Below, piece after piece: positions 1 to 32,166 of a stretch of DNA of 32,166 nt (positions within the stretch are counted from its first letter, which is position 1; the number at the start of each line of letters is the position of its first letter). Source of the stretch: a virus. The stretch lies in IMG/VR virus record IMGVR_UViG_3300038425_000175, positions 1 through 32,166 of that record, one strand, 5' to 3'. The position numbers and the translations under genes were made by a program. Below the pieces are notes generated by a model. The model ran no database searches and was not told where the DNA came from. It saw nothing but the letters and a program-made list of their open reading frames with translations.

Positions 1-288
1 TTGGGCGCTCCGGGCGGTAGCTGGCGCCTGTTTTCGGGTGTCGGTGATGAGCGAAATGTGCTTGGCGGGAAACTTCGGCATGTCCGCCACCGGCTCGGCC
101 AGATTCAGGAGGACTTCGATGAACGTCCGCACGCCGTTCAACTGCTCGCCGGTGGGAGCCTTGGTCACCATGTATTCGGCGACGGCCTGGGTTAGACCCA
201 TCTCGAAAATGTTGGAGCCAACAAGGGCGCGAAAGGGAGAAGCTGCTTCGCTCTCTTGAAACCGTTTTTTCGGACTCAAGGAAATCAT
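1..288 (-). CDS. Unknown phage protein, partial (C-terminus beyond window)
   Basis: The minus strand is open from an ATG at 288-286 to the left edge, giving about 96 residues with no stop. The translation is well balanced (for example AEYMVTKAPTGEQLNGVRTF and LLNLAEPVADMPKFPAKHIS) and looks like a soluble, largely helical protein, unlike the plus-strand readings of the same bases, which look like shadows. No clear Shine-Dalgarno precedes the ATG; an in-frame TTG at 324 just after a stop is an alternative start. I do not recognise a family. It is divergent from the plus-strand gene at 478, so the stretch between them probably holds promoters for both directions. Confidence 0.5.
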   Translation of the reverse strand, partial: MISLSPKKRFQESEAASPFRALVGSNIFEMGLTQAVAEYMVTKAPTGEQLNGVRTFIEVLLNLAEPVADMPKFPAKHISLITDTRKQAPATARSAQ

Positions 289-477
289 CGGTGGCAAAGT
301 AGGAGTTTCGACCAGGGGTGTCAACGGTTAAGATTTCTGTTGACGCCGGGAGCGAATTGATAGAAAGTCGGATTACATGACTGCGGTAAATCGAAATTTC
401 ACTTCCCACGCTAGGGCGATTTCTTCGTCGGAATTGCCAGCAGTCATGTGCGCTGGCGTGGGAATTGAGAATTCATT
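289..477. promoter_or_regulatory. Divergent intergenic leader with interleaved inverted repeats
   Basis: This 189-bp gap separates the partial minus gene from the zinc-ribbon gene at 478. It holds two inverted repeats in interleaved order. Arm A 375-384 pairs perfectly over 10 bp with A' 440-449. Arm B 393-414 pairs with B' 453-474 over 22 positions with two mismatches (396/471 and 402/465) and two G.U wobbles. B' ends four bases before the ATG at 478 and would cover its ribosome-binding region. A TTGACG at about 339 could be a -35 box, but no good -10 follows at standard spacing. Control of the downstream operon is an inference. Confidence 0.45.
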
Positions 478-678
478 ATGAGCGACCGCATCGCTGGCAA
501 ACGCCATCTCTGCAAGTGCGGCCACCCGCGCGTCTATTCCTACGCCTTCGACGCCTTCTACTGCCCGCAGTGCGATTTGTACTTGGAGCCAATCTGCGAG
601 CTTCGGGACTGCATTTACTGCCTTCACCGCGCGGCGAAGCCCAGTGGGAACAATCTCTTCGAGCTGAAAGAGCCATGA
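478..678 (+). CDS. Small zinc-ribbon protein
   Basis: A 66-residue protein with clustered cysteines: C12-x-C14, C29-P-Q-C32, C40 and C45-I-Y-C48, spaced like one zinc ribbon plus an additional knuckle. The C-terminal 15 residues have no motif. It starts at ATG 478, directly after the predicted stem-loop, with only a weak ribosome-binding site. Its TGA overlaps the ATG of the glycosyltransferase fusion at 675 (ATGA), so the two are probably translated together. It is the first gene of the plus-strand glycosyltransferase operon. Similar orphan zinc-ribbon proteins are common in phages and usually have no known function; nucleic-acid binding or protein contact are both possible. Confidence 0.7.
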   Translation: MSDRIAGKRHLCKCGHPRVYSYAFDAFYCPQCDLYLEPICELRDCIYCLHRAAKPSGNNLFELKEP

Positions 679-2909
679 TCCGGATGCGCCGCATCGATAT
701 GGCCCCGCCGCGCGGCTGGATCATTTCCCCGCCGTTGGTGCCCAGTGCCATGCAGCTCTGGAGCTTTTATAGCGCCGTCAAGGAAGTCCGCCGGGCGCAC
801 CCCGAATACTCGGAAGCCGAAGCCGCGGCCAAAGTGGATGCGGAAAACGCCCTGCGCTGTTTGAAGATCGGCGCCGACAACTTCGTGATCGTGGACGAGA
901 CCCCTCCGTATCGTTCGCCCTTGGTGAAAAAGAAACCCGCTGTCAGGCCGCACATCCCCGTCACGCTGCTGGCGGTGGACACGTCGGCCAAAGCTTACTT
1001 GGCGGAATTGGCAATTGAACGCTGTCTGGAGCAAGCCACGTTTGACGACGTGAAACTGCTGACCACCGACACCAGCTTGCGTCACGCCGTCCGCATCAAT
1101 CCCATTGACAACCTCGAAGCCTACTCGCGGTTCTGCATCCGGGAAATGGTTGAGCATGTCCAGACCTCGCATGTTCTGGTCGTGCAATGGGACGGCTACG
1201 TGCTGCGCGGCGAGGCGTGGAGTCCCGACTTTCTCAAATACGACTACATCGGCCCGCCGTGGCTGCCCTCGCGGCATGTCGGCAATGGCGGGTTCTCGCT
1301 CCGCAGCAAGCGCCTGCTCAACACGCTGCTGACCATCCCCGGCCCCGAGCATCCCGAAGATGCCTTCATTTGCAACCAACACCGCCCGCGATTGGCTCAG
1401 GCTGGCATCCAATTCGCGCCTTACCCGGTGGCCGCGCAGTTCGGTTTTGAGGGCCGGTCCTGGAATGGCGCGGGCCATGAATGGGAAGGCGTGCCGCTTG
1501 GCTGGTCGGCCCAGTTCGGCTTTCACTCGTTTCTTACGCCGTTGCCCGAGCAATCCGCTCGGCCCCGGATATACCACCATTCTGGCGATTTGGGGGATGC
1601 GATCTACGGGCTCGCCGTGATGAAGAACCTCGGTGGTGGCGTGCTGTTCATCTCCGCTGACAATCGTTTTCCCTACCCGGCAAACACGCGGATGCGCGCG
1701 ACGCCGGAATGGGTGGCCAACTTCGGATCCCTTGCCAACCAGCAGGATTACGTCTGGCGCACGCAATGGACCCACGCGCTGCCTTTTTCGACGGATTTCG
1801 ATTTGAACCAGTTCCGCAGATTCTACCAGAATCCCCAAGGCCGCTACTCCCTGTTCGACCTGCATCAGCGTCAATTCGGCGCGTGCCATCCCGAGGCAGA
1901 GCCCTGGTTGATGGTGGACCGGCCAAACCCGGTGGCTCCCATCGTCGTCAACCGGACCAACCGCTACCGCAACGACGCTTTTCCGTGGCGCGACTTGGTA
2001 ACCCGCTACGGCGGCGAGATGGTGTTTGTCGGCACCGAAGATGAGCACCACGCGTTCAACGCCGAATCGGGCGCACCAGCAATTCCCCGCCACCACACCG
2101 CGAACCTTCTTGAACTTGCCCGCGCGATTGCCGGGGCCAAGGTCTATATTGGAAACCAATCCGTTGGCATGGCGATTGCCTTTGGTCTGGGCCAGAATCT
2201 CATCCAGGAGAAATGGCCCGGCAGCCCCGACTGCGTGTTGGATCGGGCCAATGCGGCTTACTTTCCAGAATCAAACCCGCTCGACATCGCCGCCAAATGG
2301 CTGGCTGGCGATGTTGTCTGGCTGAAGTCATCCCCGTTCGTCACCTTCATCATCCCGACCATTGGGCGGCCCATGCTCGCCCGCACGCTGCAATCCCTGC
2401 TGGACCAAACCGATCCAGACTGGAAGGCGGTGGTCATTGCCGATGCCGTCCAGGGCTTCGAGTTGCCGCTGCAAGACCCGCGCATTGTAATCATGCGGAC
2501 CCGCTCGAAGCTGGGCGCGTCGCACTTTTCCGGCCTCGTGCGCAACCGGGGCATCACGCTGGCCGACTCGGAATGGATTGGCTGCGTTGACGACGACGAC
2601 CGATTGGACGCCAGCTATGTCGAGCGATTGCGCCAGGAAGGCCGCGAGCAAGACCTTGTGGTGTTCAGGATGCGCTACTCGCCGCCGCGCGAGGATGGCG
2701 TTGCCGTTCTGCCGCGCAGCAACCGCGTGGAAGACCTTCGACCCGCCGAAGTCGGCATCTCGTTCGCCGTGCGCAGCGCCTTTCGCCGCCAGCACGATCT
2801 CTGGTTCACGTCCGGCGAATTCGAGGACTGGCTGTTCATCGAGCGTTGCCTGGGTTCAGGGGCTAAGTGCAAGATTTCGGACACCGTGGCGTATTACGTG
2901 AGGCATTAA
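675..2909 (+). CDS. Three-domain glycosyltransferase-like fusion (DUF5672-like, GT9-like, GT2-like)
   Basis: The protein has 744 residues from ATG 675, chosen because it overlaps the upstream stop as ATGA; the frame is open further upstream but that part is antisense-like. Residues about 95-275 resemble the DUF5672 glycosyltransferase-like domain (PVTLLAVDTSAKAYL, VVQWDGYVL, DYIGPPW, HVGNGGFSLRS). Residues about 298-550 resemble an ADP-heptose-type GT9/GT-B domain (HHSGDLGDAIYGL near the start and VYIGNQSVGMAIAFG near 490-505). Residues about 554-744 are a GT-A family 2 domain with FIIPTIGRP at 558-566 and an acidic CVDDDDRLD at 637-645, the expected nucleotide-sugar/metal site. No signal peptide or membrane segment is visible. 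It is followed after one base by another GT-like gene. Targets could be phage DNA, virion proteins or host surface sugars; the sequence does not decide. Domain order is well supported, activity is inferred. Confidence 0.75.
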   Translation: MIRMRRIDMAPPRGWIISPPLVPSAMQLWSFYSAVKEVRRAHPEYSEAEAAAKVDAENALRCLKIGADNFVIVDETPPYRSPLVKKKPAVRPHIPVTLLAVDTSAKAYLAELAIERCLEQATFDDVKLLTTDTSLRHAVRINPIDNLEAYSRFCIREMVEHVQTSHVLVVQWDGYVLRGEAWSPDFLKYDYIGPPWLPSRHVGNGGFSLRSKRLLNTLLTIPGPEHPEDAFICNQHRPRLAQAGIQFAPYPVAAQFGFEGRSWNGAGHEWEGVPLGWSAQFGFHSFLTPLPEQSARPRIYHHSGDLGDAIYGLAVMKNLGGGVLFISADNRFPYPANTRMRATPEWVANFGSLANQQDYVWRTQWTHALPFSTDFDLNQFRRFYQNPQGRYSLFDLHQRQFGACHPEAEPWLMVDRPNPVAPIVVNRTNRYRNDAFPWRDLVTRYGGEMVFVGTEDEHHAFNAESGAPAIPRHHTANLLELARAIAGAKVYIGNQSVGMAIAFGLGQNLIQEKWPGSPDCVLDRANAAYFPESNPLDIAAKWLAGDVVWLKSSPFVTFIIPTIGRPMLARTLQSLLDQTDPDWKAVVIADAVQGFELPLQDPRIVIMRTRSKLGASHFSGLVRNRGITLADSEWIGCVDDDDRLDASYVERLRQEGREQDLVVFRMRYSPPREDGVAVLPRSNRVEDLRPAEVGISFAVRSAFRRQHDLWFTSGEFEDWLFIERCLGSGAKCKISDTVAYYVRH

Positions 2910-2910
2910 A

Positions 2911-3519
2911 ATGAAATCCCCCATCCTAATCCTCCTGCCCAGCTTGAACCGCCCCAACCAGTTGAGTGACGCCTTGGCCTCACTCATCAAGGAAGGCACC
3001 GGCCTGGCCGACATCCTCGTGATCGGCGGCGAGGGCGGTGTGATTGCCGCCTTCAACTCCGTGCCGCATGAACTCATCAGCCAGTACCGCATTGTCGGCA
3101 TGTTCGGCGACGATGTGCGTATGAAAACCCGCGCGTGGGACAAGCTGGTGGTCGAGAAGCTGGCGGGCAAGTCCGGGCTGGTGTACGGCCGCGACGGACA
3201 CCAGGACGCCAAACTCTGCACGCATCCGTTCATCACGTCGGACATCTTTCACGCGCTCGGCTTCATCTACCCATCTCAACTGCACCATTTCTGCGGCGAC
3301 AACTACATGATGCAACTGCTCCAACCCATCGGCAAAGTCCAGTACCTGCCCGAGCTTTACACCGAGCATCTGCATCCCGACGCCGGGAAGTCGCCGCTGG
3401 ACGATACCTATAGCAAGTCGCGAGAATGGTGGGACCGGGACTTGGCGGCGTGGAAGCGGTATCAGGATGAACACTGGATTAACGCTGACCGTGCTCGCGT
3501 GGAGCATGTTTGCCCGTGA
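2911..3519 (+). CDS. GT-A-like glycosyltransferase
   Basis: A 202-residue protein starting one base after the preceding stop. It opens with ILILLPSLNRPNQLSDAL, the beta strand and loop typical of family 2 glycosyltransferases, and has MFGDDVRM with the acidic GDD at residues 66-68 in the position of the DxD metal/nucleotide-sugar motif. Later aromatic- and histidine-rich parts (HHFCGDNYMMQLL, YTEHLHPDAGKS) resemble the acceptor half of GT-A proteins that handle phage- or LPS-type sugars. The protein is short, so it is close to a minimal GT-A fold. No transmembrane helix is seen. Its end overlaps the GTG start of the next GT-like gene as GTGA, which implies coupled expression. Family assignment is likely; substrate is unknown. 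Confidence 0.65.
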   Translation: MKSPILILLPSLNRPNQLSDALASLIKEGTGLADILVIGGEGGVIAAFNSVPHELISQYRIVGMFGDDVRMKTRAWDKLVVEKLAGKSGLVYGRDGHQDAKLCTHPFITSDIFHALGFIYPSQLHHFCGDNYMMQLLQPIGKVQYLPELYTEHLHPDAGKSPLDDTYSKSREWWDRDLAAWKRYQDEHWINADRARVEHVCP

Positions 3520-4148
3520 AAACCTCCATCCTCATCCCCAGCCTTGACGCCGATTACCTGGCCGACCTCCTGCCGCAAATCGAGGGGCCAGACCGCGAGA
3601 TCGTCGTGTGCTCTCCTTACCGGCCTCCTGAAAGCTGTGTCTGGGTTGAAGACACGAAGCTGGCGGGCACCAATCCAGCCCAGCGGATGGCCTTTCAGAA
3701 AAGCAGCGGCGATGTGATTGCTTCGATGTGTGATGACATCATGATTGAATCGGACTGGTGGGAAGCTGGCATGAAGCTGCTTGAAGATGGAAACATGATC
3801 GCCTCGCTCGCCCCGTTGGAAAACAACTATTGCTTCGGCTTTCTCTACGCGAATCTCCCGATGTACCGCCGTGAGACTGCTGTGCGTCTATGGGACTGGT
3901 TCTATCCGTATCAGACGCACTGGGGTGATCCGGCTTTCTCTATGGCCGCCTGGCAGTCGGGAGGAAAGGTAGCGGCCACGCGGCCCTTGGTCCGCTTCCG
4001 GGACCGCGACGGACACCCCGAAGTGCCGCTCAAGACCGCGGCTTTTAACGCCGATTGCATGGCGTTCCTTACTGACTTCCAGGCAATGGCGAGGAATTGG
4101 ATGTGCGGACACTGGCGGCTGTTCAACCGACCGGAGACAAGACCATGA
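3516..4148 (+). CDS. GT-A-like glycosyltransferase, second small copy
   Basis: A 210-residue protein. I place the start at GTG 3516, which overlaps the previous stop as GTGA and gives MKTSILIPSLDADYL, matching the start of its neighbour (MKSPILILLPS). A TTG at 3510 in the same frame sits closer to the GGAG at 3501-3504 and cannot be excluded. The first 80 residues read as a GT-A nucleotide-sugar domain: ILIPSL at the start, GTNPAQRMAFQKSSGDVI at 51-68 and SMCDDIMIES with the CDD acidic site at 72-74. WWEAGMKLL and the LYANLPMYRR region fit an acceptor half. Its TGA overlaps the ATG of the zinc-ribbon gene at 4145. Probably an ancient duplicate of the preceding gene type, by shared layout rather than close identity. 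Confidence 0.62.
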   Translation: MKTSILIPSLDADYLADLLPQIEGPDREIVVCSPYRPPESCVWVEDTKLAGTNPAQRMAFQKSSGDVIASMCDDIMIESDWWEAGMKLLEDGNMIASLAPLENNYCFGFLYANLPMYRRETAVRLWDWFYPYQTHWGDPAFSMAAWQSGGKVAATRPLVRFRDRDGHPEVPLKTAAFNADCMAFLTDFQAMARNWMCGHWRLFNRPETRP

Positions 4149-4435
4149 GCGACAAGATCGACAAACCCTACGCCGTGCCTCACGGCCCCGAATGCCCCCG
4201 CTGCCACCAGCAGATCGTCGAAGCCCAGGACGTGACGCCTGACGCCAGCAACGTGTTCAAAAAGGGCAAGCTCATCGTGTGCGGCGCGTGCGCCCTCATC
4301 TGCCGGGTGGGCGACTCGAAGCTGATTCCCGTCAGCACGAAGGAAGTGCTCAGTTACCCGCCCAGGATTCAGTTGATGTTGCTGGCTACGTGCAAGAGAG
4401 TGGCGGCGCACATCGACCGGATCCAGAATAACTGA
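4145..4435 (+). CDS. Small zinc-ribbon protein
   Basis: A 96-residue protein from ATG 4145, chosen because ATGA overlaps the preceding stop; the frame is open back to 4097 but those residues are antisense-like. Two CxxC knuckles, C17-P-R-C20 and C46-G-A-C49, separated by about 25 residues, form a classical zinc ribbon, and the KGKLIVCGACALIC strand carries the second knuckle. The C-terminal half (SYPPRIQLMLLATCKRVAAHIDRIQ) looks helical. It lies two bases upstream of another zinc-ribbon gene. The pattern resembles short zinc-ribbon proteins seen in phage structural and accessory regions. No specific function can be read from it. Confidence 0.7.
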   Translation: MSDKIDKPYAVPHGPECPRCHQQIVEAQDVTPDASNVFKKGKLIVCGACALICRVGDSKLIPVSTKEVLSYPPRIQLMLLATCKRVAAHIDRIQNN

Positions 4436-4437
4436 GC

Positions 4438-4710
4438 ATGAAGCTCCGCAGTCAGCCTCCCGCCATTTGCCCCGACTGCGGCCAGTACCCGGCCACCCTC
4501 CATGACGGCTCCGGCTATTTCTGCGTGCCGTGCAAGAAGTACGTGGAGCGCATCACCGCGATTATCGAGGACAACATCCGGCGGCGGAAGATGGACGAAT
4601 GCGACGCCAAGGAGAACCGGAGAAAACGCTGGCGGGATTGGTATTACCGGAATAAAAAAGCCGCGCCGACGCCGTTCCCCCGCATTGTTGAACAGCGCCA
4701 GCGCGTCTAA
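4438..4710 (+). CDS. Small zinc-ribbon protein with basic tail
   Basis: A 90-residue protein that starts two bases after the previous stop. C11-P-D-C14 and C29-V-P-C32 make a zinc ribbon, and the rest is a strongly basic helix (IIEDNIRRRKMDECDAKENRRKRWRDWYYRNKK) that could bind nucleic acid or another protein. Its TAA at 4708-4710 overlaps the stop of the convergent ATP-grasp gene (4707-4709), so the two operons end tail to tail with no room for a conventional terminator between the coding regions. It is the last gene of the plus-strand glycosyltransferase operon. Function unknown. Confidence 0.68.
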   Translation: MKLRSQPPAICPDCGQYPATLHDGSGYFCVPCKKYVERITAIIEDNIRRRKMDECDAKENRRKRWRDWYYRNKKAAPTPFPRIVEQRQRV

Positions 4711-5972
4711 ATCAGTTCGAGGACGGTTTCAGCCACTTCGTCCAGGCAGTCCCCCTCAGATTCCAAGTCAAACCCGCGCACATCATCGGCCCTTTGCTTG
4801 CAGATCGCAATTACTTCTTCCGGGTCGTCCCCAAGGGCTATTACGCTGCCGAGTTGTTTCATTGGGGCCACCTGCCGGATGAACCAATCGCGCAACCCAA
4901 GCTCGCCTTGGTCGTCAACCCGGCACCAGTTGTAGAGCTTCACCGACTCGCGGTCTTCCTCCGGGAAATCCACGATCATTGACCGTTCCGTAGCCGTCTC
5001 TGAGCAGAGGATGATCTGGGCGCAGAACTTGTGCCGCCATTCGGGCTGAACCAGTTTTCCCTCGGCCCCGAACCAAATCACTTCGGCAAGGTTGGCCATA
5101 TTGGCGGCAACACATTCGCCCGCGGGCGAGGCGTGACGAGCCGTGTAATCAATCGGGTGAGGCTTGCCGTCCTTCTCGCGGATCTCGGTGGAGAGGAACT
5201 GCCGGTAGTCGGGGTAATTCGCCTTGATGATCTCGGTTAGGGCGTTGTTGACCGTCCGCACGCCTTCCGGCAGGTCCACGTAATCGGCCACGGTTCCAAA
5301 GTAGCACTTGTCCTTTTTCTCCTGACCCCACAGCGATGAACCGGGAAACTCGCCGCCGATGTTGAAGCCGTCGTATCCGATTTCATCGGCATCGGGTATG
5401 GCCGCTTCGACGATGAACTCGACCACGTAGGAGAGCGGCGCGTGCTTGTGGTTAAGCTCGTCAATCTGGCCGCGTGCATCCGAGTAGTCCCGCGCAAACC
5501 ATGTCTCGCCCAGGCCGCGCAACCCGGAGATTTTGACGTACCACCCGTCCTCGGAAGGATGCTCAATGAAGAACTCGCCCAGGGCCTTTGTGCCGGTGAT
5601 CTTGTAGCACTCGTTGACTGGCAGGCCCGCCGCTTGATTGAGTTGCTTTGCCTTCCACCGCAGCAGTTCAAGCTCGGCTCCGCTGCCCGCGCCCCAGACA
5701 CGGTAATTGTGCCTGCGATAGTACTCCTGAAGGTCTGAGCAGAGCACATCTGGAAATACCAAGATCGAGGCATTATCCACCTCCAGATCCCATTTCTTAA
5801 CTCGGCGGATATTGGGCAGGCCCATGCCTACCATCAGTTCACGGCCATCCTGAAAAGTCGTCTCGAACGGGCAGAAGTAGCCCACATCCCCGAAGTCCTT
5901 GGCCAGCAGCAAGGCGAGAGAGGGGAACAAGCCAAAGTCCATCACTAGGGCGCTGTCATCTGGAAATCTCAT
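4707..5972 (-). CDS. ATP-grasp-type ligase
   Basis: A 421-residue protein at the distal end of the minus late operon. Residues about 100-290 read as an ATP-grasp fold: KAKQLNQAAGLPVNECY at 107-123 resembles the pre-ATP helix and loop, DGWYVKISGLRGLGETW at 142-158 contains the likely ATP-binding lysine and glycine-rich loop, YVVEFIVEA at 182-190 the conserved acidic strand, and PHPIDYTARHASPAGE at 271-286 the Asp/Arg magnesium-binding strand, resembling PurD-type enzymes. The family joins a carboxylate to an amine or similar nucleophile at the cost of ATP. Residues 1-95 look like a Rossmann-type N-terminal domain. The start overlaps the upstream stop as ATGA. Substrate is unknown; it could act with the nearby glycosyltransferases on a modified base, sugar or peptide. 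The fold is fairly secure, the role is inference. Confidence 0.65.
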   Translation of the reverse strand: MRFPDDSALVMDFGLFPSLALLLAKDFGDVGYFCPFETTFQDGRELMVGMGLPNIRRVKKWDLEVDNASILVFPDVLCSDLQEYYRRHNYRVWGAGSGAELELLRWKAKQLNQAAGLPVNECYKITGTKALGEFFIEHPSEDGWYVKISGLRGLGETWFARDYSDARGQIDELNHKHAPLSYVVEFIVEAAIPDADEIGYDGFNIGGEFPGSSLWGQEKKDKCYFGTVADYVDLPEGVRTVNNALTEIIKANYPDYRQFLSTEIREKDGKPHPIDYTARHASPAGECVAANMANLAEVIWFGAEGKLVQPEWRHKFCAQIILCSETATERSMIVDFPEEDRESVKLYNWCRVDDQGELGLRDWFIRQVAPMKQLGSVIALGDDPEEVIAICKQRADDVRGFDLESEGDCLDEVAETVLELI

Positions 5973-6358
5973 GGCAGGCTATACACTGCCGCCTCGTACT
6001 TCTGCCAGTTTACCCCAAGCTGATCGCAAGTCAGAGCCTCAATGTTGGTGGCAAAGAAATGCTCCCGGCGATAGGGCGCTTTGGGATCATCTCCCGGCTC
6101 ATCGTCCTCGCCGTGCTTACCCTTGGCCCTGTCCGCCTCAAACTTCTTGTCGAAGTCATCTACCTGCTTCTGTGTGATCTTGCGCTTCTCGCAAAGACGT
6201 TGCTCGATCATCTCATGCAGCCCCACAAGAAATGCGTAATCATCATTGCCCATGTCGGAAACGAAGATGTGCCGCGTGCCGTCTTTCTCGACGATCCAAT
6301 TACCGACAGTCGAATAACGCTGTTGGTCGTGAGGAATGGTTTCAATGGTGATCTTCAT
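5969..6358 (-). CDS. Small acidic/basic helical protein of the late operon
   Basis: A 129-residue protein between the portal and ATP-grasp genes, overlapping both by ATGA. The N-terminal half (IETIPHDQQRYSTVGNWIVE, RHIFVSDMGNDDYAFLVGLHEMIEQRL) looks like a compact alpha/beta domain. Residues 58-100 form a charged helix with many Lys, Asp and Glu (KRKITQKQVDDFDKKFEADR, then GEDDEPGDDP). The C-terminus is aromatic and uncharged. Position immediately downstream of portal would suit a scaffold, protease or connector accessory, but no motif supports any of these. Hypothetical phage protein with strong coding evidence from its double overlap. Confidence 0.6.
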   Translation of the reverse strand: MKITIETIPHDQQRYSTVGNWIVEKDGTRHIFVSDMGNDDYAFLVGLHEMIEQRLCEKRKITQKQVDDFDKKFEADRAKGKHGEDDEPGDDPKAPYRREHFFATNIEALTCDQLGVNWQKYEAAVYSLP

Positions 6359-8562
6359 TCCTTTCCTTCCTTCGGTTTCTCAGGCGGCGTCCGGCCCGCC
6401 CGGTGGGCCTCGACGGTGGCCATCATGGAGTCGCGCTGAATCTCTCCCAGCGTCTCGATGTTCTTCCGCTTCTGTGTCGCCTCGAAATCCTGCTGCTTGT
6501 GCTGCAACTTCTGCGCGTCGGAAGCGGTCTTGGACCTCAGCTTTAGCTGGTCCGCCGCCTGCTTGGAAGTGAGCTTCAGCTTCACCTCCGCCTGTTTGGC
6601 TTGCAAGTTGGCCAGCGCCTCGGGGTCGTGCCCGTTGCCTTGGGCCTTGGCGGCCTGATCCTGTCGTTGATGAAAACCTTTAACCTCATTCATCGACTTG
6701 GCCAGTCGCTTCTCCAATGCCGTCGTGACTTCTTTTTGAGCAGGATCACCAGCCAAGATATTGAGATAGTATTTGGCGTAAAGCTCGCAACCATCTAGAC
6801 CATACGCTTGCGCCGAGGTTCCAACGCCTCCGCCTTGCGTTACGCCCGCGATTATACCCTCAATGGTATCGACCATTGTAGTGACAACTTCAATCGGATT
6901 TGGCCCTGACCGCGGTGTTATGGCCACGCCGGACATGAATGAGGCAGCCACCAATTGTGTGTCATGTTTTGTATTGCTGACCTGTGCCGCCCCGTCAATC
7001 GGCGCAATGGTTTCGGTAAGCTTCGCGTCGTGCGTGAGGGCGAAGACGTACTTGTTGGCGACCACGGCCTGCCCCTTTGGATTGAAAATCATGCGGGCGT
7101 CGTACAGCGCCTTGGCCTGCGCCTGCTCAAGTTGCATGTTGCCCTGGCCCAGCACCCGCTCGGGCTCGACCACCCAGCGGGCGGCGTCGATCCACTTCTC
7201 GATTCCTGGCGGTCCCTGCTCAATGCAATCGGCGCGGAACTTCTTGGCCGTGAAATCGCACGTTTCCTTTAGCGTCAACCGCCGGCAAATCTCCTGGTAG
7301 GCGTAGCGTTCCTGGATGTAAGCCAGGTTCAGCATGGAGCCGGTCATCTTCGCCGTCTGGCTCAGCAAGGCCTGGACTTCAAACGCCGTTCGTTCCTTCT
7401 TGGTGCCCTGGTCAATGTCCTGCGTGTAGCCCGACGTGCTCTCGCCGAGGTACTGCCGGTAGTTGGCCATCAGCATCTCCACGCCTTCAGTGTTGGTCTC
7501 GGGCCGGTCGTTGCGGTTCACGAAGGTCAAACCGTCGGGAACGATGCCCTGGTTCAGCCCGATGTAGATTTGGTCCAGCCGCGAGCGGTCCACCGGGTCC
7601 GCGCAGCGAAAGAGGTTGATGAGGTCTTCATGGACCTTCTGCGCGAACTGGCATTGCAGCCGGTTCATCATGCTGCACACGTCGTAGAGCAGGTAGCCCA
7701 GGCCGCGCACGGCGTACCAGGTGAACGGCGGCTGGTTGTTGCCGTCGCCGAACTGGACGTGCATCAGTTGGTCGAGGTTGTCGGCGAAGGCTTCGTCCTT
7801 CTGATACAGCCATTGCATCGGCTGGTCGGTGTCGGCCAATCGCCCAGGGTTGCAGTCGTCATCCTGCACGATGACTCGATCCCAGCAAGTCTCCTCCTCC
7901 TGGCCTTGGAAATAGAAATCCCACATCTTGATGATGGGGGTGGCGTCGGAATCGTAGTAAATTTGATTTTGCTTGTAGATATTGGCCATCTGCTCCGGAT
8001 GGTCGCGCCAGTTCCAGTTGTTCTCGTTCTGGTTAAGGTCTTTGAAGTCCTCCAGAATCCTCTCGACCGCGCCGCGGTTCCAGCCGGGATCCATGTTCTT
8101 TCCCTTGCCGATGGTCTTGCGGAAAAGCTGGCCCGGCGTCAGGCGGCGCCTTACCGCGAAGTGCGTCAGGTTCTCCAGCGTCACCAGTGTATCGGTCGGC
8201 ACCAGCAGGTCTTCCATCGGCACGAAATATGGCAGCGGCGTGTATTCATCCGGCCACATCTGGGGGCCGATGCCGTGCAGGCAGATGCTCCCGAACTTCT
8301 CCCGCATCGTGTGCAGGAACGGCCGCGAGTCCTTGAGCAGCTTGTTGACCAGCGTGGTGAACGTGCCGCCAATCTGTTGCGCCTTGGACGGCGGGGCGTT
8401 GGGGACGGCGATCGTGAAGTAATTGCCGGTGGAGAGGAAGGCGGTTTCGTATTGCTGGCGGGCAGCGAGGAGGGCGGTCGAGCCAGCCTTGAAGTTGATA
8501 TTGACCTGAATCTTGTTCTCCTCCTCCTCCTGCTTAGACCAGGGCCGGTCTCCGTTCATCAT
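6355..8562 (-). CDS. Portal protein
   Basis: 735 residues from the first ATG (8562). Portal proteins form the dodecameric ring at the capsid vertex through which DNA passes. The sequence has the long mixed alpha/beta body typical of podovirus-type portals: an N-terminal region with NGDRPWSKQEEEENKIQVNI, a wing/clip region with KMWDFYF and WDRVIV, and a helical crown. The last 130 residues are a Lys/Gln/Ala-rich coiled coil (LANLQAKQAEVKLKLTSKQ, KLRSKTASDAQKLQHKQQD) resembling the barrel-type extension of some portals. It lies in the minus packaging operon with terL and overlaps the next gene by ATGA. The true N-terminus is probably longer: coding-like sequence continues to 8685 but has no normal start codon (see separate entry). 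Assignment rests on overall pattern and context. Confidence 0.7.
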   Translation of the reverse strand: MMNGDRPWSKQEEEENKIQVNINFKAGSTALLAARQQYETAFLSTGNYFTIAVPNAPPSKAQQIGGTFTTLVNKLLKDSRPFLHTMREKFGSICLHGIGPQMWPDEYTPLPYFVPMEDLLVPTDTLVTLENLTHFAVRRRLTPGQLFRKTIGKGKNMDPGWNRGAVERILEDFKDLNQNENNWNWRDHPEQMANIYKQNQIYYDSDATPIIKMWDFYFQGQEEETCWDRVIVQDDDCNPGRLADTDQPMQWLYQKDEAFADNLDQLMHVQFGDGNNQPPFTWYAVRGLGYLLYDVCSMMNRLQCQFAQKVHEDLINLFRCADPVDRSRLDQIYIGLNQGIVPDGLTFVNRNDRPETNTEGVEMLMANYRQYLGESTSGYTQDIDQGTKKERTAFEVQALLSQTAKMTGSMLNLAYIQERYAYQEICRRLTLKETCDFTAKKFRADCIEQGPPGIEKWIDAARWVVEPERVLGQGNMQLEQAQAKALYDARMIFNPKGQAVVANKYVFALTHDAKLTETIAPIDGAAQVSNTKHDTQLVAASFMSGVAITPRSGPNPIEVVTTMVDTIEGIIAGVTQGGGVGTSAQAYGLDGCELYAKYYLNILAGDPAQKEVTTALEKRLAKSMNEVKGFHQRQDQAAKAQGNGHDPEALANLQAKQAEVKLKLTSKQAADQLKLRSKTASDAQKLQHKQQDFEATQKRKNIETLGEIQRDSMMATVEAHRAGRTPPEKPKEGKE

Positions 8563-8685
8563 GCCAACGTAAACGGATCGCGGTACCGCTCGAAGAGCAT
8601 CTGCGTCTCTCAGGTTCTGGATTATTTCGGCGACTTTTTCCGGCTTTGTGAAATTGATAACTGCCTTCCCTGCGGGGATGGCGCG
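8563..8685 (-). other. Start-less N-terminal extension of the portal reading frame
   Basis: In the portal frame, 41 codons upstream of the first ATG read AGKAVINFTKPEKVAEIIQ, NLRDADALRAVPRSVYVG and then the portal start. This is in the style of portal N-termini (INFT..E.V...I..LR.AD..R) and looks genuinely coding. The segment contains no ATG, GTG or TTG, and the frame closes at TAA 8688-8686. Beyond that stop the same frame has GTG followed by 18 codons (MLKVKLTKQPASHLISDNI). Either a non-standard start such as ATC is used, the stop is a mutation or assembly error, or the original start was separated by the hairpin element at 8690-8821. Confidence 0.5.
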
Positions 8686-8689
8686 TTAA

Positions 8690-8821
8690 ATGTTGTCTGA
8701 GATCAAATGCGATGCGGGTTGTTTCGTCAGCTTTACCTTCAACACATTACCCCGGTCTCTGATCGAACGCTCTCACGTCCTGACTTGGACTGGATTCATC
8801 GCATTTGATTTCAAACAACAT
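8690..8821. repeat. 132-bp element with 25-bp terminal inverted repeats
   Basis: Left arm 8690-8714 and right arm 8797-8821 are inverted copies over 25 bp with two differences (8697/8814 and 8701/8810), enclosing an 82-nt loop. The right arm starts five bases from the stop of the glycosyltransferase-like gene and the left arm ends beside the TAA that closes the portal frame. Every other junction in this operon is an overlap or a gap of three bases, so this element is the only non-coding insertion in it. A 25-codon frame (MMLFEIKCDESS) starts within the right arm but is probably incidental. It may be a small mobile (MITE-like) element or a regulatory hairpin. Confidence 0.6.
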
Positions 8822-8825
8822 CATA

Positions 8826-9677
8826 TTACGCGGCTACGGGTTCAGAATGCTCTTTCCTCGGTCTGCCGGGGCCGCGCTTCATCGGAGCTTCGGTGGCGGG
8901 CGTTGGCTCGGTGGCCGGTGGCAAAGATTGGCGCTTCTTGCGGAGCAAGTCAATAAGAGAACTTCCCTTGACCCGGTGGAATAAGACGGCATCCGGACGC
9001 AGGAGGTCGAGCGTCACCGTGTTCACTGGGTCGGTGGCCTCTTTGACCTCTTTGAACACGGGCGGCAAACCTGGCTCGCCCCAGACGTGCTGGATCAGCG
9101 GGGTGGGGTAAGCGCGGGGCACGACGTAGGGAGCATTGGCGATGTCCCAAGGGGCTTCCGTGGTCGTGAACTGCGCCATGTCGCGCGTGGCGTCATTGGG
9201 GTACACGGCGCAGCCAGCCATGTGCAGCGGCGGCAGCGGCGGCTGGTTCGACGCGATCATGGCGCCCATGAACCGCTTCGGGCAGGCGTTGTAGGCCACG
9301 GCCAGTTCATCAAGCCAGGAGGGCCGCAGGGGGATGCAGTCCGGCTCCAGCCAGAGGAACGGCAGCTTGAAGCACTCGTGGACGTGCTGGCTGGCGATGC
9401 GGAACATGGCGTTGCTCGCCTTGGGCCAGCCCGTCACATCGAGCGGCACGTTGACGACGGCGGTTTCGGCGAAGTGGAAGATACCCTTGGCGAGGTTGCC
9501 GAGTTCGACTTTGATTTCGTGGGGCACCAGCGAGTCGGCGGCCATCAGGCAGCAATGCGGGGCGAGCTTGGGGCTCAGGACGCCGATCCAATGCAGGAGT
9601 TGGCGGGCCTGGTCAACGTCCTTGGAGCAATAGGGTACGACGCAAAGCAATGGTTGGATTTGGGGTTGTGGGTTCAT
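8826..9677 (-). CDS. Glycosyltransferase-like protein with C-terminal AT-hook
   Basis: A 283-residue protein. LLCVVPYCSKDVDQARQLL opens a GT-A-like Rossmann half, PFLWLEPDCIPLRPSWLDEL at 106-125 carries an acidic E-P-D that sits where DxD motifs fall, and HMAGCAVYP at 152-160 follows as an acceptor-side strand. The tail 246-283 is low-complexity (Pro, Thr, Glu) and ends in KRGPGRPRKE at 267-276, a match to the AT-hook minor-groove DNA-binding motif with its GRP core. It starts with ATGA overlap on the upstream 55-residue gene and is followed by the inverted-repeat element and portal. DNA tethering of a glycosyltransferase would fit DNA-base glycosylation, but that is inference; the tail may also bind another polyanion. 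Confidence 0.62.
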   Translation of the reverse strand: MNPQPQIQPLLCVVPYCSKDVDQARQLLHWIGVLSPKLAPHCCLMAADSLVPHEIKVELGNLAKGIFHFAETAVVNVPLDVTGWPKASNAMFRIASQHVHECFKLPFLWLEPDCIPLRPSWLDELAVAYNACPKRFMGAMIASNQPPLPPLHMAGCAVYPNDATRDMAQFTTTEAPWDIANAPYVVPRAYPTPLIQHVWGEPGLPPVFKEVKEATDPVNTVTLDLLRPDAVLFHRVKGSSLIDLLRKKRQSLPPATEPTPATEAPMKRGPGRPRKEHSEPVAA

Positions 9678-9841
9678 GGCCTTTGGTTCGCATGGATTCT
9701 CAGCGAACGGGGGTGGGTGTATTTTTCGTTGAAGTTGGGCCGCGCTGCATTCCTGTTTGCGCGATCAACTCGCTCTTGAATCAAGGTGCGGTTGATGCCC
9801 GTCAGTGCGACTTCTTTGCTTTTTACGATTAGTGTTTTCAT
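9674..9841 (-). CDS. Tiny basic protein
   Basis: A 55-residue frame starting MKTLIVKSKEVALTGINRT and ending in SLRIHANQRP. It exactly fills the gap between two genes: its ATG (9841-9839) overlaps the upstream stop as ATGA, and its TGA (9676-9674) overlaps the ATG of the glycosyltransferase-like gene as ATGA. Two independent overlaps of this kind are unlikely by chance and match the rest of this operon. The protein is basic (many Arg, Asn and Lys) with no cysteine motif or membrane segment. Family not recognised. Confidence 0.6.
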   Translation of the reverse strand: MKTLIVKSKEVALTGINRTLIQERVDRANRNAARPNFNEKYTHPRSLRIHANQRP

Positions 9842-10035
9842 GGTGTTTTTGGTTTGGTGTCAATCCATCGGTAATCTTGATCCCGCCCATACAAAATCAG
9901 ATTCCTTTGGCCGAGCATAAATCTCCCAATGACGGCCTCACCGTTAAACTCTTTCGTCAGAATCGCATTCCACTTCTTGGCCTTCGCGCCTTTGACGCCT
10001 TTAACTTTTACGTGGATCAGGGATTTATGTTTCAT
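9838..10035 (-). CDS. Small basic protein
   Basis: 65 residues, starting MKHKSLIHVKVKGVKGAKAK and rich in Lys, Val and Gly. The centre (KWNAILTKEFNGEAVIGRF, LGQRNLILYGRD) looks like a small beta-rich fold. The start overlaps the end of the HTH protein by 11 bases and the stop overlaps the next tiny gene as ATGA. High basicity would suit nucleic-acid or virion-surface contact, but there is no recognisable domain. Hypothetical phage protein. Confidence 0.55.
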   Translation of the reverse strand: MKHKSLIHVKVKGVKGAKAKKWNAILTKEFNGEAVIGRFMLGQRNLILYGRDQDYRWIDTKPKTP

Positions 10036-10723
10036 CGGACGACGATTGGGTTTTCTTCCACTTTTTACTTCGCTCCCATTCGAGTTTGGACAAAATCTGA
10101 CTTATTCGAGTGACGCTAACACCGATCCTTTTGGCAATCTTTGGTTCTGTGATTCCTGATGCTTTCATTCCCGCAATAACCAATGAGCGCGCCAAACACC
10201 AGTTGCAAACTATTTCATCTTCACTCCACAGGCTGCCAAGGGCTTGATTTGCGTCAAAAGCCTCTTGAATAGCTTTGCCAGTCCAATTAAACGCTGTCGC
10301 ATTATTTCGACACGGAATCAATCTGGCCAGGAGCGGGATTTTTTCATCGGTCTCTAGTTTTATCCAGCAGTGGGGTGGTAGATTCTCAAACTCCTCCTTG
10401 GGCGTGTGGGCGAGGATAGTCTTGAGCGGAATGTGAATTTTCGTAGAAAGAGGGCACCGGCACACCTCGCAAGTTCCTAATTGATCCTCGCCTTCCACGC
10501 GGAGTTGGAGATGCTCCTTTGCTTCAATCCAGCGGCGCACCGTGTCGGCGACTTCCCGGCGCATGATCCAACCGCCGCGCCAGTTGAATTCACAGGGACG
10601 GCCTGAATTTTTTCCTGTGCAAATGTTGGCTCTATCCTGCGCTTGAGGATCTGGCTGGCAACCTTCCCCGAGCCAGTCTTTAATGGTCGAAGCGAATTTG
10701 GAAGCATCTTGGAGCATTTTCAC
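10025..10723 (-). CDS. Cysteine-rich protein with C-terminal helix-turn-helix
   Basis: I choose GTG 10723, which overlaps the upstream stop as GTGA and gives 232 residues beginning MKMLQDASKFASTIKDWL; an ATG two codons later is also possible. Cysteines occur at 22, 35 and 44, then as C85-E-V-C88-x-C90, C119 and C173-N-W-C176, suggesting one or two zinc sites. The region RANICTGKNSGRPCEFNW with ADTVRRWIEAKEHLQL and a later PPHCW is a pattern I associate with uncharacterised phage proteins encoded near terminases. Residues 188-214 (SGITEPKIAKRIGVSVTRIS) form a helix-turn-helix, followed by a basic end. It could be a regulator of the late operon or a packaging-associated DNA binder such as a small terminase substitute; no TerS gene is otherwise visible. 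Confidence 0.6.
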   Translation of the reverse strand: MKMLQDASKFASTIKDWLGEGCQPDPQAQDRANICTGKNSGRPCEFNWRGGWIMRREVADTVRRWIEAKEHLQLRVEGEDQLGTCEVCRCPLSTKIHIPLKTILAHTPKEEFENLPPHCWIKLETDEKIPLLARLIPCRNNATAFNWTGKAIQEAFDANQALGSLWSEDEIVCNWCLARSLVIAGMKASGITEPKIAKRIGVSVTRISQILSKLEWERSKKWKKTQSSSDET

Positions 10724-11052
10724 TGGACCTTGGATCCGCCGCATCCTCCACAGCCACCGCCCGGCTGGACCGCATAGAATGTGTCCGCCGTCGGCTGCGT
10801 CACGGGACCGCTGCCATTTGCGCACCATCGAGGATCATTTCCCAGCCGCGTGCAGGTGAAACTCTGAACATCCGCATCCACCTGAGCCATCGTAGCGCCG
10901 GGCAGATTGTTTCCCACGCGCAACGAGAGAACGTCCTTGCAGAAGTCGATATAGGTGCCGTGCGACACCATCTTTTTGAACAGCACGCCGTCCTTCATTT
11001 GGTCGTAAATCCAGCCACCGGGAGGTATGGTATTATTCGTGAGCAGCGGCAT
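10720..11052 (-). CDS. Small protein with Gly/Cys tail, downstream of terminase
   Basis: A 110-residue protein beginning MPLLTNNTIPPGGWIYDQM, starting three bases after the terL stop and ending with GTGA overlap on the HTH gene. The middle (YIDFCKDVLSLRVGNNLPGATMAQVDADV) is helical and reminiscent of short phage proteins of the form PPGGW.Y...F..F...V...R..NNL. The final 13 residues are nearly all Gly and Cys (PGGGCGGCGGSKVQ), which could bind metal or be structural. Function unknown; the tight position next to terL suggests a packaging or head-completion role by context only. Confidence 0.6.
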   Translation of the reverse strand: MPLLTNNTIPPGGWIYDQMKDGVLFKKMVSHGTYIDFCKDVLSLRVGNNLPGATMAQVDADVQSFTCTRLGNDPRWCANGSGPVTQPTADTFYAVQPGGGCGGCGGSKVQ

Positions 11053-11055
11053 GTC

Positions 11056-13821
11056 CTATTTTACTACCATGACTTGCTTCGCTCGCACAAGTTTCATTTG
11101 CTTGTCCACCAGGTCGTTGAGCCACCTGTTTTTCGGTTCGTCGTCGTCATCCTCGGGGCCGAGCGATGCGATCACAAAGCCACGCTGCCGGGCACCCTCC
11201 AGAATGAACGTCGCCCAGTCGAACTTGTCAGGGCTGCGTCCCAGCCTCTCTTTCAAGTCCTCCTTGGGCTCAACCTCGATCTTGTTTCCGGCAACGGTCT
11301 TGTATTCTCGGATGCAGCCTTCATCCACCACGTCCTCCCCCAGTTCCCGGACCTGCTCGGCCTCAATCGCGTAGCGCAGCGAGAACCAAATCTCAGTGAT
11401 CTTCTTGCTGTAATGCTCATCGCACCGTTTGAGCCGCAACTGCCGGGTGCGCTCGTCGAAAATCCTCAAGTCCTGGCGCACAGGACGCTTGGTGGGATTG
11501 CCGCCTTCCTCAATCGGCAGCGGCGGGTTATGGCCAAATACCCGCGCGAAAGCGTAACCCACTGTGCCCTTGCCGAAGGCCCCGTAGAAAGCGTTCTCAT
11601 AAGGGATGTCGTATTGATCCAAGTCAATCTTCACCGTCTCGGCGATCTGGTCTTCGGGTGATGCCTTGAGCCGCAGGTTGATCTGAATGGGTGTCGGCTG
11701 CGTAAACCGGATGATCTGTCCGCCTTCAAGGGACTCGCCGAATTCGGCCCAGCCGCGCATGCAACGGTCCCCGCCGCCATAGGCCGGGTCCACCGCGTAA
11801 ATCTTCGTCCGCTTCTCATTGGCCCACGTGGCCTTTTCAAACACGCGATGGTCCCGGCAAAGCTGCTTCGTGATGACGCGATCATGGGCGAGGCTGAATT
11901 TCATCACGCCCTTGACCCGGCGGTAGAAGTCCGGCGAGTCGGGTCCGGAATCGTGAATCACCCGCCGCATGAACTTGTAGCCGATCAGGCCGGGATACGG
12001 TTCAATGGCTTCCGGCCCCACGTCGAAGTTCGGCGAATCGGTCCCTACTAGATTGATGCACCGGCCATTCAAGAACTTCGTGTCCCAGCAGGTTGTCTTT
12101 TCGGGTTCGGGGAGCGAGTTCCAGCCGTCTTTGGGTTCCGCTGACACGCCGAGCGGATCATCCGGGTTATGATTTGGGTTGCCTGAGCCAACGATCTTTA
12201 CGTCGGGATTGGCGAACAGGGAATTCCACGAATGAAGAAAGGTGCCAGCCATGTACTGCAACTCATCCCCGATAAACCGCACCCGTTGCTGCTTGATACC
12301 CACGAACAGCGAATCTCCCACCCATTGCTTGTTTTCGTAGCAAGCCTTGCCCATGATGCCAAGCCGCCGATCCCGCATCTTGGTGTCTTCGAGCTTGTGC
12401 GTGTAGATCGCATGGTGATGATCCACGATGTTACCCGCCAGCCACGGCCAGCGCGCCTGTCCTGCTGCCCAGAGCGACTTGATCTCACCGAAAATATTGC
12501 TTTCGAGCTTGTCCACCTTCGTCGTCGTCACCAAGGCGAGCGTGTTTTCCGGGTGGCACCAGTAGTCAATCAGCAACCATTCCGCAGCGTGCGCAGTTTT
12601 CTGACTGCTGTTATGGTGAATAGTTCCCTCAGCAAAATAGTGATGAGCCTTCGGAACCTCAATATCATAAAAATAATCCGTGCCTACGGAAATAATGCTT
12701 TTTATTCTTGTTGCGTTTCTATGATGATGTACATTTTCTGAATGGCAAGACCCAGAATCAGTCCTAAAAACCGCATCTGTATTTACTGCAAGGCTGTTTT
12801 CCCTAGTCCGAATCCCAAAAAGATCAGAAACACATGCTCTAACAAATGTCTTAGTAAATTCCTGAGCAACTTTCAACGCACCGTAAAACGCAGAAAAAGG
12901 GCCAGCGGAAAAGTTGTCAACATTTCTTGTGAGCGATGCAAAAAAAGTTTCTTCACATGGCCGTGTTTTAAAAACACCAGGAGGTTTTGTTCCAACACTT
13001 GCCGCAACGCTTGGTTTTCCCACTCCCAACCCACTGGTAAAAATCATCCCTATTGGAAAGGTGGACTCAGAAGAAACTGGCGAGGAACGTCTTGGAAGGC
13101 TGCCCAAAAATCCGCTAGGATCAGAGACGGTTGGAAATGCAGCGTGTGCAAAATAACTCCAGTTGGGGAATTGGTGCATGTTCACCACATCGAGCCGTTC
13201 AGTGTATTCGGAAGAGAGCGGCATGTCGAAGCAAACAGGCTCGGCAATCTTATTTGCCTCTGCCGGTCCTGTCACATGAAAGTTGAAAGAGGAAGCATTC
13301 GTATCGTATCCAGAGACAACATCTCCTGCTGATAAATCGGAAACGTGAACAAACCCACCTGGAGTCAAAACCCGGTGCGTGGCAGTAGCGGTGAATCGGT
13401 TTCCGTTTTCAAGCACGACTTCAAATAATTCAGCTATGCCCTTGATGAACGGCACATGAGCCAATCGTGGGCCTTCCAGCGTCATAACGACCGGGGAAAT
13501 CCGGTTTCGGTGCAGCCATTCAATCGTAGGTTGCTCCCCGGTGATGGGATTCAAAATGCGCGTCTTTCCCGCCACGCAAGCCGATCCCATCAGGATCGTG
13601 ATTTCGTGCTCGATGATCTCCTTGTAGATAAGCCGGGTCCAGCGATGCTCGTAGCGATTTATCCAGATCAATTTTCGAGCGGCAAGAAAGTGTTCCAACA
13701 ATCCCAGTCCAAATTGACGGCCTTGAACCTTGATGAAGCCGCCTGCCTTGATGAACTCGAACTCGATGGCCAGAGAATCCATCTGCGAGTCCCAGGTTAG
13801 GCCGTATTTTTCGGTGAGCAT
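11056..13821 (-). CDS. terL: Terminase large subunit, interrupted by an intein
   Basis: TerL is the packaging motor ATPase and nuclease. The precursor has 921 residues from ATG 13821; the frame is open to a TTG at 13836, but MLTEKYGLTWDSQMD is the more natural start. The N-extein is residues 1-81 and the C-extein starts at Ser405, so the mature protein would be 598 residues, a normal TerL length. Splicing joins GSA to SSQKT to make Walker A, GSASSQKT, with Gln where Gly is usual. Walker B is VRFIGDELQYM near 514-524. The RNase H-like nuclease has AVDPAYGGGDR near 676-686 and GRSPDKFDW at 861-869, the usual Asp sites. It is the first gene of the minus packaging operon, with the divergent palindromic region upstream. 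The intein is described separately. Confidence 0.88.
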   Translation of the reverse strand: MLTEKYGLTWDSQMDSLAIEFEFIKAGGFIKVQGRQFGLGLLEHFLAARKLIWINRYEHRWTRLIYKEIIEHEITILMGSACVAGKTRILNPITGEQPTIEWLHRNRISPVVMTLEGPRLAHVPFIKGIAELFEVVLENGNRFTATATHRVLTPGGFVHVSDLSAGDVVSGYDTNASSFNFHVTGPAEANKIAEPVCFDMPLSSEYTERLDVVNMHQFPNWSYFAHAAFPTVSDPSGFLGSLPRRSSPVSSESTFPIGMIFTSGLGVGKPSVAASVGTKPPGVFKTRPCEETFFASLTRNVDNFSAGPFSAFYGALKVAQEFTKTFVRACVSDLFGIRTRENSLAVNTDAVFRTDSGSCHSENVHHHRNATRIKSIISVGTDYFYDIEVPKAHHYFAEGTIHHNSSQKTAHAAEWLLIDYWCHPENTLALVTTTKVDKLESNIFGEIKSLWAAGQARWPWLAGNIVDHHHAIYTHKLEDTKMRDRRLGIMGKACYENKQWVGDSLFVGIKQQRVRFIGDELQYMAGTFLHSWNSLFANPDVKIVGSGNPNHNPDDPLGVSAEPKDGWNSLPEPEKTTCWDTKFLNGRCINLVGTDSPNFDVGPEAIEPYPGLIGYKFMRRVIHDSGPDSPDFYRRVKGVMKFSLAHDRVITKQLCRDHRVFEKATWANEKRTKIYAVDPAYGGGDRCMRGWAEFGESLEGGQIIRFTQPTPIQINLRLKASPEDQIAETVKIDLDQYDIPYENAFYGAFGKGTVGYAFARVFGHNPPLPIEEGGNPTKRPVRQDLRIFDERTRQLRLKRCDEHYSKKITEIWFSLRYAIEAEQVRELGEDVVDEGCIREYKTVAGNKIEVEPKEDLKERLGRSPDKFDWATFILEGARQRGFVIASLGPEDDDDEPKNRWLNDLVDKQMKLVRAKQVMVVK
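12610..13578 (-). mobile_element. TerL intein (323 residues) inserted in Walker A
   Basis: Inteins are self-splicing protein elements. The N-terminal splice block is CVAGKTRIL (Cys1, block A), TATHRVLTPGG near residues 65-75 is block B with its T-x-x-H, and the C-terminal blocks are YFYDIEVPKAHHYFAEG (F) and TIHHN followed by extein Ser (G), with the expected His-Asn at the junction. Insertion at the P-loop is a typical intein site in terminases. Only about 82 N-terminal and 44 C-terminal residues form the splicing domain, the size of a mini-intein. Residues about 83-279 between them are not an in-frame endonuclease: they are the antisense of an HNH gene on the plus strand. The linker keeps an open frame and would be translated as an odd Ser/Thr/Phe-rich insert. 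Confidence 0.88.
12742..13332 (+). CDS. HNH homing endonuclease encoded antisense inside the terL intein
   Basis: A 196-residue protein on the strand opposite terL. Zinc-ribbon pairs are C13-I-Y-C16 with C32-x3-C36, C63-E-R-C66 with C83-x3-C87, and C133-S-V-C136 with C174/C177. The HNH core is VHVHHIEPF (His148-His149), then NRLGNLICLCRSCH with Asn169 and His178. WKAAQKSARIRDGWKCSVC before it is the usual helix leading into HNH. HNH homing enzymes cut intein- or intron-less alleles so the element copies itself. The gene lies wholly within the intein, between splicing blocks B and F. There is no Shine-Dalgarno before the ATG, and a stop lies directly upstream. It contains 7 Leu and 19 Ser codons but no TTA, CTA or TCA, the three codons that would put stops in the intein frame. 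It looks more A/T-rich than its surroundings. Expression needs its own promoter, which I cannot identify. Confidence 0.85.
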   Translation: MARPRISPKNRICIYCKAVFPSPNPKKIRNTCSNKCLSKFLSNFQRTVKRRKRASGKVVNISCERCKKSFFTWPCFKNTRRFCSNTCRNAWFSHSQPTGKNHPYWKGGLRRNWRGTSWKAAQKSARIRDGWKCSVCKITPVGELVHVHHIEPFSVFGRERHVEANRLGNLICLCRSCHMKVERGSIRIVSRDNISC

Positions 13822-13957
13822 GATGGCTGTTGACAACCGTATCAGTTTCAGTGAACACTTGCAATGTGGTCCAGATAATCGAGTTTTGTCCCGCCGCGTG
13901 CCTTTTGGGAATCATTCCCGTCTGGATCACCGCGCGAGCGGGACTTGATTTCAAACC
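13822..13957. promoter_or_regulatory. Divergent promoter region with nested palindromes
   Basis: This 136-bp gap separates the start of the minus late operon (terL) from the plus methyltransferase gene, so it must drive or link transcription in both directions. It has a palindrome GGGAATCATTCCC at 13907-13919 nested within outer arms GTCCCGC (13888-13894) and GCGGGAC (13938-13944), an arrangement that could be an operator or fold as a cruciform or hairpin. A TTGACA at 13828-13833 could be a -35 box but has no convincing -10; GATAAT at 13874-13879 could be a -10 for the plus strand with a poor -35. No exact promoter can be assigned. Confidence 0.4.
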
Positions 13958-14692
13958 ATGAATTCCGATCTGATTGTCTCAAGGCTCGACAAGGCTAAAC
14001 TTCTGCTTGCCGAATGCAGGGACGCCACCGGAGCCAAACGCATCGCGGACATGGCACACGCGGCGGAGATTTACGCGACCCGGCAACGATTATCCCAGGA
14101 CTCGATTGATTATGCGCATGCCGTCAAGATTGACGCAATGACGCTGCTGGGAGATTTTTTGCGACACCAACCCAAGGCAACAGGCGCCAGGGGGATAGGA
14201 AAGAGTGTGGTTCCTGTTGGAAACCGCACTAAAATAGCCACTTTGGAGGCTTCTGGAATCACCAAGAAGGAAAGTTCAATCAGCCAGAAGCTCAGTGTAA
14301 TGGCCGAGGAAAAACCTCAGCAACATGCGCTCATTCGATCTGCGCAAACTCCTTTGGCCTCCGTCTTTTCTTCCGCGCACGTTTCTCACAATTCCGGGGA
14401 TAACGAGTGGTACACGCCAGAACCTTACATTGTCGCGGCAAGGAAGGTTATGGACGGGATTGATCTGGACCCGGCTTCCAGCGTTGAGGCTAACAAAATC
14501 GTCAAAGCCAAGTATTTTTTCACCGATAAAGACGACGGGTTGAAGCAAGAATGGCGAGGTCGGGTCTTTATGAACCCACCCTACGCCTCCGAACTAATCG
14601 GGCCGTTTTGCACCCAGCTCTCCACCCACTATCAGAATGGTAGCGTCACTGCCGCCATCGCACTAGTCGCTTGGAAGCCTTCGCAAGCTTGA
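13958..14692 (+). CDS. Phage N6-adenine DNA methyltransferase, C-terminally truncated
   Basis: 244 residues. Residues 1-125 are helical and basic, resembling the N-terminal region often seen in phage Dam-type or ParB-like proteins. Residues about 147-235 match the phage DNA N6-adenine methyltransferase family: DNEWYTPEPYIVAARKVM, IDLDPASSVEANKIVKAKYFFT, and MNPPYASELIGPFC with the catalytic NPPY at 206-209. Family members usually continue after AIALV with a conserved segment (roughly NNATDT.WFQ) and a further strand-rich region; here the protein diverges at AIALVAWKPSQA and stops. None of the missing part is visible in other frames downstream. The enzyme may therefore be inactive, or an alternative short form. 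It would modify adenine in phage DNA to evade restriction. The start has no obvious Shine-Dalgarno. Confidence 0.75.
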   Translation: MNSDLIVSRLDKAKLLLAECRDATGAKRIADMAHAAEIYATRQRLSQDSIDYAHAVKIDAMTLLGDFLRHQPKATGARGIGKSVVPVGNRTKIATLEASGITKKESSISQKLSVMAEEKPQQHALIRSAQTPLASVFSSAHVSHNSGDNEWYTPEPYIVAARKVMDGIDLDPASSVEANKIVKAKYFFTDKDDGLKQEWRGRVFMNPPYASELIGPFCTQLSTHYQNGSVTAAIALVAWKPSQA

Positions 14693-14820
14693 TGACGTAT
14701 AGGCGGAATTTCTATTGACTGGATTCTTGTACGGCAGCATTCTTCTACCGGCTACCCGCAAAGCTGCCATCGCCATTGTTTTGGCGCTGAGGACATTTTT
14801 CACCATTTACTAGTTTGCCT

Positions 14821-15546
14821 ATGTCAACTTTGCTCGATTGCGCCTCGCGTTGTGTGAGCGTAGCTCCGGTCAACATCGTCGGTTCCCCTGGAGGCGGGGG
14901 TGCCGCCGGCCCCAACACCGTCACTGCCGCGACCACAACGGATCAGACCGGCATCCTTATCGGCAATGGCGCGAATGTGAGTTCGGTGGCCAATCCGCTG
15001 CCCATTGCCAATGGCGGCACCGGCGTTGCCACGCAGGCGGACGCGTTAACCGCATTACTCGGTGGTGCCGGGGTGCCACTTTCGGTGGCCAATGGCGGGA
15101 CCGGACTGACAGCCGCGCCAACGGCTGCGGCAACACCTGTAACTAGTTCCCCCGGCGATCCCGCCGGAACAACAAGCGCAACTCCGGTAATGATGGGTAT
15201 AGCCATATCCATTACGCCAGCGACCAGCGGGCGTTTGCTTCTGCTCATTAGCGGCACGGCCTCCAATGCTGGCGGTGGCGCTGCCGCAGTAACGGCCATT
15301 GGCCTGTATAGTGGGACTGGAGCGGCAGTCGGCAATGGCGTCGCCCTGCCTGGAACCGCCGTGCAGGTAGGAAAGACCAAAAACATCCTGACCGGCTCTG
15401 CTGGCGGCAAAATTGGTTTTGCCATTTCCCAAATCATAAGCGGCCTTACGGTGGCAACGCCTTACTGGTTTGATCTCGCGCTTACCTCTGACGGCGCAAA
15501 TAGTGCAAAAGTGTACGATTTGGACATCGCGGCTATTGAACTATAA
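14821..15546 (+). CDS. Tail fibre-like structural protein
   Basis: 241 residues from ATG 14821; an in-frame TTG two codons upstream is unlikely. Gly, Ala and Thr dominate. Two copies of the ANGGTG motif (near residues 62-66 and 89-93), each followed by an Ala/Leu segment, are a familiar signature of phage tail fibres and fibre-like spikes. The C-terminal half (AISITPATSGRLLLLISGTA, then YWFDLALTSDGANSAKVYDL) looks like a beta-sandwich. Its stop overlaps the next structural gene as TAATG. The exact virion position is unknown; it could be a spike, fibre shaft or head decoration. The 128 bp before it are non-coding with no clear ribosome-binding site. Confidence 0.55.
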   Translation: MSTLLDCASRCVSVAPVNIVGSPGGGGAAGPNTVTAATTTDQTGILIGNGANVSSVANPLPIANGGTGVATQADALTALLGGAGVPLSVANGGTGLTAAPTAAATPVTSSPGDPAGTTSATPVMMGIAISITPATSGRLLLLISGTASNAGGGAAAVTAIGLYSGTGAAVGNGVALPGTAVQVGKTKNILTGSAGGKIGFAISQIISGLTVATPYWFDLALTSDGANSAKVYDLDIAAIEL

Positions 15547-18080
15547 TGGCCAACGCCTTCCAGCCGCAGGCGGTTGAAGACTTCCTGACCTCATTCGAGG
15601 CGGGAATGGACAGCGGCACGTCGCCGCTGCTCCTGCCCAAGAACCAGCTTTCGTTCGGCACCAATACCACCGTCCGCGGGGCCTACGCCACGCATCGCCC
15701 GCCTTTCACCCGCCAAACGCTGGTGTTCCCCGATCCTGTCACCGAGGCGATGTTCCGAGGCGGGCTCTGGCAGGGGGCCTGTTACTACAAGCCTGACCTC
15801 GGCATGGAGCAACTGCTGGCCAGTATCTCGGGCCGACTTTACCTTCTCACGCCCGCGGGTTCCACGTGGAACATCACAGACGTGTCCATCCCCGGCGACC
15901 TCGACGACCCGCTGGCGACACAGGTTTGGATGTTCCAGGCCGAGCAGTTCGTCATTCGCACCGATGGCACCCTCAAGTTGCCTCTGTTCTTCAATGGCAC
16001 CAGTTCGCGCCGGTCCATCGGCAATCTGGCGCCTTACCTGACCATCCTGACGACAACGCCCGCTATCGTGCCCACGGCGGGATCCACCCTGACGGTTACG
16101 CTGGCGCTGGCTCCCCCGGCGCAATGGGCGGTCGGCACGCCGATCAGCGGCCTCACCATCGGCGATTACGAGGTTTCAAGCTGGACCGGCCCGGCAACGG
16201 TGGTTCTCACAAAGCTCAACGATGATGATGGCCCGGATGTCGGCACGGCCATTGACCAGACCGGCCAGACGATGATCTACCCGGAATTGCCCGCCGGGCG
16301 GCTGGGGGCCTATGGTATGGGCCGGGTCGCGCTGACCCTCAGCGACGGCAAACAGTTCGTCATCGGGGACATCAGCGGCGGCCCGAGCGGCAGCATCGCT
16401 TACGACCATAGGGATGCCGTTCTCAAGGTCAGCGAGAATGATTACCTCGTCGGCGGCGGCTATTTCAGCGTGCCCGGGGCCTGGGGCGACATCCGGGCGA
16501 TGATCTTCGCCTCCACGCTCGATGCGTCGCTCGGCCAGGGGCCGTTGCAGGTGATGACGACCACGCATTGCTTCTCGTGCATCATGCCGACCGACCGCAC
16601 GACCTGGGCGGCCGTCACCAACCCCATCGTCACGGTCAGCCTCATCTCGAATGGCTCGGAAAGCCAGAATGGAACGGTGAATGCCAATGGCGACATCCTT
16701 TTCCGTGCGGTGGACGGCATCCGGTCCCTGATCCTTGGCCGGCGCGACTTCGACACCTGGGGTAACGTGCCGCAGAGCAGCGAAATGGACCGAGTGTTGA
16801 GCCTGGACGTTCAGGATCTGCTCATCTACTCCAGCGCCGTCATCTTCGACAACCGGCTGCTGATGACTGCCGGGCCGTCCGCGGTGCCGGGACATGGCGT
16901 GTTCCATCCGGGGCTGATCGCGCTCAACTTTGATCCCCTGTCCAATCTGCGTGGCAAGGCGCCATCGGTCTATGACGGCCTCTGGACGGGCATCAACACG
17001 CTCCAGCTTGTCGTGGGCCGGTTCGCGGCGACAGAACGCGCGTTCTCGTTTACCTACAACCTCGCCACGAGCCAGATTGAACTGTACGAAATCGGCACAA
17101 CTCCAGTGGACGTGTTCGCCACGGTTGAGTGGCCCACACCTGACGAGATTTACGACAACGGCACCACGCCGATCATCTGGGCGCTTGAATCTCCGGTGGT
17201 ATTCAAGTCCGGCCCGAATGCCGCGCGGCAATTCCTGCGGCTGGTGGACGGCGAGATCGTGATTGATAACCTCGTCAGCACGGTCAACTTCGCGGTGTAC
17301 TACAAGCCCGACCAGTATCCCTGCTGGACACTCTGGTTCTCCTGGGCGGAGTGCGCCGCCAAGACCAGCGACCGCAGCAAACCCCAGTTCCGGCCCCGGA
17401 TGGGGTTGGGCGAGCCGGACTCGCACCCGTGCGACCTCTCAACCAACCGGCCCATGCGCGAGGGGTTCAATTTCCAGACGAAGCTCATCATCCAGGGCCA
17501 CTGCCGCATCCTGGGCCAGAACTACAAAGCCGTGACACTGCCGCTGCCTTCATTCGCCAAGCAATCCTGTAACCCGATTTGCGGCCCACCCGTGCCCCCA
17601 ACACCGCCCTCGCCGCCGCCACAAGTGCTGCCATTTTCTTTTTCACCAAGCAACACGCTCATTACTTGGACAGATAAAAACGGGATTCACATTGGCGCTG
17701 GAGGCTTGGCCGATTTCAATTCCACTGCGGACATTGCCAGCGTTACCATTGTTGCCATCGAATCTTCCGCCCTGACCGCAATCAACAATCTGAATCAATT
17801 ACCCGCTTTGGAAAACTTGGATGTCAGCCTTAATGCCTTGACAGTATTAGACATCGCGGGCACCGCACTCAACGCCTTGAATTGCAGTGGCAATAACCTG
17901 CCCACGGCACAGATTAACCAGATTTTATCTGTCCTGTCCGTTAATGGAATTACGGGTGGGGTGGCAGATACGTCCAATCAAACCCCCGCCGCGCCGCCGA
18001 GCGCCGGACCGCCCAGCGGTATTTTGGCTAAGATTTCACTTCAAGCCGAAGTGGCGCCGTGGACCGTAACCACTGACTGA
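15546..18080 (+). CDS. Tail nozzle/stabilization-like virion protein
   Basis: 844 residues. The N-terminus (SFEAGMDSGTSPLLLPKNQL, RGAYATHRPPFTRQTL, YYKPDLGMEQLLASISGRLY, IPGDLDDPLATQVWMFQAEQ, FVIRTDGTLKLPLFFNGTSS) resembles tail-tube nozzle or stabilization proteins of podoviruses: a beta-propeller-like series with GTS-SRRS. The main body is beta-rich with repeated Gly-Asp/Asn turns, as expected for a nozzle. At about residues 679-698 a proline-rich hinge (PPVPPTPPSPPPQ) leads to a C-terminal region (715-805) that resembles leucine-rich repeats (LPALENLDVSLNALTVLDIA and LNALNCSGNNL). The LRR tail suggests a receptor- or surface-binding extension. It overlaps the upstream stop as TAATG. Assignment is by pattern; the LRR reading is suggestive rather than certain. 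Confidence 0.58.
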   Translation: MANAFQPQAVEDFLTSFEAGMDSGTSPLLLPKNQLSFGTNTTVRGAYATHRPPFTRQTLVFPDPVTEAMFRGGLWQGACYYKPDLGMEQLLASISGRLYLLTPAGSTWNITDVSIPGDLDDPLATQVWMFQAEQFVIRTDGTLKLPLFFNGTSSRRSIGNLAPYLTILTTTPAIVPTAGSTLTVTLALAPPAQWAVGTPISGLTIGDYEVSSWTGPATVVLTKLNDDDGPDVGTAIDQTGQTMIYPELPAGRLGAYGMGRVALTLSDGKQFVIGDISGGPSGSIAYDHRDAVLKVSENDYLVGGGYFSVPGAWGDIRAMIFASTLDASLGQGPLQVMTTTHCFSCIMPTDRTTWAAVTNPIVTVSLISNGSESQNGTVNANGDILFRAVDGIRSLILGRRDFDTWGNVPQSSEMDRVLSLDVQDLLIYSSAVIFDNRLLMTAGPSAVPGHGVFHPGLIALNFDPLSNLRGKAPSVYDGLWTGINTLQLVVGRFAATERAFSFTYNLATSQIELYEIGTTPVDVFATVEWPTPDEIYDNGTTPIIWALESPVVFKSGPNAARQFLRLVDGEIVIDNLVSTVNFAVYYKPDQYPCWTLWFSWAECAAKTSDRSKPQFRPRMGLGEPDSHPCDLSTNRPMREGFNFQTKLIIQGHCRILGQNYKAVTLPLPSFAKQSCNPICGPPVPPTPPSPPPQVLPFSFSPSNTLITWTDKNGIHIGAGGLADFNSTADIASVTIVAIESSALTAINNLNQLPALENLDVSLNALTVLDIAGTALNALNCSGNNLPTAQINQILSVLSVNGITGGVADTSNQTPAAPPSAGPPSGILAKISLQAEVAPWTVTTD

Positions 18081-18081
18081 C

Positions 18082-19569
18082 ATGAACGACTGCCAAACAT
18101 GCCTGTCTGTTGACTGCGACTTTCCCACGGACCTCGAACTCTACTCGCTCCAGGGCCTCCAGTTCTTCCTCAACGGCCAGCTTTACCCCGTCATCTACTG
18201 TCCGGCAGGCTACAACTGCAACCCGTTCATCAACGACTTCCTCTACTTCCAGTGCTGCAATCGCACGCTCAAGCGGGCCATCAACTCCGGAATGACGTAC
18301 CCGCAGATTCAGGCGCTTGTGCAGAGCATGTATCAGGAATGCCTGGGGTACTCGTGCGGAGATATGCCGAAATGGCCGGTGCAGCCCGCGTTCTTCTTCA
18401 ACGCCCTCCAGATCATTTCCGGCAGTTGCATGTCGGGCGGCGGCAGCATCAGCATTTTTGTCAGCACGGCGCCAGCGGGCATGTTTGTTGGTCCCACTCA
18501 GGAGATTGCCAACGCGATGGCGGCGGCTTACGCCCAGCGCAACTATCATCAGCCCTGCTGCCTACAAAGCCCACGCATGACGGGGAATCCCGGATGGTGC
18601 TGCCTGGGAACCGATCTCGACCCTATCCCCGAACAAAACACTTACCTCGTGGGTGGACCCAATTCCGGCGGAGACTTCACGTTCAGCGTCACTGGTACTC
18701 TGCCGACGGGCACAACGCTGACTAAGGCTACGGCGAACACGGCGGTTCTCGGGGGAACGCCCACGACGCCGGGGTTCTACACCTATACCGTGCGGGCCAC
18801 CAAGACCGCGCAGGGTTCGATCTATACCGAAGTCACGGACACCTTCGCTGTGTTCGGCATCACGAATCCCACTGGTACCGGCCCCGTGGGAACTCCATTC
18901 AGTCAGCAGTTGGCAGTGAGCGGGGGCACGCTTCCGGTCACATTCTCAGCCACTCCGGCGAACCTGCCAGCGGGTCTGACGATGGACTCGACCGGACTCA
19001 TCACGGGCACGCCCACGACCCCTACCAGTACGCCGTTCAACGTGACGATCACGGATGCCGAGGGCGGGGTTTGCATGCAGGCGGTCACGATTACTGTCAC
19101 AGGATCGGGGAGTATAAATTGGAGCACGCTAGTTTGGGGATCGTTCTACAACGTCTGCACCCCGTTGGCTCCTTACTCAGCTCCGAGCGGTACTTTTTCT
19201 GGTGCCAACTTTTCTATGGCGGCGAATGGGGGAGGAATATTTAACTGTAACGACCCGACCGGGCCGAGCGCCGCTTATTGCGACGGCACACTAACCTATA
19301 ATGGTCCAGTGGTAAATGGCACCATCGCTGTCTCCGCGAGTTTTACTGGCGCAATCAATCAGGCTCGCGTTGATGTGGAAGTTCTTCAGGACGGAAATCC
19401 TATCATCACGGCGACGATCATCTCCGGCGGTGCCAGCCCCATCAGCGTTCCATTTACCGTTGCTGATACCGGCGGCCTGCCATCCACCATCACCGTGACG
19501 GTCCATTGGCAGGGCGGAGTTCCTTTTGGAAGCGATGGTTCGGTCAACGCCAATGGCAGCATCTCCTGA
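18082..19569 (+). CDS. Cysteine-rich virion protein with Ig-like domains
   Basis: 495 residues, starting one base after the nozzle-like gene. Residues 1-190 contain many cysteines (CQTCLSVDC, CPAGYNCNPF, FQCCNR, CCLQSPRM, GWCCLG), which suggest disulphides or metal sites in an extracellular particle. Residues about 190-340 contain two putative bacterial Ig-like (He_PIG type) units: LPTGTTLTKATANTAVLGGT-PTTPGFYTYTV and LPAGLTMDSTGLITGT-PTTPTSTPF, with the typical G-T-P-T. The rest is beta-rich. Ig-like domains in phages usually decorate heads or tails and bind carbohydrates. The short 90-bp gap after it contains a small stem-loop (19597-19602/19612-19617). Role as adhesin or decoration is inference. 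Confidence 0.6.
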   Translation: MNDCQTCLSVDCDFPTDLELYSLQGLQFFLNGQLYPVIYCPAGYNCNPFINDFLYFQCCNRTLKRAINSGMTYPQIQALVQSMYQECLGYSCGDMPKWPVQPAFFFNALQIISGSCMSGGGSISIFVSTAPAGMFVGPTQEIANAMAAAYAQRNYHQPCCLQSPRMTGNPGWCCLGTDLDPIPEQNTYLVGGPNSGGDFTFSVTGTLPTGTTLTKATANTAVLGGTPTTPGFYTYTVRATKTAQGSIYTEVTDTFAVFGITNPTGTGPVGTPFSQQLAVSGGTLPVTFSATPANLPAGLTMDSTGLITGTPTTPTSTPFNVTITDAEGGVCMQAVTITVTGSGSINWSTLVWGSFYNVCTPLAPYSAPSGTFSGANFSMAANGGGIFNCNDPTGPSAAYCDGTLTYNGPVVNGTIAVSASFTGAINQARVDVEVLQDGNPIITATIISGGASPISVPFTVADTGGLPSTITVTVHWQGGVPFGSDGSVNANGSIS

Positions 19570-19659
19570 TGAACCCCATTGCCACTTTAACCCGCATCGT
19601 GTAAGGATAAGACACGAACTGGTAATGTTCCTCGATCCCTACGATCTCCACCGCGTCCC

Positions 19660-20007
19660 ATGAACGACATCCCCCAATACCAAGTCTCGAAGTCACTCAC
19701 CCTGGGAGCCGCATTCGCCACGGCGTACACGTCGAACTTCGCCCGCTGGACCACCATCCGAAAAATCCTGCTCGCCAATACCACCGCCGGGGCGGTCACC
19801 GTCCAGCTTTGCTTCGTCATCCAGGGCACCAGCCCCAGCCAGGGTAACGCCGTGCTGTGGAACTACTCCGTGCCGGCCAACACCTTCGTCGAGCTGGGTG
19901 CCGACCAGAAGCTCCCCCCCGGGACCGCCGTGCAGGCGCTCGCCGGTTCGGCCAATGCCGTCAATCTGTTTCTCAGCGCCATCGAACAAGACCTGTCAGC
20001 CGCTTAA
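19660..20007 (+). CDS. Small beta-rich structural protein
   Basis: 115 residues. The pattern QYQVSKSLTLGAAFATAYTS, FARWTTIRKILLANTT, VTVQLCFV, NAVLWNYSVPANTFVELGA, PGTAVQALAGSANAVNLFLS resembles small phage head or tail proteins with a jelly-roll or beta-sandwich fold, often found beside fibre and nozzle genes. No cysteine cluster or signal peptide. It lies three bases before the adaptor-like gene and 90 bp after the Ig-like gene. Precise function unknown; head decoration, head-fibre or tail-tip component are all possible. Confidence 0.55.
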   Translation: MNDIPQYQVSKSLTLGAAFATAYTSNFARWTTIRKILLANTTAGAVTVQLCFVIQGTSPSQGNAVLWNYSVPANTFVELGADQKLPPGTAVQALAGSANAVNLFLSAIEQDLSAA

Positions 20008-20010
20008 ACC

Positions 20011-21066
20011 ATGAACACACTCGCCAACTGCAAAGCCTCATCCCGCATCCGCCGAGTCGCGGGAAGCTGCAACGGCAGCCAGGACTTCCTGGACCTGCTC
20101 AACGACGGGGTGAGGATGCTGATGACGCGCGGGAATTTTTTTGGCACCGTGAAAAAGTGCTGCGCCTGCATCCGCTGCAATGAAATCGTCTGGCCTCGAC
20201 AAGTGGCTACTCCACTCGCCATAAATCGCTGCAATCGCACAGTTCCACTCCAGAACCACTGGGCCGAATTCGACGCGCTCACTCGCAACGACCTGCTTGG
20301 TTATTGGGGCGGAGGCTGGGAATGGAATTTTGGCATGGGCGGTTGCGGTCAGCATCCCGGGCTGCAAGGAAACACGGTCCCCGTGTTCAACCCGATCTCG
20401 GGTGCGGATGGTATGGCGGGCGTTTACATCCGCTTCTATCCAACTCAGCAAGCCGACATCGGCAAGACGATCACCGTCTTCGGAATCGACAGCAACGGCG
20501 AGGAACTGCGTTCGGTCCGCTCTGACGGCACGGTTCAGGACGGCATCGTCACCACTCTCACACTGCCCTTTGCGACCATGCCCGCCAGCGATAGGAACGT
20601 CAACACCATGCGACACATTACCCGCATCGTGAAGGACGTGACGGACGGGCCGGTGTACTGTTTTCAATACCGCGCTTCCGATAACGTAATGCTCGATCTG
20701 GCGCGTTACGAGTCCGGCGAAGTTTTGCCAGACTATCAAACGACCCAGCTTCCGGGACACCACTTCGAGGCTGCTGCCGGATGCACGCCGATGATCACCG
20801 CCCTCGTCAAGCTCCAGCACATCCCAGCGGTCAATGACGATGACCTCGTTGCCATTGAAAACGTTGATGCCATCGCCCTTGCCATGCAATCAATTAAGTT
20901 GGCGGATAGTTTTGACTTCCAGCAAAAGTCGGCGATGGAGATTGCCGCCGTAAAAGAACTGAATGCTGAGTTACGCACTCGATTCCCGATCGATCAAACT
21001 CCCCAAACATTCAGCGCCTTTGGCACCGCTTTGCCGAGTAGGGCTGGTATTGGTCGCTGGACTTAA
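20011..21066 (+). CDS. Adaptor/neck-like structural protein
   Basis: 351 residues. QDFLDLLNDGVRMLMTRGNF near 24-43 and EIVWPRQVATPLAINRC near 58-74 fit the pattern LLNDA.R.L..RG.W.GT ... WPR.V...LAVN, which I associate with head-tail adaptor or neck proteins of podovirus-like phages, though I cannot check it. Later parts (TVFGIDSNGEELRSVRSDGT, MRHITRIVKDVTDGPVYCFQ, ALVKLQHIPAVNDDDLVAIE) look like a beta-rich body followed by a helical end. The C-terminal 32 codons overlap, antisense, the 3' end of the HNH gene. The stop (21064-21066) coincides with the place where HNH homology ends, so the protein itself is probably intact. Confidence 0.52.
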   Translation: MNTLANCKASSRIRRVAGSCNGSQDFLDLLNDGVRMLMTRGNFFGTVKKCCACIRCNEIVWPRQVATPLAINRCNRTVPLQNHWAEFDALTRNDLLGYWGGGWEWNFGMGGCGQHPGLQGNTVPVFNPISGADGMAGVYIRFYPTQQADIGKTITVFGIDSNGEELRSVRSDGTVQDGIVTTLTLPFATMPASDRNVNTMRHITRIVKDVTDGPVYCFQYRASDNVMLDLARYESGEVLPDYQTTQLPGHHFEAAAGCTPMITALVKLQHIPAVNDDDLVAIENVDAIALAMQSIKLADSFDFQQKSAMEIAAVKELNAELRTRFPIDQTPQTFSAFGTALPSRAGIGRWT

Positions 21067-21528
21067 CCGCCATGTATGATTTAAAAGAATTTGAGAAATG
21101 GTGGGTTGCGCCACGTGGTATTTTTTTGCCATTCGGGTTTGTTCCCCGCAAGCCACGGTGGAATCTCTGCGAATTTCTTCGACTTGCTTCCAAGTCAATT
21201 TTGCAAGGTAGCATTTGTCGCCCGCGCACCCCCTCCCGCGGTCCATCATATCTTTCATGTTTTGAGTATTGTTCCCAAGATACAAATGGTCTGGATTCGT
21301 ACATTCTGGATTGTCACAAGTGTGTAGTACCATCAACCCCATCGGAATCTCGCCCCTGTGTATTTGCCAAGACACCCTCGGTCCCCTCAGGGTGTATGGG
21401 GGCTTTTTGGATGTTAGTATTCCGTATCCGTCTTTATCTTTTCGTCCTGTCCACACCCAGCATCCGGGTTGTTTCACGACTCGCGCCCAGAACCGAATCG
21501 GAATTGGAATTGCAACGAAGGCAGCCAT
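20971..21528 (-). CDS. HNH homing-type endonuclease inserted between structural genes
   Basis: 185 residues from ATG 21528, selected by the AAGGAGG eight bases upstream and TAATG coupling to the zinc-ribbon gene; the frame is open to 21660 but that part is out-of-frame zinc-ribbon sequence. PGCWVWTGRKDKDGYG at 21-36, RGPRVSWQIHRGEIPMG at 48-64, VLHTCDNPECTNPDHLYLGN at 67-86 and TQNMKDMMDRGRG are the HNH_3-type motifs of I-HmuI-like enzymes. A C-terminal helix-turn-helix is at 110-150 (AKLTWKQVEEIRRDSTVACG and TRMAKKYHVAQPTISQILLN) for target recognition. Homology appears to end at HTWRL (151-155); the last 31 residues are the antisense of the neighbouring structural gene. Being antisense to a plus late operon suggests insertion as a mobile cassette. 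Expected role is homing, cutting a related phage that lacks it. Confidence 0.8.
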   Translation of the reverse strand: MAAFVAIPIPIRFWARVVKQPGCWVWTGRKDKDGYGILTSKKPPYTLRGPRVSWQIHRGEIPMGLMVLHTCDNPECTNPDHLYLGNNTQNMKDMMDRGRGCAGDKCYLAKLTWKQVEEIRRDSTVACGEQTRMAKKYHVAQPTISQILLNHTWRLSPATNTSPTRQSGAKGAECLGSLIDRESSA

Positions 21529-21656
21529 TACTTCACCCTCCTTTGCTGCCAGTACGGCGAGTGGCAGTGAGCGCACACGGGCGGGAGTTTGGGTTTGCGC
21601 GGATACCACTGGTAGCCGCAGCGTTTGCACTTGAGCAGCTTGAGTATTGGTTTCAT
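21528..21656 (-). CDS. 42-residue zinc-ribbon protein coupled to HNH gene
   Basis: A 42-residue frame starting MKPILKLLKCKRCGYQWYPR and ending with PVCAHCHSPYWQQRRVK. C10-K-R-C13-G with W17-Y-P-R and C28-A-H-C31-x-SPYW is a compact zinc-ribbon pattern I associate with many short phage and bacterial proteins (C..CG..W.PR....P..C..C.SP.W). It ends with TAATG overlapping the start of the HNH endonuclease at 21528, whose Shine-Dalgarno lies within its last codons. Pairing with a mobile HNH gene suggests that the two moved together as a cassette. Function unknown; nucleic-acid contact is likely. Confidence 0.75.
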   Translation of the reverse strand: MKPILKLLKCKRCGYQWYPRKPKLPPVCAHCHSPYWQQRRVK

Positions 21657-21704
21657 TCATTTATTTCTACATGAACATAGTAACGCGGTCAACAAAATAA
21701 TAAC

Positions 21705-22550
21705 GTGGCTCTCAATTATTCCGTCAATCCTTCCCCGACCACCGGCAGCAATACAGCTTATGGGTTGGTACCAGGCCAAATTTCTACGCCGCCGTCAACC
21801 TATGAGCAGGTTGGCTCCGTCTATCCCAATCTCGGCGCTCAGACCGGCCAGCTAAGCTCCAACGTCACCAACGAACTGGCGGGGCAGCTCTCCCCGCAAA
21901 CGATTGCCGCCTTGCAGCAGCACGCCGCGCAGTTTGGCGTGCAGTCCGGTATGCCGGGGAGCCAGTTCCAGGGACACCAGGGGCTGGCGTCGCTCGGGCT
22001 GAACACGGAGGCAATGCAGCAGCAGGGCCAGAAGGATTACCTGTCGGCGCTGACTAGCATTGGCTCGACGCAGACGCCGCAGGCGCTGGCGGCGGAGATT
22101 GCATCGTCCAACGCGACTCTGGCCGCCGCGCCGAATCCGCAGATGGCGGCGGAGAAGCAGATGTCGGATTGGATGGCGAAGTTCAACGCGGCCTCGGGGG
22201 CGGGACGCGGGGGCGGCGGGGGCGGCGCCAGCGTCCAGCCAACCTCCAGCCCTTCGGGAGGGACAGGGAATTACGATCCGGTATGGGACAGCCTTGCTTA
22301 CGGCGTCTCCGGCCAGTCGGGATTCATTGGCGGGAGCGGAACTCAAGCTTCCACATCCCCGGTGAACCTTGGAGTAGCTGGCTACAGTGGCTTGAGCAAC
22401 CAACCCACTTCATCGGGTTCGATGTACATGGGTAGTTATCAGCCTCCTGTTTACGGCTCAGACATCTACGACCCGACCGGAAGTATGTTTGACGGACAGC
22501 AAGGGATGTCTCAGGATGAGTGGAACTACAACGTTGACTCTGGATTATAA
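21705..22550 (+). CDS. Gly/Ser/Gln-rich putative virion protein
   Basis: 281 residues starting at GTG 21705. No ATG is available, and no Shine-Dalgarno is obvious. Residues 1-60 are Ser, Pro, Thr and Tyr rich (NYSVNPSPTTGSNTAYGLVP, STYEQVGSVYPNLG), 65-130 are helical and Gln/Ala rich (NELAGQLSPQTIAALQQHAA), and 165-190 contain a glycine stretch (AGRGGGGGGAS). The remainder is low-complexity with Gly, Ser and Tyr. It precedes the coiled-coil protein and the giant protein in the structural region, so an internal-head or tail-tip component is likely by position. No recognised family. Confidence 0.5.
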   Translation: MALNYSVNPSPTTGSNTAYGLVPGQISTPPSTYEQVGSVYPNLGAQTGQLSSNVTNELAGQLSPQTIAALQQHAAQFGVQSGMPGSQFQGHQGLASLGLNTEAMQQQGQKDYLSALTSIGSTQTPQALAAEIASSNATLAAAPNPQMAAEKQMSDWMAKFNAASGAGRGGGGGGASVQPTSSPSGGTGNYDPVWDSLAYGVSGQSGFIGGSGTQASTSPVNLGVAGYSGLSNQPTSSGSMYMGSYQPPVYGSDIYDPTGSMFDGQQGMSQDEWNYNVDSGL

Positions 22551-22564
22551 GCGAAAGGAACACA

Positions 22565-23506
22565 ATGGCTCTTTCTGGATTGCCGCCGTGGCTTCAAATT
22601 TCGCCGGAACAGTTCGTCCGCGCCGCCTCCGAAGGCGCTCAGGCCGGGCTGGCCGTCGCTCGCCTTAACCGCGAGGCTGACGAGGCCGCGCAACGGGCCG
22701 GACAACAGGGCCGCGAATTCGAGGAAGCCCAGGCTTTGCGCCAATGGGAGCAGCAGCAGCAGATGCAGATGCACGCGCAGCAGATGCAGGCCGCGCAGAA
22801 GAAGTCCGAGGACGAACTGGCGGCGCGGACGATGTATCAGCGCAGCATGATGGAGGCGAGGGTGCAGGCGGAGAAGGATCGGCAGACCGCGCAGACCGAC
22901 CTTAAAGATTATCGCTCCAAGACAGTAGAGGATGCAGTCAAGCGAATGGAGAACTTGGAAGCTCACCGAAAAGAAATTGAGTCAGTCCGCAAAGAGGCTG
23001 AGGCGAGACAGGAAAAAACGGCGGCGGATAGCCAGGCATTGCGAGAGCAAAACGCAGCTCTTCGCGGCCAAGCCGAATACACGCTCAAAGCGCCGGATGG
23101 ATCAATCATCAAGGGTAAAGCAAGTGATCCGGCTATTGCGGAGCTTCTGGCGAAACCAAAGGCTGCCAGCGACGCTGCGGCCCAGCCCGGATTTCTCAAG
23201 CGCGCGTGGAACACGATCACAGGTTCAGATGACACGGAGACAATTCCTCCGGTTGGCACCCCCGATCAGCAGCGATCGAATCGCACGCTGCTTGGGCCTG
23301 GAGGCTATCTGACGGCTCCGGTTCAAGCTCCAATGGTGTCCGGCACCGGCGAAACCGGAGATGCATTCCCGGCGATTCCAACAGGACCACAAAGCAGTTC
23401 CGGTTCGACAAAGAAGTTCCAGGATGCTTCGGGGAAAACGTGGACCTATACTGGAACGGCTGATAATCCGTTGACTGACACTGACGTATCGCACTGGCAG
23501 GAGTAA
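22565..23506 (+). CDS. Coiled-coil structural protein
   Basis: 313 residues with a good ribosome-binding site (AAAGGA five bases before the ATG). After a short N-terminal segment (LPPWLQISPEQFVRAASEGA) residues 30-175 form a long coiled coil rich in Gln, Glu, Arg and Ala (NREADEAAQRAGQQGREFEE, then QQQQMQMHAQQMQAAQKKSE, KEAEARQEKTAADSQALREQ). The C-terminal part (FLKRAWNTITGSDDTETIPP, SSSGSTKKFQDASGKTWTYT) looks like a separate small domain. It lies four bases before the giant internal protein, so the two are probably co-translated and interact. A scaffold or internal-core helper is plausible but unproven; no catalytic motif. Confidence 0.52.
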   Translation: MALSGLPPWLQISPEQFVRAASEGAQAGLAVARLNREADEAAQRAGQQGREFEEAQALRQWEQQQQMQMHAQQMQAAQKKSEDELAARTMYQRSMMEARVQAEKDRQTAQTDLKDYRSKTVEDAVKRMENLEAHRKEIESVRKEAEARQEKTAADSQALREQNAALRGQAEYTLKAPDGSIIKGKASDPAIAELLAKPKAASDAAAQPGFLKRAWNTITGSDDTETIPPVGTPDQQRSNRTLLGPGGYLTAPVQAPMVSGTGETGDAFPAIPTGPQSSSGSTKKFQDASGKTWTYTGTADNPLTDTDVSHWQE

Positions 23507-23510
23507 TCAC

Positions 23511-26500
23511 ATGGCCGGACCAGATTTCGATACGCTACAAGAGGTTAAAGGGCCGGACTTCGGTTCGCTCAAGCCGTTTAAGGAAGCGCCGAGCCCCCAA
23601 TTCGATATTCCTGCCGCGCTGGAGAATGAGGACATACCTCCCATTTCACCGTCTTTCGAGTCTCCGATGGCCATTACCGAAAAAGAAGGTCCAATTTATC
23701 AAAGTCAGTTAACACAGACCAAGGCCGCAGAGCCGTCCATTTATGAGGAGCCAACCTTTTTCACAAAGCCGCTCCACAAATTTGAAGCCCCCACCCGCGA
23801 TACCATTGATAAGGTGGTGAGCATTCCGATGGAATGGGCCAGGGAGAGAATCGAATCTTCCGGCGATCAAACTCCTATTCCTCCGGTCCTGTCAAAGATT
23901 GCGCAAGGGCCGTCAGATAAAACGCTCAACAAGGTTCAAGGCGTCTTAACGTCTGCCGCCGATACCGGCAGTTTCTTCACCAGCCCAATGGGGGTTTCCA
24001 TGCTGGCTATTGGCGGACTTCCGAGCGCCGTGCAACGCACGGTAGCTCTTGCATTCGCCGCCCAGATGGGGGCGCAAGTCCCGGAGATTGCCACGGCTTT
24101 GGGCGATGAGTACGGAAAGCCCGAAGATCAACGCGATTACAAGAAAATCGGCAAGCTCGTCACCGATGCAATCACAGCCACCGGCTTCTCTGCGGCCCTG
24201 ACTGCCAGTTCGGGAAAGGCAGCCTTTGATGCGTCAAAATCCTGGATCATAGATAAACCTTCGGCTTTGGCCGGCAAGTTGGCTCCTGACCTTATCCGAT
24301 TGAGCCCCAGTGGACCCCCGGTTGCGGGATTAACACCCAAAGCGCCAGAGCCTTCGCCGTTAGTTCCTCCTTTGGGTGTTGCTCAAGCTCCTACTGCTGC
24401 GCCACAGCCAACGCAACGAAACCGAGAGGTTGGCGGCCCCAACATGGGCGATGTGCTCTCGGGACGGGAGACAATGACATCTCCAGAGCTTCCCGCCCTT
24501 GCGCCCAAGGCCGAAGCGCCCGCTGCGGCACCGGCTGTCGAGGCGGCCGAAAAACCTTTAGTAGCTGACATGGATTCTGCCCGACGGGTTGCCAATATGT
24601 CGGACGATGAGTTTATGAGGGTGGGCGGATCATTCAACAAAACCAATGTCGAATTGGGCGAGAATGCCACTGCCGAAGATGTTGTCGAACTCAAAAAACT
24701 TCATGCTGCTGCCGACAAGGAATTGAACGGAATTCTGGAGAAGGCCCATAATCATACGGCCACGATGGACGACATCAATCGTCTGGGTGTCCTTCAAGGC
24801 AAGGTGCAGTACTTCAGCGAGGCGATTCAAGCTGCGCCAAAAGAAGTTGGTGGTAACGGTAGAGGTTTCACCAATGCTGAAAAGCTCGCCCAAGGAAAGC
24901 CCTCCGCCCCGCCCGCGCCTAGCGAGGCTCCGAGAGTTGGACTTCAGGGAGACATCCCGGTTCAAAAACTCCAAAGCGCATTCCAGAAATTCGTCAGCAT
25001 GGAGGAAATGACGCCCGAGGAAGAAGCCTTGGTAAAACGGGCTTCAACCGAACAGCCTGAACTTTACAACAAACTGTCCGAGCTTTATCCAGTCAACATT
25101 CCCGGTGTCGAACCTATTCCAGAAGGAAAGGTAGCCTCGCTTGGATTGTCATCACAACAGCAAGCGAGACTCGATGCAGTCCTGGAAAAACTATCGCAAG
25201 CCTTGTCGGAAAAAGGCGCTAAGACATCCGCCCCGACCGCGCCTACCGCCGCTCCGGAACCACTCCCAATCACGCCTGAGCCCAAACCCGCCGCGCCTGA
25301 GCAGGGAATGCCGCCGAGCCAGTCCTTGGGTGGCGCGCTCGCTGGCGAGGACTTGGGCAAGGGAGATTTCGTCTCCAACATGTTCGCCGCCATCGACCGC
25401 GACCGGACAACAATGGGCAAGCAGCCGATGGACCCGACTGTGAGGCGGTCTTGGAGCGAGGATGAGAGCCGCGCTTTGTCGCAGATGAACCGGGACCCGA
25501 ATTGGATTCCTGACCTGCTCGACCGGATGGAAAAACAGCCGCGACCGCTGCTATCCTGGGAGAATGCCGGGGTGGTGTTCGAGCGTGGCAGGCTGAAAGC
25601 CGAGTACAACAACGCTTTACAGCGTGTGGCCCGCGCCTTCGATGACAACCGCACCGAAGACCTCGCCGCCGCCAAGACCGATGCCGCCGCTTTCGAGGAC
25701 AGGCTTGAGCGCCTAGACCGGATCGTTGGCCGCAACGGCACCGGCAGCGAAGCGGGCCGGTCCCTGCAAGCTCAGAAGATGGGTGCGGGCGATGATTTCA
25801 CGCTGATCGAAATGACCTTGCAGAAGCGTGCGGCTTTGGGTGGACGCAGGCTCACCCCAGATGAAACCTCAGCCATCCAGAAGGACGTGGACCGGCTCAA
25901 TTCACTCAATGCCGCCCTCCAAAAGAACCTGTCCGAAGCCGAGGGAAAGACCCGCGAAGCCAATGCCAAGATCGCCCTGGAAGCCATCGAGAAAGAGAAT
26001 CTGAGAAAGCAAATCCCCGCTTTCGACAAGCGCGTGCTCGCCGCCGCCCAGAACGTCGTCAACAGTCTAAAGAATCAGGCCAACTCAGCCCGTGAAAGAA
26101 TCGCCGCGAGACAGAAACAGCCCGGAGCAACTTCGGGAGGTATTGACCCCGCCGACATTGACGATTACGCCATCATCGCTTCCTCTCACATCGCAGAGTT
26201 TGGGCTGACCGCCGCCAAGGTCATTGACCGCATGGCGATTGAGTTTGGAGAATCCATCCGATCCGCTGCCGACCAGATCATCACCAAAGCCAACGCGCTG
26301 CTGGACAACCTGAAGGCGCCCGATCCAGTGAAGCGCGCCGTCCGCAAGGGCGCCACTGACGCCGAGAAACAGACCGACATCACGGAACGCATCAAGGCCA
26401 AGCTGAAAGACAAGCGGCTGGACGAAATCACGCCGCTCGTCCAGAAGCTCGCTCGACAGTTCAGTGACCAGGGTGTGCGTGGATGGCGGGGGATAGGCGA

Positions 26501-28964
26501 TGCTGTTCATGGAGTGCTCAAGGAACTCATACCCGATTTGGATTATAGGGACACGCTAGACGCAGTTTCCGGGCACGGTAAATTCAAGATTCCAAATCAA
26601 GAGGAAGGCGCAAAAGCCCTGCGCGATGCCAAGGGCCAGATGCAGGAAGTGCGAAAGATTCAGGAAGTCATCGCCCGCCAGCCGGTTCAGCCCACCGGAT
26701 TGAAGCGGGATTTGCCTTCTGACATCAAACGCCGGCTCACTCAGATTTACGAGAACGCCAAGCGCAAGTTCGGCATCGTCATAACGGACCCGGCCACCCA
26801 GCTTCGCTCCGCCTTGCAGGCCCGAAAGACTTACTACGAGCATCGCATTTCCGATCTGCAAGCCGAGATCAACTCCCGCAAGCGCGTCGTCAAGACCAAG
26901 GCCCCATCCCCTTCCGACCCCGCCCTTGAAAAACTGGTGGCCGAGTACAAGCTGGTTAAGGCTGCGCATGATGAAGTCTTTGGCCCGCGTGAGTTGACCG
27001 ACGCCCAGCGCGCCGAACGCGAGTCCAAATCCCTCGACCGGCAGATTGCCGAAGTGCAGCGCCAGTTGAAGGAAGGCGACATCTTCCCAGGCGGTAAAAC
27101 GGCGCGCCCAACGTCGCCTGAAATCGAGGCCCGCCGAGCCAATCTTGAAGCCCTGAAGTCCGAGCGAGACTACCTGCGCGAGTCGATCAATCCCAAGACC
27201 ACTCCCGAACAGCAGGAACTCGCCGCTGTGGAGAGCCGCCGAAAGCAGTTACAGAAGCGCCTCGACGAAGCGGAGAGAAAGATCAACACCGGCGACATCA
27301 CCGCTGGCAAGGTCACAGCCAAACCAGAATTGACGCCTGAACTCCAGGCGATGCGTGATGAACTGGGGCAAATGAATGAGATGGTGGCTAAACTCCGCGC
27401 TGCCATTCGGCCCGAACTGACCGACGCACAGAGGTTGTCCGCCCTCAAGGCGAGTCTGCTTAGAAACAACGCCAAACTCTCAGACAAGATCGCCCGCGGA
27501 GACTTTTCAAAACGTCCCAGAAGAGAGGTTGTGATGGACCAAGAAGCCACCCGGCTCCGCGCCGAGTCTGAGCGCATCAAGAAACGCTGGCGTGAGGCGC
27601 TGGTCAATGACCGCCTTAAGAACCGCAACAACTGGGAAAAGACGCTCGACTGGGGCACCAAATACCGCCGGGCGGGGGTACTCTCCTCGCCCGTCGTTAT
27701 TCCTAAGCTGATCTCAGCCGGCATTCAGCGTCTGACCTCTTTGCCTTTGGAGGAGGCTGCCGGAAGCGCATTGGGAAAGATCCCTGGCGTTTCGGGTGTT
27801 GCTGCCCGCGCCCCGCTGGAAGGCGGGGGATCAAACCTAAAGGCGGAACTTCGTGGGTTTTCAGCCGCCTTCACGCAGGGCATGAGAGACGCCTATGCCG
27901 TACTTAAGACCGGCCATTCCGATCTCGACGTGCTCTACGGCAAGGCCGGGGAAAGTTATACCGGAGAGTTTGAGATGGCGTCCAAACTGCTCGCCTTGCC
28001 CGGACGAATCCACGGCATGATTAAGGCCCCGATCAAGCGTGCTACCTTCGAGCGCGCGGTCCAACGTTACGCCGACTTCTATGCTCGTCAGGGACTCGAC
28101 CTCTCCGATGAAGTGCTCAAGACTCGAATCGCGGTCGATGCCTACAAAGCCGCCAACCGTTCCATCTTCCTTCAGGACAACATGCTCGCGTCTAAGGTGT
28201 CCGCGTTCCTGGCAGAGAAGCGCAGCAACGAAACCGGCCACGCCACCGTTGGCAGCAAAGTACTGGCGACCACGGGGCGCGTCCTGCTTCCGATTGTGCG
28301 GGTGCCAACCAATATCGTTCACGAGACCATGCAGTATGCCGGCGGATTGGCCAGCGGTAGCGCGCGGCTGGGCGTAGCAATGGCTAAGGGCATCGACAAG
28401 CTTTCTCCCGATGAGGCCGACCTTATCATGCGCGAGTTGAAGAAAGGCAGCATCGGTGCGGCGGTGCTCGCCTTGGGTTACTTCAACGCCGATGCGATTG
28501 GCGGGTACTACCAGCCCAACCGGAAACAGAAACCGGGCGCGGTCAAATACGGGTCCATTCGAGTCAACGGCATGGACATTCCCGCTTTCCTGCTCCACAA
28601 CCCGTTGCTGGAATGCCTGCAAGCCGGGGCCACGGTGCGCCGGGTCGCCGATTCCAAGTTGCGTAAGAAAGACGCTGGGCCGCAAGGGCTCCCAGCGGGA
28701 GTTGGAGCCGCGGCTTTCGGCATGGTGGAGCAAGTGCCGTTCATGCGGGAAATGTCCGAGCTTGAGAAACTTCGCAACCCCTACACGCGCGGCGAATTCC
28801 TCGGTGAACAGGCGAAGTCAATTGCCGTCCCGTCCATCGTCCAAAAAACTGCCGAGTGGATGGACCAATCGAGAAAACGAAAGCCGACGACCGTGCTCCA
28901 GCACATCGAAACCGGGATTCCCGGTCTGCGAAAGAGCGTGCCGCTCGACACCAAAGCAAAGTAG
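23511..28964 (+). CDS. Giant internal-virion or tape-measure-like protein
   Basis: 1817 residues with GGAG seven bases before the ATG. The N-terminus starts MAGPDFDTLQEVKGPDFGSL. A hydrophobic, Gly/Ala-rich stretch occurs at about 154-187 (PMGVSMLAIGGLPSAVQRTV). Proline/alanine linkers (277-304 and 573-603) split blocks. Residues about 790-870 are coiled coil. Residues 1158-1360 contain three tandem units of about 70-73 residues, each with a Leu/Arg/Glu helix, a short Gly-Asp turn (EGDIF, TGDIT, RGDF) and a Pro-Glu segment. The C-terminal 430 residues hold a conserved-looking domain (KYRRAGVLSSPVVIPKLISA, AFTQGMRDAYAVLKTGHSDL, VRVPTNIVHETMQYAGGLAS). Size and position match internal core proteins that exit the capsid during DNA ejection. 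No lysozyme or peptidase motif was recognised. Confidence 0.6.
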   Translation: MAGPDFDTLQEVKGPDFGSLKPFKEAPSPQFDIPAALENEDIPPISPSFESPMAITEKEGPIYQSQLTQTKAAEPSIYEEPTFFTKPLHKFEAPTRDTIDKVVSIPMEWARERIESSGDQTPIPPVLSKIAQGPSDKTLNKVQGVLTSAADTGSFFTSPMGVSMLAIGGLPSAVQRTVALAFAAQMGAQVPEIATALGDEYGKPEDQRDYKKIGKLVTDAITATGFSAALTASSGKAAFDASKSWIIDKPSALAGKLAPDLIRLSPSGPPVAGLTPKAPEPSPLVPPLGVAQAPTAAPQPTQRNREVGGPNMGDVLSGRETMTSPELPALAPKAEAPAAAPAVEAAEKPLVADMDSARRVANMSDDEFMRVGGSFNKTNVELGENATAEDVVELKKLHAAADKELNGILEKAHNHTATMDDINRLGVLQGKVQYFSEAIQAAPKEVGGNGRGFTNAEKLAQGKPSAPPAPSEAPRVGLQGDIPVQKLQSAFQKFVSMEEMTPEEEALVKRASTEQPELYNKLSELYPVNIPGVEPIPEGKVASLGLSSQQQARLDAVLEKLSQALSEKGAKTSAPTAPTAAPEPLPITPEPKPAAPEQGMPPSQSLGGALAGEDLGKGDFVSNMFAAIDRDRTTMGKQPMDPTVRRSWSEDESRALSQMNRDPNWIPDLLDRMEKQPRPLLSWENAGVVFERGRLKAEYNNALQRVARAFDDNRTEDLAAAKTDAAAFEDRLERLDRIVGRNGTGSEAGRSLQAQKMGAGDDFTLIEMTLQKRAALGGRRLTPDETSAIQKDVDRLNSLNAALQKNLSEAEGKTREANAKIALEAIEKENLRKQIPAFDKRVLAAAQNVVNSLKNQANSARERIAARQKQPGATSGGIDPADIDDYAIIASSHIAEFGLTAAKVIDRMAIEFGESIRSAADQIITKANALLDNLKAPDPVKRAVRKGATDAEKQTDITERIKAKLKDKRLDEITPLVQKLARQFSDQGVRGWRGIGDAVHGVLKELIPDLDYRDTLDAVSGHGKFKIPNQEEGAKALRDAKGQMQEVRKIQEVIARQPVQPTGLKRDLPSDIKRRLTQIYENAKRKFGIVITDPATQLRSALQARKTYYEHRISDLQAEINSRKRVVKTKAPSPSDPALEKLVAEYKLVKAAHDEVFGPRELTDAQRAERESKSLDRQIAEVQRQLKEGDIFPGGKTARPTSPEIEARRANLEALKSERDYLRESINPKTTPEQQELAAVESRRKQLQKRLDEAERKINTGDITAGKVTAKPELTPELQAMRDELGQMNEMVAKLRAAIRPELTDAQRLSALKASLLRNNAKLSDKIARGDFSKRPRREVVMDQEATRLRAESERIKKRWREALVNDRLKNRNNWEKTLDWGTKYRRAGVLSSPVVIPKLISAGIQRLTSLPLEEAAGSALGKIPGVSGVAARAPLEGGGSNLKAELRGFSAAFTQGMRDAYAVLKTGHSDLDVLYGKAGESYTGEFEMASKLLALPGRIHGMIKAPIKRATFERAVQRYADFYARQGLDLSDEVLKTRIAVDAYKAANRSIFLQDNMLASKVSAFLAEKRSNETGHATVGSKVLATTGRVLLPIVRVPTNIVHETMQYAGGLASGSARLGVAMAKGIDKLSPDEADLIMRELKKGSIGAAVLALGYFNADAIGGYYQPNRKQKPGAVKYGSIRVNGMDIPAFLLHNPLLECLQAGATVRRVADSKLRKKDAGPQGLPAGVGAAAFGMVEQVPFMREMSELEKLRNPYTRGEFLGEQAKSIAVPSIVQKTAEWMDQSRKRKPTTVLQHIETGIPGLRKSVPLDTKAK

Positions 28965-28975
28965 AAAGGACAGCT

Positions 28976-29005
28976 ATGCCCCTCGGATCAAACGTAAAGG
29001 CTTAG
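28976..29005 (+). pseudogene. Nine-codon frame MPLGSNVKA, possible gene remnant
   Basis: An AAAGGA lies three bases before ATG 28976, after the stop of the giant gene, but the frame closes at TAG after nine codons. The start MPLGSNV resembles the beginning of a family of short phage proteins that normally continue for 40-70 residues with a basic, Ala-rich part. Here nothing recognisable follows in any frame. It may be a truncated copy or a chance feature; the good ribosome-binding site is the only reason to list it. Confidence 0.25.
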
Positions 29006-29176
29006 ACGCGACGGCCAGGCGCAGGAACCGTGGCGGCTTGCTGTTTTGCCGCCGGCAGGGGTTGTCTTGATTCTCCCCTCATACGTCCGACGCGCGCCGG
29101 ACGGCCATCAGCGCCGCGCGCAAATTTCTCAAAATACTTCTTGCGTCGAGTGCCGCACTTTGGCATAGTTAGTTCC
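29006..29176. promoter_or_regulatory. Intergenic region upstream of the small-gene train
   Basis: This gap precedes the gene at 29177. TTGCGT at 29141-29146 and CATAGT at 29164-29169 are 17 bases apart, which could be a sigma70-type promoter. The -10 lies only seven bases before the ATG, so a very short leader or leaderless transcript is implied. A GC-rich hairpin (GGCGGC and GCCGCC around 29032-29053, 10-nt loop) lies nearer the giant gene but has no T-tract, so termination is not supported. The minus strand has an open 54-codon frame here, probably a chance one. Confidence 0.3.
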
Positions 29177-29380
29177 ATGTCGAAGAAATATGATGCGATG
29201 ACAAAGGTGCGGGTCTTCCCGGAAAGCCTCAAAAGGCTCCTTAAAGCTCGGCGGATTGTGCCCCACACCGGCAGCCTGGACCTGATGGTAAACGAAGCTA
29301 TCGAATGTCATTGGGCGCTTCAAATCGCAATCTACTCAACCTCAACCTTAACCAAAAACCGAAAGAAAGGATCAAAATGA
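29177..29380 (+). CDS. Small basic protein, possibly DNA-binding
   Basis: 67 residues from ATG 29177; the frame is open further upstream but those residues do not look coding. KYDAMTKVRVFPESLKRLLK followed by GSLDLMVNEAIECHW gives a beta strand and two helices like a ribbon-helix-helix or a small helical DNA binder, but too weakly to assign. The last 15 residues are basic (STLTKNRKKGSK) and overlap the first copy of the 46-bp repeat. Its TGA overlaps the ATG of the next gene as ATGA. It heads the right-hand plus operon, where a regulator would be a reasonable guess. Confidence 0.5.
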   Translation: MSKKYDAMTKVRVFPESLKRLLKARRIVPHTGSLDLMVNEAIECHWALQIAIYSTSTLTKNRKKGSK

Positions 29381-29382
29381 AA
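29337..29382 (+). repeat. 46-bp direct repeat, copy 1
   Basis: Identical over 46 bp to 30360-30405. It starts with two CAACCT units, continues through an A-rich stretch and AAAGGA ribosome-binding site, and ends with ATG plus one AAA codon of the gene at 29377. It thus contains the entire translation start region. In this copy the first part also codes for the C-terminal end of the gene at 29177. Confidence 0.9.
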
Positions 29383-29712
29383 GACAAGACACCAAAACCC
29401 ATCATCGAAGAAATCTACGATCGCCACACAGACAAAAAACCACAACCCCTAATCGTAACGACCGCGCATCGTGGTGTTTTCTTTGGCTACGGAACGCCAA
29501 CGGATGCAGCCACCATCACCCTGACTAACGCTCGCATGTGCGTTTACTGGACCTGCGATTTGCATGGAGTCTTTGGACTTGCCAGCCGCGGGCCTGGCGC
29601 TGGTTGCAGGATCGGACCATCCGTCGAGCGGATCACCTTGCGCGACGTAACCGCCGTTATTGAGTGTTCCGAATCCGCCGCCACCGAATGGGGGAAAGAG
29701 ATATGGTCCTAG
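29377..29712 (+). CDS. DUF6948-like small protein
   Basis: 111 residues from ATG 29377 (AAAGGA ribosome-binding site, ATGA overlap on the upstream stop). PLIVTTAHRGVFFGYGTPTD, ITLTNARMCVYWTCDLHGVF and GLASRGPGAGCRIGPSVERI match my memory of the DUF6948 family, short phage and bacterial proteins of unknown function with the pattern V.VTT.HRGVFFGY...D...I.L.NAR.C.YW..D..G..GLA..GP..GC.IGP. The end overlaps the Gly-repeat protein by ten bases. The strong beta pattern suggests a compact domain. The family name is moderately sure; no function is known to me. Confidence 0.62.
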   Translation: MKDKTPKPIIEEIYDRHTDKKPQPLIVTTAHRGVFFGYGTPTDAATITLTNARMCVYWTCDLHGVFGLASRGPGAGCRIGPSVERITLRDVTAVIECSESAATEWGKEIWS

Positions 29713-30353
29713 TGCAGTATAGATTCGGCTCCGGCTACGGCGACGGCTACGGCGACGGCTACGGCGACGGCGACGGCGACGGCGACGGCTCCGGCTACGG
29801 CTACGGCGACGGCTACGGCTACGGCTACGGCGACGGCTCCAGCTCCGGCTACGGCTCCGGCTACGGCTCCGGCTACGGCGACGGCTCCGGCTCCGGCTAC
29901 GGCGACGGCGACGGCGACGGCGACGGCTACGGCTACGGCTCCGGCTCCGGCTCCAGCTCCGGCTCCAGCTCCGGCGACGGCGCCGGCTCCGGCTCCGGCT
30001 ACGGCTCCGGCTCCGGCTACGGCGACGGCCAAGATACCAAAGAATACTTTTCGGCTCTGATTACGCCACACACCGCAGACTTCGGCATGGTCGCGTTCTG
30101 GCGTTCCTCTCTAGACGGAAAACCGGCTAACGGAGGCAGTGGGCCACCTCGAAAAGTCGGCGCAATTGAAACTACCAGCGGCAGGCTAAACTTGTGCGGC
30201 GCTACAGCACTTCACGCCACGCTCAAGCCGTCGGAATGGAAAGGCGAACGCTGGTGGATTGTGCGCCTCTCCTATCCCATAATTGGAGACGATGTCAAGC
30301 TCGGCTCGCAGAGACGCGAGATTCTTAGAGACCTTGGGCGTTGCCCGTTTTAG
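29703..30353 (+). CDS. G-[S/Y/D] dipeptide-repeat protein
   Basis: 216 residues from ATG 29703, ten bases inside the previous gene. After MVLVQYRF come 50 dipeptides, nearly all GS, GY or GD (with three SS and one GA), residues 9-108, encoded by hexamers GGCTCC, GGCTAC and GGCGAC. The C-terminal half is ordinary: LITPHTADFGMVAFWRSSLD, LNLCGATALHATLKPSEWKG, ERWWIVRLSYPIIGDD, LGSQRREILRDLG. That domain pattern (C..ALHATL.P..WKGERWW.V) occurs in proteins that also carry pentapeptide- or Gly-rich parts, by my memory. The repeat is likely flexible and hydrophilic, with Tyr and Asp as possible metal or partner contacts. Function unknown. The hexamers probably expand and contract between strains. 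Confidence 0.65.
   Translation: MVLVQYRFGSGYGDGYGDGYGDGDGDGDGSGYGYGDGYGYGYGDGSSSGYGSGYGSGYGDGSGSGYGDGDGDGDGYGYGSGSGSSSGSSSGDGAGSGSGYGSGSGYGDGQDTKEYFSALITPHTADFGMVAFWRSSLDGKPANGGSGPPRKVGAIETTSGRLNLCGATALHATLKPSEWKGERWWIVRLSYPIIGDDVKLGSQRREILRDLGRCPF
29727..30026 (+). repeat. 300-bp hexanucleotide array (50 units of GGC-NNC)
   Basis: Fifty in-frame 6-bp units, each GGC followed by TCC, TAC or GAC (one GCC), with AGC replacing GGC at three Ser-Ser positions. Gly is always GGC, Tyr always TAC and Asp always GAC, so units differ by single bases only. This uniformity points to growth by slippage or unequal recombination rather than by point substitution. No unit was found elsewhere in the window. 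Confidence 0.9.
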
Positions 30354-30359
30354 TTAAAA

Positions 30360-30405
30360 CAACCTCAACCTTAACCAAAAACCGAAAGAAAGGATCAAAA
30401 TGAAA
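30360..30405 (+). repeat. 46-bp direct repeat, copy 2
   Basis: Perfect copy of 29337-29382, placed in the 46-bp gap after the Gly-repeat gene and ending in the first two codons of the gene at 30400. It brings the ribosome-binding site AAAGGA and the ATG. The two copies are 1023 bp apart and bracket the DUF6948-like and Gly-repeat genes. Confidence 0.9.
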
Positions 30406-30783
30406 CAGAAACCAGATCAGATAATCGAAACCATACAAGCCCGGCACACCTTCAACGACACGGAAAAGATCGAGTTGTCGCTGGAACTCAGCCGCACCTG
30501 CTCCAGCGTCAACTCGCTGGAGCAAGAGAAGTCGGCCATCACAAAGGACTATGCGGGTCGTATTGGAACGGCTGAGATCAAACGCGACTCGCTCGTGGAA
30601 AAGATCATCTCAGGATACGAGATGCGTCCGACCGATTGCATCGTCATCATGGACCCGAAGAATCGCAGCAAGGATTTCTTTCGGATACATGACGGATTGC
30701 CGGGCGAGTTTGTTGAGCGCCGCGAGATGACCGCCGCGGACTTTCAGTTGACGCTGCCGGAAGTGGAAGAGAGGGCTGAATAA
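30400..30783 (+). CDS. Helical phage protein of unknown function
   Basis: 127 residues from ATG 30400 in copy 2 of the repeat. Residues 1-70 form helices (EKIELSLELSRTCSSVNSLE, QEKSAITKDYAGRIGTAEIK) and likely a coiled coil. Residues 70-127 (GYEMRPTDCIVIMDPKNRSK, REMTAADFQLTLPE) are a beta strand and short ending, resembling short phage proteins with Y..R...C.V..D.......R.D.. and M.A.D.Q L by memory. It ends with TAATG overlap on the next gene. Function unknown. Confidence 0.58.
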   Translation: MKQKPDQIIETIQARHTFNDTEKIELSLELSRTCSSVNSLEQEKSAITKDYAGRIGTAEIKRDSLVEKIISGYEMRPTDCIVIMDPKNRSKDFFRIHDGLPGEFVERREMTAADFQLTLPEVEERAE

Positions 30784-30980
30784 TGCAAACGTACCCAAAA
30801 TCCACGCTGAATGGCTACAACGCCGGTTGGTGTGACGCTGCCGAAGGGCGGGAAAAAAAGAACCCATTCGATTTTGAAAATAAAGGACAGACAATCGCCT
30901 CCCATGCGTACAATCGAGGCTACGAAGATGTAGCGGATTTTAGGCAATTGCATGGAAAAGACCTTCGTAGAAAGGAGTAA
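30783..30980 (+). CDS. Small hypothetical protein
   Basis: 65 residues, TAATG-coupled to the preceding gene. It reads NGYNAGWCDAAEGREKKNPF, then QTIASHAYNRGYEDVADFRQ, with two repeats of a Y-N-x-G/R-G-x-x-D/E-x-A-type motif (YNAGWCDAAEG and YNRGYEDVADF), suggesting a small helical repeat. Charged tail. No family recognised, but the overlap and the internal near-repeat support real coding. Confidence 0.55.
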   Translation: MQTYPKSTLNGYNAGWCDAAEGREKKNPFDFENKGQTIASHAYNRGYEDVADFRQLHGKDLRRKE

Positions 30981-30983
30981 CAA

Positions 30984-31253
30984 GTGAACATCAAGCAAGG
31001 ACCCGCATGGTATATCGGACAACAGGTTTTCCCCACGATCCAAGAAGCGCAGAAAGAAGAACTTAAAGTCCTTCTATCGGATGGGGGCGCCCACACCGAA
31101 GTTGCCAAGGCTGTGATCGACTCGATTATCAATCATATGGATGAGGTCATCGCCATCCTCACGTGTACACCTAAGTCCAAGGGACCGCGCAAGCCTCGCA
31201 GCGACATCGGCAAGAAGCGCACGAAGAAGGACGCAACACCCGCCATCATATGA
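30984..31253 (+). CDS. Small protein with basic C-terminus
   Basis: 89 residues from GTG 30984, supported by AAGGAG six bases upstream. KQGPAWYIGQQVFPTIQEAQ gives a small beta-helix start, residues 20-60 are helical (TEVAKAVIDSIINHMDEVIA), and the last 25 are strongly basic (KSKGPRKPRSDIGKKRTKKD), suitable for nucleic-acid contact. Its TGA overlaps the next ATG as ATGA. Function unknown. Confidence 0.58.
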   Translation: MNIKQGPAWYIGQQVFPTIQEAQKEELKVLLSDGGAHTEVAKAVIDSIINHMDEVIAILTCTPKSKGPRKPRSDIGKKRTKKDATPAII

Positions 31254-31477
31254 GTGAAGACCAAACCGATTGGACGACAAAGGCCCTCGTCGCCGGTGGA
31301 ATCTTGACCGTCAGGACCGCTATTCGTCGGAAGAGCATGATGCAAGCGAAAATGAAATGTCCGGGAGAAAAGGCAATCTTGGGCAAAATTTCACTCAGCA
31401 TGAATGGTGCGCTGGATAACCTCGAAGCGGCGCTCGCCCAGGATTGCGCCGAAGAGATGAAATCTCGTGAACAGTGA
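31250..31477 (+). CDS. Small hypothetical protein
   Basis: 75 residues, ATGA-coupled to the previous gene and overlapped at the end by the next gene (starting GTG 31467). KALVAGGILTVRTAIRRKSM and LDNLEAALAQDCAEEMKSRE are helical. No cysteine cluster or membrane segment is clear. Function unknown; coding is supported by coupling on both sides. Confidence 0.52.
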   Translation: MSEDQTDWTTKALVAGGILTVRTAIRRKSMMQAKMKCPGEKAILGKISLSMNGALDNLEAALAQDCAEEMKSREQ

Positions 31478-31676
31478 ACGCATAGCGGAGTTGAGAAAAG
31501 AAGTTGTAGAAAACGCTTTCAATGACGAGGCATTTAGCGAGGAAGTGGTCTCGGAATGTCTCGACGAGATCGAACGGCTGCAAAAAAACATCGAAAATGC
31601 CATCCACGTTATTGAGCAGCAACCCAAGGGTTACTCCGACCGAAACCATTTGCTTGTGATTCTTAGGCTCCAATAA
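31467..31676 (+). CDS. Small helical protein
   Basis: 69 residues from GTG 31467, eleven bases inside the upstream gene. ERIAELRKEVVENAFNDEAF and EEVVSECLDEIERLQKNIEN are strongly helical, consistent with a short coiled coil, and DEIERL recurs in the next gene, suggesting related helices. Function unknown. Confidence 0.52.
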   Translation: MNSERIAELRKEVVENAFNDEAFSEEVVSECLDEIERLQKNIENAIHVIEQQPKGYSDRNHLLVILRLQ

Positions 31677-31682
31677 TTCACC

Positions 31683-31883
31683 ATGACACCCGAACGATTC
31701 ATCGAACTAAAGCACCTGACCGTCCCTATCCAAATCGAAATCGACGGCGGCAGGCTGAAGGAGTGCATTGAGGAAATCGAGCGGCTGAAAGCCGAGAATG
31801 CGCGGATCCTCGATGAACTCAAGAGCTGGGAAGAACGATTTCCAACACGCCGATGCCCGACGAGTCCGACAACTGCCGATTGA
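31683..31883 (+). CDS. Small helical protein, related to its neighbour
   Basis: 66 residues starting six bases after the previous gene. GRLKECIEEIERLKAENARI followed by LDELKSWEERF is a classic heptad coiled coil, close to the CLDEIERLQKN helix of the gene before. The C-terminal end (PTRRCPTSPTTAD) overlaps the next gene by 31 bases. Likely a local duplicate; function unknown. Confidence 0.5.
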   Translation: MTPERFIELKHLTVPIQIEIDGGRLKECIEEIERLKAENARILDELKSWEERFPTRRCPTSPTTAD

Positions 31884-32062
31884 CCATTTTCACGAACTCG
31901 CCCGGTGACGCCGCGACTTACGAAGCCTCGGGATGGAAGATGAGCAACCTTTACGTCCTCAAGTTCAGCCCGGCCATGCAGCCCGACCTGATCCACCGGA
32001 AGCTCTACGCAATGCAGTTCTGGAAGCCGAAGCGGCAACTCAAACAGCCCGAGCTCCTATGA
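31853..32062 (+). CDS. Small hypothetical protein
   Basis: 69 residues from ATG 31853. LTIFTNSPGDAATYEASGWK, NLYVLKFSPAMQPDLIHRKL and YAMQFWKPKRQ look like a compact alpha/beta fold. It overlaps the preceding gene by 31 bases, more than usual here, so a later start is possible though no other ATG/GTG is near. Its TGA overlaps the ATG of the next gene. Function unknown. Confidence 0.5.
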   Translation: MPDESDNCRLTIFTNSPGDAATYEASGWKMSNLYVLKFSPAMQPDLIHRKLYAMQFWKPKRQLKQPELL

Positions 32063-32166
32063 CCCCCGCCGACCTCGCCGACCTCATCGAGCGTGTCGCC
32101 AAGCTCGAAAGGATCGTCGCCCTCCTGCTGCGGCTCCAGGAACCCGAACTGACCGGCGAGCAGCGG
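32059..32166 (+). CDS. Small helical protein, partial (runs off window)
   Basis: 36 codons from ATG 32059 to the window edge with no stop, ATGA-coupled to the preceding gene. TPADLADLIERVAKLERIVA continues as LLLRLQEPELTGEQR, a leucine-rich helix. Partial; function unknown. Confidence 0.45.
   Translation, partial: MTPADLADLIERVAKLERIVALLLRLQEPELTGEQR

Follow-up and report, generated by a model that had tools for sequence, protein, structure and literature searches.

The large terminase subunit (terL) gene of the analyzed viral DNA is interrupted in its P-loop by an intein, and the part of this intein between the splicing blocks B and F carries, on the opposite strand, a complete HNH endonuclease gene (Table 1). 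The analyzed stretch, hereinafter the window, is a 32,166-base IMG/VR virus record, in which end repeats are absent. Both frames are open, the codons of the HNH gene are exact reverse complements of the intein codons, the two products fall into recognizable protein families and retain their motifs, and a second antisense case has been found in another viral contig. We consider it probable, though not certain, that this is a splicing-competent terL intein with a homing endonuclease encoded antisense to it, that is, a mobile element made of two parts. The layout, the coordinates (intein 13578-12610, HNH gene 12742-13332), the splicing blocks (Cys1, TATH, F/G, HHN before Ser) and the exact codon register agree with those given in a preliminary description of this DNA.

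Table 1. Features of the terL locus (positions in the window), of the second antisense case (positions in contig L146), and loci with same-strand HNH genes.
Feature	Coordinates or loci	Strand	Remarks
terL (terminase large subunit) gene with intein	11056..13836	-	926 codons, single open frame; hhalign and weak tblastn matches to terminases
N-extein, 86 aa	13579..13836	-	ends ...ILMGSA, first part of Walker A loop
Intein, 323 aa, Cys1 to Asn	12610..13578	-	in P-loop, GSA^SSQKT
N-terminal splicing region, blocks A and B (Cys1, TATH)	13333..13578	-	weak match to Mtu RecA mini-inteins
HNH endonuclease gene, 196 aa	12742..13332	+	antisense, exact codon register with intein frame
Region upstream of HNH start	12701..12741	+	TGA directly before ATG; weak TACATT -10-like box
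C-terminal splicing region, blocks F and G, ends HHN before Ser	12610..12741	-	TIGR01443 above cut-off
C-extein, 517 aa	11056..12609	-	Walker B-like RFIGDE, RNase H-like VDPAYGGGD; hhalign
L146 intein, 282 residues, primase-helicase P-loop	L146:1675-2520	+	ends HHN before Ser
L146 HNH_3 gene, 186 residues	L146:1844-2404	-	antisense inside intein, HNH_3 E=5e-10
Same-strand out-of-frame HNH between blocks B and F	L173, L177, L185, L187, L195, L200, L204 and 34 loci within L206-L325	same strand	mostly TerL

The host frame may start from TTG or from an ATG further inside. Its assignment to TerL is supported by profile comparison and by motifs read by eye. In particular, hhalign aligned the host protein with an alignment of four annotated large terminases (96.6%, E=6e-10, the C-terminal 71 residues being collinear), the matching part being the C-terminal nuclease region of TerL, and Walker B-like and RNase H-like motifs are seen in the same protein; Pfam terminase models gave zero matches to it. 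With the intein removed, the protein reads ILMGSA^SSQKTAHAAEW, which places the insertion at the Walker A loop position. Two other regions of the window were noted in passing. A second homing endonuclease gene, of the HNH_3 type (20971-21660, minus strand; PHROG E=1.6e-27), is free-standing and lies on the strand opposite to that of its neighbours, and a long frame of Gly/Tyr/Asp/Ser repeats (GYGDGDGDG...) at 29664-30353 of the plus strand faces an antisense frame that is likewise open, as an Ala/Val/Gly repeat.

The intein sequence (CVAGKTRILN...TATHRVL...YFYDIEVPKAHHYFAEGTIHHN, continued by SSQKT) contains recognizable splicing blocks at both ends. Block A begins with Cys1 at 13578-13576 (CVAGKTRIL), the TxxH motif of block B is TATH within ...RFTATATHRVL, an AGDVV stretch follows block B, block F is YFYDIEV, and block G (YFYDIEVPKAHHYFAEGTIHHN) ends with HHN, followed by Ser. 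The intein C-terminal profile TIGR01443 scores above the cut-off (24.3 bits, cut-off 15.6), the Pfam Intein_splicing profile (PF14890) just below it (E=5e-8, 33.2 bits, cut-off 35.8), and the N-terminal profile TIGR01445 below it (E=0.003, 18.3 bits, cut-off 24.5). The slight deficit of PF14890 might be expected, since a long foreign insert parts the halves of the profile. Profile matching of the terL frame recovered no endonuclease family, and thus the usual in-frame endonuclease between blocks B and F is absent, as had been claimed. The AlphaFold model of the intein alone (pLDDT 31.5) was not used.

The protein encoded on the plus strand contains two zinc-finger modules of the CxxC-CxxxC type (C13/C16/C32/C36 and C63/C66/C83/C87) and a complete HNH core (C133, C136, H148, H149, N169, C174, C177, H178) that is invariant among eight relatives; all 22 of the 22 invariant columns in the alignment of eight HNH proteins are retained by the window protein. 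The Pfam HNH profile (PF01844) scores above its cut-off (28.8 bits, cut-off 21.4), PHROG HNH families match at E of about 1e-20, and related HNH endonucleases are found in phages and haloviruses with E down to 1e-20. Among these relatives, the one in Enterococcus phage Sw5 is located between two ribonucleotide reductase genes, and the one in HVTV-1 directly follows terL.

The start of the HNH gene adjoins block F, and its end reaches slightly into the AGDVV stretch, which is antisense to the final HNH codons. As a result of this placement, the conserved HNH core is opposite to the intein linker, and only the variable tail of the HNH protein faces conserved residues of the splicing domain. The HNH gene begins with an ATG of its own and is closed by tandem stops (TGA TAA). 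An origin by inversion of an ancestral in-frame endonuclease was considered and rejected: the inverted repeats near the ends are short and imperfect, which, together with the gene's own start and stops, makes a free-standing gene the likelier source. No Shine-Dalgarno sequence is present upstream of the HNH gene, as is the case for most genes of this phage, and no convincing plus-strand promoter for it was found in the window. One may speculate that the TACATT box, six bases 5' of the ATG, directs a near-leaderless transcript.

Searches of viral contigs, genome contigs and phages yielded no close relative of the window TerL or its intein, none with the same layout, and no intein-less allele of this TerL; L008 and L009 were rejected as chance matches. 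The antisense layout was found elsewhere, in the primase-helicase gene of the viral contig IMGVR_UViG_3300035698_020555 (L146), from the set of contigs fetched by an HNH motif pattern. The host frame of L146 comprises a CHC2 zinc finger, Toprim and an MCM-like P-loop; excision of its intein gives GDTR^SGKT, the counterpart in the intein-less Bacillus phage BSTP12 being GDTRTGKT. It shares with the window intein the P-loop site, the HHN end before Ser and an opposite-strand HNH gene whose start adjoins block F; an alignment of the two splicing domains gives E=3e-6 and 2e-5. The two cases differ in the host (primase-helicase in L146), in the endonuclease subtype (HNH_3 rather than zinc-finger HNH), in the antisense frame used, and in the presence in L146 of a Shine-Dalgarno sequence (GGAG, seven bases 5' of the GTG start). 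When synonymous codons of the L146 HNH gene are permuted, the intein frame stays open in 5e-5 of the trials (P=5e-5). The layout thus recurs, and the window is not unique. The two inteins perhaps belong to one lineage of P-loop inteins ending with HHN before Ser. We tentatively propose, as a generalization that may prove right or wrong with nearly equal chances, that in one lineage of phage P-loop inteins the homing endonuclease is regularly encoded antisense, so that intein and mobility enzyme would come from opposite strands, their expression would be separable, and different HNH subtypes would have been swapped into the antisense slot more than once (TerL of the window, primase-helicase of L146).

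HNH genes hidden in viral inteins on the same strand, in a shifted frame, are common. Such a gene, in the +1 frame, is present in the TerL inteins of Gordonia phage Clown (L005) and Synechococcus phage S-EIVl (L052), where the genes are annotated only as terminase and the HNH remains unannotated. Among viral loci with the HNCxIDDP signature at one TerL site, 7 of 33 contain same-strand out-of-frame HNH, all in +1, and among matches to a generic intein C-terminus pattern these are 34 of 122 (12 in +1 and 22 in +2; 29 of the 34 at E of 1e-5 or better), both counts being of loci rather than of independent events. The other generic-pattern matches have HNH in frame (5/122) or none detected (83/122), and antisense HNH was found in 0 of the 122. 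This pattern favours inteins of the FxANG...HNC type and matches neither the window intein nor that of L146, so the frequency of antisense cases is not derivable from this survey. Frames differ by site: inteins at the TerL Walker B site have HNH in +1, other sites mostly in +2. Pfam confirmed HNH in 10 of 10 same-strand cases tested (one just under the cut-off), and intein blocks were found in 9 of 9 host proteins tested (some below the cut-off). Comparison of six related sense-nested TerL inteins, in pairs from different groups, gives 60-71% identity in the HNH frame and 34-49% in the intein frame; the stronger conservation of the former points to selection on the hidden HNH, the intein frame needing only to stay open. 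No antisense LAGLIDADG or GIY-YIG genes were detected by motif in the sampled inteins. A 2025 preprint by Gosselin et al. ('Non-Canonical Architecture', doi 10.1101/2025.01.02.630785) may have reported intein endonucleases lying out of frame before.

From the sequence, we infer splicing, cleavage of terL by the HNH enzyme, homing and plus-strand expression. The minus-strand terL mRNA would be translated into a precursor from which the intein would excise itself, rejoining the P-loop of TerL. The slot that normally holds an in-frame endonuclease is taken by the complete zinc-finger HNH gene on the plus strand, and the enzyme would have to be produced from a separate plus-strand transcript, since the terL mRNA carries only the complement of its gene. 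The enzyme probably cuts intein-less terL, and the repair would copy the intein and the HNH gene together. Where it faces the HNH core, the intein frame would act as a linker whose main duty is to stay stop-free.

A free-standing homing gene could instead have used a mini-intein as a safe landing site; its product may cut elsewhere, and the intein would not be mobilized. The own ATG and tandem stops of the HNH gene fit this, as do the mostly free-standing relatives of the HNH protein and the occurrence of nested HNH genes in non-intein genes as well, e.g., methylases. We nevertheless regard it as unlikely, because the HNH gene fills precisely the slot that an endonuclease takes between blocks B and F, as in the examined sense-nested inteins and in L146. 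Slightly more doubtful still is a passenger HNH gene that is unexpressed or in decay, with activity confined to the intein and a frame intact owing to recent arrival. The GC content and codon usage of the HNH gene, which differ from those of the rest of the phage, do suggest a recent arrival, and the lack of a detected promoter or Shine-Dalgarno sequence would also fit a passenger. However, the gene is full-length and stop-free with every invariant residue kept, the L146 HNH gene has a ribosome-binding site, and the HNH frame is conserved in the related sense-nested cases. A two-part element with an antisense homing endonuclease is preferred.

The open antisense frame by itself is moderate evidence. 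Among the five alternative frames across the HNH gene, only that of terL is free of stops; the remaining four have 4, 10, 6 and 14. The HNH gene contains 7 Leu and 19 Ser codons, with zero TTA, CTA or TCA, as had been counted previously; the codon choice shuns stops in the intein frame. The probability of such avoidance, given the HNH protein, is 0.068 with the codon usage of this phage and falls to 0.002 when the usage of HNH relatives at similar GC3 is taken. The earlier estimates (about 0.06 for Leu and 0.03 for Ser) were of roughly the right order of magnitude. The same count in homologous genes gave a stop-free antisense frame in 0 of 43 HNH relatives (a few duplicates being among the 43) and in 3 of 73 further HNH genes. 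The weight of the case lies with the recognizable proteins that both strands encode. Antisense frames opposite HNH genes in L064, L090, L098, L129, L153, L173 and L250 were judged to be chance openings; where read (in some loci partly), they showed no intein blocks and no recognizable host protein over the overlap. For the window, a chance open frame with accidental HNH resemblance has a negligible probability: a scarcity of TTA, CTA and TCA often leaves codon-register antisense frames open, as the three stop-free genes of the 73 illustrate, but profile matches at 1e-20, the complete zinc and HNH residues and the intein blocks precisely flanking the HNH gene refute it.

Inteins are commonly presented as single polypeptides joining splicing and homing. 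In the window, splicing and homing would share DNA, but neither strand nor reading frame, so that two full proteins may be encoded by the two strands of a single phage DNA segment. Antisense coding would uncouple the dosage of the homing enzyme from TerL synthesis, and each messenger could interfere with the other. Moreover, the surveyed loci suggest that hidden endonuclease genes are present in a considerable share of the viral inteins that look like mini-inteins when annotated in frame; this is relevant to the persistence of mini-inteins and to the annotation of overlapping genes.

The preliminary description knew of no intein with an antisense-encoded endonuclease. In an open-access library none was found either; the case itself is not isolated, given L146 and the common same-strand hidden HNH genes. 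The closest described system is the ShiLan domain, a hidden HNH gene in the sense strand of phage DNA methylases, out of frame with the host gene (PMC11855218); a preprint dealing with 'non-canonical architecture' in the inteins of actinobacteriophages is cited in the same paper (PMC11855218). As in the window, an HNH homing-type gene is nested there in a phage gene, and the frame of this host gene remains open across it. Unlike the window, where the HNH gene is antisense and inside an intein, the ShiLan HNH shares the strand of its host gene, which encodes a methylase, and the insertion lacks a splicing domain; the window has neither a same-strand HNH nor an insertion free of splicing domains. 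Same-strand out-of-frame HNH genes similar to the ShiLan domain were also observed in DNA methyltransferase genes of the IMG/VR contigs L037, L038, L044, L046, L051 and L101.

The viral TerL inteins with same-strand HNH (Clown, S-EIVl and about 40 IMG/VR loci) share with the window intact intein blocks, the lack of an in-frame endonuclease and HNH overprinted between blocks B and F, but their HNH is in +1 or +2 and could be read from the terL mRNA, whereas the window HNH needs antisense transcription. Canonical inteins, with an in-frame LAGLIDADG or HNH domain, have the same splicing blocks and endonuclease slot, but in them splicing and endonuclease domains normally belong to one polypeptide, and in the window the endonuclease is a distinct protein encoded by the opposite strand. 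In split inteins, a separate endonuclease gene lies between the intein halves. The intein-associated endonuclease is thus a separate gene there, as in the window, but the intein itself is divided between two genes, while the window intein is continuous. A layout resembling that of split inteins was seen in Pectobacterium phage Abuela (L351, 1828-4174), where an overlapping LAGLIDADG homing endonuclease gene precedes the helicase gene; this helicase was rejected as an antisense case, the LAGLIDADG gene being on the same strand. Compared with these systems, we rate the hidden out-of-frame HNH gene as already known, and its antisense orientation inside an intein as the new feature of the window.
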